Below are positions 1 through 64,000 of a stretch of 64,000 nt of DNA, piece after piece; within the stretch, counting starts at the first letter, position 1, and each line of letters starts with the position of its first letter. This DNA is from Hanstruepera neustonica (GTDB lineage: Bacteria > Bacteroidota > Bacteroidia > Flavobacteriales > Flavobacteriaceae). The stretch spans positions 1 through 64,000 of the forward strand of contig NZ_POWF01000012.1 of assembly GCF_002895005.1 (NCBI RefSeq), written 5' to 3'. Below the pieces are notes generated by a model. It was not told the origin of the DNA, searched no databases, and was given only the letters and a program-made list of their open reading frames with translations. The translations under genes were made by a program, and so were the position numbers.

Positions 1-4
1 GTAA

Positions 5-127
5 CAACGTATATAAAAAATAGCGGTTTAAGTGCTTAATCTAATGCGGTTTTCATAAATTTATCGTCAGTACCAAACCGAAAAGTAGTCGTTTAAAATC
101 CGCTACTTTTCATATACAAGACCGTTG
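5..127. repeat. Long imperfect hairpin intergenic element
   Basis: Positions 9-26 (GTATAT...TAGCGG) pair with 100-117 (CCGCTA...ATATAC) with only two mismatches in 18, and CAACG (5-9) can pair with CGTTG (123-127) across a short bulge. The enclosed 70 nt hold no ORF. From memory, elements of this form (CAACGTATAT ... CCGTTGG) recur between genes in flavobacterial genomes. I cannot verify that here, and whether it is a mobile, attC-like or REP-like element is open. Confidence 0.45.
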
Positions 128-137
128 GCAAACATTT

Positions 138-159
138 AAACGATTTTAAAAAATCGTTT
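138..159. terminator. Weak AT-rich inverted repeat after the lipase gene
   Basis: AAACGATTTT (138-147) and AAAATCGTTT (150-159) form an inverted repeat downstream of the lipase stop on the minus strand. The stem is AT-rich and no clear T-tract follows, so a terminator role is only possible. Apart from this repeat and the hairpin element I see nothing else in 1-192. Confidence 0.3.
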
Positions 160-192
160 CAGAGCATTAAGTATCTTTAGATGTTTAAGCCT

Positions 193-1362
193 TTATAAAT
201 CCGACTCCAAGTAGGTCATCTCCAAATTATTGTAGGCTTCTGGATCCCATTCCTTTAAAACATACACATAGTAGTTGTAAGGTTTATGCTGAAAGAATTT
301 TTTCTCTTTTTTATACCAACTGCCATCTTCGTCTTGTTCATAATCAGCTAACTCATCTTCCGTCATGCCAGTGACATTCACTTGAATTTTCGGATACTTA
401 AATGTTGGTAACTCCTTGACCTCACCAGTTGGGAAATAATTAATATCCGAAACAAATTCTGGCAATTCCACATCTCCAACCTGAAAACTCACTATTTTAC
501 TAATGAGTCGGTTGCTGTTTTTAATGTGTTTTGTCAAGCCACCTTCCATAAGTCGAATTAAAGCATCCTGTCCAAATTTGGTGGGTTCAAAATTGGCTTC
601 ACCAAATAACCAGCCCTTAATCTTGTCTTTTGTAATGAGTTTATCCTCTTCATAATTAAAGGGCAAATTAGGCACTGGATCTTTGGGATTGATAATGCTA
701 TAACTGGTTCCTTGTTCACTGAAACGCTGATTGTATTCTTGGGCAAATTCCTTATTACCGCACATGGGTTGTGCATAGGCATAGGATTTATAATTGTTTT
801 TTAATGCAAATTCAGATTCCGGTAAATTCTCTAAATAGGCTCTGGTCATGGTTGCTAAAGCGCCACCTTGGCTATGCCCTGTAATGATAAAATCTGAAAC
901 ACCCTTATCATTTAGATTGTTGATTTGCTCCTTCAATTTTTCAGAAATTAGCAAGACACTCAAAGCATAACCAGCGTGTACTGCTGAACTGTCTGCCTTG
1001 GCAAAAGCATATTCATAGGTCTTGTCTTCAATTTTTAAACTCCCTTTTGCAGGAATCATAGCTGAATAAAAATTCTCAACCCAACTAATCAATTTATCGG
1101 TTGACCCTCTAAAACTAATGACACCTGTAGTTCCATTGTTATAAACTTCAAACTTGTTATCCATTCCAATAATATCAGAGGTATAACTTCTTTGATAATT
1201 ATCAGGGACAATAGCTTCTGCCGAGCCATATTGCTCCGTAAAATTATAACTGTTACATAGGGCTATAGTTGTTGTAACTTCATCAGTATTGAAACCAGGT
1301 TTCAATTGTGCAAAATGAAAATTAATAATCATTAAGGCGAGAGCAGTCAGTAGGATTCTCAT
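193..1362 (-). CDS. Secreted class 3-type lipase / alpha/beta hydrolase
   Basis: A 389-residue protein that probably hydrolyses ester bonds of lipids outside the cytoplasm. The first 19 residues are a signal peptide (MRILLTALALMIINFHFAQ). The nucleophile elbow is GHSQG, with Ser164 as candidate nucleophile; Asp228 (NPKDPVP) and His279 (TKHIKN) are plausible triad partners from their order and spacing, as in fungal-type class 3 lipases. The C-terminal 90 residues are charged and match no domain I know. The gene is monocistronic, divergent from rplM, and sits beside a hairpin intergenic element. The substrate cannot be told from sequence. Confidence 0.8.
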   Translation of the reverse strand: MRILLTALALMIINFHFAQLKPGFNTDEVTTTIALCNSYNFTEQYGSAEAIVPDNYQRSYTSDIIGMDNKFEVYNNGTTGVISFRGSTDKLISWVENFYSAMIPAKGSLKIEDKTYEYAFAKADSSAVHAGYALSVLLISEKLKEQINNLNDKGVSDFIITGHSQGGALATMTRAYLENLPESEFALKNNYKSYAYAQPMCGNKEFAQEYNQRFSEQGTSYSIINPKDPVPNLPFNYEEDKLITKDKIKGWLFGEANFEPTKFGQDALIRLMEGGLTKHIKNSNRLISKIVSFQVGDVELPEFVSDINYFPTGEVKELPTFKYPKIQVNVTGMTEDELADYEQDEDGSWYKKEKKFFQHKPYNYYVYVLKEWDPEAYNNLEMTYLESDL

Positions 1363-1476
1363 GTCTATTCATTATGAGTTAACAAGGTAATACATTACAA
1401 AAACGATTCCAAAACAATTTTGGTATAGTCCCTGAATGACACCTCAAATTATTAAATAATAAAAATCCCTATACTA

Positions 1477-1507
1477 TTTGGTAATCAAATAGATTATCGT
1501 AAATTTG
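1477..1507 (+). promoter_or_regulatory. rplM promoter, Bacteroidota consensus
   Basis: TTTG at 1477-1480, a 19-nt spacer, then TAAATTTG at 1500-1507 match the -33/-7 consensus of Bacteroidota primary sigma factors exactly. Transcription should start near 1513, leaving a leader of about 42 nt before the GTG start. The leader contains a seven-codon mini-ORF (ATG at 1529, stop TAG included) of unknown meaning. Confidence 0.8.
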
Positions 1508-1554
1508 CAAACTCTTTTTGGGAGAGGAATGTTTAATAAGAAAAATTAGAACGT

Positions 1555-2010
1555 GTGGACACATTAAGCTACAAAACGATTTCAGCAAACAAAGCTACTG
1601 TTAACAAAGAGTGGGTTTTGGTTGATGCTGAAGGTCAGTCGCTTGGACGTTTAGCTTCTAAAGTTGCGAAACTTTTAAGAGGTAAACACAAGCCAAACTT
1701 CACACCTCATGTTGATTGCGGCGATAACGTGATTGTTATCAATGCTGAAAAAGTCAACTTAACCGGAAACAAGTGGAACGATAAAACTTATATTCGTCAC
1801 ACAGGATATCCAGGAGGTCAAAGAAGTTTGTCTGCTAGTGAATTGTTTGGTAAAGACCCTGCAAAGCTAGTAGAAAAATCAGTAAAAGGAATGTTACCTA
1901 AAAACAAATTAGGTGCCGATTTATTCCGTAACCTTAACGTTGTTTCTGGTTCTGAGCATGCACATGAAGCTCAAAAGCCAAAGACAATCAATTTAAACGA
2001 ATTTAATTAA
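1555..2010 (+). CDS. rplM: 50S ribosomal protein L13
   Basis: A 151-residue L13, a large-subunit protein that acts early in 50S assembly. The family signature is intact, with GRLASKVAKLLRGK near residue 35, HVDCGDNVIVINAEK near 58 and HTGYPGG near 88. The start is GTG at 1555: this frame has no nearer ATG, and the N-terminus MDTLSYKTISANKA matches flavobacterial L13 proteins as I remember them. The stop codon overlaps the rpsI start (TAATG), so the pair is translationally coupled. A strong consensus promoter lies 48 nt upstream. Confidence 0.97.
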   Translation: MDTLSYKTISANKATVNKEWVLVDAEGQSLGRLASKVAKLLRGKHKPNFTPHVDCGDNVIVINAEKVNLTGNKWNDKTYIRHTGYPGGQRSLSASELFGKDPAKLVEKSVKGMLPKNKLGADLFRNLNVVSGSEHAHEAQKPKTINLNEFN

Positions 2011-2396
2011 TGGAAGTAATTCACAAAATTGGCCGTAGAAAGACGGCTGTTGCTCGTGTATACGTTGCCAAAGGAAAAGGTAACATTACGGTGAACAAAA
2101 AAGACATGGCGGTTTATTTTCCTACTGCAACATTGCAGTACAAAGTAAACCAACCTTTAACCATGACTAACAATGATGGCAACTTTGATATTACAGTAAA
2201 TGTATATGGAGGTGGCATCACCGGTCAGGCTGAAGCTATCCGTTTAGCATTATCTCGTGCAATGTGCGATGTTGATGCAGAAAACAGATTAATTTTAAAA
2301 CCAGAAGGTTTATTAACAAGAGATCCAAGAATGGTAGAGCGTAAGAAATTCGGTCAGAAGAAAGCTCGTAAGAAATTCCAGTTCTCTAAACGTTAA
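2010..2396 (+). CDS. rpsI: 30S ribosomal protein S9
   Basis: A 128-residue S9, whose C-terminal tail reaches the ribosomal P site. It shows IGRRKTAVARV at the N-terminus, GGGITGQAEAIRLALSRA in the middle, and the conserved basic tail ending KKARKKFQFSKR, in which the last Lys-Arg contacts P-site tRNA. Its ATG shares one base with the rplM stop. L13-S9 is a universal bacterial pair. It is followed by a 196-nt spacer with two inverted repeats before rpsB. Confidence 0.97.
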   Translation: MEVIHKIGRRKTAVARVYVAKGKGNITVNKKDMAVYFPTATLQYKVNQPLTMTNNDGNFDITVNVYGGGITGQAEAIRLALSRAMCDVDAENRLILKPEGLLTRDPRMVERKKFGQKKARKKFQFSKR

Positions 2397-2411
2397 TAGG
2401 TCCTTCAACTG

Positions 2412-2560
2412 GATTAAGAAACTGTTATTCAGTTTTCTTAATCTGGTTGACATTAAAACAAATTTTAACCCAGTTATTGTTGCCCATCACGAAAACAGTG
2501 AGGGTTTAGTTTAGCATCTAAATGATTAAGGCGATTTACATTAATGACCACTTAATCATT
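2412..2560 (+). promoter_or_regulatory. Two inverted repeats in the rpsI-rpsB spacer (candidate S2 leader)
   Basis: GATTAAGAAACTG (2412-2424) pairs with CAGTTTTCTTAATC (2430-2443) apart from one bulged A. AATGATTAAG (2521-2530) pairs perfectly with CTTAATCATT (2551-2560) across 20 nt. Neither is followed by a T-tract, so they do not look like terminators. A structured leader that allows S2 autoregulation is one reading; in E. coli rpsB is autoregulated by S2 through its leader. Nothing else stands out in 2397-2592. Confidence 0.4.
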
Positions 2561-2592
2561 GCTAATTCAACAGAACGTAAACTATTACAAAC

Positions 2593-3366
2593 ATGGCAGT
2601 AGAAGTAAAAGAACTACTAGAAGCAGGTGTACACTTTGGACACTTGACACGTAAGTGGGACCCAAATATGGCCCCTTACGTTTATATGGAGCGCAATGGT
2701 ATCCATATTATTAACCTTTACAAAACAGCAGCTAAAATTGAAGAAGCTGGAGCCGCATTAAGTAAAATTGCAGCATCAGGTCGTAAAATTTTATTTGTTG
2801 CAACCAAAAAACAAGCAAAAGATATTGTTGCTGAAAAAGCTGGTGCTATCAACATGCCTTACATCACTGAAAGATGGCCAGGTGGTATGTTAACCAACTT
2901 TGTTACTATTAGAAAAGCCGTTAAAAAAATGGCTGCAATTGATAGAATGAAGAAAGATGGTACATTTAATTCCTTATCTAAGAAAGAGCGTTTACAAGTA
3001 GACCGTCAACGTGCTAAATTAGAAAAGAACTTGGGCTCTATAGCAGACATGACTCGTTTGCCAGGTGCTTTATTTGTTGTTGACATCAAGCGTGAACACA
3101 TTGCCATTAAAGAAGCTCAAAAATTAAACATTCCAATCTTTGCAATGGTTGATACCAACTCTGACCCACGTCAGGTTGATTATGTTATCCCAGCAAATGA
3201 TGATGCTTCTAAATCTATTGACAAAGTATTATCGCATGTTGCAACAGCCATTTCTGAAGGTTTATCGGAGCGTAAAGCTGAAAAAGATAATGGAAAAGCT
3301 GAAAAATCTGCTCCAAAGGCAAAAGCTGCTAAAAAAGCAGTAGCTGCCAACGAAGAAGAAGAATAA
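2593..3366 (+). CDS. rpsB: 30S ribosomal protein S2
   Basis: A 257-residue S2, needed for S1 binding and late assembly of the small subunit. Landmarks are [19 protein letters not shown] at the N-terminus, [14 protein letters not shown] near residue 65, [11 protein letters not shown] near 95 and [25 protein letters not shown] near 182. After residue 225 the tail is a low-complexity run of Lys, Ala and Glu, a common flavobacterial extension. tsf follows after 83 nt with a hairpin between them, so the usual rpsB-tsf transcription unit is likely. Confidence 0.97.
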
Positions 3367-3385
3367 ATAACATTAACAAAACATA

Positions 3386-3435
3386 AAAAAGTCGTTTAGT
3401 TCTTTTCTTTGTGAAAATATATTGAACGACTTTTT
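3386..3435 (+). terminator. Hairpin between rpsB and tsf (attenuator or partial terminator)
   Basis: AAAAAGTCGTT (3386-3396) pairs perfectly with AACGACTTTTT (3425-3435); the 28-nt loop is long for a terminator. It may reduce read-through from rpsB into tsf, as intercistronic hairpins do in rpsB-tsf operons elsewhere, or protect a processed 3' end. Confidence 0.55.
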
Positions 3436-3449
3436 AAATTTAAAACAAT

Positions 3450-4424
3450 ATGGAATCTACAGTAAAAGTTACAGCAGCAGAAGTAAACAAATTAAGACAA
3501 GCTACTGGTGCAGGAATGATGGATTGTAAAAAAGCTTTAGTTGAAGCTGGTGGTGATTTTGATAAAGCTATTGAAGTTTTACGTAAAAAAGGTCAAAAAG
3601 TAGCTGAAAAAAGAGCCGACAGAGATTCTTCTGAAGGTGCAGCTATCGCTAAAATAAATGCAGACAACACAGCTGGTGTTGCCATTGTATTGGGTTGTGA
3701 AACTGATTTCGTTGGTAAAAACGAAAACTTCGTGGCTTTGGCTAACGAATTGGCGGAAGTGGCTTTAAATTATGATTCAAAAGAGGCGTTTTTAGCAGCT
3801 GATTTTGGTGGTATGACTGTTGCTGACAAGTTAACAGAGCAAACAGGTGTTATTGGTGAAAAATTAGACATCACATCTTTCGAAAAGCTAGAAGCTCCTT
3901 ATGTTGGACAGTACGTTCACATTAATAAAATTGCTGCTTTAGTTGGTTTATCGGCTGAAGTTGACAATGCTGAAACATTGGTTAAAGATGTGGCTATGCA
4001 AGTTGCTTCAATGGGAGCAACAACATTATCTTACAAAGATTTTGATCCTGCTTACATCGCATCTGAAACAGAAGCTAGAATTGCAGCTATTAAAAAAGAT
4101 AACGAAGAATTGGCACGTTTAGGCAAAACCCTTAAAAACGTACCAGAGTATATCTCTATGGCTCAATTAACTCCTGAAGTTTTAGCAAAAGCTGAAGAAG
4201 CTGCTAAAGCCGAGTTAAAAGCAGAAGGAAAACCAGAGCAAATTTGGGATAGAATCCTTCCTGGAAAAATGGAGCGTTTCATTTCAGATAATACGACTTT
4301 AGACCAAGAGCAGTGTCTTTTAGATCAAAAGTTTATTAAAGATGACAAGCTAACTGTTGCTCAATATGTTGAATCTTATGGTAATGTTGAAATTACTGGT
4401 TTCAAACGTGCTACAGTAGGATAA
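3450..4424 (+). CDS. tsf: Elongation factor Ts
   Basis: A 324-residue EF-Ts, the nucleotide exchange factor that releases GDP from EF-Tu. The N-terminal UBA-like domain carries LRQATGAGMMDCKKAL (about residues 15-30), and the core has the conserved ETDFVGKNENF (about 88-98), which intrudes into the EF-Tu nucleotide site. It is somewhat longer than E. coli EF-Ts because of an extended second half, which is usual in Bacteroidota. It is followed by a strong intrinsic terminator, so pyrH and frr have their own promoter. Confidence 0.97.
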   Translation: MESTVKVTAAEVNKLRQATGAGMMDCKKALVEAGGDFDKAIEVLRKKGQKVAEKRADRDSSEGAAIAKINADNTAGVAIVLGCETDFVGKNENFVALANELAEVALNYDSKEAFLAADFGGMTVADKLTEQTGVIGEKLDITSFEKLEAPYVGQYVHINKIAALVGLSAEVDNAETLVKDVAMQVASMGATTLSYKDFDPAYIASETEARIAAIKKDNEELARLGKTLKNVPEYISMAQLTPEVLAKAEEAAKAELKAEGKPEQIWDRILPGKMERFISDNTTLDQEQCLLDQKFIKDDKLTVAQYVESYGNVEITGFKRATVG

Positions 4425-4447
4425 TTGATATTATCTCACAAAATATA

Positions 4448-4479
4448 AAGCCTCTCAAGTTTTTTGAGAGGCTTTTTTT
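4448..4479 (+). terminator. Intrinsic terminator after tsf
   Basis: GCCTCTCAA (4450-4458) and TTGAGAGGC (4464-4472) form a 9-bp stem with a short T-rich loop, followed by seven T residues (4473-4479). It ends the ribosomal/tsf transcript. Confidence 0.9.
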
Positions 4480-4526
4480 ATGTTAATCCAACAAAAAAAT
4501 CTCAATCCAAAAACAAAAATTTTGTG

Positions 4527-4534
4527 TAGTTTTG
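4527..4534 (+). promoter_or_regulatory. pyrH -7 element
   Basis: TAGTTTTG matches TAnnTTTG, with the ATG 21 nt downstream at 4555. No clear -33 TTTG is present. Its position inside the longest possible pyrH ORF supports the shorter start chosen here. Confidence 0.55.
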
Positions 4535-4554
4535 CTAAACTCTCAAAAGTTACC

Positions 4555-5262
4555 ATGAAATATAAAAGAATACTCTTAAAACTATCTGGGGAAGCCCTAA
4601 TGGGCAATCGTCAATATGGTATTGATCCAGAACGTTTAGCTGAATATGCTGAAGATATAAAATCCATTACCGATAAAGGTGTTGAAGTGGCCATAGTTAT
4701 TGGTGGCGGCAATATTTTTAGAGGCGTGGCTGGAGCCAGTAAAGGTATGGATCGTGTTCAGGGTGATTATATGGGTATGTTAGCAACGGTTATTAATGGA
4801 TTGGCGTTACAAGGCGCTTTGGAAGATACTGATGTGCCAACGCGCTTGCAAACAGCGATAAAAATTAATGAAGTAGCCGAACCTTTTATTAGAAGAAAAG
4901 CTATGCGTCATTTGGAAAAAGGGCGTGTCGTTATTTTTGGCGGTGGAACCGGAAACCCTTATTTCACGACAGATTCAGCCGCTGTATTGCGTGCTATTGA
5001 GATTGAAGCCGATGTTATTTTAAAAGGTACGCGTGTGGATGGTATTTATACGTCAGATCCGGAGAAAGATGCTAACGCCATTAAATTTGACCATATTACC
5101 TTTGATGATGTTTTGCGTAAAGGATTAAAAGTTATGGATACAACAGCTTTCACCTTAAGTCAAGAAAACGAATTGCCTATTATTGTCTTTGATATGAATA
5201 AAAAAGGGAACCTTTTAAAAGTCGTGTCAGGAGAAAAAATTGGAACAAAAGTAAACTTATAA
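4555..5262 (+). CDS. pyrH: Uridylate (UMP) kinase
   Basis: A 235-residue cytoplasmic UMP kinase of the amino-acid-kinase fold; it makes UDP for nucleic acid and sugar-nucleotide synthesis. It shows [14 protein letters not shown] at the start, [10 protein letters not shown] near residue 56, the phosphate-binding [15 protein letters not shown] and [13 protein letters not shown] near 160. The frame is open from 4480, but that stretch overlaps the tsf terminator and a -7 promoter element, so I start at the ATG at 4555 (MKYKRILLK), which matches the family N-terminus. frr follows 52 nt downstream. Confidence 0.96.
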
Positions 5263-5314
5263 TACATTTTGGCTTGTTTTTTGAAACAGCATTTTAAAAT
5301 TAAATTTTTTAGAG

Positions 5315-5872
5315 ATGAACGAAGACATTCAATTTATATTAGACTCTGCAAAGGAATCCATGGATGCAGCCATTAAGCATTTAGAAAAGCAATTGGTTAA
5401 TATTCGTGCTGGAAAAGCCAGCCCTGCCATGTTGGGAAGCGTTATGGTTGACTATTATGGGTCGCAAACACCTTTGAATCAAGTTGCCAATGTCAATACT
5501 CCTGATGGTAGAACCATTACGGTTCAACCTTGGGAAAAAGCCATGTTACAGGAAATTGAGCGTGGTATTATGATTGCCAATTTGGGCTTCAACCCTATGA
5601 ACAATGGAGAATCTATTATCATCAATGTGCCACCTCTAACAGAAGAACGTCGTATTGTGCTTGCCAAACAAGCTAAAGCTGAAGCAGAAGATGCCAAAGT
5701 TGGTGTGAGAAATGCCAGAAAAGATGCCAATAATGAAATTAAAAAATTGGATGACGTTTCAGAAGATGTTCAAAAAAATACTGAAATTGATATTCAGGAG
5801 ATGACTAACAAATATGTGACTAAAATAGACCACATCTTCGAGAATAAAGAAAAAGAAATCATGACAGTATAA
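5315..5872 (+). CDS. frr: Ribosome recycling factor
   Basis: A 185-residue RRF, which splits post-termination ribosomes together with EF-G. The conserved parts are LVNIRAGKASPAMLGSVMVDYYGS near residue 28, TPDGRTITVQPWEK near 63, and PPLTEERRIVLAKQAK near 108 followed by the helical VRNARKDANNEIKKL. The length is that of the family. It sits in the usual rpsB-tsf-pyrH-frr order and ends at a good terminator. Confidence 0.97.
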   Translation: MNEDIQFILDSAKESMDAAIKHLEKQLVNIRAGKASPAMLGSVMVDYYGSQTPLNQVANVNTPDGRTITVQPWEKAMLQEIERGIMIANLGFNPMNNGESIIINVPPLTEERRIVLAKQAKAEAEDAKVGVRNARKDANNEIKKLDDVSEDVQKNTEIDIQEMTNKYVTKIDHIFENKEKEIMTV

Positions 5873-5880
5873 TTCGTATA

Positions 5881-5907
5881 AAGCGACTTTTTTAGTCGCT
5901 TTTTTTA
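5881..5907 (+). terminator. Intrinsic terminator after frr
   Basis: AAGCGACT (5881-5888) pairs with AGTCGCTT (5894-5901), followed by a T-tract to about 5907. It separates frr from the outer-membrane protein gene. Confidence 0.88.
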
Positions 5908-5930
5908 ACTCTATTACTTCCTTACTGTCT

Positions 5931-7205
5931 ATGTTGATGCGCCTTATAACTATTGTTTGTTTTCTTATGTTGAGCACAGGGTCCTATTCTCAAGTGACAC
6001 AAAGAGATACAACGGAAACTAAACAAGACTCCCTTAAAAGGCGACACATACTTAACCAATTGGGAAATGGATTTTATTCCACCAAGTATTTTGATATTGA
6101 TTTACGGTATCTCATAAAGTTTAACCAGTACGAAGGATTACGAACCGGATTTGGAGGTGTCACCAATGAAACTTTTTCAAAAAAATATCGTGTAAACGGC
6201 TATGTTGCTTATGGTTTTCGAGACCATCGTTTTAAATATGGTTTTGGCGGTGGCGTCAGGCTGGTTCCAGAATCCAACACCTGGCTAAACTTTAGTTATA
6301 TAGACGACCTACAAGAAACAGGGAGTTCAAAATTTATTACAGATAAACGGTTTTTTAAATTCATCGAACCGCGATTATTGAATATTGATTTATTTTACAA
6401 ATACATTGAAAAGCATATTTCATTAGAGCATCAGATATCACCGCATCTAGTCACCGAGACTCAATTGGGAGTCAGCAATATAAATCCTACCTACAATTAC
6501 ACCTATTTGGTAGATGGCGAATCGTTTCAAGAATTTAATTTAAGCACTGCTATCATTTCGCTTCAATGGAGTCCTTTCAGCCATTATGAATTGATTGATA
6601 AACGCATTAAAGAAGTTAAAGTTGGTTTCCCGAAATTCACATTGCAGTACACCCAAAGTTTTAAAGGTGTCTTTAAAAGTGATTTGAACTTCGCCAAAAT
6701 TGACTTCCGAACAGTCTACGAATTGAACTATAAGAAAGATAATTTTTCGCGCATTGTCTTAACCGCAGGTATAGCAAGAGGTAATGCACCACTGTCACAT
6801 TTATACCATGCCTATCCAAACAATATTAACAAGGAAACCATATTACGTCGTTTTTCAGTTGCTGGAATTGACAGTTTTGAAACTATGTATTTTAATGAAT
6901 TTTTTTCGGATAGATTTACAACGATTCAATTCAGACACTACTTCAGCCCTTTCAACATTTCCGCTAGATTTAAACCGCAGTTAGTACTTATCTCGAGATA
7001 TGCAATCGGTAATATGAATAATATGGAACGTCATCAAGGTATTACTTTTAACACTCTGGACAAGGGCTTTACGGAATCTGGTTTTGAGTTGAATAAGTTA
7101 TTATTAGGATTTGGTTTAAGCGGCACTTATCGCTATGGTGCCTATCACCTTCCAAAAACTGAAGATAACATTGCCATTAAGTTCACATTTAACGTGACAT
7201 TGTAG
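5931..7205 (+). CDS. DUF5686-type outer-membrane beta-barrel protein
   Basis: A 424-residue protein with a signal peptide (about residues 1-20, ending GSYSQ) and many alternating aromatic strands (YGFRDHRFKYGFGGG, FTLQYTQSFKGVF), ending in an amphipathic strand IAIKFTFNVTL, as expected for an outer-membrane barrel. It resembles the C-terminal barrel of DUF5686 proteins, but the N-terminal carboxypeptidase-D-like domain of full-length members (about 800 residues) is missing. Position after frr is familiar in flavobacteria. Its function is unknown. ATG codons at 5931 and 5937 are both possible starts. Confidence 0.7.
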   Translation: MLMRLITIVCFLMLSTGSYSQVTQRDTTETKQDSLKRRHILNQLGNGFYSTKYFDIDLRYLIKFNQYEGLRTGFGGVTNETFSKKYRVNGYVAYGFRDHRFKYGFGGGVRLVPESNTWLNFSYIDDLQETGSSKFITDKRFFKFIEPRLLNIDLFYKYIEKHISLEHQISPHLVTETQLGVSNINPTYNYTYLVDGESFQEFNLSTAIISLQWSPFSHYELIDKRIKEVKVGFPKFTLQYTQSFKGVFKSDLNFAKIDFRTVYELNYKKDNFSRIVLTAGIARGNAPLSHLYHAYPNNINKETILRRFSVAGIDSFETMYFNEFFSDRFTTIQFRHYFSPFNISARFKPQLVLISRYAIGNMNNMERHQGITFNTLDKGFTESGFELNKLLLGFGLSGTYRYGAYHLPKTEDNIAIKFTFNVTL

Positions 7206-7237
7206 ACTATTATTAAAGCTAATACATAGTATTTTTC

Positions 7238-7245
7238 TACCTTTG
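7238..7245 (+). promoter_or_regulatory. -7 element of the MMPL transporter gene
   Basis: TACCTTTG fits TAnnTTTG and lies 19 nt before the ATG; no good -33 is visible. Confidence 0.55.
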
Positions 7246-7263
7246 CAGTTCGTTATTTAGCAC

Positions 7264-9678
7264 ATGTTTAAACTCTTTACAACAAGCTTTTGGGATCTTA
7301 TTGCCAGACTGATTCTACGCAATAAAATTGGTATTCTTGCAGGTATTTTGGCTGCTACAGTGTTCTTTGCTTATCAATGGGAAAACATGCGTTTTACCTA
7401 CACCGAAGCCAACTTATTACCTGATGACCATGAAGTTAACATCGTTTACAAAGACTTCTTGGATATTTTTGGTGAGGAAGGAAATTTGATAGTACTTGGT
7501 GTCAAAGATTCCACTTTTTTTACGGTTGATCATGTGAATGCTTGGAACCATCTCTCCGATTCCTTTAAGGAATATGACGAAGTGGAAATGGTCGTATCTC
7601 TAAAAGATCTTCAAAAACTGGTTAAAAACACTGAAGAAGAACGCTTTATTCTAAAACCTTTTATAAAGGATTCCATTCAGTCCCAGGAAGAATTGGAAAC
7701 GTTGCAAAATGACTTGTTTGAAAAATATCCTTTTTATGATAATTTTTTGTTCAATTCAGAAACCAAAACCATTCGTTCGGCAATTTATCTAAAAAAGGAT
7801 ATTGTTAACACACCTGTTAGAAAAGACTTTGTTTTTAATAAACTCATGCCTAAAATTTCGGCTTTTGAGAATAGTACTGGTTTAGATGTTCGGGTTTCCG
7901 GAATGCCCTATGTGCGCACATTGAATGCTCAAAATATCGTTGACGAAATTGGTATATTCATTGCAGCGGCCTTGGCAGTAACATCCCTCATTTTCTTTTT
8001 CTTTTTCCGATCATTCCGAGCGACATTAATTTCCATGATTGTGGTTTGTTTGGGTGTCATGTGGACGTTTGGAATCATTGGATTATTGAACTATGAAATA
8101 ACGGTTTTAACAGCCTTAATACCACCTTTGATTATTGTTATTGGCATTCCTAATTGTATTTTCCTTATCAATAAATATCAACATGAAGTTAAACTTCATG
8201 GCAATAAAGTAAAATCGTTGCAACGTGTCATTACCAAAATTGGCAATGCCACCCTAATGACCAATGTGACGACCGCATCTGGATTTGCAACTTTTATCTT
8301 AACCGAAAGCACGTTGTTAAAGGAGTTTGGTATTGTAGCCTCATTGAGTATTCTGGCCATATTTATACTGTGTTTGTTGATCATTCCTATTATTTACACA
8401 TTCCTGCCATTCCCAAAAGATCGTCATTTGGAACACCTCAATAAACGCTGGATAGGTGGTTTTGTGGATTGGATGGAACGAATGGTTAAACAAAGACGTA
8501 TTACGATTTATGTGACCTCTCTGATCCTTTTAATTTTGAGTATGATTGGCATGAATCAAATCAAGATTTCTGGAAGCCTTATTGAAGACATGTCCAAAAC
8601 CTCCGAATTTTTTAGTGATATACGTTTTTTTGAGGAAGAGTTTAATGGCATCATGCCAATGGAAATTCTGGTTGATACCAAACGTAAAAAAGGGGTTACC
8701 AAATTAGCGACCCTCAAACGCATGGATGAATTGGAGGACCTCATAATTGAAACACCGGAATTATCAAGGCCTATATCCATTGTCAGTCTGGTTAAATACT
8801 CCAAACAAGCCTATACCAACGGCAATCCTGATTATTATCAATTACCGACCAGTCAAGAGAACTTATTCATTTCTTCCTACATAAAAAATTCAACGTCTGA
8901 TGTGGACCTATTGAAAAACTTTGTGGACAGTACGGGTCAATATGCACGAATTACAACATTCATGAAAGATATTGGCACGGATAAAATGGAGCGTATTGAA
9001 GAAAACATCCAAAACAAAATCACAAAGATTTTTCCTTCTGAAAAATACAATGTCACGATTACCGGAAAAGCATTGGTATTCCAAAAAGGAACCAAATATT
9101 TGGTTAAAAATTTAGCAATTTCATTATCATTGGCCATCGTATTGATATCCTTATTTATGGCTTATATGTTCCGCTCATTTAGAATGATTGTCATATCCTT
9201 AATTCCTAATTTATTACCGCTAGTCATAACAGCTGGATTAATGGGGTATATTGGTGTTCCTATTAAACCATCTACTATTTTGGTATTTAGTATCGCCTTT
9301 GGGATATCGGTTGATGATACCATTCACTTTTTAGCAAAATACAGACAGGAACTTCAAGCCAACCATTGGAAAATCAGAAAATCGGTTTATGGAGCACTTC
9401 GTGAGACGGGTGTTAGTATGTTTTATACTTCCATAGTTTTGTTTTTTGGTTTTTCGGTTTTTACCATTTCAAGTTTTGGAGGCACTGTAGCATTAGGAGC
9501 TTTAGTTTCAGCAACACTACTTTTTGCTATGCTCTCCAATTTGTTATTACTTCCATCATTACTTCTATCATTGGAACGTAATATTGCAAACAAAGAAGTT
9601 TTAAAAGAGCCAGCCATCAATATTATTCCTGAAGAGGATGACGAAATCACCGAAAATGACATGCAAGATTTAAAATAA
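7264..9678 (+). CDS. MMPL/RND-family transporter (SSD-like)
   Basis: An 804-residue inner-membrane protein with the duplicated RND layout: one TM near residues 15-32, a large periplasmic loop (to about 225), a block of five TMs (about 225-390), one TM near 413, a second loop, and a final TM block (about 615-770). GISVDDTIHFLAKYRQE in the second block is the Asp-containing motif typical of the MMPL/HpnN/sterol-sensing branch. The length is that of single-subunit exporters of lipids or hydrophobic compounds, not AcrB pumps. It lies beside asnS without an adaptor or TolC gene. The substrate is unknown. Confidence 0.8.
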   Translation: MFKLFTTSFWDLIARLILRNKIGILAGILAATVFFAYQWENMRFTYTEANLLPDDHEVNIVYKDFLDIFGEEGNLIVLGVKDSTFFTVDHVNAWNHLSDSFKEYDEVEMVVSLKDLQKLVKNTEEERFILKPFIKDSIQSQEELETLQNDLFEKYPFYDNFLFNSETKTIRSAIYLKKDIVNTPVRKDFVFNKLMPKISAFENSTGLDVRVSGMPYVRTLNAQNIVDEIGIFIAAALAVTSLIFFFFFRSFRATLISMIVVCLGVMWTFGIIGLLNYEITVLTALIPPLIIVIGIPNCIFLINKYQHEVKLHGNKVKSLQRVITKIGNATLMTNVTTASGFATFILTESTLLKEFGIVASLSILAIFILCLLIIPIIYTFLPFPKDRHLEHLNKRWIGGFVDWMERMVKQRRITIYVTSLILLILSMIGMNQIKISGSLIEDMSKTSEFFSDIRFFEEEFNGIMPMEILVDTKRKKGVTKLATLKRMDELEDLIIETPELSRPISIVSLVKYSKQAYTNGNPDYYQLPTSQENLFISSYIKNSTSDVDLLKNFVDSTGQYARITTFMKDIGTDKMERIEENIQNKITKIFPSEKYNVTITGKALVFQKGTKYLVKNLAISLSLAIVLISLFMAYMFRSFRMIVISLIPNLLPLVITAGLMGYIGVPIKPSTILVFSIAFGISVDDTIHFLAKYRQELQANHWKIRKSVYGALRETGVSMFYTSIVLFFGFSVFTISSFGGTVALGALVSATLLFAMLSNLLLLPSLLLSLERNIANKEVLKEPAINIIPEEDDEITENDMQDLK

Positions 9679-9718
9679 TTTTAAAATTTTGTACTTGATT
9701 TTTGCCATCTGAAAAGGT

Positions 9719-9726
9719 TATCTTTG
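9719..9726 (+). promoter_or_regulatory. asnS -7 element
   Basis: TATCTTTG matches TAnnTTTG and ends 16 nt before the asnS ATG. TTG triplets lie upstream (for example 9695-9697) but none at the optimal 19-nt spacing. Confidence 0.55.
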
Positions 9727-9742
9727 CAATCAAAATTTTTTA

Positions 9743-11182
9743 ATGATGAAAACGTATACAGTAGCAGACTTACTGAAACAGGATACAAATTCCTTACACG
9801 AAGTAGAAGTAAAAGGATGGGTGCGCACCTTTCGCGCTAACAGGTTTATTGCCTTAAATGATGGATCTACTTTAAACAATATTCAGTGTGTTGTTGATTT
9901 TGAAAGCATGGATGATGTGCTATTAAAACGCATTACCACAGGTGCTGCTGTTCATATTGTAGGTGAATTGACTGAAAGTCAAGGCAAGGGACAGAGCGTT
10001 GAAATTCAGGTTTCTAAAATTACGGTTTTAGGAGATTCTGATCCTGAAGCATATCCTATACAACCTAAAAAACATTCGTTTGAGTTTTTAAGAGAAAACG
10101 CTCATTTAAGAACTCGAACTAGCACCTTTAGTGCTGTCATGCGTTTGCGCTCGTCGTTATCTTTTGCCATTCACAAATATTTTAATGAAAATGGCTTTTA
10201 TTATATGCACACACCTATCATTACAGGTAGTGACGCTGAAGGTGCTGGTGAAATGTTTCGCGTAAGTGCTTTAGATGCTAAAAACCCTCCATTGACTGAA
10301 GCTGGTGAGGTGGATTACAAAGAAGATTTCTTTGGGAAGGAAACCAATTTAACCGTTTCGGGACAATTGGAAGCTGAAACCTACGCCATGTCTTTGGGTA
10401 AAGTCTATACTTTTGGCCCAACATTTAGAGCCGAAAACTCAAACACCTCGAGACATTTAGCTGAATTTTGGATGATAGAGCCAGAAGTAGCCTTTATGGA
10501 TCTGGATGGCAATATGGATTTGGCGGAAGATTTCATGAAATATGTTTTAAAATATGTTTTGGATAACAATCCAGAAGATTTGGAGTTTTTGAACGACCGT
10601 TTATTGCAAGAGGAAAAAACAAAACCCCAAGCCGAACGTTCAGAAATGAGCTTAATTGAGAAAATAAAGTTTGTTGTAGATAATAATTTCAAACGTGTAA
10701 GTTACACGGAAGCAATTGATATCTTAAGAAACAGCAAGCCAAACAAGAAAAAGAAATTTAAATATTTAATTGAAGAATGGGGCGCTGATTTACAAAGTGA
10801 ACACGAGCGTTTCCTGGTTGAAAAACATTTTAATTGCCCAGTTATTTTATTTGACTATCCAGCCAATATCAAAGCCTTTTACATGCGCTTGAACGAAGAT
10901 GGCAAAACGGTACGCGCCATGGATATTCTGTTTCCGGGTATTGGTGAAATGGTTGGAGGTTCTCAACGTGAAGAACGATTGGATGTTCTAAAAGAGAAAA
11001 TGGCAGCTTTAGATATTGATGAAAAGGAACTTTGGTGGTATTTGGACTTACGCAAGTATGGAACCGCTGTGCATTCAGGGTTTGGTTTAGGATTTGAACG
11101 CTTGGTCATGTTTGCAACAGGTATGAGCAACATTCGTGATGTGATTCCTTATCCTAGAACACCTCAAAACGCAGAGTTTTAA
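9743..11182 (+). CDS. asnS: Asparaginyl-tRNA synthetase
   Basis: A 479-residue class II synthetase charging tRNA-Asn. The N-terminal OB fold (about residues 15-100, with VKGWVRTFRANRFIALNDGS) binds the anticodon. The catalytic core has class II motifs, including FRAENSNTSRHLAEFWMIEPE and the C-terminal GFGLGFERLVMFATG with the motif 3 Arg. A long insertion with KNPPLTEAGEVDYKEDFFG near 175 is common in Bacteroidota AsnS. The two ATGs at 9743 and 9746 cannot be separated. A 12-bp terminator hairpin follows. Confidence 0.96.
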   Translation: MMKTYTVADLLKQDTNSLHEVEVKGWVRTFRANRFIALNDGSTLNNIQCVVDFESMDDVLLKRITTGAAVHIVGELTESQGKGQSVEIQVSKITVLGDSDPEAYPIQPKKHSFEFLRENAHLRTRTSTFSAVMRLRSSLSFAIHKYFNENGFYYMHTPIITGSDAEGAGEMFRVSALDAKNPPLTEAGEVDYKEDFFGKETNLTVSGQLEAETYAMSLGKVYTFGPTFRAENSNTSRHLAEFWMIEPEVAFMDLDGNMDLAEDFMKYVLKYVLDNNPEDLEFLNDRLLQEEKTKPQAERSEMSLIEKIKFVVDNNFKRVSYTEAIDILRNSKPNKKKKFKYLIEEWGADLQSEHERFLVEKHFNCPVILFDYPANIKAFYMRLNEDGKTVRAMDILFPGIGEMVGGSQREERLDVLKEKMAALDIDEKELWWYLDLRKYGTAVHSGFGLGFERLVMFATGMSNIRDVIPYPRTPQNAEF

Positions 11183-11205
11183 AAAACATTTTTAAATAAT
11201 TATCG

Positions 11206-11250
11206 AAAACAATCTACGTTAATAATATATGTAGATTGTTTTTTTTATTT
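11206..11250 (+). terminator. Intrinsic terminator between asnS and rpoN
   Basis: AAAACAATCTAC (11206-11217) pairs with GTAGATTGTTTT (11231-11242); a T-tract continues to about 11246. The 13-nt loop is AT-rich. Confidence 0.8.
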
Positions 11251-11272
11251 TTATGAAAACCCAAATATCAGA

Positions 11273-12733
11273 ATGCTAAAACAGTATTTACAATTTAAGT
11301 TATCTCAAAAATTATCACCGCAACAAATCCAGTTAATGAAACTGATTCAATTGCCTACTCAAGCATTTGAACAACGTCTAAAACAAGAATTGGAAGAAAA
11401 TCCGGCTCTTGAGGGTGGTAAAGAAACACTTGATGATGATTATGATGACAACTTTGATAATAGTACCGATGATTATGATGATAATGAGTCCATCAACTCG
11501 GATGATATTAATATTGATGAATATTTAAGTGATGATGAAATTCCTGATTATAGAACCCAAGCCAACAACTATAGTGCTGACGATGATGAAAAAAGTATGC
11601 CCTATGCTGCTGGTACATCATTTACGCAACATTTAATCAATCAGTTAAACACGTTTCGCTTGGATGATGAAGAACGTGATATTGCGGAGTTCTTGGTTGG
11701 CAGTGTTGATGAAAGTGGTTATATCCGTCGGGATATAATGGACATCATGGATGATTTGGCATTTACTCAAAACGTATATACCACTGAAGAAAAAATAAAG
11801 GATGTCTTAAAAATTGTCCATCAATTGGATCCTGCTGGTGTAGGTGCCCGAAATCTACAGGAATGTTTGAGTATTCAATTACACAGAAAAGAAAAAACAG
11901 CCGATTGTGAATTAGCTATTGATATTATTGATAATGCCTTTGAGCAATTCACTAAAAAACACTACAAAAAATTATTGCAAAAATTCGATATCACGGAAGC
12001 GCAATTAAAAGGTGCTATTGGTGTGATTGAGCATTTAAATCCAAAACCTGGAGGCTCCTACTCTGGAAATAATAGAATTGTAGAACATGTGGTCCCTGAT
12101 TTTGCTATCAAAATTGTAGATGGAGAACTAGAGCTCACTTTAAATGGCCGAAATGCACCTGAACTACATGTATCACGTGAGTATAGCAATATGCTTAAAG
12201 GCTATAAGGACAGCAAAGATAAATCCAAATCGCAAAAAGATGCCGTTCAGTTTATAAAACAAAAGCTCGATGCTGCCAAATGGTTTATTGAAGCCATAAA
12301 ACAACGTCAGCAAACCTTGTTTGTGACTATGAGTGCTATTATGCATTATCAGAAAGAATATTTTTTGACTGGTGATGAACGTAAGTTAAGACCCATGATT
12401 CTAAAAGATATTGCCGATGAGATTGAAATGGATGTTTCAACCGTCTCAAGGGTTGCCAATAGCAAGTATGTTGACACACCTTATGGCACCAAATTAATTA
12501 AGGAATTCTTTTCTGAATCTATGACCAATGATCAAGGCGAAGAAGTTTCAACAAGAGAAATTAAGAAAATTCTTGAAACAGTCATAGAAGACGAAAACAA
12601 GAAAAAACCACTCACTGACGAAGCCTTGGCTAAAATTTTAAAAGAAAAAGGATATCCAATTGCCAGACGAACCGTGGCAAAATATAGAGAGCAGCTTGAT
12701 ATTCCTGTAGCTAGATTACGCAAGAAAATATGA
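11273..12733 (+). CDS. rpoN: RNA polymerase sigma-54 factor
   Basis: A 486-residue sigma-54 that directs polymerase to -24/-12 promoters and needs an AAA+ activator. Region I is the Gln/Leu-rich start (LKQYLQFKLSQKLSPQQIQLMKLIQ), followed by a strongly acidic region II (about residues 50-110). The core-binding domain includes DPAGVGARNLQECL, the HTH is DIADEIEMDVSTVSRVAN near 380, and the C-terminal RpoN box is ARRTVAKYR. No AAA+ enhancer-binding protein gene is in this window. Its stop overlaps the next gene's start (ATGATG context), so the two are cotranscribed. Confidence 0.96.
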   Translation: MLKQYLQFKLSQKLSPQQIQLMKLIQLPTQAFEQRLKQELEENPALEGGKETLDDDYDDNFDNSTDDYDDNESINSDDINIDEYLSDDEIPDYRTQANNYSADDDEKSMPYAAGTSFTQHLINQLNTFRLDDEERDIAEFLVGSVDESGYIRRDIMDIMDDLAFTQNVYTTEEKIKDVLKIVHQLDPAGVGARNLQECLSIQLHRKEKTADCELAIDIIDNAFEQFTKKHYKKLLQKFDITEAQLKGAIGVIEHLNPKPGGSYSGNNRIVEHVVPDFAIKIVDGELELTLNGRNAPELHVSREYSNMLKGYKDSKDKSKSQKDAVQFIKQKLDAAKWFIEAIKQRQQTLFVTMSAIMHYQKEYFLTGDERKLRPMILKDIADEIEMDVSTVSRVANSKYVDTPYGTKLIKEFFSESMTNDQGEEVSTREIKKILETVIEDENKKKPLTDEALAKILKEKGYPIARRTVAKYREQLDIPVARLRKKI

Positions 12734-13338
12734 TGAATAACATACTCAAAAGTATCTCATTTATTTTTCATCCAATCTTGATGCCCATGTTAGGGGTTGT
12801 ATTTTATTTTTCAAAATCACCAAGATATATCCCAGTTGAGATTATTCAGGCAAAATTGATATCCTTATTTATACTGACCATTTTACTGCCCATATTATTA
12901 TACTTTTTGCTGAAAACCATGGGTAGAACATCAACTATTTATTTATCAACAACAAAAGAGCGTATTACACCGCTAATCTTAAATAGTATTATCATACTTC
13001 TGATTTTATTGAGAGTCCTTCCCAGTACGGAAATTATTGAGTTATACTACTTCTTTGTTGGTATATTAATTTCAACTTTAAGCTGTCTCATTTTGGCCAT
13101 ACTAAAGTTTAAAGCTAGTATACATATGGTAGCTATTGCGGGTGTCTTTATGTTTTATGTAGCCTTGAGTATTCATTTTAGCATTAACATTAATGGCACT
13201 TTGGCACTTATGGCAATATTGATTGGTGCTATTGCAACCTCTAGATTACACATGGAGGCACACAATTACAAGGAACTCGTTATTGGTTTTTTTATTGGGT
13301 TTATACCCCAATTAATATTAGTAAACTATTGGCTCTAA
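12730..13338 (+). CDS. PAP2-like integral membrane protein
   Basis: A 202-residue protein with about five to six hydrophobic segments, starting inside the rpoN stop region (4-nt overlap). I see a degenerate phosphatidic-acid-phosphatase type 2 signature: TTKERITP resembles the K..R.P motif, FKASIHM resembles the SGH motif, and SRLHMEAHNYKE fits SRx5Hx3D/E. If active it would dephosphorylate a lipid phosphate at the membrane, but the spacing is not exact and this is inference. Coupling to rpoN is, as I recall, frequent in flavobacteria. Confidence 0.6.
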   Translation: MMNNILKSISFIFHPILMPMLGVVFYFSKSPRYIPVEIIQAKLISLFILTILLPILLYFLLKTMGRTSTIYLSTTKERITPLILNSIIILLILLRVLPSTEIIELYYFFVGILISTLSCLILAILKFKASIHMVAIAGVFMFYVALSIHFSININGTLALMAILIGAIATSRLHMEAHNYKELVIGFFIGFIPQLILVNYWL

Positions 13339-13370
13339 ATTGAATTGGAGATTTTAAGGAACGTCTTTAA

Positions 13371-14072
13371 CTAAAAAATATAGAATATCAAGCCTATTTT
13401 TACAGCGTTCATATCCACTTTTTCATTGTTAAGTGAAATACCCTCAAAAATTGGGTTTAAGCCATAATACAAATAAATATTCCAGGTATTGTAGCCAGCG
13501 CTCAACGTTAATCCATATTGAAAATCATTAAACTGCTCAATTCCGTTATTTTTGAAATTGCCGATATCACCCTTGAACTTAGTTGAATTATAAACTACAT
13601 AGCCAATATTCATTCCAAGATAAATACGCCAAAATTTATATTCTTCAGCAGTTGAAGTTCGCCAGCGAAGCTGAAGGGGCATTTCAACCATATAGGTGGT
13701 GAACTTATTTTTTGTATAGTTAATATCATTTTTATCTAAAACGATATAATCATAATTATTATTCCCATCCTTGAATATTAAGAAGTTATTGTTAAACGAA
13801 TTGGAAGATAACCCAAGACCAAGTCCTAAAGCCCAGTTACGTCTTTTGTTTAGTGGAAAGTCTCTGATGAAGCCCAGATGAAAGCCACTTGAAAACCCAC
13901 TTTGAGAGACACCATTTGGTTTTTCCCCCAATAGATTATAGGTAACCGCAAAATAGAATTGATCCTCTCTATATTTAGTATCTGTTTCTTCTGCAATACT
14001 ATCGTTTTCGACCTGGCCAATAGTTGACCAAAAACTTAATACTGTAATAATAGTCAGGAATAAATGCTTCAT
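13371..14072 (-). CDS. Outer-membrane beta-barrel (porin/PorT-like) protein
   Basis: A 233-residue protein with a signal peptide (about residues 1-19, ending STIGQ) and alternating strands (GFHLGFIRDFPL, WALGLGLGLSS, MVEMPLQLRWRTS), closing with the aromatic strand VKIGLIFYIF. This pattern fits the small PorT-like OMP_b-brl families. It lies just downstream of the exbB-exbD operon but behind a terminator, so it may be transcribed separately. No ligand or activity can be inferred. Confidence 0.7.
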   Translation of the reverse strand: MKHLFLTIITVLSFWSTIGQVENDSIAEETDTKYREDQFYFAVTYNLLGEKPNGVSQSGFSSGFHLGFIRDFPLNKRRNWALGLGLGLSSNSFNNNFLIFKDGNNNYDYIVLDKNDINYTKNKFTTYMVEMPLQLRWRTSTAEEYKFWRIYLGMNIGYVVYNSTKFKGDIGNFKNNGIEQFNDFQYGLTLSAGYNTWNIYLYYGLNPIFEGISLNNEKVDMNAVKIGLIFYIF

Positions 14073-14101
14073 TAATAGAAAATAGCTTTGCTTAAATTAA
14101 C

Positions 14102-14135
14102 AAAAAAATGGCGTAAAGATTTCTCTAAACGCCAT
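14102..14135 (-). terminator. Intrinsic terminator of the exbB-exbD operon
   Basis: On the minus strand ATGGCGT and ACGCCAT (plus-strand 14129-14135 and 14108-14114) form a 7-bp stem followed by a T-tract (A-run 14102-14107 on the plus strand). Confidence 0.75.
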
Positions 14136-14158
14136 AAATTAAGAATAAAATTTTTAGA

Positions 14159-14632
14159 TTATCTATCTATAGGATTTCCAGGTGCTGTTTTATAGTTTAT
14201 TTTTAAAGCATTCACTTTTCTCAATTCCTGTTTTATATCAGAAACCAATCCCATATTTGTTTCCTTATCAACACTCAAAACGGTTGTTAAAAAAGGCTTC
14301 TCTTCTTCTCGTTTACTATCACGTTCAGCTGCGATAAAAGCTGCTATTTCGTTTACAGAAGCAAACTTATCATTCAACTGAAGTCTAGCAACCGTACCCA
14401 TATCTTTGTAAGCACTACTTGGCTTACCAGCATAAATGTACATTAATAGATTTCGTTTAGCTAATTTCTCAGTTTGATCAGCTCGTGGTAATCTATTTTC
14501 AATTTTCAAAGTATTTTGACGCATAACCGTCGCAACCATGAAGAAGAATAACAACATAAATACAATATCTGGCAAAGATGCTGTAGAAATAGCTGGTAAA
14601 TCGCCTCCTTTTTTCTTTTTAAATTTAGACAT
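14159..14632 (-). CDS. exbD: ExbD/TolR-family biopolymer transport protein (second copy)
   Basis: A 157-residue ExbD/TolR protein: a short basic cytoplasmic N-terminus, one TM at about residues 22-42 (LPDIVFMLLFFFMVATVMR) with the essential TM aspartate (SLPDIVF), and a periplasmic domain. With ExbB it converts proton motive force into work for TonB-dependent uptake at the outer membrane. It is last in a four-gene operon and 19 nt after the first exbD. Its periplasmic part is the standard size, unlike the first copy. Confidence 0.9.
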   Translation of the reverse strand: MSKFKKKKGGDLPAISTASLPDIVFMLLFFFMVATVMRQNTLKIENRLPRADQTEKLAKRNLLMYIYAGKPSSAYKDMGTVARLQLNDKFASVNEIAAFIAAERDSKREEEKPFLTTVLSVDKETNMGLVSDIKQELRKVNALKINYKTAPGNPIDR

Positions 14633-14651
14633 ATCTATCTATTAATGTTTT

Positions 14652-15287
14652 CTAATTCGATTTTTTAGGTTCTGCTTCCGAAAACTTTTGCGGTATTAAA
14701 AGTTTGATTGCCTCAATCTTGTCCTTTAAGTTAGCTTTATCTGATGCCGATGTTTTTGGATCGGAATACATTTTATCAGCTTCAACATAGTTCATATTTA
14801 GACTTGGATAGGCTAATTTAAACTCTCTATTTCTCAATTCATTATAGGCTGCAATGATTTCATTTTGAACAGTTATATACGTTTCATAACTAGTTGCTCT
14901 ATCATTTTGCAGTGAAATAATGGCTTTCTCAAAATTATCTGAAGATTGTGGATTTCTCTTCCCTTTACATTTTGGACAGGCATCTTCACCTTTTCCACCT
15001 CCATTATCTAGAAATGCGACTGCTTTTTTACGTAAATCTTTTAACTTAATTAGCTCACCGTCATTTCCATTTGCCTTCAATAGTAAATCATTATTTCGGT
15101 TTACTGTCACCTGAAAAATATTTTTCTCTTTAATAATTGGCGGATCGGTTTCCTCAATTGGCGGTAATTTTCTGTTCAAACCAGAATCAATTTCAATTGT
15201 GGTAGTCACCAAAAAGAAAATCAATAGTAAGAAAGCAATGTCGGCCATAGAGCCTGCATTAACCTCTGGTGCTGCTCGTTTTGCCAT
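14652..15287 (-). CDS. exbD: ExbD/TolR-family protein with Cys-motif insertion (first copy)
   Basis: A 211-residue ExbD with the usual TM and aspartate (GSMADIAFLLLIFFLVTTTIE). Its periplasmic part is about 60 residues longer than the neighbouring ExbD and carries CPKCKGKR (Cys104 and Cys107) inside a Gly/Asp-rich loop, then a predicted helical stretch (ENEIIAAYNELR-like). The CxxC could be a disulfide or half of a metal site; I see no second pair. It starts 2 nt after the 150-aa gene stop, so it is tightly coupled. Confidence 0.9.
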   Translation of the reverse strand: MAKRAAPEVNAGSMADIAFLLLIFFLVTTTIEIDSGLNRKLPPIEETDPPIIKEKNIFQVTVNRNNDLLLKANGNDGELIKLKDLRKKAVAFLDNGGGKGEDACPKCKGKRNPQSSDNFEKAIISLQNDRATSYETYITVQNEIIAAYNELRNREFKLAYPSLNMNYVEADKMYSDPKTSASDKANLKDKIEAIKLLIPQKFSEAEPKKSN

Positions 15288-15289
15288 AA

Positions 15290-15742
15290 TTATTTATTTA
15301 TTACTTTTTTCAATCCAGAAAGCATCATAATAGCTGCGGCTGCAAGGATTAGCACATAAAATGCTACTAATCCAGCACCAACCATGTGCGACTCTCCTTC
15401 TGTAGCTTGAATACCATTGTAGAAATATTGTGTTGTATCACCTCCTGTTACTGCATAAGCTATTACAAGTACCGCTGCAAAAACACCTACTCCAATTAAA
15501 GTATTCTTTAATGTAGCTGTGTTTGTAAAAAGGTTTTTCAAAACAAAAATCAATACAAAAATTATAGTAATCGCCATTATAATGTAAGCAACCATTGCCA
15601 TTGGATCTACAATAGCAGTATCACCCATTGCTGCAGCAGCTTTAATGGCTTCATCGCCTTCATTAATTATTCTAACTAAAAAGATAATTCCTGCAAGTCC
15701 TAAAACAGCTGCTACTATTTTTAAAATTTTGTGTAAGTTCAT
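15290..15742 (-). CDS. Four-TM membrane protein of the exb operon
   Basis: A 150-residue protein with four clear hydrophobic segments (about 6-26, 50-72, 80-101 and 120-144), ending in KKVINK. It has no recognisable catalytic motif. It lies between exbB and exbD with 26 nt and 2 nt gaps, so it is very likely part of the same complex or needed for its assembly. As I remember it is recurrent in flavobacterial exb clusters, but its role is not known to me. Confidence 0.75.
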   Translation of the reverse strand: MNLHKILKIVAAVLGLAGIIFLVRIINEGDEAIKAAAAMGDTAIVDPMAMVAYIIMAITIIFVLIFVLKNLFTNTATLKNTLIGVGVFAAVLVIAYAVTGGDTTQYFYNGIQATEGESHMVGAGLVAFYVLILAAAAIMMLSGLKKVINK

Positions 15743-15768
15743 AATTTAAAAATTATTGCTGTTAGTAA

Positions 15769-16545
15769 TTACTTCTTGTTTCTTATCAATAAATCCATTA
15801 GTGTTATGGAAGCATCTTCCATATCATTTACAATGCTGTCAATTTTAGCGATAATATAATTATAGAAAATTTGAAGTATAATGGCTACGATAAGACCGAA
15901 TACAGTTGTTAAAAGTGCTACTTTGATACCTCCAGCAACTAATGACGGTTGCATATCTCCAGCAGCTTCAATTTTATCAAAAGCTTGAATCATACCAATT
16001 ACCGTACCCATGAATCCTAACATTGGTGCTAAGGCAATAAATAATGATATCCAAGATACATTTTTCTCAAGTTGTCCCATTTGAACACCTCCGTAAGCTA
16101 TAACCGCTTTTTCAGCAGCTTCAATACCTTCATCAGTTCTATCTAATCCTTGGTAAAAGATAGACGCTACAGGTCCTTTAGTATTTCTACAAACTTCTTT
16201 AGCTGCTTCAACACCACCTGATTGCAAGGCATCTTCTACATCTTGAGTTAATTTTTTTGTATTGGTAGTTGAAAGATTTAAAAAGATAATTCTCTCAATA
16301 GCGATTGCTAAACCAAGAATTAAACATAATAATACAATCCCCATAAATCCTGGACCACCTTCAATAAAACGCTTTTTTAATTGTTGATGGAAACCTAATG
16401 TCTCTTCTTCCGCTGCATCATCAGCTGCTTCCTCTTGAATTGTGTTTACAACTGTTGTTGCACTTGTAGTTGCAATAGGCGTTGCATTAACTGTTCCGAT
16501 TGCCATAAAACACATAATGGCTAGGATAGAAAATAATCTTTTCAT
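15769..16545 (-). CDS. exbB: ExbB/TolQ/MotA proton channel protein
   Basis: A 258-residue ExbB with an N-terminal hydrophobic signal-like segment (MKRLFSILAIMCFMAIGTVNA), an acidic linker, then the three TMs typical of the family (about residues 70-90, 165-190 and 205-235). The conserved MotA_ExbB region reads IALAPMLGFMGTVIGMIQAF. It forms the pentameric channel around the ExbD helices. It is the first gene of the four-gene operon. A weak TAnnTTTA element lies at plus-strand 16578-16585 upstream. Confidence 0.92.
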   Translation of the reverse strand: MKRLFSILAIMCFMAIGTVNATPIATTSATTVVNTIQEEAADDAAEEETLGFHQQLKKRFIEGGPGFMGIVLLCLILGLAIAIERIIFLNLSTTNTKKLTQDVEDALQSGGVEAAKEVCRNTKGPVASIFYQGLDRTDEGIEAAEKAVIAYGGVQMGQLEKNVSWISLFIALAPMLGFMGTVIGMIQAFDKIEAAGDMQPSLVAGGIKVALLTTVFGLIVAIILQIFYNYIIAKIDSIVNDMEDASITLMDLLIRNKK

Positions 16546-16619
16546 TGTTCTTGTTCTTAATTTTATTAGTTAAAGGTTAAAGATATAAAAAAAATGTAAT
16601 TAAAAAATTAAAATTACAG

Positions 16620-16707
16620 CAGAGAGGAAGGGATTCGAACCCTCGATACGCTTTTGGCGTATACACACTTTCCAGGCGTGCGCCTTCGACCACTCGGCCA
16701 CCTCTCT
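16620..16707 (-). tRNA. tRNA-Ser(GGA)
   Basis: Reading the minus strand from 16707, the acceptor stem AGAGAGG pairs with CCTCTCT. The D arm is GCCGAGTGG, the anticodon loop contains GGA (CTGGAAA), and the long variable arm is a palindrome around GTATACGC/GCGTAT, diagnostic for the type II Ser/Leu/Tyr class. The T arm is GGGTTCGAATCCC. Length is 88 nt with discriminator G; CCA is not encoded. It reads UCC and UCU codons. Confidence 0.97.
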
Positions 16708-16778
16708 GTAATAGTTTTGAATTACAGTGTGCCAAATAACAAAAAAACTCGCAAAAGGGAAAATTTTGGAAGTTAATT

Positions 16779-17810
16779 TTATGCCATTTCTCCCCTCAAG
16801 GCCGTTTCAAATACCGTTTTAAAAGTTTTAGTTGAAATTTTCTTTCCTATTAGGTACATTAATTTAGCAATCGCTGCTTCCGTTGTAATATCCTTTCCTG
16901 ATATGACTCCTAAACTCTTTAGTTGAGAACTTGTTTCATACTGACCCATTGACACACTACCACCTGAACATTGTGTAACATTAATAATATGGATACCCTT
17001 TTTTATGGCTTTGGCTATTAAATTTAGAAACCAATCTTCAGTAGTGGCGTTTCCAGCACCATAAGTTTCCAAAACCACCCCTTTTAAATTTGGACTATCC
17101 AAAATACTTTCCAATACCATTTGAGAAATACCTGGAAACAATTTAATGAGTGCAATGTTGGTTCCAAATTCTTTATGAACAACTAGTTTTTTTCTAGTAT
17201 TTGGTACAAACAAGGCCTCATGATTTATTTTGATATGAACTCCTGATTCAGCCAAATGCGGATAGTTAAGCGATTCAAAAGCTTCAAAATGCTCGGCATT
17301 TATTTTGGTTGTTCTATTCCCTCTATATAATTTATATTCAAAATATAATCCAACTTCTCTAATAATGGGTCTATTTCGGTACTGTAATGAGGCCATTTGT
17401 ATGGTAGTAATCAAATTTTCTTTGGCATCGGTTCGTAAATCACCTATTGGTAATTGAGAGCCCGTTAGTATGACTGGTTTAGCTAAATTTTCGAGCATAA
17501 AGCTTAAGGCCGAAGCAGTATAACTCATAGTATCGCTGCCATGCAGTACTACAAAACCATCGAATTCATTATAGTTTTCCTCAATGATGTTGACTATTTG
17601 AACCCAATAATCTGGATTCATATTTGATGAATCTATAGGCTCTTTGAAAGAAATCGTTGAAATATTACAGCTCAACAATTTTAATTCTGGAATTCGTTTC
17701 AATAAATTGTTAAAGTCAAATGATTTCAGGGCTCCCGTATTTGGATTCTTAATCATCCCGATTGTGCCTCCTGTATATATTAAAAGAATATTTGGCTGTG
17801 AATTATTCAT
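16779..17810 (-). CDS. ansA: Type I (cytoplasmic) L-asparaginase
   Basis: A 343-residue asparaginase converting L-asparagine to aspartate and ammonia. Both signature threonine motifs are present: ILLIYTGGTIGM at residues 6-17 and VVLHGSDTMSYTASALSFML near 84, the second holding the Thr-Asp pair of the active site. There is no signal peptide, which argues for the type I cytoplasmic enzyme. The start lies 2 nt after the tatD-family stop, so the two genes are an operon. A TTAACTTC stretch follows the stop, without a terminator. Confidence 0.92.
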   Translation of the reverse strand: MNNSQPNILLIYTGGTIGMIKNPNTGALKSFDFNNLLKRIPELKLLSCNISTISFKEPIDSSNMNPDYWVQIVNIIEENYNEFDGFVVLHGSDTMSYTASALSFMLENLAKPVILTGSQLPIGDLRTDAKENLITTIQMASLQYRNRPIIREVGLYFEYKLYRGNRTTKINAEHFEAFESLNYPHLAESGVHIKINHEALFVPNTRKKLVVHKEFGTNIALIKLFPGISQMVLESILDSPNLKGVVLETYGAGNATTEDWFLNLIAKAIKKGIHIINVTQCSGGSVSMGQYETSSQLKSLGVISGKDITTEAAIAKLMYLIGKKISTKTFKTVFETALRGEMA

Positions 17811-17812
17811 AA

Positions 17813-18580
17813 TTATACTTTAAATATATCTTTAGAATTTTGTGTTGTAATGTCGGCAATCTTTTCTTCAGGAAGCCCATACAATTCAGATAGTTTTTCC
17901 AAAACTTTGACAATATAGGCACTTTCATTTCGCTTACCCCTATAAGGTTTTGGAGCTAAATACGGTGAATCTGTTTCTAGGACAATATGTTTCAAATCTA
18001 TTTGATTTAAAAACTGGTCAATCTTACCATTTTTAAACGTTACAACACCGCCTATACCTAGTTTCATATTGTAAGATATGGTTCTTTTGGCATCTTCAAT
18101 AGTTCCAGTAAAACAGTGAAATATACCAAATAGATCATCTGATTTTTCAGATTCCAAAACCTCAAAAATCTCCTCAAAAGCTTCCCTACAATGAATGACT
18201 ATTGGCAGTTTATATTTTTTTGCAAGTTGAATTTGATATCTAAAAGCCTTTTTTTGTATTTCCAAAGTTGATTTATCCCAATATAAATCGATACCTATTT
18301 CACCTATTGCATAAAATGATCTTTTGGCAAGCATATCTTCAACGTGAGCCAATTCACTTTTATAATTTTCTTTTACTGAAGTTGGGTGCAAACCGGTCAT
18401 CAAAAACATATGTTGAGGAAATTCCTGCTCTAATTGTAACATGGATTTCGTGTAAGTAGAATCAATAGCTGGAATAAAAAAACGGTTAACACCTTTGTCC
18501 ATGGCTCTCTGAATCACTTCATGTCTATCTTCTTCAAATGCTTCGCTATATAAATGGGTATGTGTGTCAGTTATTATCAT
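17813..18580 (-). CDS. TatD-family metal-dependent hydrolase/DNase
   Basis: A 255-residue TIM-barrel hydrolase. The metal ligands are visible: DTHTH (residues 5-9), the Glu in GEIGIDLYWD (about 94), His in IVIHCREAF (about 130), His in IFHCFTG (about 155) and Asp in LETDSPYLAP (about 204). TatD enzymes remove 3' nucleotides from DNA or RNA in repair and decay. It is the first gene of the operon with ansA and divergent from the aspartic protease gene. Confidence 0.92.
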   Translation of the reverse strand: MIITDTHTHLYSEAFEEDRHEVIQRAMDKGVNRFFIPAIDSTYTKSMLQLEQEFPQHMFLMTGLHPTSVKENYKSELAHVEDMLAKRSFYAIGEIGIDLYWDKSTLEIQKKAFRYQIQLAKKYKLPIVIHCREAFEEIFEVLESEKSDDLFGIFHCFTGTIEDAKRTISYNMKLGIGGVVTFKNGKIDQFLNQIDLKHIVLETDSPYLAPKPYRGKRNESAYIVKVLEKLSELYGLPEEKIADITTQNSKDIFKV

Positions 18581-18608
18581 TTAGCAAAAATATGTCTTTT
18601 TACATTAC

Positions 18609-18616
18609 TACCTTTG
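18609..18616 (+). promoter_or_regulatory. -7 element of the aspartic protease gene
   Basis: TACCTTTG fits TAnnTTTG and ends 14 nt before the ATG at 18631. It lies inside the longest possible ORF (from 18538), which argues for the short start. Confidence 0.55.
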
Positions 18617-18630
18617 TAATAAAATGGAAT

Positions 18631-19071
18631 ATGGAAAGCTTACAGGAATTTCTTTTAGATAAAGGCTACACAAAAATTAAATTAAAGCTTACAAAAACTA
18701 ATCATTTTGAAGTCCGAGCTACCATCAATGGTGTCAAAGGTCTATTCATATTGGATACTGGTGCATCCGGGTCGTGTGTTGGTTTTGAAGCTATTGAGAC
18801 CTTTAAACTAAAAGCAAAAGATTCTGAAGTTAAAGCTGCTGGAGCTGGTGCCACTGATATGGTAACTCAAATTTCAAAAAAGAATGATTTGAAAATTGGT
18901 AAATGGAAAAAGAATAAAGTTGCTTTAATCCTATTTAATATGGCACATGTCAATAGTGCTTTGATAGCCCATAACGCCAAACCTGTTGATGGCATCATTG
19001 GTGCCGATATCTTGAAAAAATCTAAAGCCATTATTGACTATGAAAAAAAATATTTATATTTAAAAATGTAG
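18631..19071 (+). CDS. Single-domain retropepsin-like (clan AA) aspartic protease
   Basis: A 146-residue protein with one aspartic-protease motif, LFILDTGASGSCVG (about residues 42-55), and a second conserved segment DGIIGADILKKSKAIIDYE near 120, which is the usual pattern of bacterial retropepsin-like proteins that act as dimers. There is no signal peptide, so it is probably cytoplasmic. I chose the ATG at 18631: the frame is open from 18538, but that would overlap the divergent TatD gene and the promoter. The response regulator gene follows 47 nt later without an obvious terminator. Confidence 0.75.
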   Translation: MESLQEFLLDKGYTKIKLKLTKTNHFEVRATINGVKGLFILDTGASGSCVGFEAIETFKLKAKDSEVKAAGAGATDMVTQISKKNDLKIGKWKKNKVALILFNMAHVNSALIAHNAKPVDGIIGADILKKSKAIIDYEKKYLYLKM

Positions 19072-19118
19072 TATTGTTTTTTAAATTTTTCCCCTAAAAT
19101 TTCAACACCAACTGATTA

Positions 19119-19751
19119 ATGAATACCTCTATTGTAATTGCCGATGATCATCCTTTAATGTTAAGAGGCTTAAGCGATTTTTTAACTTCAAAAGGTTATA
19201 ATATCCTCGGTAGTGCAACAAATGGTAATGAAGCTTACAATCAAATTGTAAAACACAAACCTGATATCGCTATTTTAGATATTAGAATGCCTTTTAAAAC
19301 AGGTTTAGAAGTCGCGGAAACGTGTTTTAAAAACCATTTAAACACAAAAATTATTCTAATTACATTTGACAAAGGCGAAGAACTATACGATAAAGCAAAG
19401 GAATTGAATGTATTCGGATATATTCTTAAAGAATTTGCTATTGAAGAAATAGAAACATGTATCAGTCATGTAAATGAAGGGCAACCTTATTTTAGCGAAG
19501 AGATTGCATCCTATTTAAAATCTGCAATTCCTTCAGCCAAACCTGAAGAAATAGAAAGCCTTACTAAATCTGAATTGAAGATACTACGTTTTATTTCTGA
19601 AAATAAAACAAGTCAGGATATTGCTGAAATATTAGATATTTCATTTAGGACAGTCACAACCCATAGAAGTAATATTGTCAATAAACTCAAGCTCGAAAAC
19701 AGACCCTCGTCATTATTCCTTTGGGCAATTAAAAACAAAAATCTTTTGTAA
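19119..19751 (+). CDS. NarL/LuxR-type response regulator (orphan)
   Basis: A 210-residue response regulator. The receiver domain (1-120) has the acidic pair Asp9-Asp10, phosphoacceptor Asp54 (ILDIRMP), Thr82 and Lys104, all intact. The LuxR-type HTH is about residues 147-190 (LTKSELKILRFISENKTSQDIAEILDIS...). No histidine kinase gene adjoins it. Its stop codon lies within the first of three TACGTAC palindromes that head the promoters downstream, so it is the obvious candidate to bind them; that link is inferred from position. NarL-family HTHs normally bind such two-fold symmetric sites as dimers. Confidence 0.92.
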   Translation: MNTSIVIADDHPLMLRGLSDFLTSKGYNILGSATNGNEAYNQIVKHKPDIAILDIRMPFKTGLEVAETCFKNHLNTKIILITFDKGEELYDKAKELNVFGYILKEFAIEEIETCISHVNEGQPYFSEEIASYLKSAIPSAKPEEIESLTKSELKILRFISENKTSQDIAEILDISFRTVTTHRSNIVNKLKLENRPSSLFLWAIKNKNLL

Positions 19752-19800
19752 AATACGTACAAGTACGTATTTTTTTTAAGCAAATATCATTGTATATTTA
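19750..19800 (+). promoter_or_regulatory. Palindromic operator and promoter, unit 1
   Basis: Arms TACGTAC and GTACGTA flank a central AA; with the flanking A/T bases the arms extend to 11 bp (19750-19760 and 19763-19773). The -7 element TATATTTA (19793-19800) starts 31.5 nt from the centre. The -33 position is occupied by the outer palindrome arm and no TTTG is present, so an activator is probably required. The site overlaps the stop codon of the response regulator gene, and with its T-tail may also act as that gene's terminator. Confidence 0.75.
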
Positions 19801-19804
19801 CAAA

Positions 19805-19876
19805 GCTATTAATCGAAATTCTTGTAGGGAATTATAGAAGGCTTTTTTGTTTGAACAAAAAGGCCTTCTTTTTTTT
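19805..19876 (+). ncRNA. Candidate small RNA 1 (about 72 nt)
   Basis: It lies between a promoter and an intrinsic terminator: the -7 element ends at 19800, GCTATTAAT begins at 19805, and AGAAGGC (19836-19842) pairs with GCCTTCT (19863-19869), extended by TTTTTGTT/AACAAAAA, before eight T residues (19869-19876). There is no start codon in the span. The 5' half aligns with small RNA 2 (GCTATTAAT, TTCTT, AGGGA, ATTATA in the same order). The start is predicted, not mapped. Confidence 0.65.
19836..19876 (+). terminator. Terminator of small RNA 1
   Basis: A stem of about 15 bp with one G-T wobble and a T-tract of eight. It is the strongest intrinsic terminator in this region. Confidence 0.88.
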
Positions 19877-19896
19877 ACGGTGACTTTATATTCTGC

Positions 19897-19948
19897 AAAA
19901 ATACGTACAAGTACGTATTTTTTAAGTGAATAATCCACCATATCTTTA
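19897..19948 (+). promoter_or_regulatory. Palindromic operator and promoter, unit 2
   Basis: Arms of 12 bp (19897-19908 and 19911-19922) around a central AA have the same core TACGTAC/GTACGTA as unit 1. The -7 element TATCTTTA is at 19941-19948, again 31.5 nt from the palindrome centre. It has no coding gene immediately before it, which argues against these palindromes being mere gene terminators. Confidence 0.78.
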
Positions 19949-19952
19949 CACT

Positions 19953-20027
19953 GCTATTAATTAGTTCTTAGGGAGAATTATATTTTGGAACTCTGCATGC
20001 TTAAAGTATTGTGGGGTTTCTTTTTTT
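19953..20027 (+). ncRNA. Candidate small RNA 2 (about 75 nt)
   Basis: It starts with GCTATTAAT at 19953, at the same distance from its -7 element as small RNA 1, and ends at a terminator whose stem pairs GGAACTCTGCA (19987-19997) with TGTGGGGTTTC-type sequence (20010-20020, several G-T pairs) before seven T residues. There is no usable ORF. Order of shared blocks with small RNA 1 suggests duplication with a diverged terminator. Confidence 0.62.
19987..20027 (+). terminator. Terminator of small RNA 2
   Basis: An 11-bp stem with G-T wobbles on the RNA strand, a loop of about 12 nt, and TTTTTTT at 20021-20027. Confidence 0.7.
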
Positions 20028-20039
20028 AATCTAAATCAT

Positions 20040-20091
20040 AAAAATACGTATAAGTACGTATTTTTTTTGACAGACATACTTTCTAACTTTA
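20040..20091 (+). promoter_or_regulatory. Palindromic operator and promoter, unit 3
   Basis: Arms AAAAATACGTA (20040-20050) and TACGTATTTTT (20055-20065) share the same centre; one inner base pair is lost (T for C). The -7 element TAACTTTA (20084-20091) again begins 31.5 nt from the centre. It drives the 32-residue peptide gene, whose leader of about 38 nt also contains the octamer CTATTAAT (20117-20124). Confidence 0.75.
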
Positions 20092-20134
20092 CAAGTATGA
20101 ATGACTAATACCCAAACTATTAATTACTCAACCC

Positions 20135-20233
20135 ATGGACGACAATACTGGATTTAACAAATATTTTATTATAGGATTAATATTGCTCGCAGCAATAGTA
20201 GTGTCAATCAATATTCTTGTAGGTTTTTTTTAG
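20135..20233 (+). CDS. 32-residue single-TM peptide of the palindrome module
   Basis: An ATG at 20135 opens a 32-codon ORF: an acidic/polar N-terminus (MDDNTGFNKY), then one hydrophobic span of about 22 residues (FIIGLILLAAIVVSINILVG) ending in two Phe. It is the only ORF between promoter unit 3 and the bidirectional terminator at 20260-20286. It could be an inner-membrane regulatory or stress peptide. The stretch encoding INILVG shares ATTCTTGTAGG with small RNA 1, which may reflect common origin or chance. Confidence 0.6.
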   Translation: MDDNTGFNKYFIIGLILLAAIVVSINILVGFF

Positions 20234-20259
20234 TTAGTTAATGAATTATTCTCAAGAAA

Positions 20260-20295
20260 AAAGCGCAACCAAAATGGTTGCGCTTTCCTTTTTTA
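20260..20295. terminator. Bidirectional terminator between the peptide gene and sucB
   Basis: AAAGCGCAACCA (20260-20271) pairs perfectly with TGGTTGCGCTTT (20275-20286) across AAA, with T-rich sequence after it on the plus strand and six T residues on the minus strand. It serves unit 3 and the sucAB operon. Confidence 0.88.
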
Positions 20296-20309
20296 TCCAG
20301 TTATTACTT

Positions 20310-21527
20310 TTAAAGCTCTAGAGCTTTTTTAACATCGTTGTTCATTAAAAGTTCAATTGGGTTTTCCAAGGCTTCTTTTACAGCTACCAGGAACCCAACA
20401 GATTCTTTTCCATCTATAATTCTGTGATCATAAGAAAGGGCTACATACATGATAGGACGAATTTCTACTTTTCCATCAACTGCAACTGGTCTTTCTACAA
20501 TATTGTGCATGCCCAAAATACCACTTTGAGGTGGATTGATAATTGGTGTAGACAACATACTGCCAAACACACCTCCATTAGATATGGTAAAGGTTCCTCC
20601 TGTCATTTCATCAACTGTAATTTGCCCATCGCGAGCTCGAATAGCTAATCGTTTTACTTCGGCTTCAACACCTCTAAACGATAAGTTTTCGGCATTTCTA
20701 ATAACAGGAACCATAAGTCCTTTTGGTCCAGAAACAGCAATGGAGATATCTACAAAATCATAGCTAATCATATCCTTGCCGTCTATCATAGAATTTACCG
20801 CTGGGTATTCTTTTAATGCTCTTACTACTGCCAATGTAAAGAAGCTCATAAAACCAAGGCTTACACCATGTTTAGATTTGAAGTCTTCTTTATATTGTTT
20901 ACGCAATTCAAAAATAGGTGACATATCTACTTCGTTAAAAGTAGTCAACATAGCTGTTGTATTCTTAGCTTCAACCAACCGCTCTGCAACTTTTCTACGC
21001 AGCATAGACATTTTGCTTCTTGAAGTTGATCTGTTACCTCCTGTTGGCGTTCCCATAGATGGAACAGCTTTTACAGCATCATCTTTAGTAACACGACCAT
21101 CTTTACCTGTACCTTCAACATCACTTGCTGACATATTTTTTTCAGCTAGGATTTTTTTTGCGGCTGGACTTGCAGATCCTGTGGCATAGGTTTTAGTTTC
21201 TTTTTTATCAGGTTTTGATTCAGAGGCCTCAACTTTAGGAGCCTCCTCTTTTTTAGTTTCTTTATCTTTAGACTCGCCTTCTGGCTTTTCAGCGCCTGTG
21301 TCAATTAAACAGACCACTTGCCCAACGGCAACAGCATCACCTTCTTCAGCCTTTAGTGTAATTGTACCACTAGCTTCTGCTGGAAGTTCAAGCGTAGCCT
21401 TGTCACTATCAACCTCTGCTATAGCTTGATCTTTCTCAACATAATCACCATCTTCTACCAACCATGTGGCTATTTCTACTTCTGTAATAGATTCTCCTGG
21501 TGACGGAACTTTCATTTCTAAAATCAT
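20310..21527 (-). CDS. sucB: Dihydrolipoyllysine succinyltransferase, E2 of 2-oxoglutarate dehydrogenase
   Basis: A 405-residue E2 core enzyme of the TCA-cycle complex. The lipoyl domain (1-75) carries the lipoylated Lys in [15 protein letters not shown] Lys/Glu/Pro-rich linker is followed by the E3-binding domain ([32 protein letters not shown], about 117-155), then the acyltransferase domain with SYDHRIIDG holding the catalytic His near residue 375. It lies 26 nt downstream of sucA, in one operon. E3 is encoded elsewhere. Confidence 0.96.
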
Positions 21528-21553
21528 TCTATTTCCTATTTTAGTATTTTAAA

Positions 21554-24310
21554 TTATCGTTGGTTGTTTTTGTTTTTATCAAAGACAAAATCTATGACTT
21601 CTTGATGTCTCTTTTTTGAACGCACAGCACTACCTGCTGCTGGAGCTCCATAAGCTCTTCTTGTGGCTGCCCTAAATGTTTTGGCTTCGTCTAAATGCAT
21701 GAGCATGTGACTATAAGCACCCATATTTCTTGGTTCTTCTTGGGCCCAAACCACATCATCTGCTTTATTATATTTCTTTATGACGCTTTTAATTTGCTCA
21801 ATTGGCAATGGAAACAGCTGTTCTATTCTTACTAACGCTACATCATTACGTTCTAATTTTTCACGTTCTTCCAATAAGTCATAGTAGAATTTACCTGTAA
21901 CGAAAACCAATGTTTTTACTTTATCAACTTTAATATGTTCATCGTCAATTAACATTTGAAAACTTCCGTTTGCAAATTCATCAACAGTTGATATTACACG
22001 AGGGTGACGCAACAAACTTTTAGGCGTGAAAACAATTAGGGGCTTTCTGAAATTGGCTTTCATTTGCTTGCGCAATAAATGATACATGTTGGCAGGCGTC
22101 GTACAATCTGCTACAAACATATTGTCCTTTGCACACAACTGTAAATAGCGTTCCATTCTTGCCGATGAATGTTCTGCACCTTGGCCTTCATACCCATGAG
22201 GCAATAACATGACCAATCCGTTTTGAAGCTTCCATTTATCTTCGGCTGCTGAAATATATTGGTCCAACATGATTTGGGCTCCATTACTAAAATCTCCAAA
22301 TTGGGCTTCCCAAATGGTCAACGTTTTAGGGCTTGCCATGGCGTAACCATAGTCAAAGCCAACGACACCATACTCTGATAATAAGGAATTATAAATAAAG
22401 AAACGACCCTGTTTTTCGTTAATTTGGTTAAGCAAAACAACCTCTTCTTCACTATCTTCAACTTTTACCACAGCATGTCTATGAGAGAAAGTGCCTCGCT
22501 CCACATCTTGACCAGATATTCTAACATCGTAGCCTTCTTCCAAAAGAGTTCCGTAGGCCAAATGTTCTGCCATAGCCCAATCTAGCTTGTCTTCGTCAAA
22601 CATGGTTTTTCTAGATTCAACCAATCTAGAAATTTTTCTTATAAACTTTTTGTCTTTTGGTAATGTTGAGATAACATCCGTTATCTTTTCTAGGCCTGCT
22701 TTAGAATATGTTGTATCAACAGGCTTCATCATCTTATCTTCTTCTACGGTAATAAAATCAGTCCATTCATTTTGCATAAATGGTGTAATTACCGTTTTAT
22801 CTTCTTTACGGGAATCTTCTAATTTTTCTTCTAAAGATGCCTTGTAGTTTTCTTCTAATTGAGATACATGTTCTTTGGTAATAATACCTTGTTCAATTAG
22901 CTTTTCAGCGTAAATATCTCTTGGATTTTGATGCTTTGCAATTGCTTTGTAAAGCAGTGGCTGTGTAAATTTTGGTTCATCCCCTTCATTATGCCCATAT
23001 TTTCTATAGCCCAATAAGTCAATAAACACATCGCGTTTAAATTGCATTCTGAAATCTAATGCAAATAACATAGCATGTACAACGGCTTCAGCGTCATCAG
23101 CATTAACGTGTAAAACTGGTGAAAGTGTTACCTTACCAACATCAGTACAATAGGTACTGGAACGTGCGTCTAAATAATTGGTTGTAAACCCTATTTGGTT
23201 GTTGACTACAATGTGGATGGTTCCATTGGTTTTATAACCATCTAATTGGGCCATTTGAACAACCTCATAAACGAGCCCCTGACCTGCAATTGCGGCATCA
23301 CCATGAACTACAATGGGTAAAACCTGTGAAGGGTTTTCTGGGTACTTATCATCTTGCTTTGCTCTTGTGATACCTTCTACCACTGCTCCAACGGTCTCTA
23401 AATGAGATGGATTGGGTGCTATGTTTAAATTAATTTTTTTGCCAGAATCTGTTATTCGATCACTGGTCCAACCTAAATGGTATTTTACATCGCCATCAAA
23501 AACTTCTTGTTCGTAATCCTTACCATCAAATTCGCTAAAGATATCTTTGGCTGATTTTCCAAAAATATTGGTCAGTGTACTCAATCGGCCACGATGCGCC
23601 ATGCCCATGACAAACTCCTTAACATCATATTCTGATGCTTTTTCAATAAGGGCATCAAGAGCGGGAATTAAAGATTCGCCTCCTTCTAAAGAAAATCGTT
23701 TTTGACCAACATATTTTGTGTGCAAAAAGCTTTCAAAAGATACAGCCTCATTTAGTTTTTTAAGTATATGCTTTTTTTGGTCGGCAGTAAATTTAGGCTG
23801 ATTATCATTGATGTTTAGTTTATTTTGAATCCACTGTATTTCTTCAGGTTTTCTGATATACATATACTCAACACCAATAGAGTCACAATAAATCCGTTCT
23901 AGATGATTGATTATTTCTCGTAAAGTTTGAGAACCAATTCCTAATATTTCGGCCGCATTAAAAACTGTATCCAGATCACCTTCAGTAAGCCCAAAATTTT
24001 CAATCTCCAAAGTTGGGGCATATTTTCTTCTGGCTCTAACCGGATTTGTTTTGGTAAACAAATGGCCACGGGTTCTGTAACCATCAATAAGTTTTACAAC
24101 TTGAAATTCTTTTTGAACATGTTCTGGGATTTGAGTTGAAACACCATCAACAATTTCTCCATTCATACCATAACTCTCACTACCAAAATCGTAACCTTGA
24201 AAAAAGGCTCTCCAACTTGGTTCAACAGAATCTGGATTTTCTAAATATTGGTCATATAAATCAGCAAAGTAGGCTGTGTGTGCGGCGTTTAAAAAGGAAT
24301 ATTTATCCAT
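21554..24310 (-). CDS. sucA: 2-oxoglutarate dehydrogenase E1 (thiamine diphosphate-dependent)
   Basis: A 918-residue E1 that decarboxylates 2-oxoglutarate and passes the succinyl group to SucB. It shows the family N-terminus (FLNAAHTAYFADLYDQYLENPDSVEPSWRAFF), GMAHRGRLSTLTN, the thiamine-diphosphate-binding HGDAAIAGQGLVYE and LPHGYEGQGAEHSS. The frame is open to 24340, but I start at 24310 (MDKYSFLNAAH) because that matches homologues and leaves room for a leader behind the -7 element at 24349-24356. Confidence 0.96.
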   Translation of the reverse strand: MDKYSFLNAAHTAYFADLYDQYLENPDSVEPSWRAFFQGYDFGSESYGMNGEIVDGVSTQIPEHVQKEFQVVKLIDGYRTRGHLFTKTNPVRARRKYAPTLEIENFGLTEGDLDTVFNAAEILGIGSQTLREIINHLERIYCDSIGVEYMYIRKPEEIQWIQNKLNINDNQPKFTADQKKHILKKLNEAVSFESFLHTKYVGQKRFSLEGGESLIPALDALIEKASEYDVKEFVMGMAHRGRLSTLTNIFGKSAKDIFSEFDGKDYEQEVFDGDVKYHLGWTSDRITDSGKKINLNIAPNPSHLETVGAVVEGITRAKQDDKYPENPSQVLPIVVHGDAAIAGQGLVYEVVQMAQLDGYKTNGTIHIVVNNQIGFTTNYLDARSSTYCTDVGKVTLSPVLHVNADDAEAVVHAMLFALDFRMQFKRDVFIDLLGYRKYGHNEGDEPKFTQPLLYKAIAKHQNPRDIYAEKLIEQGIITKEHVSQLEENYKASLEEKLEDSRKEDKTVITPFMQNEWTDFITVEEDKMMKPVDTTYSKAGLEKITDVISTLPKDKKFIRKISRLVESRKTMFDEDKLDWAMAEHLAYGTLLEEGYDVRISGQDVERGTFSHRHAVVKVEDSEEEVVLLNQINEKQGRFFIYNSLLSEYGVVGFDYGYAMASPKTLTIWEAQFGDFSNGAQIMLDQYISAAEDKWKLQNGLVMLLPHGYEGQGAEHSSARMERYLQLCAKDNMFVADCTTPANMYHLLRKQMKANFRKPLIVFTPKSLLRHPRVISTVDEFANGSFQMLIDDEHIKVDKVKTLVFVTGKFYYDLLEEREKLERNDVALVRIEQLFPLPIEQIKSVIKKYNKADDVVWAQEEPRNMGAYSHMLMHLDEAKTFRAATRRAYGAPAAGSAVRSKKRHQEVIDFVFDKNKNNQR

Positions 24311-24348
24311 AAATATTTTAAAACTGAATCTTTCAGACAAAATTTATA

Positions 24349-24356
24349 CAAAAGTA
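24349..24356 (-). promoter_or_regulatory. sucAB -7 element
   Basis: On the minus strand TACTTTTG (plus-strand CAAAAGTA) fits TAnnTTTG. Transcription would start near 24342, giving a leader of about 32 nt for the start at 24310. I see no good -33. Confidence 0.55.
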
Positions 24357-24426
24357 CAATTTTTAGTATAATTAGGTATGGTTTTGTTATTTTTATAACA
24401 TGTTTAAGTCTCTAATTATATTGTTG

Positions 24427-24969
24427 ATGAAAAAAGAGCTCGTTTTTGGAAAATTAACCATTTTAGTCCTATTATTTTTTTTAAGTTTTCAACCATCTAT
24501 TCTAGCACAAAATGAAAAAAGTGATTTCTGGAATCATGTTGCCATCGGTGGTGGTATTGGTTTAAGTTTTGGTAGTGGTTTTTTTAGCGGTACCATTGCA
24601 CCAAGTGCTATTTACCGTTTTAATCCACAAGTTGCCATGGGTTTGGGTTTAAACTATACTTATAACGAAGACAAGGATTTTTATCGTTCGTCAATAATTG
24701 GTGGAAGTGTGATTGGGTTTTACAACCCAATACGAGAAGTTCAACTTTCGGCAGAATTTGAACAACTAAACGTCAACCGAAATTACTACAATACCATTTT
24801 AAATTATGATGAAGATTATTGGTACCCTGCTTTGTTTTTGGGAGCCGGCTATAGCATTATTACAGGAAAAGTTTCAACTGCCATAGGTATACGCTATGAT
24901 GTGTTATACGACAGAGATAAAAGTATCTATGCGGAACCATGGGCACCATTTATACGTGTTTATTTTTAG
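24427..24969 (+). CDS. Small outer-membrane beta-barrel protein
   Basis: About 180 residues from the ATG at 24427 (MKKELVFGK), with a signal peptide ending SILAQ; the frame is open from 24400, but the later start gives a standard signal peptide. Strands such as VAIGGGIGLSFGSG, VAMGLGLNYTYN, REVQLSAEFEQLN and WAPFIRVYF point to an eight-stranded barrel. It is divergent from sucA. I do not recognise a specific family or function. Confidence 0.65.
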   Translation: MKKELVFGKLTILVLLFFLSFQPSILAQNEKSDFWNHVAIGGGIGLSFGSGFFSGTIAPSAIYRFNPQVAMGLGLNYTYNEDKDFYRSSIIGGSVIGFYNPIREVQLSAEFEQLNVNRNYYNTILNYDEDYWYPALFLGAGYSIITGKVSTAIGIRYDVLYDRDKSIYAEPWAPFIRVYF

Positions 24970-24971
24970 CG

Positions 24972-25319
24972 CTAATAGTGGTTTTTGTACCAAACCTTTT
25001 GCCATTCTCGCTTGAGTATCATAAATGATACCTGTTCGGACATTTCTAATGTATCAGTACCATCCAAAGACCTAATTTGTTTTTCAGGAACATCAATGAT
25101 ATAGAGCAGATTCAGGTAATCCATAAACCGCTCCTGAATTAATTTATAGATGGTTTCATGAAGCATGAGTTTTAAACTAGACGGCAAAATATCCTCATTA
25201 AAACTTAAATTCAAATTGGCAAGAGCCAAATCCTTATTAAGCTGAACAATCAACTGCCTATATAGTTTAAGTCCTTCAGCTTGCTGGATTAATTCTGAAA
25301 ATGTTATTGGCCATTGCAT
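24972..25319 (-). CDS. Conserved hypothetical, coupled to polyprenyl synthase
   Basis: A 115-residue, probably helical cytoplasmic protein without signal peptide or TM. It has no catalytic motif I know. Its start overlaps the last base of the polyprenyl synthetase stop (shared position 25319), so it is translationally coupled and probably works with it or simply shares expression. As I remember this pairing recurs in flavobacteria; the function is unknown. Confidence 0.7.
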   Translation of the reverse strand: MQWPITFSELIQQAEGLKLYRQLIVQLNKDLALANLNLSFNEDILPSSLKLMLHETIYKLIQERFMDYLNLLYIIDVPEKQIRSLDGTDTLEMSEQVSFMILKREWQKVWYKNHY

Positions 25320-26293
25320 TAAACAGATCGATTCATTAATTGTAAACCAAATTCTTTTAGAATGGTTTTTTTTGTGTTTGGAATATTTAACTGATTTAAA
25401 ACTTCAAAAGCCTTATTGGTGAATTTTGAAATTTCGTTTTTTGTAGCGTCAGCAGCTCCTGTAGTTTCAAAAATAGATTTTATGGTTTTTATTTTATCGG
25501 TTTGGTCAGTTGGGTTTAAACTATATAAATCGGACAATTGCTGTCTATCTTCATCGTCACCTAGCTCAAATGATTTAATGTATAAAATGGTTTTTTTATT
25601 TTCAATAATATCACCTCCAACTTGCTTACCAAAGGTTTTTGGATCTCCAAAAGCATCTAAATAATCATCTTGAAGCTGAAAAGCGATGCCTAGGTTTTTA
25701 CCAAATTCATAAATCCGATCTTGGTCTTCTTTTTTAGCATTAGCAACTATAGCTCCCATTTTCATGGCAGCACCAACCAAAACAGCTGTTTTATACTCAA
25801 TCATTTTTAAATAACTACCTATTGTAACATGATCCTGTGTTTCAAAATCAATATCATACTGTTGGCCTTCACAAACCTCGAGAGCTGTTTTACTAAATAA
25901 TTTGGCTAATGCCTGAAAGGTTTCACAAGGATAATTTTCAAATAATTTATAAGCCATGATTAACATAGCATCACCAGACAAAATACCTGTGTTAACATCC
26001 CACTTTTCATGAACAGTCTCTTGACCTCTACGCAATGGTGCGGCATCCATGATATCATCATGAATCAATGAAAAATTGTGGAATACTTCAATACTCAATG
26101 CGGCATTCATAGCCAGTTTATAATCAGCATCAAACAATTCTGCACTCATTAACGTTAAAACAGGTCTTAATCGCTTCCCACCTAATTTTAATATATAGTT
26201 AATAGGCGCATAAAGAGATGAGGGTTCTCCAAACGTTTGGTAGTCTTCTAAATAGGAACTAAAAGCTTTTTGATAAAAGGATATTGATTGCAT
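25319..26293 (-). CDS. Polyprenyl (geranylgeranyl/farnesyl-type) diphosphate synthase
   Basis: A 324-residue trans-prenyl elongating enzyme that condenses IPP with allylic diphosphates. First Asp-rich motif: LIHDDIMDAAPLRRG (about residues 77-90); second: QLQDDYLDAFGD near 207; GGKRLRPVL near 34 binds IPP. The two residues immediately before the first DDxxD motif are Ile-His; without a bulky aromatic there, a product longer than C15 is likely, but this is inference. It supplies quinone or carotenoid precursors; dxs at 45796 feeds the same pathway. Confidence 0.9.
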   Translation of the reverse strand: MQSISFYQKAFSSYLEDYQTFGEPSSLYAPINYILKLGGKRLRPVLTLMSAELFDADYKLAMNAALSIEVFHNFSLIHDDIMDAAPLRRGQETVHEKWDVNTGILSGDAMLIMAYKLFENYPCETFQALAKLFSKTALEVCEGQQYDIDFETQDHVTIGSYLKMIEYKTAVLVGAAMKMGAIVANAKKEDQDRIYEFGKNLGIAFQLQDDYLDAFGDPKTFGKQVGGDIIENKKTILYIKSFELGDDEDRQQLSDLYSLNPTDQTDKIKTIKSIFETTGAADATKNEISKFTNKAFEVLNQLNIPNTKKTILKEFGLQLMNRSV

Positions 26294-26366
26294 GATTGCA
26301 AAATAAAGTAATTGCCTTCATTATTACAACAACTTTAGGGTAATGTTAAAAAAACATTAAAACTAT

Positions 26367-26407
26367 GGAAACTTTTTTTGTTTTTAAAGTTTCCTTGCGT
26401 AGCTTTG
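26367..26407 (+). promoter_or_regulatory. Efflux operon promoter with overlapping palindromic operator
   Basis: TTTG (26377-26380), 19 nt, TAGCTTTG (26400-26407) is a consensus promoter. GGAAACTTT (26367-26375) and AAAGTTTCC (26386-26394) form a perfect inverted repeat that straddles the -33 and spacer, an ideal site for repression by the TetR protein encoded next. Confidence 0.8.
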
Positions 26408-26417
26408 CACCACAATT

Positions 26418-27026
26418 ATGAAAGAAGACATTTTAAAAACAGCCGTTGATTTATTTTTAACCTATGGGTTCAAAAGTGTGACCATGGATGATATTGCCAA
26501 TAATTTAGGCATATCAAAAAAAACCATTTATCAATACTTTGAAAACAAAACCATTTTGGTTGAAGAATCTGTTATGTATTTATTCCAATCGATTTCTAGT
26601 GGTATTGAAGACATTAGGGATATGGAAAAAAATCCGATAGAGGAAATTTATGAGATCAAAAAATTCTTAATGCACAATCTTAAGGATGAAAAATCCTCGC
26701 CGCAATATCAATTAGAAAAGTATTACCCAAAAATATTTAAGGATATTAAGGAGAAACAATATTGTGTCATGGATGATTGCGTAAGTTGCAATTTAGAAAG
26801 AGGTAAGAAGATTGGATTATACAGAGAAAACCTGAATGTCAATTTCATTTCCAAAATCTATTTCAATTGCATGATGTCTCTAAAGGATAAGGGGTTGTTT
26901 CCGCTTGAAAACTTTTCGATGAAATCGCTTATGGATAATTATTTGGAATATCACCTACGCGGAATTTGTACCCCAAAAGGTCTTGAACTGTTGAACGAAT
27001 ATTTGAAAGTCAATCAATCACATTAA
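26418..27026 (+). CDS. TetR-family transcriptional repressor of the efflux operon
   Basis: A 202-residue TetR-type regulator. The N-terminal HTH is clear (about residues 10-50: FLTYGFKSVTMDDIANNLGISKKTIYQYFENK). The C-terminal ligand domain is diverged and contains CVMDDCVSCNLERG, three cysteines in ten residues, which could sense redox state or metal. It is the first gene of the operon and lies 11 nt after its own palindromic promoter, so autorepression and control of the pump downstream are likely. Confidence 0.9.
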   Translation: MKEDILKTAVDLFLTYGFKSVTMDDIANNLGISKKTIYQYFENKTILVEESVMYLFQSISSGIEDIRDMEKNPIEEIYEIKKFLMHNLKDEKSSPQYQLEKYYPKIFKDIKEKQYCVMDDCVSCNLERGKKIGLYRENLNVNFISKIYFNCMMSLKDKGLFPLENFSMKSLMDNYLEYHLRGICTPKGLELLNEYLKVNQSH

Positions 27027-27047
27027 AAACTTACCTAAAAAGAATAC

Positions 27048-28391
27048 ATGAAACACATCACCTTAATAATAATCTGTTTTCTATTTTCCATTATGTCCCT
27101 AGGACAAGAAAACAATTATACTTTCTCATTACAAGAAGCCATAGATTTTGCATTAGAAAATAACCGTGCAGCAAAAAATGCTATTCGTGATGTAGAAATT
27201 GCAGAAAAAGAAAAATGGGGAGCAACAGCGACAGGATTACCCCAAATTAATGGTAACGTTGACTACCAAAATTGGATCAAGCAACAAGTATCATTATTAC
27301 CGGGTGAAATTGCTGGAGGTGCTCCTGGAACATTTGTCCCTGTTACCTTTGGAACAAAACAAAGCATGAATTTAGGCGCCACTTTAAATCAACTTTTGTT
27401 TGATGGCTCCTATTTAGTTGGCCTACAAGCTGCCAAAGTATATCTTTTAATTTCAGAGAATTCTAAAACAAAAACGGATTTGGAAGTCAGAAAAGCTGTC
27501 ATTAATGCTTATGGCAACGTATTGCTTGCCGAAAAAAGCTTGGATATTGTTAACAACAATATTTCAGTACTCCAAAAAAATCTGGATGAAACCACAAAAA
27601 TTTATGAAAATGGCCTAGAAGAAGAAGAAAGTGTTGAACAATTGCAAATAACTTTAAGTAGCTTAAAAAGTTACCTTAACAATAACATCAGGCTAAAAGA
27701 TCTAGCCTATAAAATGTTTAATATTTCATTAGGTTTGGATTTAAATACAAATACGATTCTTACTGATGACCTAGAAACACTCACGCTACAAAATATTTCT
27801 TTAGACCTTTTAAGCACCGAAGAAAATGTTGAAAACACCATTGATTACAGAATTGCTGCCAATTATATGGAAACAACAGAGTTACAGCTTAAACTTGAAA
27901 AAAGCACTTTTCTGCCTAGTTTAAATGCTTTTGTGTCTGCTGGGTATAATGGATTTAGTGACAAATTTACTTTTACTAACACCAACCAAGAATGGTTCGG
28001 ACAAGCTCAATTTGGAGTTGGACTTTCGGTACCTATATTTAGTTCAGGTATGCGCAGTGCCGCCACCCAGCGTGCGCAAATTAATGTCGAAAAAGCTAAA
28101 GAAGAATTGACACAAACCGAACAAGAATTACGTTTTCAAATAGCCAATGCTAAAAGCGATTATCAATTTGCCATTGAAGAATACACCAACAAAAAAGAAA
28201 ATTTAGATTTAGCCGAACGTATAGAATCAAAAAACGAAACCAAATTTTTTGAAGGTATTGCTACCAGTTTTGATTTGCGTCAAGCTCAAACACAACTATA
28301 CACTGCCCAGCAAGAATACTTACAAGCCATGTTTAATGTCATTGCTAAAAAGGCAGAATTAGAAACCATACTGAACACTGTTAATTATTAA
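27048..28391 (+). CDS. TolC-family outer-membrane efflux protein
   Basis: A 447-residue outer-membrane channel component. A signal peptide (about 1-19, ending MSLGQ) is followed by two repeats of the TolC type, with long helices beginning FSLQEAIDFALENNRAAKNAIRDVEIAEKEKWGATATGLPQI. The strand segment FGVGLSVPIFSSGMRSAATQRAQ is the typical second beta-hairpin and helix entry. It works with the adaptor and pump encoded next, at 17 nt spacing. Confidence 0.93.
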   Translation: MKHITLIIICFLFSIMSLGQENNYTFSLQEAIDFALENNRAAKNAIRDVEIAEKEKWGATATGLPQINGNVDYQNWIKQQVSLLPGEIAGGAPGTFVPVTFGTKQSMNLGATLNQLLFDGSYLVGLQAAKVYLLISENSKTKTDLEVRKAVINAYGNVLLAEKSLDIVNNNISVLQKNLDETTKIYENGLEEEESVEQLQITLSSLKSYLNNNIRLKDLAYKMFNISLGLDLNTNTILTDDLETLTLQNISLDLLSTEENVENTIDYRIAANYMETTELQLKLEKSTFLPSLNAFVSAGYNGFSDKFTFTNTNQEWFGQAQFGVGLSVPIFSSGMRSAATQRAQINVEKAKEELTQTEQELRFQIANAKSDYQFAIEEYTNKKENLDLAERIESKNETKFFEGIATSFDLRQAQTQLYTAQQEYLQAMFNVIAKKAELETILNTVNY

Positions 28392-28408
28392 GCTATCACA
28401 ATAAAAAA

Positions 28409-29590
28409 ATGAAAAATATACTAACACTCCTATTAGCAACCGTTATTTTATTTTCTTGCGGAGAAGGCAAAAAAAATTCGTTGGAAAACGTCTTAAGTTC
28501 AAACAATCTGGAGCTTATGCGCCAAAAACGTGCCGAAATTGTTGAACAACAGCAAACCATTCATGACCAATTGGTTCAATTGGATGATGCCATAGCCAAA
28601 GTAGATACGGTTAAAAAAGTGCCTTTAATAACAACATTTAAGGCAAAAACGGAGCCTTTTAATCACTATTTTGAAATTCAAGGAAATGTTACCACCAAAG
28701 ACCTTTTGGTGATTACACCAGAGTACAACGGTATTTTGTCTCATGTATATGTAACCGAAGGTCAAAAAGTAAGTAAAGGTCAAACCCTAGCAAAAATTGA
28801 TGATGGCGGTTTAAGTCAACAATTGGCACAATTAAAAATACAAGCTGATTTGGCAAAAACCACTTACGAGCGTCAAAAACGCCTTTGGGACCAAAACATA
28901 GGTAGTGAAATTCAATTTCTTCAAGCCAAGTCCACTTATGAAGCTCAAGAAGAAGCCGTAAATCAACTCAATCAACAAATTGCCAAAACGGTTGTTAAGG
29001 CACCTTTTTCTGGAACCATTGATGATGTCATTACCGAACAAGGTAGTGTAGTTGCTGCTGGACAATCTCAATTATTTAGATTGGTCAGCCTAAACAATAT
29101 GTATATAGAAACCGATGTGCCCGAACGTTACATTGAAGATGTTACCAAAGGCAAACATGTTGTGGTAGAGTTTCCGGTTTTAGGAAAAAGTATAGAAACC
29201 GAAATTCGTCAAGCGGGTGATTTTATTAACCCGTCCAATCGTACTTTTAAGGTTGAAGTTGGTATTCCTAATTCTGAAAAGAATATCAAACCAAACTTAA
29301 CGGCTAAACTAAAGATTAATGATTACACGAATAAGGAAGCCATTTTAATTCCTCAAAGTGTCATTTCTGAAAATGCTGAAGGCGAACAATACATTTACAC
29401 GGTATCAGAAAAAGATAGCGATAATATTGGTGTTGCCAAAAAGACCATTATCACTACTGGAAAAACTCAAGGCGATGTCATTGAGGTTCTATCTGGAATT
29501 GAAAACGATACCGAAATCATCAAAGAAGGTGCGCGTAGTGTCAAGGATGGACAATCAGTAGAAGTTATTGACTACAACGAAGCGAAATAA
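28409..29590 (+). CDS. RND efflux periplasmic adaptor (membrane fusion) lipoprotein
   Basis: A 393-residue adaptor linking pump and TolC. It begins with a lipoprotein signal, lipobox VILFSC with the acylated Cys17. A coiled-coil hairpin and a biotinyl/lipoyl-like domain (GILSHVYVTEGQKVSKGQTLAKIDD, about 110-135, and VVKAPFSGTIDDVITEQGSVVAAGQ, about 196-220) identify the HlyD/AcrA family. The beta-barrel domain follows. It is 30 nt upstream of the pump gene. Confidence 0.93.
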   Translation: MKNILTLLLATVILFSCGEGKKNSLENVLSSNNLELMRQKRAEIVEQQQTIHDQLVQLDDAIAKVDTVKKVPLITTFKAKTEPFNHYFEIQGNVTTKDLLVITPEYNGILSHVYVTEGQKVSKGQTLAKIDDGGLSQQLAQLKIQADLAKTTYERQKRLWDQNIGSEIQFLQAKSTYEAQEEAVNQLNQQIAKTVVKAPFSGTIDDVITEQGSVVAAGQSQLFRLVSLNNMYIETDVPERYIEDVTKGKHVVVEFPVLGKSIETEIRQAGDFINPSNRTFKVEVGIPNSEKNIKPNLTAKLKINDYTNKEAILIPQSVISENAEGEQYIYTVSEKDSDNIGVAKKTIITTGKTQGDVIEVLSGIENDTEIIKEGARSVKDGQSVEVIDYNEAK

Positions 29591-29620
29591 TAGACTAACC
29601 CAAAGCCAAAAAAATATAAC

Positions 29621-32600
29621 ATGACTGAAAGACAGAAAAAAGTCGATAAAGAATTTGGACTATCATCGTGGGCCATTAATAACAAGACCACCATTTATGT
29701 CCTGATTTTGGTATTCTTTTACTTGGGTGTTTCGGCATTCTTTGAAATGCCTAGGGAAAACTTCCCAGAAGTAAACGAAACAAAAATATATGTCAGTACT
29801 ATTTTCCCAGGAAATACTGCTGAAGATATAGAGAAACTCATTACAGATCCTTTAGAAGATGAACTAAAAACCGTCAGTAATGTTGTTGAAATAACCTCAA
29901 CATCACAAGAAGACTACTCCATGGTCATTGTTGAGTTTGATGAAGGGATTACCGTTGAAGAAGCTAAATTAAAAGTCAAAGATGAAGTAGAATCAAAAAC
30001 CACTAATGAGGACTGGCCAACCTTTAATGGTGCCAAAGTAGAACCCGATGTTTTTGATTTGAGTATGTCTGAAGAAATGCCCATTTTGAACATTAACATT
30101 TCTGGAGATTACCCAGTAGAAAAATTAAAGGAATATGGTGAGTATCTCCAAGATGAAATTGAAGATCTTTTAGAGATAAAGGAAGTTGCCATTCGTGGTG
30201 CGCAAGAAAAAGAAGTGGAAGTTGCTGTTGATATCTATAAAATGATGGCTGCTCAAGTATCTTTTAGTGATGTCATCAACGCCATTAGCGGTGGAAACGT
30301 TACTATGTCGGCAGGAAACATCAAAGCCAGTGGACAACGTAGAACTATTCGGATTTTAGGTGAAATTGAAGATCCTGCACAACTACGTGATTTTGTTGTG
30401 AAATCAGAGCACGACAATCCTATTTATTTAAAAGATATTGCCACAGTTAGTTTTGAAGAGGAAGACAAAACCACCTTTGCCAGAGAGTATGGCGAGCCAG
30501 TGGTAATGCTGGATGTTAAAAAGCGCGCAGGAAAAAACATGGTTGCTGCCGCAGAGCAGATTCAAACCATTGTTCAAGACGCCAAAGACAACGTCTTTCC
30601 ACAAGACTTAAAAGTTACCATTGCCAACGATCAATCATCAGTTACCATAGGTCAAGTAGATGATTTGGTCAACAACATCATTTTTGGGGTGATATTGGTT
30701 GTCACTGTATTAATGTTCTTCCTGGGCTTCAAAAATGCCATTTTCGTTGGTTTCGCTATTCCTATGTCCATGTTTATGTCGCTCATGATTCTCAATATGT
30801 TTGGCATTACATTAAATACTATGGTGTTATTCGGACTTATCATGGGTCTGGGAATGCTGGTGGACAATGGTATTGTTGTGGTAGAAAACGTCTATCGTTT
30901 AATGGATGAGGAAGGCATGAGTCGTATTGAAGCTGCCAAAAAAGGAATAGGGGAAATAGCCTTCCCAATTATTATATCAACAGCCACAACGGTAGCTGCT
31001 TTTATACCATTAGGCTTATGGCCAGGCATTATGGGTGAATTTATGATGATTTTACCTCAAACTCTATCCATTGTTTTAGGGTCATCATTATTTGTTGCCA
31101 TATTTTTCAACTCGGTATTGGTATCCCAATTCATGAGTATTGAAGATAAAGATATGCCTCTAAAACGCATTGTGACACTTACGAGTATCATGGCTGTTTT
31201 AGGCATTATGGTCTATTTTGTAGCAGGCGAGTATCGTGCCTTGGGTAGTTTAATGGTTTTCACAGCCATTATGTTGTGGGTATATAGACTATTCTTACGC
31301 AAATGGGCTAATAATTTTCAAACCAAAACATTAGTAAAATTGGAGCGCTTGTACGAAAGAACGCTACGTTGGACTTTATCTGGATGGAAACCATATGCTT
31401 TAAGTATTGGAACATTTTTATTGCTTATTATGGCATTTATGGCTTTTGGCATGTCATTATCAACACAACGTACCAAAGTGGAGTTCTTCCCAGATAACAT
31501 TCCAAACCAAATTATTGTCTACATAGAATATCCTGAAGGTACCGCCATTGAAAAAACCAATGCCATAACCAAGGAAATTGAAAAACGTGTTTACAAGGTT
31601 TTAGATGATTCACAATATAAGGATGGTGATTATAATTTCATGGTTGAAAGTGCCGTATCACAAGTTGGTGAAGGTGCTGGAAATCCGCAAACTGATGGTG
31701 GTTCGGCTGCTGAAATGCCTCACAAAGCCAAAATAACAGCCTCTATGCGTGAGTTTAAATACCGTCGAGGCGAAGACAGTGAAATATTGCGTCAAAAAGT
31801 TCAAAAAGCCTTAGTTGGTATTTATCCAGGGGTTTTAATCTCCGTTGAAAAAGATGCTGCGGGACCACCTGCTGGCTCACCTATTAATATTGAATTAGAA
31901 GGAAATGATTACGATGAATTAATCAACACAGCTGAACGCATGCGTGAGTTTATCAACAGTAAAAATGTTGCTGGTGTTGACGAACTCAAAATTGACGTGA
32001 ATAAAGACAAACCCGTGATGCGTGTAGTTGTTGATCGTGAAAAGGCTGGTGAGTTGGGCATTAGTGCTTCACAAGTAGGACAGCAATTACGAAATTCCAT
32101 TTTTGGTTCCAAGGCAGGTGTCTATAAAGAAGATGGCGATGACTACGATATTTATGTGAGGTTTAATGAAGAAAATCGCTATGATAAAAGTGCGCTTTTC
32201 AATCAGAAAATCACATTTAGGGATATGGCTTCAGGACAGATTAAGGAAATACCTGTTTCCGCTATAGCAGAACATGAAAACACCTCTGGTTTCAGTGCCA
32301 TAAAACATAAGGATGCTAAACGTGTGGTAACTGTTTATTCGGCATTAGCACCTGGCTATACTGATGCTGGAGCTGTGGTTAATCAAATTCGAAACGAAAT
32401 GAAGAGCTTTGAAGACTTACCAAGCAATATCAAAATTGATTACACAGGGCAAATTGAAGAGCAAAACAAGCAAATGGCCTTTTTAATGGGTGCTTTTTTC
32501 ACTGGATTAGGACTTATTTTCTTCATTTTGATTTTCCAATTTAATTCAGTCTCTAAACCTGCTATAATTATGCTGGCCATTTTCTTAAGCTTAATTGGTG

Positions 32601-33127
32601 TGTTTGGAGGCATTGTTATTACCGGGAGTGCGTTTGTAATCATGATGACCATGGTTGGTATCATTTCCCTAGCTGGTGTTGTAGTAAATAATGGTGTGGT
32701 ACTATTGGATTATGCCCAATTATTGATTGACAGAAAGAAAGTAACCCTCTATATAGATGAAAACGACTATTTAGAAGTTGATGATTTGTTTGAATCCATC
32801 GTCAGAGCAGGTAAAGCACGTTTACGCCCTGTTCTTCTCACGGCTATTACAACTATTTTAGGTTTAATTCCATTGGCAGTTGGTTTCAACATCAATTTCT
32901 TTACTTTATTTAAAGATTTTGATGCAAACATCTACATCGGTGGTGATAATGTGGTTTTTTGGGGACCATTGGCATGGACTGTAATTTATGGTCTATTTGT
33001 TGCAACATTTTTAACCTTAGTTATTGTACCAGTTTTATTTTTCTTAGTCATGAAATTGAAGATGTGGTTACGCAAAAAACGCAAAGGTAGTTTGCAAATT
33101 GAAAGTGAATCCTTATCCCTTAAATAA
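29621..33127 (+). CDS. AcrB-type RND multidrug efflux pump permease
   Basis: A 1168-residue inner-membrane proton/drug antiporter (hydrophobe/amphiphile efflux family), longer than AcrB (1049) because of an extra membrane segment and loop after residue 520 (ITLTSIMAVLGIMVYFVAGEYRALGSLMVFTAIM). TM1 is preceded by a cytoplasmic SSWAINNKTT helix. GLIMGLGMLVDNGIVVVENVYR near 405 holds the relay Asp of TM4. The C-terminal half repeats the fold (GIISLAGVVVNNGVVLLDYAQ). Drug or lipid substrates cannot be inferred. It ends the TetR-TolC-adaptor-pump operon. Confidence 0.93.
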   Translation: MTERQKKVDKEFGLSSWAINNKTTIYVLILVFFYLGVSAFFEMPRENFPEVNETKIYVSTIFPGNTAEDIEKLITDPLEDELKTVSNVVEITSTSQEDYSMVIVEFDEGITVEEAKLKVKDEVESKTTNEDWPTFNGAKVEPDVFDLSMSEEMPILNINISGDYPVEKLKEYGEYLQDEIEDLLEIKEVAIRGAQEKEVEVAVDIYKMMAAQVSFSDVINAISGGNVTMSAGNIKASGQRRTIRILGEIEDPAQLRDFVVKSEHDNPIYLKDIATVSFEEEDKTTFAREYGEPVVMLDVKKRAGKNMVAAAEQIQTIVQDAKDNVFPQDLKVTIANDQSSVTIGQVDDLVNNIIFGVILVVTVLMFFLGFKNAIFVGFAIPMSMFMSLMILNMFGITLNTMVLFGLIMGLGMLVDNGIVVVENVYRLMDEEGMSRIEAAKKGIGEIAFPIIISTATTVAAFIPLGLWPGIMGEFMMILPQTLSIVLGSSLFVAIFFNSVLVSQFMSIEDKDMPLKRIVTLTSIMAVLGIMVYFVAGEYRALGSLMVFTAIMLWVYRLFLRKWANNFQTKTLVKLERLYERTLRWTLSGWKPYALSIGTFLLLIMAFMAFGMSLSTQRTKVEFFPDNIPNQIIVYIEYPEGTAIEKTNAITKEIEKRVYKVLDDSQYKDGDYNFMVESAVSQVGEGAGNPQTDGGSAAEMPHKAKITASMREFKYRRGEDSEILRQKVQKALVGIYPGVLISVEKDAAGPPAGSPINIELEGNDYDELINTAERMREFINSKNVAGVDELKIDVNKDKPVMRVVVDREKAGELGISASQVGQQLRNSIFGSKAGVYKEDGDDYDIYVRFNEENRYDKSALFNQKITFRDMASGQIKEIPVSAIAEHENTSGFSAIKHKDAKRVVTVYSALAPGYTDAGAVVNQIRNEMKSFEDLPSNIKIDYTGQIEEQNKQMAFLMGAFFTGLGLIFFILIFQFNSVSKPAIIMLAIFLSLIGVFGGIVITGSAFVIMMTMVGIISLAGVVVNNGVVLLDYAQLLIDRKKVTLYIDENDYLEVDDLFESIVRAGKARLRPVLLTAITTILGLIPLAVGFNINFFTLFKDFDANIYIGGDNVVFWGPLAWTVIYGLFVATFLTLVIVPVLFFLVMKLKMWLRKKRKGSLQIESESLSLK

Positions 33128-33145
33128 GGATTGATTAATAGCAGA

Positions 33146-33175
33146 AAAAGCCTTAACAATTGTTAAGGCTTTTTC
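33146..33175 (+). terminator. Terminator between the efflux operon and dabA (convergent)
   Basis: AAAAGCCTTAACA and TGTTAAGGCTTTT (33146-33173) form a nearly perfect palindromic stem around AATT with T-rich ends on both strands, so it can serve both converging transcripts. Confidence 0.85.
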
Positions 33176-33196
33176 ATTTGATTTAAAATTCTCTTA

Positions 33197-35587
33197 TTAA
33201 ATAATGCTTTCCTCCATTTCAAAAACATGGCTGTTTTGATGCTGATTGCGATTATTTATTTTGGTATTTTCTGATATCCATACTAGACGTTTTTCATAAT
33301 AATGAAAATTATTATTATCAGTAGGATCCAATACCATGAGATAAATCCATTCATTGTCAAATAAGGTTTTAATATTATCATTTCTTAAAAGAATTTCGCT
33401 CACTCTTGAAATAGGCGCTTGAATGACAACAGATAACCTTAAAGGTTGGTGGTACATTTTAGAGTCTGTTTCTTGTAATGATTGTAAAGGTAAACCCATT
33501 TTAAGGTCACCACCATTTCCTTGAACAACACCAAATTTACCTGTAATATTATGTGTGATTTTTGATCCTCCACCAAAAATATTATTATCTACCATTGCAA
33601 AATAATAGTGGTTATTAATCCATTGTGTCACAACCATTGGTCCTTGCATAATGGCTTCTAATGCTTTACCATTTTCATCCGTTTTCCAATCATAGGAATG
33701 TAAAAAACATCGACCGTCTAGGTTTTTACCTTGAGTTAATGATCGCGGACCTATTATAAACGATGCATTTTTTGCTAATCCCCATTCTGGACGTGTGTCA
33801 GACCAATTATTTGCTTTTTTGTTTGCTAATGCAACACTACCGTTTTTAATTCCCATTCGCTCTTGAGTTGCTGTTTGTTGGGCTTTAGCTAAATTTAATT
33901 TTAAATTAGCAACAGTTTTAAAATGACTCTTTGGAACGTCAGAATCAAATAAAATAATCTCATCTGTCGTTGTGTTATGTTCTGCTCCAATAAAGACTGT
34001 TGATTCAGGTATGTCAATGTCATGAAGTTCTTTTAAGTTTTTCCTCACTTCAATATCATTGGCCAATTTGGCAAAAACTCTGGCATTATGCCTACCTGGA
34101 CTAGCGGCACAAGCTCCACAATCTAAACTAGATCCAAAAGGATTATTGGCAGAGTGGCTTCCGTGGCCCACCAAAAGTATAATGGGAGAAAATGACTTCC
34201 AACCCATTAAATCAAAGGCAGATTTTATGATGTTCACCTTGACTTCCAATGAAATTTTTTCTTCATTATCTGAAGTGTCATCAATAATTTTTAGTTGTGG
34301 TTCACAGAACGATTCATGATCAATAGAGTTATTCTTATTAATCTTAAGCAAGTAACCTGGTGCGAATGTTCGAGCAATTAGGAATAAAAAATATAAAACA
34401 CCACTGCCCTCAACAAATCCAAAAGCCGACGGTAACATATTCTTCATGCGTTTAAGAATATATTCCTTAAACTGATTTAATTTGGTTATCCTAGTATATT
34501 TTGCGAATTGCTCTTTTTGATTTTCTAACGTTACTTCAGAAGCTTGATATGAGGAGTCTAATATAGGCGGACATGACTTTCTGATCAATTCGTTATCCAA
34601 ACTTTTGTAATCCATAGCAATTCCAAAAAAACCAGCATACCCATAAGTTTCATATTTTCCGGCAGATTCTACATGCCTACGAATGAGCTCTGAACGGGTA
34701 TCAATGCAAAACACCATTTGAGCTTCTAAATCATTCGCGCTTTCCTTGTTAAAATCATGAGTGATTTTTTGGGATTTCAGCAAACGTTCTAATTCACTCT
34801 GCCAACTTTTTTCCCATGCCTGCAACCAAATATATTGAAGTTTAAATAGCTTATCTTCATCTGGTGTAGTTGTTTTTTCTGGAGCAATTTTGGCATTAGT
34901 AATTTTTGCAATACATAATCTGACCGCTAAGTAATCCTGCAAGATAATTGGATAGGTTTCTTGTCTTATTGATTTAGTTGTATTTCGGTAATTGATGTAG
35001 CCCGTCCAACCTGGTAAAGCTGCCAAATGGTAAGTAAATATTTTTATGTAATCTTCTTTTGGAAAGTCCTTTAAAATGCTACTCAAGGCCTCCTCACTTG
35101 ATAAGGGGATATCATCAAGGTTCAATTTTGGTAGACTGTTATCATGCACAGCAAGCTTTCGCCAAGCCTTAAAGAATCCTTTTTGCTTATTTGGCATTTC
35201 CCACTCCGCCAAGCCTTCATCCATAAAAACTGCCAACCATTTTGACATGGTTCTATCTAGGTTATGAGTATCATTGGTAATTTCATTTTTACCAGTAGCG
35301 AGTTGTGACAGATAAAACTCTGGCGACTCTGTAAATGCATTTTCCTTTAACATTTTAACAAGTAATTTTCTATTAATAGCACCTTGGTCCAGTGCATCGC
35401 GAAAGAGACTTGCATTAGGAAAAACTTGGGCGTTTAAAAATAATCTTGCCTGTTTAATAGCTTTAGTGAAATGTTGATTTTCATAACCAGATAATGGGTT
35501 TGAGGTGACAAATGAATAAAGCGGCCAAGTTTTTCCTATAACTTTTGAGGCTTCTTCTATACTATGTTTTATAGATATATCAATCAT
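33197..35587 (-). CDS. dabA: DabA, carbonic-anhydrase-like subunit of the DAB inorganic carbon pump
   Basis: A 796-residue DUF2309 protein. The putative zinc/active-site set is C294 and D296 (FCIDTRSE) with H475 and C490 (GHGSHS ... LDCGAC); spacing 2 and 15 residues matches C351, D353, H524 and C539 of Halothiobacillus DabA2. With DabB it takes up CO2 and converts it to bicarbonate energised by the cation gradient. The start is 5 nt after dabB, in one operon. No carboxysome or RuBisCO gene is nearby, so here it probably feeds anaplerotic carboxylases. Confidence 0.92.
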   Translation of the reverse strand: MIDISIKHSIEEASKVIGKTWPLYSFVTSNPLSGYENQHFTKAIKQARLFLNAQVFPNASLFRDALDQGAINRKLLVKMLKENAFTESPEFYLSQLATGKNEITNDTHNLDRTMSKWLAVFMDEGLAEWEMPNKQKGFFKAWRKLAVHDNSLPKLNLDDIPLSSEEALSSILKDFPKEDYIKIFTYHLAALPGWTGYINYRNTTKSIRQETYPIILQDYLAVRLCIAKITNAKIAPEKTTTPDEDKLFKLQYIWLQAWEKSWQSELERLLKSQKITHDFNKESANDLEAQMVFCIDTRSELIRRHVESAGKYETYGYAGFFGIAMDYKSLDNELIRKSCPPILDSSYQASEVTLENQKEQFAKYTRITKLNQFKEYILKRMKNMLPSAFGFVEGSGVLYFLFLIARTFAPGYLLKINKNNSIDHESFCEPQLKIIDDTSDNEEKISLEVKVNIIKSAFDLMGWKSFSPIILLVGHGSHSANNPFGSSLDCGACAASPGRHNARVFAKLANDIEVRKNLKELHDIDIPESTVFIGAEHNTTTDEIILFDSDVPKSHFKTVANLKLNLAKAQQTATQERMGIKNGSVALANKKANNWSDTRPEWGLAKNASFIIGPRSLTQGKNLDGRCFLHSYDWKTDENGKALEAIMQGPMVVTQWINNHYYFAMVDNNIFGGGSKITHNITGKFGVVQGNGGDLKMGLPLQSLQETDSKMYHQPLRLSVVIQAPISRVSEILLRNDNIKTLFDNEWIYLMVLDPTDNNNFHYYEKRLVWISENTKINNRNQHQNSHVFEMEESII

Positions 35588-35592
35588 AATAA

Positions 35593-37023
35593 TTATGGTT
35601 TGTACATTAAAATAGTTTTCTTTTGAGGCTGTGACATATTTAATAGCTTAACATATAGCCAAGGATAGTTTTTGTAGACTCCCAATTTCATTATGAAAAA
35701 CCCAATGAAAAATATTACACCAAAAACTACTTCCATAAAAGACATTTTATATGACTGTGAGACAATAGCCATATCATCCATCAAGATTGTTACAGCATTG
35801 TACATTAGCGCATAGGTTGAAATACCAATAAAAAACAGCACTGTCGGCAAAAACGTTTTTTGAAGCGGTGTCAGGTGTTTTTCTTTAACAATATTATAAG
35901 TTGCTTGACCAACGGTTATTGCAACAATTAGTGTTAAAAACAAACTACTATCAAGAGCAAAGCTTTTACCAGTAAAGTAATTGAATAGAAACGCTCCCAT
36001 GATTCCAAAAAACAATACCGCCAATGCTTGTAATGGTTTTATAGTGATATTTAGTGGTTTCTGAATGTCAGATGATTGTATTTCTTCTCCTGATGATAAA
36101 AACAAATAGGCTTTATAAAACCCATGCAGTATTAGGTGGGCTATGGCTGCATTAAAGAATCCTAATCCACACTGCATAATCATAAAACCCATTTGGGCAA
36201 TTGTTGAACAGGCTAATTTTTGTTTTACTTGAACTTGAATGAGTTTTGTGAATTGAGCAAGTATAGCTGTCAACCCTCCAACTAAAAAAAGGATATTAAG
36301 CGATTTTGATTCTACCAATAATACAGCTAGAAGTGTAAGTAATATACCGGAGCCATTAACAAAACCTGCATGCATCAGTGCCGATGCAGGAGTTGGAGCT
36401 GTCATGGCTGAAAGCAACCATTTATGGAATGGAAAAATTGCAGATTGTATGATTGCTGCTATTATAACAAACAAAGCTGCGATTAGAAGGACATAATGAG
36501 GAACACTATTTAAGTTTGCTAAAATATCACTCAATGTAACCGAGTTTGTATTTAGAGCCAGAAGCACTAGACCTAAACTTAAAAAAAGGCTGCCAAGCAG
36601 AAAGTTGTTAAAAGCAAATTTTGATGCCTCTTTAGCTTCACCCCAATCAGAATGTACCCCAATCAATCGTGACATTATGAAACCCATTAAAAGCCACATA
36701 ACTAAAAATATGAGAATATGGTTTGCCGAAACAAAAACCATTATTGACATCATAAACCCTAAACTCAACAGCGAAAATTTGTTTTGGTATCTAAAGCCCG
36801 ACAAATAGTTCTCACTGTAGCTTGCTATTAATCCACTGAAAAATGTAACCACAGACCAAATAAGAGCTACAAAACCATTGAATCTAAATAAATCACCTAG
36901 CTTTACTTGTGGAATATTGGAAAAGTTGAACAACACATAAGAAAAAATACAGATGAACAACAACCACATAAAACCAGTGATGATTTTTTGAATAGAAAAA
37001 AAGGAAATTTTCATATTTGACAT
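35593..37023 (-). CDS. dabB: DabB, proton-pumping NuoL-like membrane subunit of DAB
   Basis: A 476-residue membrane protein of the complex I antiporter family, with about 12-14 TMs. The conserved Lys-bearing stretch FPFHKWLLSAMTAPTPASALMHAG (about residues 200-223) is the hallmark of NuoL/MrpA relatives. The frame extends to 37116, but that overlaps the upstream small gene, and the ATG at 37023 (MSNMKISFF) or 37014 gives the expected N-terminus. It supplies the cation flux that drives DabA. Confidence 0.88.
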   Translation of the reverse strand: MSNMKISFFSIQKIITGFMWLLFICIFSYVLFNFSNIPQVKLGDLFRFNGFVALIWSVVTFFSGLIASYSENYLSGFRYQNKFSLLSLGFMMSIMVFVSANHILIFLVMWLLMGFIMSRLIGVHSDWGEAKEASKFAFNNFLLGSLFLSLGLVLLALNTNSVTLSDILANLNSVPHYVLLIAALFVIIAAIIQSAIFPFHKWLLSAMTAPTPASALMHAGFVNGSGILLTLLAVLLVESKSLNILFLVGGLTAILAQFTKLIQVQVKQKLACSTIAQMGFMIMQCGLGFFNAAIAHLILHGFYKAYLFLSSGEEIQSSDIQKPLNITIKPLQALAVLFFGIMGAFLFNYFTGKSFALDSSLFLTLIVAITVGQATYNIVKEKHLTPLQKTFLPTVLFFIGISTYALMYNAVTILMDDMAIVSQSYKMSFMEVVFGVIFFIGFFIMKLGVYKNYPWLYVKLLNMSQPQKKTILMYKP

Positions 37024-37061
37024 AATTAAAAATTTATTAGTGTTAAATAATTCAGAAGTCA

Positions 37062-37226
37062 TTAAGTGTTTGCACGAATTTTCATAATGAAAATAGCAGA
37101 GAAAACAAATCCACATATTAAAAGTTCATCAATAAAAGCTGAATTGCGCATATAGGCCAAACATGTAAAAATGGCTAATGTGAACATGCCTAAAACTGGT
37201 AAAAGCATTGACTTTTGTATATCCAT
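37062..37226 (-). CDS. 54-residue membrane protein of the dab operon
   Basis: An ATG at 37226 opens a 54-codon ORF: MDIQKSMLLPVLGMF..., with two hydrophobic spans (about residues 7-25 and 34-49) and a basic C-terminus MKIRANT. It is 1 nt after the 108-aa gene and 38 nt before dabB, so it belongs to the operon. It was probably missed before because it is short. A small accessory subunit of DabB is plausible but unproven. Confidence 0.65.
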   Translation of the reverse strand: MDIQKSMLLPVLGMFTLAIFTCLAYMRNSAFIDELLICGFVFSAIFIMKIRANT

Positions 37227-37227
37227 T

Positions 37228-37554
37228 TTAATTATCTTTTAAATCGTTATCAATTATTGAAATTTCTAAAACGCCATCAATTTTTATCATCTGGTTTTTT
37301 TGAAATGATTGCGCAATAAATTCTTTGGCAATGCCCTTTTCCTTTTGAAGTTCAGTTATCCTACCATCTAACTCGTCAGAATTACTGTAATGGTTTCCTT
37401 CCCATTGTTGAAGTCTTTGAATTTTGTGAAAATTAATCTTCTCATCTATCAAAGATCCTATGACATGAGAAGCTTCAGAAGGTGTAAACTCACCTTTAAC
37501 AAGTTGAATTTTTTGACTAATTTTTTCAGGTTTAACTAATTCTTTGGTTTCCAT
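37228..37554 (-). CDS. Hypothetical protein at the head of the dab operon
   Basis: A 108-residue hydrophilic protein, with no signal peptide or TM. It has a central basic/aromatic stretch (FHKIQRLQQWEGNH) and an acidic C-terminus. I recognise no family. It is the first gene of the operon (108 aa - 54 aa - dabB - dabA), divergent from the LysR gene, so a regulatory or accessory role in inorganic carbon uptake is the contextual guess. Confidence 0.65.
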   Translation of the reverse strand: METKELVKPEKISQKIQLVKGEFTPSEASHVIGSLIDEKINFHKIQRLQQWEGNHYSNSDELDGRITELQKEKGIAKEFIAQSFQKNQMIKIDGVLEISIIDNDLKDN

Positions 37555-37626
37555 TTTTTTAAATTTTTATAATTAAACAATTAAATCTGATGCAAATATT
37601 AGACATTATTATCATATATTTTTATT

Positions 37627-37634
37627 TATATTTG
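37627..37634 (+). promoter_or_regulatory. -7 element of the LysR gene
   Basis: TATATTTG matches TAnnTTTG, 24 nt before the ATG at 37659. The flanking spacer (37555-37658) is AT-rich with ATAAA/TTTAT repeats right before the ATG, a plausible LysR site. Confidence 0.5.
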
Positions 37635-37658
37635 TAATGCTATAGATAAAATATATTT

Positions 37659-38579
37659 ATGAACTATACACTACATCAACTTCAGATTTTTTTAAAAATC
37701 GCCGAACTAAAAAGTATTACCAAGGCTTCAGAGGTTTTAAATCTTACACAGCCTGCTGTTTCTATTCAGCTAAAAAATTTTCAAGATCAATTTCCGATTC
37801 CTTTGACTGAAGTTGTAGGAAGAAAGCTTTATATAACTGATTTTGGAGAAGATATTGCCAAAGCTGCAGAACAGATAATTAACCATGTACATGCCATAAA
37901 CTATAAAACACTCTCGTTTCAAGGGCAGTTGTCAGGACGTCTCAAAATATCCAGTGCGTCTACCGGAAAGTATGTAATGCCTTATTTCCTATCAGGCTTT
38001 ATGAAAGAAAACCCTGGTGTTGAATTGAACATAGATGTAACTAATAAATCTCGAGTAATTGAAAGTTTAGAACTTAATGAAGTTGATTTTGCATTAGTTT
38101 CCGTATTACCCGAAAAACTAAATGTTAACAAGGTAGAACTTATGCAAAACAGACTCATGTTAATAGGCAGTACAAAACTGGATTTAAAAAAATGGCGGAG
38201 TAAAAAGCAGCTATTCGAAAACTACCCTTTGATTTATCGCGAAACGGGTTCTGCCACCAGAAATGCTATGGAAAAATTCATACTTAAAAACAACTTTTCT
38301 GTTCATAAAAAAATTGAACTTACCTCAAATGAAGCAGTAAAGCAAGCTGTTATATCTGATTTAGGCTGCTCCATCATGCCCTTAATTGGAATAAAAAATG
38401 AACTTAAAAATAAGGATTTACAAATAATACCTGTTAAAGGCCTACCCATTAACACAACATGGAATTTAATATGGTTAAAATCAAAAAAATTATCACCTGT
38501 AGCCGAAGCCTATCTTGATTTTTTGGATGCTCAAAAAGATTATATTATTAAAAATGAATTTTCTTGGATTGATTTTTAA
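37659..38579 (+). CDS. LysR-type transcriptional regulator, CbbR-like
   Basis: A 306-residue LysR protein. The HTH is at residues 1-60 (LHQLQIFLKIAELKSITKASEVLNLTQPAVSIQLKNFQDQF). The C-terminal periplasmic-binding-like domain (about 90-300) senses a metabolite. It is divergent from the dab operon with 104 nt between, the usual position for a regulator of that operon; in autotrophs CbbR/CcmR relatives control carbon uptake genes. Its effector is unknown. Confidence 0.88.
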   Translation: MNYTLHQLQIFLKIAELKSITKASEVLNLTQPAVSIQLKNFQDQFPIPLTEVVGRKLYITDFGEDIAKAAEQIINHVHAINYKTLSFQGQLSGRLKISSASTGKYVMPYFLSGFMKENPGVELNIDVTNKSRVIESLELNEVDFALVSVLPEKLNVNKVELMQNRLMLIGSTKLDLKKWRSKKQLFENYPLIYRETGSATRNAMEKFILKNNFSVHKKIELTSNEAVKQAVISDLGCSIMPLIGIKNELKNKDLQIIPVKGLPINTTWNLIWLKSKKLSPVAEAYLDFLDAQKDYIIKNEFSWIDF

Positions 38580-38635
38580 AAAATATTCAGACATCAATTT
38601 CAGTATAAAAAAATTTATACTCTTGGGTATTTCAT

Positions 38636-38643
38636 TAAATTTG
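38636..38643 (+). promoter_or_regulatory. aspS -7 element
   Basis: TAAATTTG fits TAnnTTTG and ends 18 nt before the ATG, so the leader is short (about 12 nt). Confidence 0.5.
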
Positions 38644-38661
38644 CAACTCTAAATTTAGGTT

Positions 38662-40416
38662 ATGTATAGAAGTCATACTTGTGGTGAATTAAGAGCATCG
38701 CATATCAACAAAGAGGTAACATTAGCAGGTTGGGTTCAAAAATCCCGTGATAAAGGATTTATTGTTTGGGTGGATTTACGAGACCGATATGGCATTACCC
38801 AATTGGTATTTGATGAAGAGCGCACACCTAAAGACATGATGGATAAAGCCCAAAATTTAGGTCGTGAATTTGTTATTCAAGTTACTGGTAAAGTTATTGA
38901 AAGAGCTTCTAAAAATCCCAATATACCCACAGGCGATATTGAAATATTAGTTTCTAAATTAACTATTTTAAATGAAGCCAAACTACCACCATTTACCATT
39001 GAAGATAAAACTGATGGTGGTGAAGATTTACGTATGAAATACCGCTATTTGGATATTCGTCGTAATCCTGTAAAAAACAGTTTAATCTTTAGGCATAAGG
39101 TTACACAAGAAGTTCGTAATTATCTTTCTAACGAAGGTTTTATTGAGGTTGAAACACCTTATTTAATAAAATCAACTCCTGAAGGCGCCAGAGATTTTGT
39201 TGTACCTAGTAGAATGAACGAAGGTCAATTTTATGCCTTACCGCAATCACCTCAAACCTTCAAGCAATTGCTAATGGTTGGTGGCATGGATAAGTATTTT
39301 CAAATAGTTAAATGTTTTAGGGATGAAGATTTACGTGCTGATAGACAGCCTGAATTTACTCAAATAGATTGTGAAATGGCATTTATTGAGCAAGAGGATA
39401 TTTTAAATGCTTTTGAAGGTTTAACACGTCATTTACTTAAAGAAATTAATGGTGTTGAAATTGATAAGTTTCCACGAATGCTTTATGATGATGCTATGCG
39501 TTTATATGGTAATGACAAACCAGATATTCGTTTTGGGATGGTGTTTGGTGAATTAAACCAGGTTACGCAACATAAAGATTTTAATGTATTTAATGCTGCT
39601 GAATTGGTTGTGGGAATTGCTGTACCTGGCGGAAATAGTTACACCCGAAAAGAAATTGATAATCTAATTGACTGGGTTAAACGCCCACAAATTGGTGCTT
39701 TAGGGATGGTCTATTGCCGTTGTAATGAAGATGGCTCTTATAAGTCCTCCGTTGATAAGTTTTATGACCAAGATGATTTAGCAAAATGGGCTGAAGTTAC
39801 CGGAGCCAAATCTGGTGATTTAATCTGTGTGCTTTCTGGAGATACCAATAAAGTGCGAGCGCAATTAAGTGCCTTACGTATGGAGCTTGCCGAACGTTTA
39901 GGCTTACGAAAACCGGATGAGTTTGCACCTCTTTGGGTACTAGACTTTCCGTTATTGGAATGGGATGAAGAAACCGAACGCTACCATGCTATGCACCATC
40001 CGTTTACTTCCCCAAAACCAGGTCAGCTGGAACTTTTAAAAACAAATCCTGGTGCTGTAAAAGCCAATGCTTATGATTTGGTTTTAAACGGAAATGAAAT
40101 TGGAGGTGGTTCTATTAGAATTCATGATAAGGAAACACAATCCCTAATGTTTGATTATTTAGGTTTTACTCCAGAAGAAGCCAAAGCTCAGTTTGGATTT
40201 TTAATGGATGCGTTTCAATATGGTGCCCCACCGCATGGTGGATTGGCATTTGGATTGGATAGATTAGTTGCCATTTTAGGAGGTCAGGAAACCATTCGCG
40301 ATTTTATTGCGTTTCCAAAAAACAATGCAGGACGCGATGTTATGATTGATGCACCTGCTCCTATAGACAATGAACAATTGGAAGAGTTGAGCTTAAAATT
40401 AAATTTAAAATCATAA
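38662..40416 (+). CDS. aspS: Aspartyl-tRNA synthetase (bacterial type)
   Basis: A 584-residue class II synthetase. The N-terminal OB fold (about 1-110: [31 protein letters not shown]) binds the anticodon; the catalytic core has [18 protein letters not shown] (motif 2) and [16 protein letters not shown] (motif 3). The GAD insertion that marks the bacterial enzyme lies in between (about 290-415). No unusual features; a terminator follows. Confidence 0.96.
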
Positions 40417-40420
40417 ACAT

Positions 40421-40447
40421 AAAATCCTGCTCCATGCAGGATTTTTT
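40421..40447 (+). terminator. Intrinsic terminator after aspS
   Basis: AAAATCCTGC (40421-40430) pairs with GCAGGATTTT (40436-40445), with further T residues and a 5-nt loop. Confidence 0.85.
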
Positions 40448-40476
40448 AGTAGTTTTAGTTTATACTAACTAAATTG

Positions 40477-42255
40477 ATGACTACACAGGCATTTATAAAA
40501 CGAATACTCATTTTACGATATAAGTATATCTCTCAAAAGAACTTTGTTTTTTTATTGAGTATGCTTATTGGACTTTTAGCTGGTTTAGTATCCGTAACCA
40601 TTAAGAATATCACTTTTGGAATAGAATGGTTACTTGAAAAAGTCATTGTTTGGTCACAAAACAGCATTTATTTTATTTTACCAGTCATTGGTATTTGGTT
40701 AGTGTATTTATTTATGAAATACGTTGCTAAAAAACCCGTTGAACATGCCATTCCGAGTATACTATTTTCGCTTTCAAAGAAAAATGGGCTTATAAAACCC
40801 AGTAAAATATATTTACCTTTAATAACAGCACCACTAACTGTCGGATTTGGTGGTTCGGTTGGTTTACTTGGTCCTGCCATTGCTTCAGCATCAGCAATAA
40901 GTTCTAATATTGGTCAACTATTCCATATTGATAGAAAAACACGTACACTGCTCATTGGTTGTGCAGCAGCCGGTGCCATTGCTTCTATTTTTAAGTCTCC
41001 TATAGCTGCCATTATTTTTGCCATAGAAGTCTTTAGTCTCGATTTAACCTTTGCTTCATTACTCCCATTACTCATCGCATCGGTTTCTTCGGTTTTGACT
41101 TCTTACTTTTTTCTAGGCGATGGTGTGCTATTCAATTTCAATGTATCAGATAAGTTTTTACTAAAAGACACGTTGTTTTATATCGTATTGGGAATTGGCA
41201 CTGGGATTGCTTCCATATACTTTTCTAAAATTTACTTTAGCACCTATGCGTTTTTCAATCGGTTTAAAACCAATGGACAAAAACTGATAGTTGGCGGTTT
41301 GGCTATAGGTGTCATGCTATATTTCATTCCGCCTCTATATGGGGAAGGTTTCGGGTTTATAAACGATTTGTTGGACGGTAATCATTTACATGCTTTGGGG
41401 CACACGCCTTTTGATAAATATTTAGGTAATATCTGGGTTATCATTGCCCTATTGATTGGGATAACCATCTTCAAAGCTGTTGCAATGACAACCACATTTG
41501 CTGCAGGTGGTTCTGGTGGTATCATCATTCCAACTATGGTAATGGGTAGTGCTTTAGGAAATGTTGTTGCCAAAATAATTAATAATGTTGGTTTGAATTT
41601 TCATGTATCTGAAGCCAATTTTACATTGATTGGTATGGCAGGTCTTATTTCTGGTGTACTTCACGCACCACTAACAGCCATTTTTTTAATTGCTGAAATT
41701 ACTGGAGGCTATGAGTTATTTGTTCCATTGATGATTACGGTGTCCATGTCATTTATTATTACCCGAAATGCCGTTGAGCATACTATCTATACTAAAGAAT
41801 TAGCTGAAAAAGGAGCGTTATTAACCCATGATAAAGATCACAGTGTTCTGACTTTAATGACTTTAGATAGTGTCATAGAAAAAGACTTTATTGCTTTACA
41901 TCCTGATATGTCTTTAGGAGACATGCTTCACAAAGGTGTAGCTAAATCCAACCGAAACCTCTTCCCTGTTATTGATGAGAATAAACATTTAGTTGGTATT
42001 CTGCTTTTAGATGATATCCGTAACATCATGTTTGACCAATCATTGTATCATTCCACTTCTGTTGAAACGTTTATGCAAATGCCTCCTGGATTTATTGATT
42101 ATAATCATGATAGTATGAAACAGGTGATGCAAAAATTTCAGGATTTGGGTGTTTGGAACCTTCCTGTAATTAAAAATGGTATTTATATGGGGTTTGTTTC
42201 TAAATCTAAATTACTCACAGCATATAGGCGCGAGCTCATAAATTTTACAACTTAA
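40477..42255 (+). CDS. CLC-family chloride channel/transporter with CBS domains
   Basis: A 592-residue CLC protein: about 11 membrane segments (residues 20-430) and a C-terminal CBS pair (about 455-590). Filter motifs are GGSVGLLGP (about 126-133) and GGSGGIIIP near 347. At the gating glutamate position of the G(K/R)EGP motif it has Leu131, so coupled Cl-/H+ exchange is doubtful and channel-like conduction is possible. I use the ATG at 40477, preceded by an in-frame TTG at 40474. It is followed after 1 nt by a small membrane protein. Confidence 0.88.
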   Translation: MTTQAFIKRILILRYKYISQKNFVFLLSMLIGLLAGLVSVTIKNITFGIEWLLEKVIVWSQNSIYFILPVIGIWLVYLFMKYVAKKPVEHAIPSILFSLSKKNGLIKPSKIYLPLITAPLTVGFGGSVGLLGPAIASASAISSNIGQLFHIDRKTRTLLIGCAAAGAIASIFKSPIAAIIFAIEVFSLDLTFASLLPLLIASVSSVLTSYFFLGDGVLFNFNVSDKFLLKDTLFYIVLGIGTGIASIYFSKIYFSTYAFFNRFKTNGQKLIVGGLAIGVMLYFIPPLYGEGFGFINDLLDGNHLHALGHTPFDKYLGNIWVIIALLIGITIFKAVAMTTTFAAGGSGGIIIPTMVMGSALGNVVAKIINNVGLNFHVSEANFTLIGMAGLISGVLHAPLTAIFLIAEITGGYELFVPLMITVSMSFIITRNAVEHTIYTKELAEKGALLTHDKDHSVLTLMTLDSVIEKDFIALHPDMSLGDMLHKGVAKSNRNLFPVIDENKHLVGILLLDDIRNIMFDQSLYHSTSVETFMQMPPGFIDYNHDSMKQVMQKFQDLGVWNLPVIKNGIYMGFVSKSKLLTAYRRELINFTT

Positions 42256-42256
42256 C

Positions 42257-42490
42257 ATGAAATATATTATTGCTTTTTTCTTTTTGGCTTCTATCGGTTC
42301 AATAATAACTGGAATGGCGACTAGCCTAGAGTTTTCAGAAAAGTTGATTGGATTCGGTGTTGTGGGATTGTTCTTTATTGTCATTCCATTGTTTTCATGG
42401 TATAGATGGAAAGGTAGAAGTGCTAAAGAGTATTTGTTAACCAAAGAGAATTTGGATAAAATGCGCGATCGTGAGAATCAAAAAAATTAA
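42257..42490 (+). CDS. 77-residue two-TM protein after the CLC gene
   Basis: A small membrane protein with two hydrophobic spans (about residues 2-21 and 30-48), then a basic C-terminal tail (WYRWKGRSAKEYLLTKENLDKMRDRENQKN). It starts 1 nt after the CLC stop, so it is cotranscribed. I recognise no family. Its end overlaps the convergent tadA gene by 4 nt. Confidence 0.65.
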   Translation: MKYIIAFFFLASIGSIITGMATSLEFSEKLIGFGVVGLFFIVIPLFSWYRWKGRSAKEYLLTKENLDKMRDRENQKN

Positions 42491-42936
42491 TTCAAATTTC
42501 GCTTTTCTATAAAAAATCGTTTTATCAAATTTGAAGCTTCATCTGCCATAACACCTCCTTCAATTATGGTTTTAGGATGTAATGTAGTTTTTAAATTTAT
42601 ACATCCACGATCTTCATCTCGTGCGCCAAAAACAATTCTTGATATTTGACTCCAGTATAAAGCTCCTGCACACATTTGACAAGGTTCAAGAGTAACATAC
42701 AGCGTGCAATCATGTAAATACTTACCGCCTAAAAAATTGGCGGCTGCGGTAATTGCTTGCATTTCAGCATGAGCAGTGACATCATTCAACAATTCAGTTA
42801 GATTATGTCCTCGTGCAATAATTCTATCTTTAATAACTACAACTGCACCAACTGGTATTTCGCCTTTATCAAAAGCTAATTCAGCTTCCTGTAAAGCCTT
42901 TTGCATAAAATAATTATCATCAAATGGTGATTTCAT
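42487..42936 (-). CDS. tadA: tRNA-specific adenosine deaminase / CMP-dCMP deaminase family
   Basis: A 149-residue zinc deaminase that most likely converts the wobble adenosine of tRNA-Arg(ACG) to inosine. The metal and catalytic site is HAEMQAI (about residues 51-57) with His51-type ligand and Glu, and PCQMCAGAL (about 84-92) with two Cys ligands. Members of this group in Bacteroidota may also act on free nucleosides. It is convergent with the CLC operon. Confidence 0.92.
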   Translation of the reverse strand: MKSPFDDNYFMQKALQEAELAFDKGEIPVGAVVVIKDRIIARGHNLTELLNDVTAHAEMQAITAAANFLGGKYLHDCTLYVTLEPCQMCAGALYWSQISRIVFGARDEDRGCINLKTTLHPKTIIEGGVMADEASNLIKRFFIEKRNLN

Positions 42937-42951
42937 AATTCTATAAAAATA

Positions 42952-42982
42952 AAAAAGGCAGCTAAATGAATAACTGCCTTTT
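42952..42982 (-). terminator. Terminator downstream of the M36 peptidase gene
   Basis: On the minus strand AAAAGGCAG (from 42982) pairs with CTGCCTTTT (to 42953), followed by TTTTTATTTT. It ends the metallopeptidase transcript before tadA. Confidence 0.78.
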
Positions 42983-43001
42983 CCTATTTTTTTATTAAAA
43001 A

Positions 43002-45662
43002 TTATTTTTTAATAATCTTATCATTGGAGTTTATGAATTCTCCTCTAATATTCAATACATAAATACCTGATTGGAATGGTGTCATGTCAATCTCAACTTC
43101 ACCAAATAAATCAACTTGTTTTGAATAAACTTGTCTACCGTTAATATCTGTTAGTGTTAATACAACCTTACCAAAATTCTGATTTGTCTTTATAAATACA
43201 TTTTGGTTTGTTGGATTAGGATAAATCAAATAATCGTTGCTATTAAATTCGTCAACACTTAAACTTGTACAGTTCGCCAAAGTTGGTAACGTATCAGGTG
43301 GTAGTGTGAAATCTTCAACCTGATCTGTTCTGTTGAACAAAGCTCCTTGTGAAGCGTTTAAACCTAAACCTCTAGCGGCAAATACTTCCCAGATCATACA
43401 TTGATCTTCACCTCCAGTAAGAGCCATATCTGCAGCTAACAAAGCATCTCTACCATCAATAAATCCTGGACTACATGGTTGTAATTTTAAACCATCGATA
43501 ACCAATTGCATAACTCTGTTATTACCGCCTGTTCCATAGTAAAAGTCTTCATCAAAACCATATTTTTGAACATAGGCATGAGCTAGATCATAAAGCATAG
43601 TAGCCCAAATAAACCCAATGCCATGTGGTTGGGATACAGCTGCCGTGTTATTAGTATCAGCATAGGTAAACCCATTTATTGAAAAATTAGTACTGTATTT
43701 TGCATTTCTAATTCCAATACCATCAGTTCCTTGACCAGCAGAATACGTTACAATACCACGACCAGTATCAAAGTCCTCATCAGCTGTCATAGTCAACATT
43801 ATTGAAAACCAGTCAGACCAGCCTTCTCCCATTTGAGTTGGATTGGTTAAGCAGGATGATGCAAAGGCACCACCAGTTAGCCTATTTGATATTCCATGTC
43901 CATATTCATGACCAACAATAGCGTTGTCTAAACTGCCATCTCTTTGATAAGGACCAGCATCAAGTAAGGATGCGTTAATGGTCTCTCCATTCTCAAGTGC
44001 AGCAATAATGGCTTCTCCATCAGCTTGATTAACACTAATAGCTGGTATGGTAACACTGTCTCCAACAGCACCACCACCCATAGATACAAACTCTGGATCA
44101 GCAACATTATTTACAATGATAACAGCAACCGCACCTTCGTTTTCAGCCGCTAATGTTTTGAATCCAAATTCACATACTCCACGACGAATAACAGCAATCT
44201 TACCTACTAACGAAGCACCGTTGGTAATGTTATTACAAGCATCATTTGGATCAGCTGATTGCATTCCGCCAATGTTGTTGTCTACTACTAAAACTAAATC
44301 TGCAGTGATAGGTGTAGATGTTAATGTACCTCCATATTGAGCTGGTAAACCAGGATAATCACCGGCTAAACTTCCATTATTGATAGTTAATGGGTCTCCT
44401 GGAGGGCCTGAAGCTGACCATAAAAACATAGTCATACCAGGATTTGAACCATCTCCTGGAGTTCCAAAAGTTGCATTATTTAATCCGGCACCATCTTGTC
44501 CATCGGCAAAAACAAAATCATTACCTACACCTTGACCTGTATAATTGGTCTGCTGGAAATTACCACTGGCTTCGTCGAAACCATATTGGTACCAGACATC
44601 ATGCATGATGTTATTCATGTAAAATAAGTTGGTAATAGAAACATCTTCGTAAAGCGCTGGCGCTTGATTAATATTTAAAGGAAAATCAAAATTTAAGTTT
44701 GCCGTTCCATCAGGTGAGTACCCAACATCATTATTAGCATCTCTGTCTTCCATTGCCCAAACATTATTGCCTCGTGTAATGGTAAATTCAGCACCAACAT
44801 TTCCATCAGTGTCATGCCATCCAAATGGCGAAGCATTCACATCAGCAGGCTCAGTCAATAGTGTTCTGCCACCATGATTTGGACTCTCGGTAGGAATAGC
44901 ATAAACATTATATTGAGATCCATCTACAACTAGTGAATTACTTTTGAATAAATTGAATTCGAAGTCCTTATCTTTAGATATGTGACCATGGTTTGAATGG
45001 TTGGCATCTCCAAAATTACAAGTTAATATCCAATCGTTTTGATTTAATATTTCTCCAGTAATAGCATCGACCCTTACACTCCACCAATTTTTAGCATCCA
45101 CTGTGTAGATACTTAAATCCCATGCCAACATCAAATCTCCTTCTAAAGTTTGATAATATACCAACTCAACAGGAATTTCTCTTTTCGAAATATTTCCTTC
45201 AGAAAAAAGATATTTATGACCATTAACTTCCAATTGTTCTAAACCTTGTACAGCTCCTAAATTAAGAGTGGATACAACTCTCTCAATAGCTGTTTGTGCA
45301 TTAATTTGAGGGGATGTGGTATTGATTCTTTCGTTGATATTCCCAATAAAATTATTAGCATAATAAAAAACAGAATTATCTTTTATGGCGACACTAGAAA
45401 TTGCATTAAAGATATTGATTCCTTGATAACGTTGATTAACATACACATGGGTTATCTTGGTTTTTTTAGAAAAAAATTCTTTACTAATTGACAAATCTGC
45501 AATATCACTGCTAGTCAAATTCAATGACTCTTTTTCTTGATCTAAATACTGTTGTATTTTAGAACCATATTCTGATTCCATTAAGCCGTTTTGAGCGAAT
45601 GTCATATTGACAAACAAAACGAAACCCAATAAAGACAAGAACTTTAAGTAGTTGTGTTTCAT
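43002..45662 (-). CDS. Secreted M36 (fungalysin) metallopeptidase with T9SS sorting domain
   Basis: An 886-residue exoprotease. A signal peptide (residues 1-23) is followed by an FTP-type propeptide (about 40-200) and the M36 catalytic domain with HEYGH (585-589) and zinc-binding Glu613 (MGEGWSD). A PA domain inserts at about 455-560 (PITADLVLVVDNNIGG...). The last 75 residues are a type A sorting domain of the type IX secretion system (YPNPTNQNVFIKTN ... GIYVLNI). The protein is predicted to be cell-surface or secreted and to digest protein as a nutrient. Confidence 0.92.
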   Translation of the reverse strand: MKHNYLKFLSLLGFVLFVNMTFAQNGLMESEYGSKIQQYLDQEKESLNLTSSDIADLSISKEFFSKKTKITHVYVNQRYQGINIFNAISSVAIKDNSVFYYANNFIGNINERINTTSPQINAQTAIERVVSTLNLGAVQGLEQLEVNGHKYLFSEGNISKREIPVELVYYQTLEGDLMLAWDLSIYTVDAKNWWSVRVDAITGEILNQNDWILTCNFGDANHSNHGHISKDKDFEFNLFKSNSLVVDGSQYNVYAIPTESPNHGGRTLLTEPADVNASPFGWHDTDGNVGAEFTITRGNNVWAMEDRDANNDVGYSPDGTANLNFDFPLNINQAPALYEDVSITNLFYMNNIMHDVWYQYGFDEASGNFQQTNYTGQGVGNDFVFADGQDGAGLNNATFGTPGDGSNPGMTMFLWSASGPPGDPLTINNGSLAGDYPGLPAQYGGTLTSTPITADLVLVVDNNIGGMQSADPNDACNNITNGASLVGKIAVIRRGVCEFGFKTLAAENEGAVAVIIVNNVADPEFVSMGGGAVGDSVTIPAISVNQADGEAIIAALENGETINASLLDAGPYQRDGSLDNAIVGHEYGHGISNRLTGGAFASSCLTNPTQMGEGWSDWFSIMLTMTADEDFDTGRGIVTYSAGQGTDGIGIRNAKYSTNFSINGFTYADTNNTAAVSQPHGIGFIWATMLYDLAHAYVQKYGFDEDFYYGTGGNNRVMQLVIDGLKLQPCSPGFIDGRDALLAADMALTGGEDQCMIWEVFAARGLGLNASQGALFNRTDQVEDFTLPPDTLPTLANCTSLSVDEFNSNDYLIYPNPTNQNVFIKTNQNFGKVVLTLTDINGRQVYSKQVDLFGEVEIDMTPFQSGIYVLNIRGEFINSNDKIIKK

Positions 45663-45701
45663 TTTAAAAAAAATTTGGTTATTCCTTTTTTGATAATTTC
45701 A

Positions 45702-45709
45702 CAAATATA
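45702..45709 (-). promoter_or_regulatory. -7 element of the M36 peptidase gene
   Basis: On the minus strand TATATTTG (plus CAAATATA) matches TAnnTTTG, about 40 nt before the ATG at 45662. The intergenic 45663-45795 also has to hold the divergent dxs promoter, for which I see no clear element. Confidence 0.5.
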
Positions 45710-45795
45710 ACTAAGAGATGTTGATTTTATATCATTTGTCTTAAAATAATTGCGTAAATCATATTTATGTTGTGTATTTTAATAATTTTACAACG

Positions 45796-47562
45796 ATGAA
45801 CAGCAAACTTTTAGATTCCATAACAGAGCCATCTGATCTTAAAGACTTAGATGAATTTCAACTTAAAAGTCTTGCTCAAGAACTGCGTAAGTTTATAATT
45901 GACATTGTAGCAGTTAAAGAAGGGCATTTGGGTGCCAGTTTAGGTGTAGTTGAACTGACTATCGCTCTTCACTATGTGTTTGATACTCCCAACGATTTAT
46001 TGGTTTGGGATGTAGGTCATCAGGCCTATGGCCATAAAATACTTACAGGTAGAAAGCAGCAGTTTCACTCCAATAGACAACATCAAGGTTTAAGTGGTTT
46101 CCCAAAAATATCTGAAAGTATCTATGATGCTTTTGGCACAGGGCATTCATCAACCTCTATTTCAGCTGTCTTGGGAATGGCTATTGCCTCCAAATTAAAA
46201 GGTGACCTCAAAAAAAATCATGTTGCCGTTATTGGAGATGCTTCCATTGCCAGTGGAATGGCTTTTGAAGGATTAAATCATGCTGGTGTTACAGACACCA
46301 ACCTATTAATCGTTCTTAATGATAATGCTATTGGCATCGATCCTAGTGTTGGCGCATTAAAACAATATTTAACAAATGTTAAAACTGGAAATCAAAAACA
46401 GGATAACATTTTTGAGGCCTTAAATTTTAATTATTCTGGTCCAATTGATGGTCACGATATTTCTGAATTGATTCAAGAATTAGAACGGTTAAAATCCATT
46501 AAAGGCCCGAAATTTTTACATGTCATTACAACCAAGGGCAAAGGATTAAAGCAAGCTGAAGACAATCAAGTTACCTATCACGCTCCAGGGAAATTTGATG
46601 CCAATACTGGCGATTTGATACCAAAAGCTCCTCAAAACCAACCTCCTAAATATCAGGATGTTTTTGGTCATACATTAGTTGAACTAGCGGAATCAAATGA
46701 CAAGATAGTTGGCATAACCCCTGCTATGCCAACAGGAAGCTCTATGAAATTCATGATGAAAGCCTTTCCCGATAGAGCGTTTGATGTAGGCATAGCCGAA
46801 CAACATGCTGTAACATTGGCCGCTGGTATGGCAACTCAAGGTATGATTCCTTTTTGTAATGTCTATTCCACATTTTTACAACGTGCCTATGACCAAGTGA
46901 TTCATGATGTTGCCTTACAAAACCTACCCGTGATTTTTTGTTTGGATCGTGCTGGATTAGTTGGCGAAGATGGTCCAACCCATCATGGTGTGTTTGATCT
47001 AGCTTATTTAAGATGTATCCCTAATCTTACCATTTTCGCTCCTAGGAACGAGACCGAATTGAGAAACATCATGTACACTGCTCAATCAAAAGAAATCAAT
47101 GGACCCATAGCTATAAGATATCCACGAGGGCAAGGTGTTACGTTAAATTGGAAACTGCCTTTTGAAAATATTGACATAGGAACAGGAATACAATTACAAG
47201 CAGGTAATTCATTGGCAGTATTGAGTATAGGAACCATTGGAAACCTCGTTACCGAAGCCATAACCGATTTAAACATATCCCATTACGATATTCGATTTGT
47301 TAAGCCTTTGGACGAAACTCTATTACATGAAATTTTTAATAAGTACACTCAAATTGTGACTATAGAGGACGGCTGTATGATTGGTGGCTTTGGAAGTGCC
47401 ATTTCAGAGTTTGCCTCACAAAACAATTATAAAAACGACATCAAAATTTTGGGAATACCTGATACATTTATTGAACATGGCAGAATTCCAGAACTTCGAA
47501 ATGAGATTGGGTTAAATCCCAACCAAATAAGAAACGTGATAAAAAATTTAATGAAACGTTAA
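45796..47562 (+). CDS. dxs: 1-deoxy-D-xylulose-5-phosphate synthase
   Basis: A 588-residue thiamine-diphosphate enzyme that joins pyruvate and glyceraldehyde 3-phosphate, the first step of the MEP isoprenoid pathway. It shows WDVGHQAYGHKILTGR and GTGHSSTSISA in the PP domain, GDASIASGMAFEGLNHAG, and in the Pyr domain RAGLVGEDGPTHHGVFDL. The frame is open from 45772; I take the ATG at 45796 (MNSKLLDSI), the better start. Together with the polyprenyl synthase it supplies isoprenoids. Confidence 0.95.
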   Translation: MNSKLLDSITEPSDLKDLDEFQLKSLAQELRKFIIDIVAVKEGHLGASLGVVELTIALHYVFDTPNDLLVWDVGHQAYGHKILTGRKQQFHSNRQHQGLSGFPKISESIYDAFGTGHSSTSISAVLGMAIASKLKGDLKKNHVAVIGDASIASGMAFEGLNHAGVTDTNLLIVLNDNAIGIDPSVGALKQYLTNVKTGNQKQDNIFEALNFNYSGPIDGHDISELIQELERLKSIKGPKFLHVITTKGKGLKQAEDNQVTYHAPGKFDANTGDLIPKAPQNQPPKYQDVFGHTLVELAESNDKIVGITPAMPTGSSMKFMMKAFPDRAFDVGIAEQHAVTLAAGMATQGMIPFCNVYSTFLQRAYDQVIHDVALQNLPVIFCLDRAGLVGEDGPTHHGVFDLAYLRCIPNLTIFAPRNETELRNIMYTAQSKEINGPIAIRYPRGQGVTLNWKLPFENIDIGTGIQLQAGNSLAVLSIGTIGNLVTEAITDLNISHYDIRFVKPLDETLLHEIFNKYTQIVTIEDGCMIGGFGSAISEFASQNNYKNDIKILGIPDTFIEHGRIPELRNEIGLNPNQIRNVIKNLMKR

Positions 47563-47684
47563 TCTTCAACGTAAGATTGAACCTCAAAACCTGAAGCCTT
47601 ATCTGTCGTTATTTCATTCAATGCCAATAAACAGGCAAACGTTACAAAAAAGATAACGATGGCTCCTAATATGTTCTTCTTCAT
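47559..47684 (-). CDS. 41-residue single-TM peptide between dxs and dgt
   Basis: An ORF of 41 codons from ATG 47684: MKKNILGAIVIFFVTFACLLALNEITT..., a basic N-terminus followed by one hydrophobic helix and a polar tail ending YVED. Its stop overlaps the dxs stop by 4 nt on the other strand. I think I have seen similar peptides at this locus in other flavobacteria, which is a memory, not a search. The function is unknown. Confidence 0.55.
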   Translation of the reverse strand: MKKNILGAIVIFFVTFACLLALNEITTDKASGFEVQSYVED

Positions 47685-47784
47685 GATATTACATTTAGTA
47701 GGTTACTGTTGCTAAAATTAAATTAAACCTCGTTAAAAATCAAATTAATTCGACACAATGCATATTTTTGAAAGAATATTCTTA

Positions 47785-49134
47785 CTAGATATTTAAACCT
47801 TCTATCTTTTTGTAATTTAAGATTGCTTGGCTATCTGATAAGGAAGCTACATAACTACACACGTTCAATAAGCGTTTATAGAGACTTTCTTCATTGACAT
47901 CAACTTTACCTGCAATAGATTTTAAGATAAGCTTATCGTAATTTGAAGCTGTTCCCGAAAATGCCTTGTTAATGGCACCCACATAGGTTTGAAGCAATGT
48001 ATTAATCACCCGGTAACCCATTATTTCCTTATCCACAACTTCTTTTGACAGATAAATATTATTAACACTGATGGATATAATATCATTAATTTGAGCTTCG
48101 TATTTACTTTTGTCCAATAAAGCCATACCAAATGAATCTTTAAGAATCTTGGCTTCATTTTCCATAAAAACATCCACCGCTTCATTTATCAGGGTATTAA
48201 TGGCTAATGCCCTTAAATAGCTTACTCTGTCTTGAGTTGTTTTAAGTTGGTGGTATTTTTTAGTTTGAATGGAATCTCTCACCAAGTTTATTAAATACTC
48301 CAACGCAAATTCTTCTGGAATAAGTCCAAGGTTAATACCATCTTCAAAATCGATAATCGTATAGCAAATATCATCGGCTGCTTCTACCAAAAAAGCCAAA
48401 GGATGTCTTGAGTAACTTAAATCATTGTTCTGACCTCTTTTAATAAGACCCAGTTCTTCAACTAAATCTTCAAAGGCCTTCTTTTCACTTTGAAAAAATC
48501 CATACTTCTTGTCAGCAATATGCTTTGTCGGTTTTTTAGGCAATGATTCTTTGGGATATTTCATGAAAGCTCCAAGAGTTGCGTAGCTCAATCGTAAACC
48601 ACCTTCTCTTCCAACTCGGCTTTCAGTTAAAATCTTCAATCCATTGGCATTACCTTCAAAATCACATAAATCCTGATATTCCTTTTCGGTCAATTCCGAT
48701 TTGTACATGTGACCATCACCTGTTTTAAAAAACTCACCAATAGCCTTCTCTCCAGAATGACCAAAAGGAGGATTCCCAATGTCATGTGCCAAAGCGGCTG
48801 CGGCCACAATAGCTCCGAAATCGTTTGGTTGATACCCATGAACCGTTTGTAAATGCGGATATTTTTCAATTAAGCGTTGACCAGCTTTTCGTCCTAGTGT
48901 TCTTCCAACAACGCTAACCTCTAAACTATGGGTTAATCTGGTGTGTACAAAATCTGTTTGAGACAAGGGAATAACCTGTGTCTTATCCTGAAGGCTTCTG
49001 AATTCTGAAGAAAATATCACCCGATCATAATCAACCTCAAACCCCAAACGGGTTTCATCCTGTTCTTTTCTTAAGCGTTTATTGGTGTCTCCGAATCGTT
49101 TTAAAGATAGTAATTGTTCCCAGTTCATCATCAA
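47785..49134 (-). CDS. dgt: Deoxyguanosinetriphosphate triphosphohydrolase-like HD protein
   Basis: A 449-residue HD-superfamily hydrolase releasing triphosphate from dGTP or other dNTPs. The HD ligands are seen as HTRLTHSLEVSVVGR (about residues 66-80) and HDIGNPPFGHSGE (about 117-130), with DDICYTIIDFEDG near 258 as the fourth ligand. Three consecutive Met codons start the ORF; homologues begin MNWEQLL, so the true start is probably 49128. It is next to the 41-aa peptide gene with 100 nt between. Confidence 0.9.
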   Translation of the reverse strand: MMMNWEQLLSLKRFGDTNKRLRKEQDETRLGFEVDYDRVIFSSEFRSLQDKTQVIPLSQTDFVHTRLTHSLEVSVVGRTLGRKAGQRLIEKYPHLQTVHGYQPNDFGAIVAAAALAHDIGNPPFGHSGEKAIGEFFKTGDGHMYKSELTEKEYQDLCDFEGNANGLKILTESRVGREGGLRLSYATLGAFMKYPKESLPKKPTKHIADKKYGFFQSEKKAFEDLVEELGLIKRGQNNDLSYSRHPLAFLVEAADDICYTIIDFEDGINLGLIPEEFALEYLINLVRDSIQTKKYHQLKTTQDRVSYLRALAINTLINEAVDVFMENEAKILKDSFGMALLDKSKYEAQINDIISISVNNIYLSKEVVDKEIMGYRVINTLLQTYVGAINKAFSGTASNYDKLILKSIAGKVDVNEESLYKRLLNVCSYVASLSDSQAILNYKKIEGLNI

Positions 49135-49207
49135 AATTTAAAGCTTACAAGATAACGGTTTTCAATGTTAAGAAATCTTTTCCAAATGAATTTTTTTTGA
49201 CGCTCCC

Positions 49208-49262
49208 TTAACATTCAGGTAACGGTTATATCATTTAGGTTTAACCCGAAGTTAACTTTGAC
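49208..49262 (+). promoter_or_regulatory. Pho-box-like 11-nt repeats and promoter of the TonB receptor gene
   Basis: TTAACATTCAG, GTAACGGTTAT, ATCATTTAGGT, TTAACCCGAAG and TTAACTTTGAC follow each other in exact 11-nt register from 49208 to 49262; four of five contain a TAAC core. The -7 element TAACTTTG (49253-49260) is inside the last copy. Direct repeats with one-turn spacing of TTAACA are the known recognition pattern of PhoP/PhoB-type regulators in Bacillus and E. coli. The assignment here is by analogy. Confidence 0.6.
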
Positions 49263-49310
49263 TTTACATATATGGGGTTTCTTTGCGGCAAGAAAATTTA
49301 TAAAAAACTA

Positions 49311-52121
49311 ATGAGACAAATACTTCTTATTCTACTATTATTTTCAGCTGTATTTTCATACTCACAAAGTACAGGTTCAATTGTAGGTAAACTAACTGAC
49401 AAAGAATATAACGACGAACCATTACCGTTCGCAAACATATTAATTAAAGGCACAACAAAAGGTGCTACTTCTGATATGGATGGCCTTTATAGTCTAGACA
49501 ATATGGAGCCAGGGACTTATACAGTGGTGTTTAGTTTTGTGGGATACCAAACTCAAGAGGTTGAAGCCACAGTAGTTGCAGGAAAAGTAACTGAAATTAA
49601 TTTACCAATGTCTGCCAGTGCAGCTTCATTGGATGAGATTGTAATTACGACCACCACGAAACGCGAAAGCGAAGTGGCACTATTATTAGATCAGAAAAAA
49701 GCGGTTGAAATCAAGCAAAGTATTGGTGCTGAAGAATTATCCAGAAAAGGGGTAAGTGATGCAGCAGGTGCTGTTGCCAAAATATCTGGTGTTTCTAAAC
49801 AAGAAGGATCTAGTAACGTTTATGTAAGAGGTTTAGGAGATCGCTATCTTAACACAACTATGAATGGTCTGTCATTACCTTCTAATGATGTTAATAAAAA
49901 GAATATTGATTTAAACTTATTCTCTTCAGATATCATTGAGAACGTTTCCATAAGTAAAGCATATTCCACAAACTTTTATGGCGATTTTTCTGCTGGCAAT
50001 GTCAATATTACCTCTAAAAATTATAAAGGTAACGGCTTTTTTGAAGCTTTTATTGGAAGTTGCTTTAACACCAACACCATAGACAAAGATTTTGTTAAAA
50101 GTGAAGGAACAGGCTATTTTGGTGATTACGCAAGATATAACCACAATCCATTTGCAGTTGTGCTCTCTCATGGTATCGACCCAGAGTCTGTAGAAACACC
50201 TATCAACACATCATTTGGTGCAGCTGGTGGTAAGTCATTTGATTTTAAAAATGGTTCACGCTTAAGTTTGTTTGCTACCGCTTCATTTGATAATGGCTAT
50301 GAATACAGAAAAGGTACTAACCAAGACTTTACACTTGTTGAGAAGAAGGCCTACATTGATAGTGCTGAAGAATATGAATATTCAACAACAACAACTGCTT
50401 TGGCAAATGTTAACTACCGCATTGATGACAAGAATAGTCTTAAATACAATTCGTTATACATAAACAGTTCTTCTGACGTTGTTGGTTATTTTGGAATTGA
50501 CGGAAAAGGTAGAAACAGAGATGGTATAGCGAGCACTGATGAAGGATTTTACCAAATGAACGTGCAATTTGACCAAACACAAATGTTTGTCAACCAATTA
50601 TTGGGAGAGCACACTTCAGGAAAGTTTAAAGTTGATTGGGGCTTTGGTTATAACAAAGTGTATTCTAAACAACCAGACAGAAAACGTGTGAGTTTAGAAA
50701 ATTATCAATTTGCCCTTGATAATGACCCAGCTACAAATCCTATTTTTTACAATAATGTTGATTATGACAACCAACGTTATTTCCAAAATATTGAAGATGA
50801 CGAATATAATGGTATCGCTAATCTAGCCTATGAAGTGAGTGAGAAACTCAAGTTTAACTTGGGCTATAATGGCAGAAGCAAAACTCGTAATTTTAACAAT
50901 GTTCGCTACGGTTATCGAATTGTTGACACAGACTATCAAATAACCGATGTGAATAACTTCAACAGTATTTTCAATGTAGAAAATTTAAACATAAATGAGA
51001 ACACTGGTGGTGTTTATGAAATTACTGTTATTAATAACATCCCTGGACAATCTAATACCAACAGACCTGGTTTACCTGAAAACACTTACAATGGTAAACT
51101 TGACATATATGCTGGTTATTTGAATGCCGAAATTAAAGCGGGTGACAAGTGGTTGTTTGTGCCTGGTGTTCGTTTAGAATCTGTTGACCAACAAATTGCC
51201 TACGATGTTATCAATTTAGGAAACAGTGGAAACAATGAGATTAGTTACTATTGCAACTTCTTTTTACCAAGCTTAAACATTAAATATGCGGTTAACGATG
51301 ACATGAACATTAGGTTATCGGGAAGTCAAACCATTTCCATTCCTGAATTTAAAGAAGTAGCACCTTTTGTATATGAGAATATTTCAACGCGTATTGGTGG
51401 TAACCCAGATTTATTAGACAAAGGTGTTTCTAAAATCTTGAATTTGGATTTAAAATACGAATGGTTCTTCAGCAAAAGTGAAATATTCTCTCTTGGAGCA
51501 TTTGCCAAAGAGATCAATGATCCTGTGAACTTGGTGGTTGTTGGTGATGCTACTGGTACACAACGTTATGTTAGAACTGGTGACAAAGCAACCGTTTATG
51601 GTGTTGAGCTTGAGGTAAGAAAAGACCTAATAAGAGATGAAAATGAAAATGGTGTCTTATCGGCTGGTTTGAATGCCACCTATATGCATACCGACCAAGA
51701 TTTGTATAGTCAAATTGATGGAACCTTTGACTTAAGCTTTGATAAAGATTCAGATGCATTACAAGGTGCATCGCCATTCTTATTCAATGCTGACATCAGT
51801 TATTCGCCAACATTCAACAATTACAAACCTGTTGCCAATTTAGTGTTCTCATATTTTGATGATAGAATTGACGCACTAGGTTCTGGTCAGCTAGGTAATA
51901 TCGTTGAGAAAAGTGTTCCAACATTAGACTTTATCTGGAAAAACACCATCAAAGATAACTTTGAGATAAACTTAAGCTTCAAAAACCTTTTAAATCCAAC
52001 CATTAAATATGTCAGGGAAGCGCGACTTGGGGATGTTGTTGTAAACTCTGCCAATGGCAAAGGCGTATCAGACTACAAGCGTGGAATGGATTTAGGCTTA
52101 CAATTAAAGTATAAATTTTAA
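49311..52121 (+). CDS. TonB-dependent receptor with carboxypeptidase-like N-terminal domain
   Basis: A 936-residue outer-membrane receptor (start ATG 49311, MRQILLILLLFSAVFSYSQ signal peptide). An N-terminal CarboxypepD_reg domain (about 20-110: GSIVGKLTDKEYNDEPLPFANILIKGTTKGATSDMDG...) precedes the plug (SRKGVSDAAGAVAKISGVSKQEGSSNVYVRGLGDRYLNTTMNG) and the barrel, ending LQLKYKF. It sits with a surface lipoprotein, a phosphate-selective porin and PiT under Pho-box-like repeats, so the substrate is probably a phosphorylated compound; that is inference. Confidence 0.88.
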   Translation: MRQILLILLLFSAVFSYSQSTGSIVGKLTDKEYNDEPLPFANILIKGTTKGATSDMDGLYSLDNMEPGTYTVVFSFVGYQTQEVEATVVAGKVTEINLPMSASAASLDEIVITTTTKRESEVALLLDQKKAVEIKQSIGAEELSRKGVSDAAGAVAKISGVSKQEGSSNVYVRGLGDRYLNTTMNGLSLPSNDVNKKNIDLNLFSSDIIENVSISKAYSTNFYGDFSAGNVNITSKNYKGNGFFEAFIGSCFNTNTIDKDFVKSEGTGYFGDYARYNHNPFAVVLSHGIDPESVETPINTSFGAAGGKSFDFKNGSRLSLFATASFDNGYEYRKGTNQDFTLVEKKAYIDSAEEYEYSTTTTALANVNYRIDDKNSLKYNSLYINSSSDVVGYFGIDGKGRNRDGIASTDEGFYQMNVQFDQTQMFVNQLLGEHTSGKFKVDWGFGYNKVYSKQPDRKRVSLENYQFALDNDPATNPIFYNNVDYDNQRYFQNIEDDEYNGIANLAYEVSEKLKFNLGYNGRSKTRNFNNVRYGYRIVDTDYQITDVNNFNSIFNVENLNINENTGGVYEITVINNIPGQSNTNRPGLPENTYNGKLDIYAGYLNAEIKAGDKWLFVPGVRLESVDQQIAYDVINLGNSGNNEISYYCNFFLPSLNIKYAVNDDMNIRLSGSQTISIPEFKEVAPFVYENISTRIGGNPDLLDKGVSKILNLDLKYEWFFSKSEIFSLGAFAKEINDPVNLVVVGDATGTQRYVRTGDKATVYGVELEVRKDLIRDENENGVLSAGLNATYMHTDQDLYSQIDGTFDLSFDKDSDALQGASPFLFNADISYSPTFNNYKPVANLVFSYFDDRIDALGSGQLGNIVEKSVPTLDFIWKNTIKDNFEINLSFKNLLNPTIKYVREARLGDVVVNSANGKGVSDYKRGMDLGLQLKYKF

Positions 52122-52166
52122 CACAACTATATTAATAATTAAAAAGAATAATTAAACTCAAAAACA

Positions 52167-53354
52167 ATGAAAAATAATTTAATTTTAGGATTAGCTGTAA
52201 TAACCTTGCTTTTCTCATCATGTGCATCAGATGATACTTCTGATATCATTATCAATGACAACAGTGTTACCAACAACAACAATGGTGGTGGTGGCACAAC
52301 AGATCCAGAAACCATTTTCTTATCTGGAACGTACACTCAAGATTTAACTTTAGACCCAAATAACACCTACGTACTTAATGGTTCATTAATTATGGCTGCT
52401 GGAACCACATTGGAAATTCCTGCATGTATGACCATTGAGGCCTTAGCTTCAGGTGCTGATGTTTACATTGCAATCTCTCAAGGAGCAAAAATTATTGCTA
52501 ACGGAACTGCTGATTGTCCAATTGTACTAACTTCTAATGCTTCTAACCCTGCTGCTGGAGATTGGGGTGGATTAATTTTATTAGGAAGAGCTCCTATTAA
52601 TTCGGTAACCGGTTCTGCAACTTCTACGTCTGAAATTGCTGGTTTACCATTTGGTGGAACTAATGAAGCTGATGATTCTGGTATTTTAAACTATGTACGT
52701 GTTGAATATTCTGGTGGAGCTGCTGACGGTCAATCAGAAAACAATGGTTTCTCTTTCTACGGTGTAGGTAACGGAACAGTTGTAAACTATATTCAAGCTT
52801 ACGAAGGAAAAGATGATGGTGTTGAGTTCTTTGGAGGAACTGTAAATGCCAACTATGTGTCTGTTGTTAATGCTCAAGATGATTCTATTGACTGGACTGA
52901 AGGTTACACAGGTACAATTACCAATGCTTACGTAAAACATGGTGCAAGTCATGATAAAGGTATTGAAGCTGATGGTTACAATACAGACTTTAGTAATGCT
53001 GCTGGTTATTTCTCTAAACCAACTGTTAACAACTTAACGATTATTGGAAATGGATCGGCTACAGGAAATGAAGCTATTCGTTTAAGAGCTGGAACGCAAG
53101 GCATCTTTAACAATGTTTGGATTGAAGGTTTCGAAGAAGGTTTCGATTTAGATGGTGATGCTGGAGATAACCCAACTGGTGCTGGTGTATTAAGTGGTGA
53201 TTTAAATGTAACAGACGTTACTTTTATGGATGTAATCTTAAAAATGAAAAATGATACAGGTGAAACATTTACTGAAGCTGATTTTATTTCAGGTGATGGA
53301 AATGGTACTGGAACAGATTACGCTACATGGGGTGCAAACTGGACAGTTGAATAA
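52167..53354 (+). CDS. Beta-helix surface lipoprotein partner of the TonB receptor
   Basis: A 395-residue protein with a lipoprotein signal (FSSC, Cys19) and a Asn/Gly-rich linker (NNNNGGGG). The rest repeats Gly/Asn-rich turns (VNYIQAYEGKDDGVEFFGGTVNANYVSVVNAQ) typical of right-handed parallel beta-helices. It lies 45 nt after the receptor, so it probably helps the receptor capture a ligand at the surface, like a SusD-type partner but unrelated in fold. The family is widespread in flavobacteria without known function as far as I recall. Confidence 0.72.
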   Translation: MKNNLILGLAVITLLFSSCASDDTSDIIINDNSVTNNNNGGGGTTDPETIFLSGTYTQDLTLDPNNTYVLNGSLIMAAGTTLEIPACMTIEALASGADVYIAISQGAKIIANGTADCPIVLTSNASNPAAGDWGGLILLGRAPINSVTGSATSTSEIAGLPFGGTNEADDSGILNYVRVEYSGGAADGQSENNGFSFYGVGNGTVVNYIQAYEGKDDGVEFFGGTVNANYVSVVNAQDDSIDWTEGYTGTITNAYVKHGASHDKGIEADGYNTDFSNAAGYFSKPTVNNLTIIGNGSATGNEAIRLRAGTQGIFNNVWIEGFEEGFDLDGDAGDNPTGAGVLSGDLNVTDVTFMDVILKMKNDTGETFTEADFISGDGNGTGTDYATWGANWTVE

Positions 53355-53374
53355 GTTATAATCTATATGTAAAT

Positions 53375-53407
53375 AAAAAAAGCATCCATATTCTGGATGC
53401 TTTTTTT
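53375..53407. terminator. Bidirectional terminator after the lipoprotein gene
   Basis: AAAAAAAGCATCCA (53375-53388) pairs with TGGATGCTTTTTTT (53394-53407); A/T tracts on both sides serve both converging genes. Confidence 0.88.
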
Positions 53408-53427
53408 ATTTATTGTAATTCGTTTTT

Positions 53428-53784
53428 TTAGTCACGCTGCGCTAAAGATGCTTTACTTGTCCATTCGTTGACACTAGCAATTGCGTTGTTACTATAATCT
53501 ACTTCTTTTAAGGTTTCATCTTTCCAATAAAACCACTTGCCGACTTTCTTCCCATTATCATAATTCGCCGAAACCGTTTTTTTACCTTCTGCATCAAAAC
53601 TTAACCACTCACCTTGTAGCTTACCATCTAAAGTATATGAACCTGTTTGGCTTACAACTCCATTGTCATGATAATAAGTAACATCAATTAAATTGGTGTC
53701 TTTATTAAGTTTTAACTCTCTCTCTTGTTGCGCAAAAGAGACCACAGTAACTAATAAGGCAAAAAACAAAACTGTTTTCTTCAT
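53428..53784 (-). CDS. Secreted MORN-repeat (YwqK-like) protein
   Basis: A 118-residue protein with a signal peptide ending VVSFAQ and about three MORN_2-type repeats (YYHDNGVVSQTGSYTLDGKLQGEWLSFDAEGKKTVSANYDNGKKVGKWFYWKDE). Databases often label this type as a YwqK antitoxin, which the sequence does not justify. It is divergent from the Pho-linked RNA candidate. A TATATTTG promoter element lies upstream at plus-strand 53812-53819. Confidence 0.75.
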   Translation of the reverse strand: MKKTVLFFALLVTVVSFAQQERELKLNKDTNLIDVTYYHDNGVVSQTGSYTLDGKLQGEWLSFDAEGKKTVSANYDNGKKVGKWFYWKDETLKEVDYSNNAIASVNEWTSKASLAQRD

Positions 53785-53811
53785 AATTATGGGGTTTTAG
53801 ATATTATGTAT

Positions 53812-53819
53812 CAAATATA
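53812..53819 (-). promoter_or_regulatory. -7 element of the MORN-repeat gene
   Basis: On the minus strand TATATTTG fits TAnnTTTG; a TTG at plus-strand 53840-53842 lies about 20 nt upstream. The Pho-box-like repeats at 53850-53871 sit just beyond, oriented the other way. Confidence 0.6.
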
Positions 53820-53849
53820 GTTATTTATTAATATTAAAACAACGTTTAC

Positions 53850-53885
53850 ATAACATTAATTTAACATTAACTTTTTATTAATTTG
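53850..53885 (+). promoter_or_regulatory. Pho-box-like repeats and promoter of a candidate small RNA
   Basis: ATAACATTAAT (53850-53860) and TTAACATTAAC (53861-53871) are 11-nt direct repeats with the same core as at the OprP and PiT genes. TATTAATTTG (53876-53885) is a TAN4TTTG-type -7 element, the form also seen at those genes. Nothing downstream encodes a protein before a terminator. Confidence 0.6.
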
Positions 53886-53891
53886 ATTTTC

Positions 53892-54086
53892 AGTGTTTTA
53901 AATATTTATTATTATAATTTACAGCCTTAATGTAAACTTAATATTAGCATTACAATAAGGACATAATAGTTTATGTAATTTGTTATGTCTTAAGACACAA
54001 ATAGTAATTTCATATAATCTATTAGTTTTTGTCGACTATATTATCATGAATTCTAGTGGCTGCCTTTGGCCAAGGCAGCCTTTTTT
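53892..54086 (+). ncRNA. Candidate Pho-regulated small RNA (about 195 nt)
   Basis: A protein-free stretch bounded by Pho-box-like repeats (53850-53871) and a GC-rich intrinsic terminator (54058-54086). Inside, CCTTAATGTAA (53925-53935) pairs with TTACAATAAGG (53950-53960) with one mismatch. Only a 21-codon ORF running through the terminator exists. The next promoter, with its own repeats, begins 22 nt after the terminator, so the RNA is probably a stand-alone transcript and not a leader. Confidence 0.55.
54058..54086 (+). terminator. Terminator of the candidate Pho-linked RNA
   Basis: GGCTGCCTT (54058-54066) pairs with AAGGCAGCC (54072-54080) across TGGCC, followed by TTTTTT (54081-54086). 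It is the most GC-rich terminator in the window. Confidence 0.9.
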
Positions 54087-54107
54087 AGTGATTTTAATAA
54101 CTTTTAG

Positions 54108-54141
54108 GTAACATTAAGTTAACATTAGAGTTAGTTATTTG
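54108..54141 (+). promoter_or_regulatory. Pho-box-like repeats and promoter of the OprP-type porin gene
   Basis: GTAACATTAAG (54108-54118) and TTAACATTAGA (54119-54129) are direct 11-nt repeats. TAGTTATTTG (54132-54141) is a TAN4TTTG element, and ATG follows at 54166. No -33 TTTG is visible, which fits activator dependence. Confidence 0.65.
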
Positions 54142-54165
54142 CAGTGACAAAAACTAACTTTTAAA

Positions 54166-55365
54166 ATGAAATTAAAAACTATAGCAATTATGCTATTTAT
54201 GTCCATGTATTTTGTTGGACATTCTCAAGAAAACCAATCCTACAATTCTTCAAAATTTGGTAAAGGTCTTTTTAATTTAGTTGGCAAGGATAGCTCTTGG
54301 ACCATGAAAATTGGCACTAGGTTTCAATTTTTAGCTAGTAATTTAATGCAGGATGGATCTAGCCCTGAAACGAATTTCTTAATCAGACGTGCGCGACTAA
54401 AATTTGATGGTTATGCCGTAACCCCCAAACTAAAATATAAAATTGAATTAGGGCTTTCAAATCGTGATATGTCAGGAGTCTCACAATTTACGGGTAACAC
54501 ACCAAGGTATATTATGGATGCTGTTATTAAGTATAACTTCTATCAGAATTTTGTTTTATGGGTTGGACAAACTAAACTTCCTGGCAACAGAGAACGGGTC
54601 ATTTCTTCGGCGAATATGCAACAAGTAGATCGCTCCATTTTGAATGCTCGGTTTAACATAGACCGGGACATAGGTTTTCAATTAAGACATCATTTTACAC
54701 TTTTTGATAATTTTATTGTTCGTGAAATTTTCGCGCTTTCCCAAGGTGAAGGTCGTAATGTTGTAACTGGTAATTTAGGAGGTCATCAATATACTGGAAG
54801 AGTAGAATTATTACCTTTTGGTAAATTTGAAGGCAAGGGCGATTATTTTGGTTCGGATTTGAAAAGAGAACAAAAACCAAAGCTTTCAATTGGCGTCACA
54901 TACGATCACAATAATAATGCTGTAAAAACACGTAGTAATTTAGGTTCCTATATGGAAACAGATATTGGCTTTCATGAAACAAACATTAATACCCTTTTCA
55001 TTGATACCATGTTTAAATACAAAGGTTTCAGTTTAATGACAGAATATGCCAACAGAGATGCCAAGGATCCCATTGCCAAAAATTCTGACGGCACAGAAAC
55101 CGGTGATGTTGTTCAAGTTGGAGAAGGACTCAATATTCAGACTGGTTACCTCTTTAAAAACAATTGGGAAGTATCAGGAAGATATTCTACTGCAACTTTA
55201 GATGAAAATATAACTGGAAAAAGTCCCGAAAAACAATACACTTTTGGTATTTCAAAGTATATTGTAGGACATAGCTTAAAAGTTCAAACGGATTTCAGCT
55301 TAATTGATATAGAAAACCAAGGTGATCAATACCTTTGTCGTTTACAATTTGATATTCATTTTTAG
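54166..55365 (+). CDS. OprO/OprP-family phosphate-selective porin
   Basis: A 399-residue outer-membrane barrel with a signal peptide ending FVGHSQ. Family features include FLIRRARLKFDGYAVTPKLKYKIELGL near 80, GQTKLPGNRERV near 138 and SRYSTATL-type strands later, ending QLQFDIHF-like. It lets phosphate or polyphosphate diffuse through the outer membrane. It precedes the PiT gene by 75 nt, and both carry Pho-box-like repeats, consistent with a phosphate-starvation role. Confidence 0.85.
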   Translation: MKLKTIAIMLFMSMYFVGHSQENQSYNSSKFGKGLFNLVGKDSSWTMKIGTRFQFLASNLMQDGSSPETNFLIRRARLKFDGYAVTPKLKYKIELGLSNRDMSGVSQFTGNTPRYIMDAVIKYNFYQNFVLWVGQTKLPGNRERVISSANMQQVDRSILNARFNIDRDIGFQLRHHFTLFDNFIVREIFALSQGEGRNVVTGNLGGHQYTGRVELLPFGKFEGKGDYFGSDLKREQKPKLSIGVTYDHNNNAVKTRSNLGSYMETDIGFHETNINTLFIDTMFKYKGFSLMTEYANRDAKDPIAKNSDGTETGDVVQVGEGLNIQTGYLFKNNWEVSGRYSTATLDENITGKSPEKQYTFGISKYIVGHSLKVQTDFSLIDIENQGDQYLCRLQFDIHF

Positions 55366-55374
55366 CATTAAATG

Positions 55375-55419
55375 ATAACAATTAGATAACATTTTTATCA
55401 AAAACACTATAGATATTTG
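55375..55419 (+). promoter_or_regulatory. Pho-box-like repeats and promoter of the PiT gene
   Basis: ATAACAATTAG (55375-55385) and ATAACATTTTT (55386-55396) are 11-nt direct repeats. TAGATATTTG (55410-55419) is the same TAN4TTTG form as at the porin gene, and the ATG is 21 nt downstream. PiT may therefore be transcribed apart from the porin gene. Confidence 0.62.
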
Positions 55420-55440
55420 CAAATTCTTTTTAAATAAAAT

Positions 55441-57741
55441 ATGGATAATATATACTTATTAATGATTGTTGCCCTAGCCGTTTTAGCCATTGCTGATTTA
55501 GTAGTTGGGGTAAGTAATGATGCTGTTAATTTCTTGAATTCAGCCATTGGTTCTAAAGCTATTTCATTTAGAACCATTATGATTGTCGCCAGTATTGGCG
55601 TTGCTGTTGGAGCCATATTCTCAAGTGGGATGATGGAAGTAGCGCGAAAAGGTATTTTTAACCCTGGAGAATTCATGTTCAATGAAATCATGATTATTTT
55701 TATGGCGGTTATGATAACCGACATTTTACTTTTGGATTTCTTTAATACCGTAGGTATGCCGACATCAACAACAGTTTCTATTGTATTTGAATTGTTAGGT
55801 GCTGCTGTTTGTATGGCTTTTATAAAAATCGGACATGATAATGGTAATTTTAGTGATGTTATTAATTACATTAATACATCCAAAGCTTCCCAAATAATAT
55901 TTGGGATACTCCTCTCCGTTATTGTCGCATTTACCATAGGAGCCATTATTCAATGGGTTTCCCGATTATTATTATCCTATAATTTTGAAAAGAAAGCCTC
56001 TTGGGTAGGTGCTGTTTTTGGCGGTGTCGCATTAACTGCACTTACTTACTTTATCTTTATGAAAGGTATCAAAGGGACTTCTTATGCCAGTCAATCCTTT
56101 GACATTTTGGATGGTCAAACCATGAAAGATTTTCTTGAAACTCAAGTAATTTCAATTGTATCCATAAGCATGGTGTTCTGGTCAATACTATCCTATATTT
56201 TTATAACAGTTATTAAGACCAACATCTACAAACTGATCATCATAGTAGGAACATTTGCATTGGCATTAGCATTTGCCGGAAATGATTTAGTAAACTTTAT
56301 TGGCGTGCCTATAGCAGCCTACAATGCTTTTGAACAATGGTCGGCATCAGGATTAGCTGCTACAGATTTCCCTATGGATGTACTAGCTGAAAAAGTTCCA
56401 ACAAACAATTGGTTGTTATTTATTGCTGGTATGGTCATGGTTTTGACTTTATGGTTTTCAACCAAGGCCAAAGGCGTTGTGAAAACTTCGCTTGATTTAT
56501 CAAGTCAAAGTGAGACAAAAGAGCGTTTTCAACCTAATTTCTTATCTCGTGGATTCGTCAGATTTGCTATGTTGATGTCTCAAATGTCGTCTTATATTTT
56601 GCCTGAATCTTGGCAAGCTAAAATTGACAAGCAATTTGAAACACCTGTTATCTCTTTGAAAAAAGATAAAACTTACGAATTGCCTGCATTTGATATGGTT
56701 CGTGCTGCAGTTAACTTGATGGTTGCAGCCGTTTTAATATCTGTGGCAACTTCCTACAAACTACCGTTATCCACAACCTATGTCACCTTTATGGTTGCTA
56801 TGGGTACCTCTTTAGCCGATCGTGCTTGGGGAGCAGAAAGTGCCGTTTATAGAGTGGCTGGTGTACTAAACGTTATTGGCGGCTGGTTTTTTACTGCATT
56901 TATTGCCTTCGTTTCCGCCGCACTCATTGCTTTTCTATTAAATTGGAATGTGAATGTCATGGTTCCTGTTTTGTTGCTTTTAGCAACCGTATTATTAGTT
57001 AGAAACTATATTTCTCACAATAAAAAAGTTAAGGAAACCAAAGCTGAAGACCGTTTGCAGAAAGCAGAAAGCAGTTCGGTTCAAGGTGTGATTCATGAAA
57101 GTGCCAAAAACATTGCTAACGTGGTTAAGCGCGGTAATAAAATTTATACAAATGCTATAAATGGTCTTTCAAAACAAGATTTGCCTTTGCTTAAAAAGAA
57201 CAAAAATCAGGTTAACAAGCTTGCGGCTGAAATTGACGATTTACGTGACAACATTTTCTACTTTATCAAGAATTTAGATGAATCTAGTGTTGGAGCCAGT
57301 AATTTTTACATCAATGTCTTAGGTTATCTTCAAGACATGGCACAATCTTTAGAATACATATCTAAAGTCAGTCATAAACACATCAACAACAATCATAAAA
57401 AGTTAAAGTTCAATCAAATTAAAGAACTGAAACAAGTTGATGAATCACTTGAACAATTCTTTGTGGATACTAAAAATGCATTTGATTCACGTTCATTTGA
57501 ACAAATTGGAGACATTCTTAAAAACCAAAAGGAAATTTTCGATCTTGTTAATGAGAAAATCCAAAGACAGGTTGAACGCACCAGAACGGAAGAATCCAGT
57601 CCTAAAAACACAACATTATACTTTAGTTTATTGTTAGAAACTAAAGATTTGTTAAAGGCTACCATGAATCTTTTAGAGGAGTATCATGATTCTCACGACA
57701 GTTCGGTAAAACCTGCTAAAATTGATGATTCTGAAGAATAG
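55441..57741 (+). CDS. PiT-family inorganic phosphate transporter with PhoU-like C-terminal domain
   Basis: A 766-residue inner-membrane Pi symporter. The duplicated PiT signatures are GVSNDAVNFLNSAIGS (about residues 23-38) and LAFAGNDLVNFIGVPI (about 278-293). About ten TMs reach residue 530. The last 200 residues are soluble and helical (SAKNIANVVKRGNKIYTNAINGLSKQDLPLLKKNKNQVNKLAAEIDDLRDN...), resembling PhoU, which would normally be a separate protein controlling Pi uptake. The fusion implies built-in control. Confidence 0.9.
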   Translation: MDNIYLLMIVALAVLAIADLVVGVSNDAVNFLNSAIGSKAISFRTIMIVASIGVAVGAIFSSGMMEVARKGIFNPGEFMFNEIMIIFMAVMITDILLLDFFNTVGMPTSTTVSIVFELLGAAVCMAFIKIGHDNGNFSDVINYINTSKASQIIFGILLSVIVAFTIGAIIQWVSRLLLSYNFEKKASWVGAVFGGVALTALTYFIFMKGIKGTSYASQSFDILDGQTMKDFLETQVISIVSISMVFWSILSYIFITVIKTNIYKLIIIVGTFALALAFAGNDLVNFIGVPIAAYNAFEQWSASGLAATDFPMDVLAEKVPTNNWLLFIAGMVMVLTLWFSTKAKGVVKTSLDLSSQSETKERFQPNFLSRGFVRFAMLMSQMSSYILPESWQAKIDKQFETPVISLKKDKTYELPAFDMVRAAVNLMVAAVLISVATSYKLPLSTTYVTFMVAMGTSLADRAWGAESAVYRVAGVLNVIGGWFFTAFIAFVSAALIAFLLNWNVNVMVPVLLLLATVLLVRNYISHNKKVKETKAEDRLQKAESSSVQGVIHESAKNIANVVKRGNKIYTNAINGLSKQDLPLLKKNKNQVNKLAAEIDDLRDNIFYFIKNLDESSVGASNFYINVLGYLQDMAQSLEYISKVSHKHINNNHKKLKFNQIKELKQVDESLEQFFVDTKNAFDSRSFEQIGDILKNQKEIFDLVNEKIQRQVERTRTEESSPKNTTLYFSLLLETKDLLKATMNLLEEYHDSHDSSVKPAKIDDSEE

Positions 57742-57761
57742 ATATCAGATAATTACCAAAT

Positions 57762-57791
57762 AAAAAAGCACCTCATTTGAGGTGCTTTTTT
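57762..57791. terminator. Bidirectional terminator between PiT and nrdA
   Basis: AAAAAAGCACCTCA (57762-57775) pairs with TGAGGTGCTTTTTT (57778-57791), with A and T tracts on both strands for the two convergent genes. Confidence 0.88.
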
Positions 57792-57812
57792 TATAATTAA
57801 CACATATTAAAA

Positions 57813-60290
57813 TTAAGAACCGCACATCAGGCAATCGTCGCCTTCCGATTCTTTTGCTTGGGCAATTAAGGCTTTCATTTCTTCTGCTGTCATAGGTTCT
57901 ACTTCGGCAGCAGCTTGATTTTTTTGAGCGAACTTTGCCGCATTTTTGGCAGCTTGTTGTTTCTGTTGCGCAACAACCGTTTCTGAAACCTCAACCACTT
58001 CGGCTGCTGGTTCTTCTTTCTTCTTGTTGTCCAACGTAAATTTAATGGCATCAACAGCGCTTTTTGTTCTTAAGTAGTACATACCTGTTTTCAAACCGCT
58101 CTTCCAAGCATAAAAATGCATCGATGTTAGTTTTGCCATGGTTGCACCTTCCATAAACAAGTTTAAGGATTGCGACTGATCAATGAAATAGCCTCTGTGA
58201 CGTGACATATCAATGATGTCTTTCATACTCAATTCCCAAACGGTCTTGTAAAGTTCCTTGATGTCTTGAGGGATGATATCAATATCTTGGATGGATCCGT
58301 TAGCTCTCATGATATCTTGTTTTAAACCTTCATTCCAAAGACCCAGTTCCACTAAATCTTCCAACAAATGCTTGTTGACGACAATAAACTCTCCAGACAA
58401 TACACGTCTTGTATAAATGTTAGATGTGTATGGTTCGAAACATTCATTGTTACCTAAAATTTGTGAGGTACTAGCCGTAGGCATAGGTGCTACCAACAAA
58501 GAGTTTCTAACACCATGTTTTTTAACATCTTTACGCAATTTGCCCCAGTCCCAACGACCGCTTAATTCTTCATCTTTTATGTTCCATAGGTTGTGCTGGA
58601 ACTCACCTTTACTAATTGGAGACCCTTTGTATGTTTTGTAAGGTCCATCAACTTTGGCCTCTTCCATACTGGCTGTAACAGCCGCAAAGTAAAGGGTTTC
58701 AAAAATTTCTTGGTTTAATTTTTTAGCTTCATCACTGGTAAATGGCATACGCAATTTAATGAACGTATCAGCCAATCCTTGAACACCCAAACCAATTGGT
58801 CGGTGACGGAAATTAGAATTTTCTGCTTCTTTTACCGGATAGTAATTTCTATCAATAACCTTGTTCAGGTTCTTGGTAACACGTTTTGTGATACGGAACA
58901 ATTCCTTATGGTCAAATTCACCATTTTTCACAAACATAGGCAAAGCAATCGATGCCAAGTTACAAACCGCTACTTCATCAGGCGATGTATATTCTAAAAT
59001 TTCAGTACATAAATTAGAAGAACGGATGGTTCCTAAATTCTGCTGATTGGATTTACGGTTAGCCGCATCTTTATAAAGCATGTAAGGCGTACCCGTTTCT
59101 ATTTGAGATTCTAATATTTTCTCCCAAAGTTCACGTGCCTTAATGGTTTTTCGTCCTTTACCTTCAGACTCATATTTTAAATATAATTCTTCAAACGCTT
59201 CACTATGTGTTTCATCCAATCCTGGACATTCATTAGGACACATTAAAGTCCAAGGTCCATCTTCCTGGACACGCTTCATGAATAAATCAGAAATCCACAT
59301 AGCATAGAACAAATCACGTGCACGCATTTCTTCTTTACCGTGGTTTTTCTTCAAATCTAAAAAGTCAAAAATATCGGCATGCCAAGTCTCCAAATAGATT
59401 GCGAAACTCCCTTTACGCTTACCGCCTCCTTGATCAACATATCTAGCAGTATCATTGAAAACTTTCAACATGGGAACAATCCCGTTGGAAGTTCCGTTGG
59501 TTCCTGCAATATAACTACCAGTAGCACGAATATTATGAATAGCCAAACCGATTCCTCCCGCCGATTGCGATATTTTAGCCGTTTGCTTTAATGTATCGTA
59601 AATGCCATCAATGCTATCCTCCTTCATAGTTAATAAGAAACAAGAGGACATTTGTGGTTTTGGTGTACCTGAATTGAATAAGGTTGGTGTAGCGTGTGTA
59701 AAATATTTCTTTGACATCAACTCATAAGTCTCAATAGCAGCTTCTAAATCGTTTAAATGTATTCCTATTGAAACACGCATGAGCATATGCTGTGGACGCT
59801 CGGCTATTTGTCCGTTGAGTTTTAATAAATAAGAACGCTCTAAAGTTTTAAAACCAAAATAATCATAACCAAAATCACGGTTATAAATGATAGTAGAGTC
59901 TAATTTTTCCTTGTTTTCTTCTATAACTTTATAAACCTCATCAGATAACAATGGTGCGTTTTTGCCGGTTCTTGGATTTACATAATTATACAAATCAGAC
60001 ATAACCTCACTAAAAGACTTCTTCGTGTTTTTATGCAAGTTCGAAACAGAGATACGAGCAGCTAATCGCGCATAATCTGGATGTGCCGTAGTCATGGTTG
60101 CCGCTATTTCAGCCGCTAGATTATCCAACTCACTGGTGGTTACACCATCATACAAGCCTTCAATAACTCGCATAGCCACTTTAACTGGGTCTACCAATTC
60201 ATTTAATCCATAACACAGCTTTCTAACTCTAGCTGTGATTTTGTCGAACATCATGGGTTCTTTTCTGCCGTCTCTTTTTACTACATACAT
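57813..60290 (-). CDS. nrdA: Ribonucleoside-diphosphate reductase, large (alpha) subunit
   Basis: An 825-residue class I RNR catalytic subunit that makes dNDPs. An N-terminal ATP-cone ([23 protein letters not shown]) gives allosteric control of activity. The active-site cysteines are in [21 protein letters not shown] and the C-terminal shuttle [20 protein letters not shown] and [19 protein letters not shown] are family motifs. A Lys/Ala/Gln-rich linker (about 755-800) precedes the shuttle tail. It lies 175 nt downstream of nrdB, with hairpins in between. Confidence 0.96.
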
Positions 60291-60355
60291 ACTTTACACG
60301 TTTTTTAAGTTTTCTGATACACCTTCAGAAAATGAGTTAATTAGTTGGTTTTCAA

Positions 60356-60424
60356 CTTCAATACGCATATTGAAGCGAGCTAGTTTTACAAATAAGGTAA
60401 TAGGGATTCAGGTGTGAACACACC
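60356..60424 (-). promoter_or_regulatory. Hairpin and palindrome in the nrdB-nrdA spacer
   Basis: CTTCAATA (60356-60363) pairs with TATTGAAG (60368-60375) across CGCA, and GGTGTG/CACACC (60411-60416 and 60419-60424) is a palindrome around AA. The first could be an RNA stem setting the nrdA:nrdB ratio; the second is a possible protein site. No NrdR-box consensus is recognisable. Nothing else is seen in 60291-60465. Confidence 0.35.
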
Positions 60425-60465
60425 ATTTGACTGCTATTAACTTATTTCGAGGGTTTTAATTATAT

Positions 60466-61446
60466 TTAAAAATCAGCGTCAAAACTGAATTTATCCTTTT
60501 CTTCTTCCTTGTTAAGAACACCCGCTTTTTGATATTCTGAAACACGCTTTTCAAAGAAATTAGTTTTTCCTTGCAACGAAATCATATCCATAAAGTCGAA
60601 AGGATTGGATGCATTATATTCTTTTTCACAACCCAGTTCTCCTAACAATCTATCCGTTACAAACTCCAAATATTGAGTCATCAATTTCGCGTTCATACCA
60701 ATTAAACTTACTGGTAGGGATTCAGTAATAAATTCACGCTCGATATTTAATGCATCCACAAGAATTTCTCTAATACGTTCTTTTGGCACTTTATTCACCA
60801 AGTGCTTATTGTGCAAGTGCACTGCAAAATCACAGTGAACACCTTCATCTCTTGAAATTAATTCATTGGAGAATGTCAATCCTGGCATTAAACCGCGCTT
60901 TTTCAACCAGAAGATTGAACAGAACGCACCTGAAAAGAAAATACCTTCAACTGCAGCAAATGCTATCAAACGTTCAGCAAAGCTTGGTGATTCAATCCAT
61001 TTAAGTGCCCAATCGGCTTTTTTCTTAATAGCAGGGAAATTTTCAATAGCCTTGAATAGGATATCTTTTTCCTTTTCATCTTTTACATAAGTATCAATCA
61101 ATAGTGAATAGGTTTCGCTATGAATGTTTTCCATCATAATTTGGAAACCATAGAAAAATTTAGCCTCGCTGTATTGCACTTCATTAACGAAGTTTTCAGC
61201 TAAATTTTCATTGACAATACCATCACTAGCTGCAAAGAATGCTAAAATGTGCTTGATAAAATAGCGTTCATCATCATTTAATTTTGACGACCAATCGGTT
61301 AAATCCTGATGTAGATCAATTTCTTCCGCTGTCCAAAAACTTGCCTCCGACTTTTTATACCATTCCCAAATATCGTGATGCTGAATTGGAAAAATTACAA
61401 ATCTATCTTTATTTTCTTGTAAAATGGGTTCTGTTGTCTGAGACAT
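60466..61446 (-). CDS. nrdB: Ribonucleoside-diphosphate reductase, small (beta) subunit
   Basis: A 326-residue R2 subunit that generates the radical needed by NrdA. Diiron ligands are recognisable: Asp in LHQDLTDW (about residue 48), Glu/His in [11 protein letters not shown] (about 107-115) and Glu in [15 protein letters not shown]. The tyrosyl-radical position is expected in the segment [15 protein letters not shown]. The C-terminus (DKFSFDADF) is the acidic-aromatic tail that docks into NrdA. It is the first gene of the nrdBA operon. Confidence 0.95.
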
Positions 61447-61555
61447 GTTTTTGTTATTTTTTTATTAAAATTTAATGAATAATTTGGTGTGATTTGGGAC
61501 TAACAAAGATTGAAAAATGTGTTTGAAAATGAAAGGCTAAGTTATAAACATTGTC

Positions 61556-61577
61556 AACAAGTTTTTAACAAGTCTTT
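61556..61577. repeat. 11-nt tandem repeat upstream of nrdB
   Basis: AACAAGTTTTT (61556-61566) and AACAAGTCTTT (61567-61577) stand in tandem within 131 nt of the nrdB start. A role as a regulator or DnaA-like site is possible; DnaA often controls nrd genes, but these do not match its consensus TTATCCACA. Confidence 0.35.
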
Positions 61578-61617
61578 AACGGTAGAGAATTTCAAGAATT
61601 TTAAAAAAATAATTTTA

Positions 61618-61656
61618 TATATTTGATTATCAATATATTAAGTGATCATAATTTTG
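61618..61656 (+). promoter_or_regulatory. TAnnTTTG elements in the nrdB-LytTR spacer
   Basis: TATATTTG (61618-61625) and TAATTTTG (61649-61656) fit the -7 consensus, but neither has a good -33 and no gene follows before the hairpins at 61750-61844. They may start a small RNA or be chance in AT-rich DNA. The rest of 61447-62044 is AT-rich without a convincing gene. Confidence 0.3.
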
Positions 61657-61749
61657 TAGTGTCGAGTAAGATTTTACCTGTTAAAACAATGCTGAAACCC
61701 TATAAACAGTACCATTATTCCAAGAGAAAAAGTGAGCTGCATAAAATAA

Positions 61750-61778
61750 AAAAAGAGCCACTTTTAAATGACTCTTTT
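61750..61778 (-). terminator. Minus-strand terminator-like hairpin
   Basis: On the minus strand AGAGTCATTT and AAGTGGCTCT form a 10-bp stem with two G-T pairs, followed by TTTTTTTATTTT. It works better leftward than rightward. Confidence 0.5.
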
Positions 61779-61818
61779 CTTCACCTAACTAACTAATAAA
61801 TTTAATAAAATTGAAAAT

Positions 61819-61844
61819 AAAAAGCTAGACGAGTCTAGCTTTTT
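61819..61844. terminator. Symmetric terminator-like hairpin in the nrdB-LytTR spacer
   Basis: AAAAAGCTAGA (61819-61829) pairs perfectly with TCTAGCTTTTT (61834-61844) around CGAG, with A/T tracts on both sides. No annotated gene ends here, so it probably ends an untranslated transcript from one side. Confidence 0.65.
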
Positions 61845-62023
61845 ACAGATTAATAGCAAATACCCTTTAATAAATGTATAATCCTTTGCAATAATTTAAT
61901 AGCGACTCTAAATTCCTACAAATTTTTCGATTTCCAAGGTCCAATTGTATAGTTGGTATCAAATAATGTATAAGTGGTTACTTCATGATGGCAGATATGA
62001 TATCATTAATTAATCAAAAATAC

Positions 62024-62052
62024 TTGGCGACTTATTAATATTCTTATATTTG
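62024..62052 (+). promoter_or_regulatory. Promoter of the LytTR regulator gene
   Basis: TTG (62024-62026), 18 nt, TATATTTG (62045-62052). The ATG is only 6 nt after the -7 element, so the transcript may be leaderless or nearly so. Confidence 0.6.
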
Positions 62053-62057
62053 AAACT

Positions 62058-62792
62058 ATGATTAGAGCAGTTATTGTTGATGATGAACAAAAGGCTATAG
62101 ATAGCCTAACATGGGAATTAAAACAGTTTAATTCCGAAATAAATATTATTAAAACTTTCAACAAACCAGAAGAAGCTATTCAGTTTCTAAATACCCGATC
62201 AACCGATTGCTTATTTTTAGACATTAACATGCCCACCATGGATGGGTTTCAGTTTCTGGACAAGCTGATCAATAGGGATTTTGCTATAGTCATTACAACC
62301 GCTTATAATGAATACGCACTAAAGGCCTTAAAACATGAGGCTATAGACTATTTGTTAAAACCTATAGATTCTGACGATTTAAAAGAGACCATAAAAAAAA
62401 TCAAGAAGCATCACTCCAATAATTTGCCAATCTCAAAAATTGAGGAAGTACTCTTGAACTTTAATCAGAATTTCAATCAGAAGAAAATTACCATTAGTAC
62501 TGATGGTAAATTGATTTTTTTGGATACCGACAAAATCATATACATAGAGTCTGATGGAAACTACAGTACATTTGTCATGCAGGACAATCAAAAAATATTA
62601 GTCACTAAAAAGCTCAAGGAAGTCAATGCCTTATTACCGGAAAACTATTTCTTTAGAATCCATAATTCCTACATCATTAATTTAAACAAAATAAAAGAGT
62701 TTATTAAAAATGACGGCTACGTGGTCATGCAAACAAACGACAAGATTCCTGTAGCCAGACAACGTAAATCAGATTTTTTAGACAAAGTATAA
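62058..62792 (+). CDS. LytTR-type response regulator
   Basis: A 244-residue regulator. The receiver domain (1-120) has the acidic pocket Asp8-Asp9, phosphoacceptor Asp55 (LFLDINMP) and the conserved Lys in DYLLKPID. The LytTR DNA-binding domain is about 140-240 (KITISTDGKLIFLDTDKIIYIESDGNYSTF ... RIHNSYIINLNKI). It is followed after 3 nt by a TPR sensor protein gene, the usual cognate-kinase arrangement in Bacteroidota. The target is unknown. Confidence 0.92.
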   Translation: MIRAVIVDDEQKAIDSLTWELKQFNSEINIIKTFNKPEEAIQFLNTRSTDCLFLDINMPTMDGFQFLDKLINRDFAIVITTAYNEYALKALKHEAIDYLLKPIDSDDLKETIKKIKKHHSNNLPISKIEEVLLNFNQNFNQKKITISTDGKLIFLDTDKIIYIESDGNYSTFVMQDNQKILVTKKLKEVNALLPENYFFRIHNSYIINLNKIKEFIKNDGYVVMQTNDKIPVARQRKSDFLDKV

Positions 62793-62795
62793 CCC

Positions 62796-64000
62796 ATGTA
62801 CATCAAGAACTGTAAACTGTCAATCCAACTACCCATTCTGTTATGTTTTGTGTTAAGTTTTTTTCTTCAGGCTCAATCTCAAACCCTGGATCTTGATTTT
62901 AAAAAACAAGTAGATAGTATCCTTGCCATAAAACCAAAAAGTTTTTCTTCTCTCGATTCTGTTTTTTTACCCATGAAAAGAGATACCCTGAAAATGTCCT
63001 ATCTCGTTCATAAAAGCGCTAAATCTGGCTATAAAACAGGTGAATGCTATGCCTTAAATGCTTTGGGTACCTTTTTTAGAAACATCTCACATTATGATGA
63101 TGCTATTACGATGCACACTAGAGCTTTACGCCTAGCCCGAGAACTGGAAGATGTTGAAATGGAGGTTTTAAGCTTAAACATGCTTGGCGTTGTTTACAGG
63201 CGTATGGACGCTATCCGATCTGCTCTAGACTACCATAAAGAAGCACTAGATTTAGCAGAAACACAGTCTCCACCATCTCTTGAAATTGAGCGGAGTATTG
63301 CTGTTTCACAAAACAGCATGGGAAATATTTATCTGGCATTAAAACAATATGATTTAGCGCTGGAGCAATTTCAAAAATCATTAAAAATTGAAACCCGATT
63401 AGACAACCGATTAGGGCTCGCCATTAACAACCATAATATTGGTTACGCTAAAGAAAAACAGGGCCTAATAGATGAAGCTCTTCAGTATTATCAACAATCA
63501 TTAGTTTACAACAACGAAATCAACTCTGATATAGGACGTGTCATATGCTTTAATAGTATTGGAAAAATTTACATTGTACAAGAAGACTATGAAGCGGCCT
63601 TGCCCATAATCAATCAAGCCCTTGAAAAAGCCTTAAAAGTAAATGACCAATACTACATTGCTTCGTCATATTTGAATTTAGGACTTATTCAATTAAGGAA
63701 AAACAACCTTGAAGCGGCTAAAACCAGCCTTGAAAAGGCATTGACCATTTCAGAGGAATACAACTTAAAAACCTCTAAAATTGAGGCCTACAATTATTTA
63801 TCTGAACTCTTTGAGAAAACTGGTGATTTAGAAACGGCACTTGCTTACTACAAAGACCACATTAAGCTAGAAGAAACCGTATCAAATGAACGCAACTTAC
63901 AGTATGTTAACGATTTAATCATTAAATACGAAAGTGAGAAAAAGAACAACCAGATAAAAGAGTTGGCTAGTGAAAATGAAATTGTTAAACTGAAGCTTGC
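62796..64000 (+). CDS. TPR-repeat sensor protein (partial; probably a histidine kinase)
   Basis: The reading frame is open from ATG 62796 to the window end, giving at least 401 residues. A signal peptide (ending LQAQSQ) is followed by at least five TPR-type helical repeats (GTFFRNISHYDDAITMHTRALRLA, NIYLALKQYDLALEQFQKSLKIE, GYAKEKQGLIDEALQYYQQSL, KIYIVQEDYEAALPIINQALEKA, LIQLRKNNLEAAKTSLEKAL), then a coiled-coil-like end. In such loci a TM and a LytS-type histidine kinase domain normally follow, which lies beyond the window. Its start is 4 nt after the LytTR stop, so they are coupled. Confidence 0.8.
   Translation, partial: MYIKNCKLSIQLPILLCFVLSFFLQAQSQTLDLDFKKQVDSILAIKPKSFSSLDSVFLPMKRDTLKMSYLVHKSAKSGYKTGECYALNALGTFFRNISHYDDAITMHTRALRLARELEDVEMEVLSLNMLGVVYRRMDAIRSALDYHKEALDLAETQSPPSLEIERSIAVSQNSMGNIYLALKQYDLALEQFQKSLKIETRLDNRLGLAINNHNIGYAKEKQGLIDEALQYYQQSLVYNNEINSDIGRVICFNSIGKIYIVQEDYEAALPIINQALEKALKVNDQYYIASSYLNLGLIQLRKNNLEAAKTSLEKALTISEEYNLKTSKIEAYNYLSELFEKTGDLETALAYYKDHIKLEETVSNERNLQYVNDLIIKYESEKKNNQIKELASENEIVKLKL

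Follow-up and report, generated by a model that had tools for sequence, protein, structure and literature searches.

A response regulator gene of Hanstruepera neustonica is followed by three near-identical palindromes, each ahead of a promoter-like element, which raises the question of what is transcribed from this locus and whether the regulator controls it. The gene lies in the window, that is, the whole stretch of 64,000 nucleotides that was analysed, in a genome of 3.05 Mb. Its product (19119..19751, plus strand; 210 aa) consists of a receiver and a GerE helix-turn-helix domain and scored above the cut-off for both PF00072 (81.7 bits) and PF00196 (56.6 bits), which makes it a NarL/FixJ-type regulator. 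The receiver is complete, with the phosphorylation residues D9, D10, D54, T82 and K104 invariant in 101 of 101 aligned regulators, and the regulators of four genomes of the same genus are 92, 88, 77 and 76% identical to that of the window. Located 47 nt upstream is a gene for a retropepsin-like aspartyl protease (ASP; 18538..19071, plus strand; Pfam Asp_protease_2, E 8.5e-12), and the convergent neighbour on the other side (20310..21527, minus strand) is, judging by its sequence, presumably sucB/odhB (2-oxoglutarate dehydrogenase E2). Two sets of relatives were compared, the best 80 of 245 and 20 more distant loci hand-picked across a range of identity. An ASP homologue was present in 98 of 100 loci, within 150 nt of the regulator in 89, and it lay less than 150 nt upstream of the regulator in 79 of the 80 loci that are the best of 245. 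A sucB homologue was convergent in 75 of 100 loci; in the other 25 none was found within the stretch examined.

Three palindromes of the form TACGTA-N4-TACGTA (no strand assigned) were found where the original prediction had placed them, centred at 19761.5 (box 1; core 19754-19769, A/T-extended 19750-19773), 19909.5 (box 2; core 19902-19917) and 20052.5 (box 3; core 20045-20060). The cores of boxes 1 and 2 are identical (TACGTACAAGTACGTA) and that of box 3 (TACGTATAAGTACGTA) has one mismatch. Each box precedes a promoter -7 element on the plus strand, at 19793..19800 (TATATTTA), 19941..19948 (TATCTTTA) and 20084..20091 (TAACTTTA), all three read from the sequence. The Flavobacterium sigma-A box, TAnnTTTG, occupies -12 to -5 (PMC9723704). 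The first bases of the TAnnTTTA elements are 19793, 19941 and 20084, and the distance from palindrome centre to element is therefore 31.5 nt in all three copies, as had been claimed. The sigma-A box rule (PMC9723704) predicts +1 at 19805, 19953 and 20096, so that the transcription starts proposed earlier, at 19806, 19954 and 20097, hold apart from a shift of one base upstream, and box 1 is centred at -43.5. Reading the sequence likewise bore out that all three promoters lack a TTTG at -33. The regulator gene had been said to stop inside the first palindrome; its TAA (19749-19751) does overlap the A/T extension, but it ends 3 nt upstream of the core. Allowing up to three mismatches, the palindrome matched the window four times against 0.84 expected, and 2 of 100 shuffles also gave at least four, so that the number of matches as such is only moderately unusual. 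The feature that goes beyond chance is that three boxes with zero or one mismatch lie inside 310 bases at one common distance from their promoters.

This arrangement is conserved. Each of five genomes of the genus carries three to four boxes 3' of the regulator, and in every one of the 80 loci from the best-matching 80 of 245 relatives, modules follow the same NarL-type regulator, at least one of them with exactly 39 nt from the start of the box to the start of the promoter. Among the 196 modules with TTT[AG] promoters in these 80 best loci, a set that includes one false member from L066, this distance was 39 nt in 189 and 38 nt in 2, and 5 had no box by score; of these five, one is the false module of L066 and two, in L093 and L098, keep a weaker box at 38 nt. 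An ungapped stack of 185 modules, aligned by the promoter only, showed 89-98% conservation in 11 of the 12 half-site columns and either A or G in the twelfth, giving the extended consensus AAAATACGTAgaAgTgCGTATTTT. By comparison, a box was present at only 12 of the 1007 remaining promoter-like sites of these loci (again the best 80 of 245). Eight of the 12 had it at 39 nt, five of them resembling the small-protein promoter of the window and three having a diverged RNA start; L065 and L109 overlap true modules, and two look like chance. Comparison with relatives thus supports the proposal that these promoters are under regulation with the palindrome in fixed register, and also the activator-like placement of the palindrome, centred at -43.5 of promoters without a TTTG at -33.

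The boxes could alternatively be RNA hairpins, that is, intrinsic terminators, with box 1 ending the regulator mRNA, and not protein sites at all. As RNA they do fold, to 10-11 bp and -7.7 to -8.2 kcal/mol, with U's following, and the columns 3' of the box are mostly T. We regard this as very unlikely, because the spacing between box and following promoter is constant to the nucleotide. In addition, the palindromes behind a different regulator described below occupy the same place without a T-run, and kinase-bearing relatives have ACGTGTT..ACACGT followed by ATTTC or similar, with no long T-run. It is possible that box 1 is in dual use, as a terminator and as a protein site.

Modules 1 and 2 are predicted to encode small structured RNAs of about 72-75 nt. 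Small RNA 1 (72 nt; 19805..19876, plus strand) begins with GCUAUUAAU and continues with hairpin I (19817-19833) and a terminator hairpin (19836-19869) with a U-run; small RNA 2 (75 nt; 19953..20027, plus strand) also has GCUAUUAAU, hairpin I (19962-19980) with AGGG at the loop, and a terminator hairpin (19987-20020) with a U-run. Their fold z-scores were -4.26 and -3.12, respectively. The predicted anatomy, a conserved 5' end GCUAUUAAU at +1, a small purine-loop hairpin and an intrinsic terminator, recurs in relatives. In a set of 187 modules with TTTA promoters, which holds a few false members (the second of L066, for instance, is the small-protein terminator), the G of GCUAUU lies exactly 12 nt behind the promoter start, at the predicted +1, in 170, and GCUAUUAAU is present in 169. 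Within the first 48 nt, 115 of these 187 RNAs carry AGGGA, 36 GAGAG, 19 other purine motifs and 17 none, and AGGGA is found at the loop in individually folded RNAs. Up to seven modules were counted per response-regulator locus (L098).

The helices are supported by covariation in alignment A1, which contains 76 of 91 selected RNAs. Two-sided changes were seen at 13 of 13 pairs of the terminator helix and at 4 of 6 pairs of hairpin I, and the covariation score of the alignment was attained by 0 of 500 shuffles. Overall, 91.9% of cells were paired (94.3% in the terminator and 86.7% in hairpin I, which was set by hand from single folds and is the weaker of the two), pairing dropped to 54-58% when the partner was slid by one column, and two-sided changes occurred in 236 cells versus 68 in shuffles. 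The figure of 17 pairs with two-sided changes was attained by 6 of 500 shuffles, which ignore relatedness. The 15 RNAs dropped from A1 by hand were in part false (the second entries of L066, L081 and L091) and in part strongly divergent or long, most of the latter kind coming from loci of the Bizionia type; for this reason, both A1 and R1, the covariance model of the small RNA family, lean to typical RNAs. A further 38 of 204 RNA candidates failed the automatic terminator finder and are absent from A1, many of them with a short T-run or a hairpin placed elsewhere.

R1 matched small RNA 1 (E 1.2e-5) and small RNA 2 (E 2.5e-7), both of which belong to its own building set, and these two copies were its only matches in the window genome. 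With a threshold of E<=0.01 it matched 138 of the 397 genomes sampled from the family, of which those with E>0.001 are doubtful, under the stricter filters of many-genome searches, which lose weak matches. Among 395 sampled genomes of the class, five matched at E<=0.001; three of them (the window genome, G129 and G158) belong to the same family, and the two matches outside it (G465 and G481) were rejected as chance, each being the 3' end of a gene with its terminator. In the window, Rfam 15 at its gathering cut-offs reported only a tRNA, and at E<=5 five loci gave 15 matches that all fell below the family cut-offs, so that the RNAs did not qualify as members of a known RNA family. An own promoter, a conserved structure and a Rho-independent terminator are features of a trans-acting small RNA, and to the extent that sequence and covariation can tell, these RNAs have all three. 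In the open-licence literature, as judged by titles and the beginnings of abstracts, we found neither such a small RNA nor such a layout described.

These data also bear on whether the modules could be a repeat, mobile or simple, whose position behind the regulator is accidental. The units are indeed tandem and alike and their copy number varies. This explanation is nevertheless hardly credible, given that they sit in the same place in all 80 of the best 80 of 245 loci, that their terminator stems diverge with compensatory changes and that R1 finds no copy in the window genome beyond the two in the window. In genome G349, nine R1 matches lie at C1:1238816-1239997, several of them equal in score; together with the seven modules of L098, this suggests a recent tandem expansion in these two cases. 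As separate observations, some seemingly ordinary mRNAs (L260, L262 and the second hit of L263) appear to start with GCTATTAATC behind a promoter-like element, so that the 5' motif may have a wider role, for example in stability or transcription start, and an RNA-like unit of L261 (around position 2995, reverse strand) has the hairpin GUUACG-UUAGGG-CGUAAC, with a similar loop on a wholly different stem.

Comparison supports the original prediction of small RNA promoters for modules 1 and 2; module 3 is predicted to drive the gene of a small membrane protein instead, so that RNA genes would account for two of the three modules. Its predicted leader (20096..20134, plus strand) keeps CTATTAATTA at 20118-20127, by direct reading, which is perhaps a trace of the 5' motif of the RNAs. 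The ORF that follows (20135..20233, plus strand) encodes 32 residues, MDDNTGFNKYFIIGLILLAAIVVSINILVGFF, with one hydrophobic span, and an intrinsic terminator, likewise read directly, lies at 20263..20295 on the same strand (GCGCAACC...GGTTGCGC and a T-rich run). A small hydrophobic ORF occupied the place of module 3 in 94 of 101 loci, at least three of which look like chance (L110, L118 and L121). Between the window and L043, its nonsynonymous and synonymous divergence were 0.12 and 1.44, and the nonsynonymous value was the lower one in 20 of the 20 pairs printed. In several Algibacter-type relatives the small ORF lies behind the second RNA without a box of its own. In 7 of 8 kinase-bearing relatives, a box is followed by the small ORF with no RNA start in between, which suggests, as an order inferred from sequence, that the protein is the older output.

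Who reads the box? In this genome, the proposed genome-wide search for box plus promoter at the exact distance gave, with up to three mismatches, 16 matches against 11 for a reversed-pattern control, and three of the four matches with zero mismatches were the window modules. When two mismatches were allowed and all five genomes of the genus were searched, there were 54 matches against 5 in the control, 16 of the 54 being modules of the regulator locus. Near-perfect palindromes (at most one mismatch on at least one strand) occur at nine places in the H. neustonica genome, and all nine were found again in the box-plus-promoter search at the module distance. At the six boxes outside the window, the promoter part had zero mismatches in two, one in three and two in one. 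Having a promoter within one mismatch at five of six is far above chance, as random places fit within one mismatch in 2.7% and within two in 12.8% of cases (measured on the best 80 of 245 loci). These six boxes (C1:740400, C14:47902, C14:138223, C14:157364, C16:1859 and C11:151416; L001-L006) have promoter-like elements of other genes downstream at the module distance. Their units fall into two sub-types, TATAGGG...TTAGATTTG and TATTGA...TAACTTCG; several have leaders that by eye resemble integron attC sites, with GACCTTAAGGA repeats upstream, and the genus has further units of this kind in its four other genomes. Because identical box sequence and spacing precede these other, cassette-like genes, the window regulator may not be the only one to read the box.

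The best evidence that the box is the site of the neighbouring regulator comes from cases in which regulator and palindrome change together behind the same RNA type. R1 matches outside the locus placed the RNA directly 3' of a 256-residue PAS-LuxR protein (PAS_3 and GerE), with the palindrome AATACTCAAATTGAGTATT. This protein was present in 40 of 199 genomes of the family at E<=1e-60, and we inspected the 30 best matches. In all 30, the gene is followed by TACT(C/T)AA..TGAGTATTG (one base changed in L227) and a GCTATT-like start, which is exactly GCTATTAAT in 26. The distance from palindrome centre to the G was 43 nt in 28 of these 30 best matches and 44 nt in one, and the remaining one has a variant start; 4 of the 30 RNAs lack any purine motif tried, and some are clearly diverged in body (e.g. 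L215, L223 and L226). The window genome has such a PAS-LuxR and palindrome pair as well (C13:85475-86233), whose RNA R1 missed. Of its seven GerE proteins, four have GCTATTA within 500 nt downstream, and two of those four, the window regulator and PAS-LuxR, have a palindrome at -43 to -43.5. A third regulator case is a kinase-regulator pair with TACGG-N4-CCGTA, found twice in one genome (L178 and L179), centred by eye at about -41.5; this palindrome was not listed by the automatic finder. Since the palindrome changes with the regulator while its position and the RNA stay, the neighbouring regulator is the likely reader, and the palindromes of the window are probably its sites.

Several related arrangements were noted on the way. 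The L178 and L179 units are similar, about 7 kb apart and followed by different genes. In L195, a response regulator gene and a PAS-LuxR gene are adjacent beside sucB, with GCTATTAA behind each. In the window genome (C9:229000-237500; L259), a kinase-response regulator pair has RNA-like units with GCUAUUAAU and terminators on both sides, and paired matches with similar promoters are present in each of the four remaining genomes of this genus; by reading, the palindrome nearest the rear unit of the C9 pair is centred at about -32 rather than -43, and it was therefore not counted as a module. A link between recognition helix and half-site was also considered. Among the regulators counted, all 7 that have a His after T[VI] in the helix show a C in the left half-site (TACGC), compared with 4 of the 81 others; for a C in both half-sites the figures are 6 of 7 and 0 of 81. 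These counts leave out 13 of 101 regulators with no box readable by the pattern used. We rejected the link as proof of binding, since it reflects about two independent changes, is not significant on the tree and has a contrary case among the regulators left out, L081, in which the His is present yet the left half-site is TACGTA.

The description of the regulator as an orphan is correct for the window but not for all relatives: in 8 of the 20 more distant loci it immediately follows a sensor kinase (about 670 residues), placed between ASP and the regulator. The kinase of L123 scored above the cut-off for HisKA_3 and HATPase_c and below it for TPR, and its identity to the remaining seven kinases is 54-60%; a related kinase was present at two further distant regulators, which lack ASP. 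No sensor kinase was found in that place beside the window regulator, and the proteins of the window genome most similar to the relatives' kinase are 27-34% identical and located elsewhere, so an adjacent kinase was rejected for this locus. The one closer match in the genus (44%; G003 C12) adjoins a paralogous regulator. In the same genome, a paralogous response regulator that is 41% identical lies beside a related kinase with the palindrome TACGTAGGCCTACGTA behind it (L014).

Taken together, we favour a regulator-activated trio of two small RNAs and a small membrane protein, to which we assign a probability of roughly 0.75. The regulator would be phosphorylated at D54 and bind as a dimer to TACGTA-N4-TACGTA centred at -43.5, from where it would recruit RNA polymerase to weak promoters without a -33 element, in a class-II-like activation. 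It would thereby fire three units behind its own gene, two RNAs of about 72-75 nt and the mRNA of the 32-residue protein. The anatomy, its conservation, the fixed register, the covarying RNA helices and the palindrome that changes with the regulator were directly observed; binding, activation, phosphorylation and the functions of RNA and protein are what we infer from them. The position of the box would by itself suit activation or repression, and the regulator might repress these promoters, or another regulator might read the boxes, as the box abuts the -33 region and the same sequence precedes other genes. We think this improbable, because at RNA genes of a single type the palindrome changes together with the regulator next to it, and because the promoters lack a TTTG at -33, as would be expected if they depend on an activator. 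Under the favoured activation, the membrane protein may feed back on the sensor or on an envelope process, and the RNAs would most likely act in trans, pairing via the exposed purine loop, the single-stranded 5' tail or both.

The RNAs might instead be sponges for an RNA-binding protein, in the manner of Rsm RNAs, and not pair with targets. Their multiplicity, with up to seven modules per response-regulator locus and up to nine R1 matches per genome, and the AGGGA in the first 48 nt of 115 of 187 RNAs, at the loop where folded, would suit such a role. It agrees less well with the single short loop per RNA, with our failure to find CsrA in the window genome and with the second motif, GAGAG (36 of 187), which suggests different partners as it occurs in RNAs of the same loci. 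We therefore hold the sponge to be a possible but doubtful alternative to base-pairing.

The palindrome modules themselves were confirmed, and their first interpretation, partly supported, was right in outline. The new point is that one RNA type is reused behind different LuxR-type regulators with other palindromes, as a shared output that several signals could raise. Tentatively, and with less conviction than for the trio itself, we consider a modular layout of the Flavobacteriaceae in which RNAs with the near-constant 5' end GCUAUUAAU and a purine loop are joined to different LuxR-type regulators as cassettes of regulator, palindrome and RNA (the cases being this response regulator, PAS-LuxR and the kinase-regulator pair with TACGG-N4-CCGTA); signals might then meet in a common RNA currency that acts through a novel RNA-binding partner in a genome in which no CsrA was found. 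To our knowledge, control by small RNAs has been little explored in Bacteroidota, with few cases of an RNA linked to a transcription factor. For the present locus, more than 100 genomes allow the regulator, its probable binding site, the promoter and the RNA to be read from the sequence, so that the whole chain is open to testing, and a conserved small membrane protein is added to the regulator locus.

Among known systems, the Vibrio regulator LuxO drives several sibling Qrr RNAs, one copy of which lies beside the regulator gene, although LuxO is a sigma-54 activator and the Qrr RNAs are Hfq-dependent and belong to Gammaproteobacteria; the likeness is a response regulator that drives sibling RNAs. 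GacA is a LuxR/NarL-type response regulator, and RsmX/Y/Z are several redundant RNAs with GGA loops, encoded by scattered genes, that titrate CsrA-type proteins. The Gac/Rsm pathway is defined by such a CsrA/RsmA-type target protein and by RNAs with several GGA hairpins. The parallel drawn in the original prediction holds for the layout and fails for the downstream half, which is missing here as no CsrA/Rsm protein gene was found: CsrA (PF02599) had 0 matches in the window genome, in a search that found matches in 3 of 14 control genomes. The RNAs have one purine-loop hairpin and a terminator instead of several GGA hairpins, and they adjoin the regulator gene. With CsrA not found and one short loop per RNA, we rejected membership in Gac-Rsm. 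A further likeness is the palindromic element upstream of each RNA gene, which the Pseudomonas Rsm genes also have (PMC2375449). From the same bacterial family, Rfp18 of Flavobacterium psychrophilum is a small RNA whose third stem-loop is predicted to pair with metalloprotease mRNAs, as described in PMC9723704, a paper whose main text mentions neither LuxR nor palindromes. By layout, with one response regulator and several sibling RNAs, the locus resembles LisRK-LhrC of Listeria monocytogenes. In the PMC4132741 passages, LhrC1-5 is a multicopy small RNA with five promoters, all dependent on the LisRK regulator and sharing a conserved upstream element, while no consensus LisR site was known. 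These passages also describe a short loop motif that contacts mRNA, UCCC in the LhrC loops versus AGGGA or GAGAG here (PMC4132741; compared by description), and they do not place the LhrC copies beside lisR, whereas here the RNAs adjoin their regulator. If our reading is true, pathways like Gac-Rsm or LisRK-LhrC, in which a response regulator acts through RNAs, also occur without CsrA and beyond the groups in which they were discovered.
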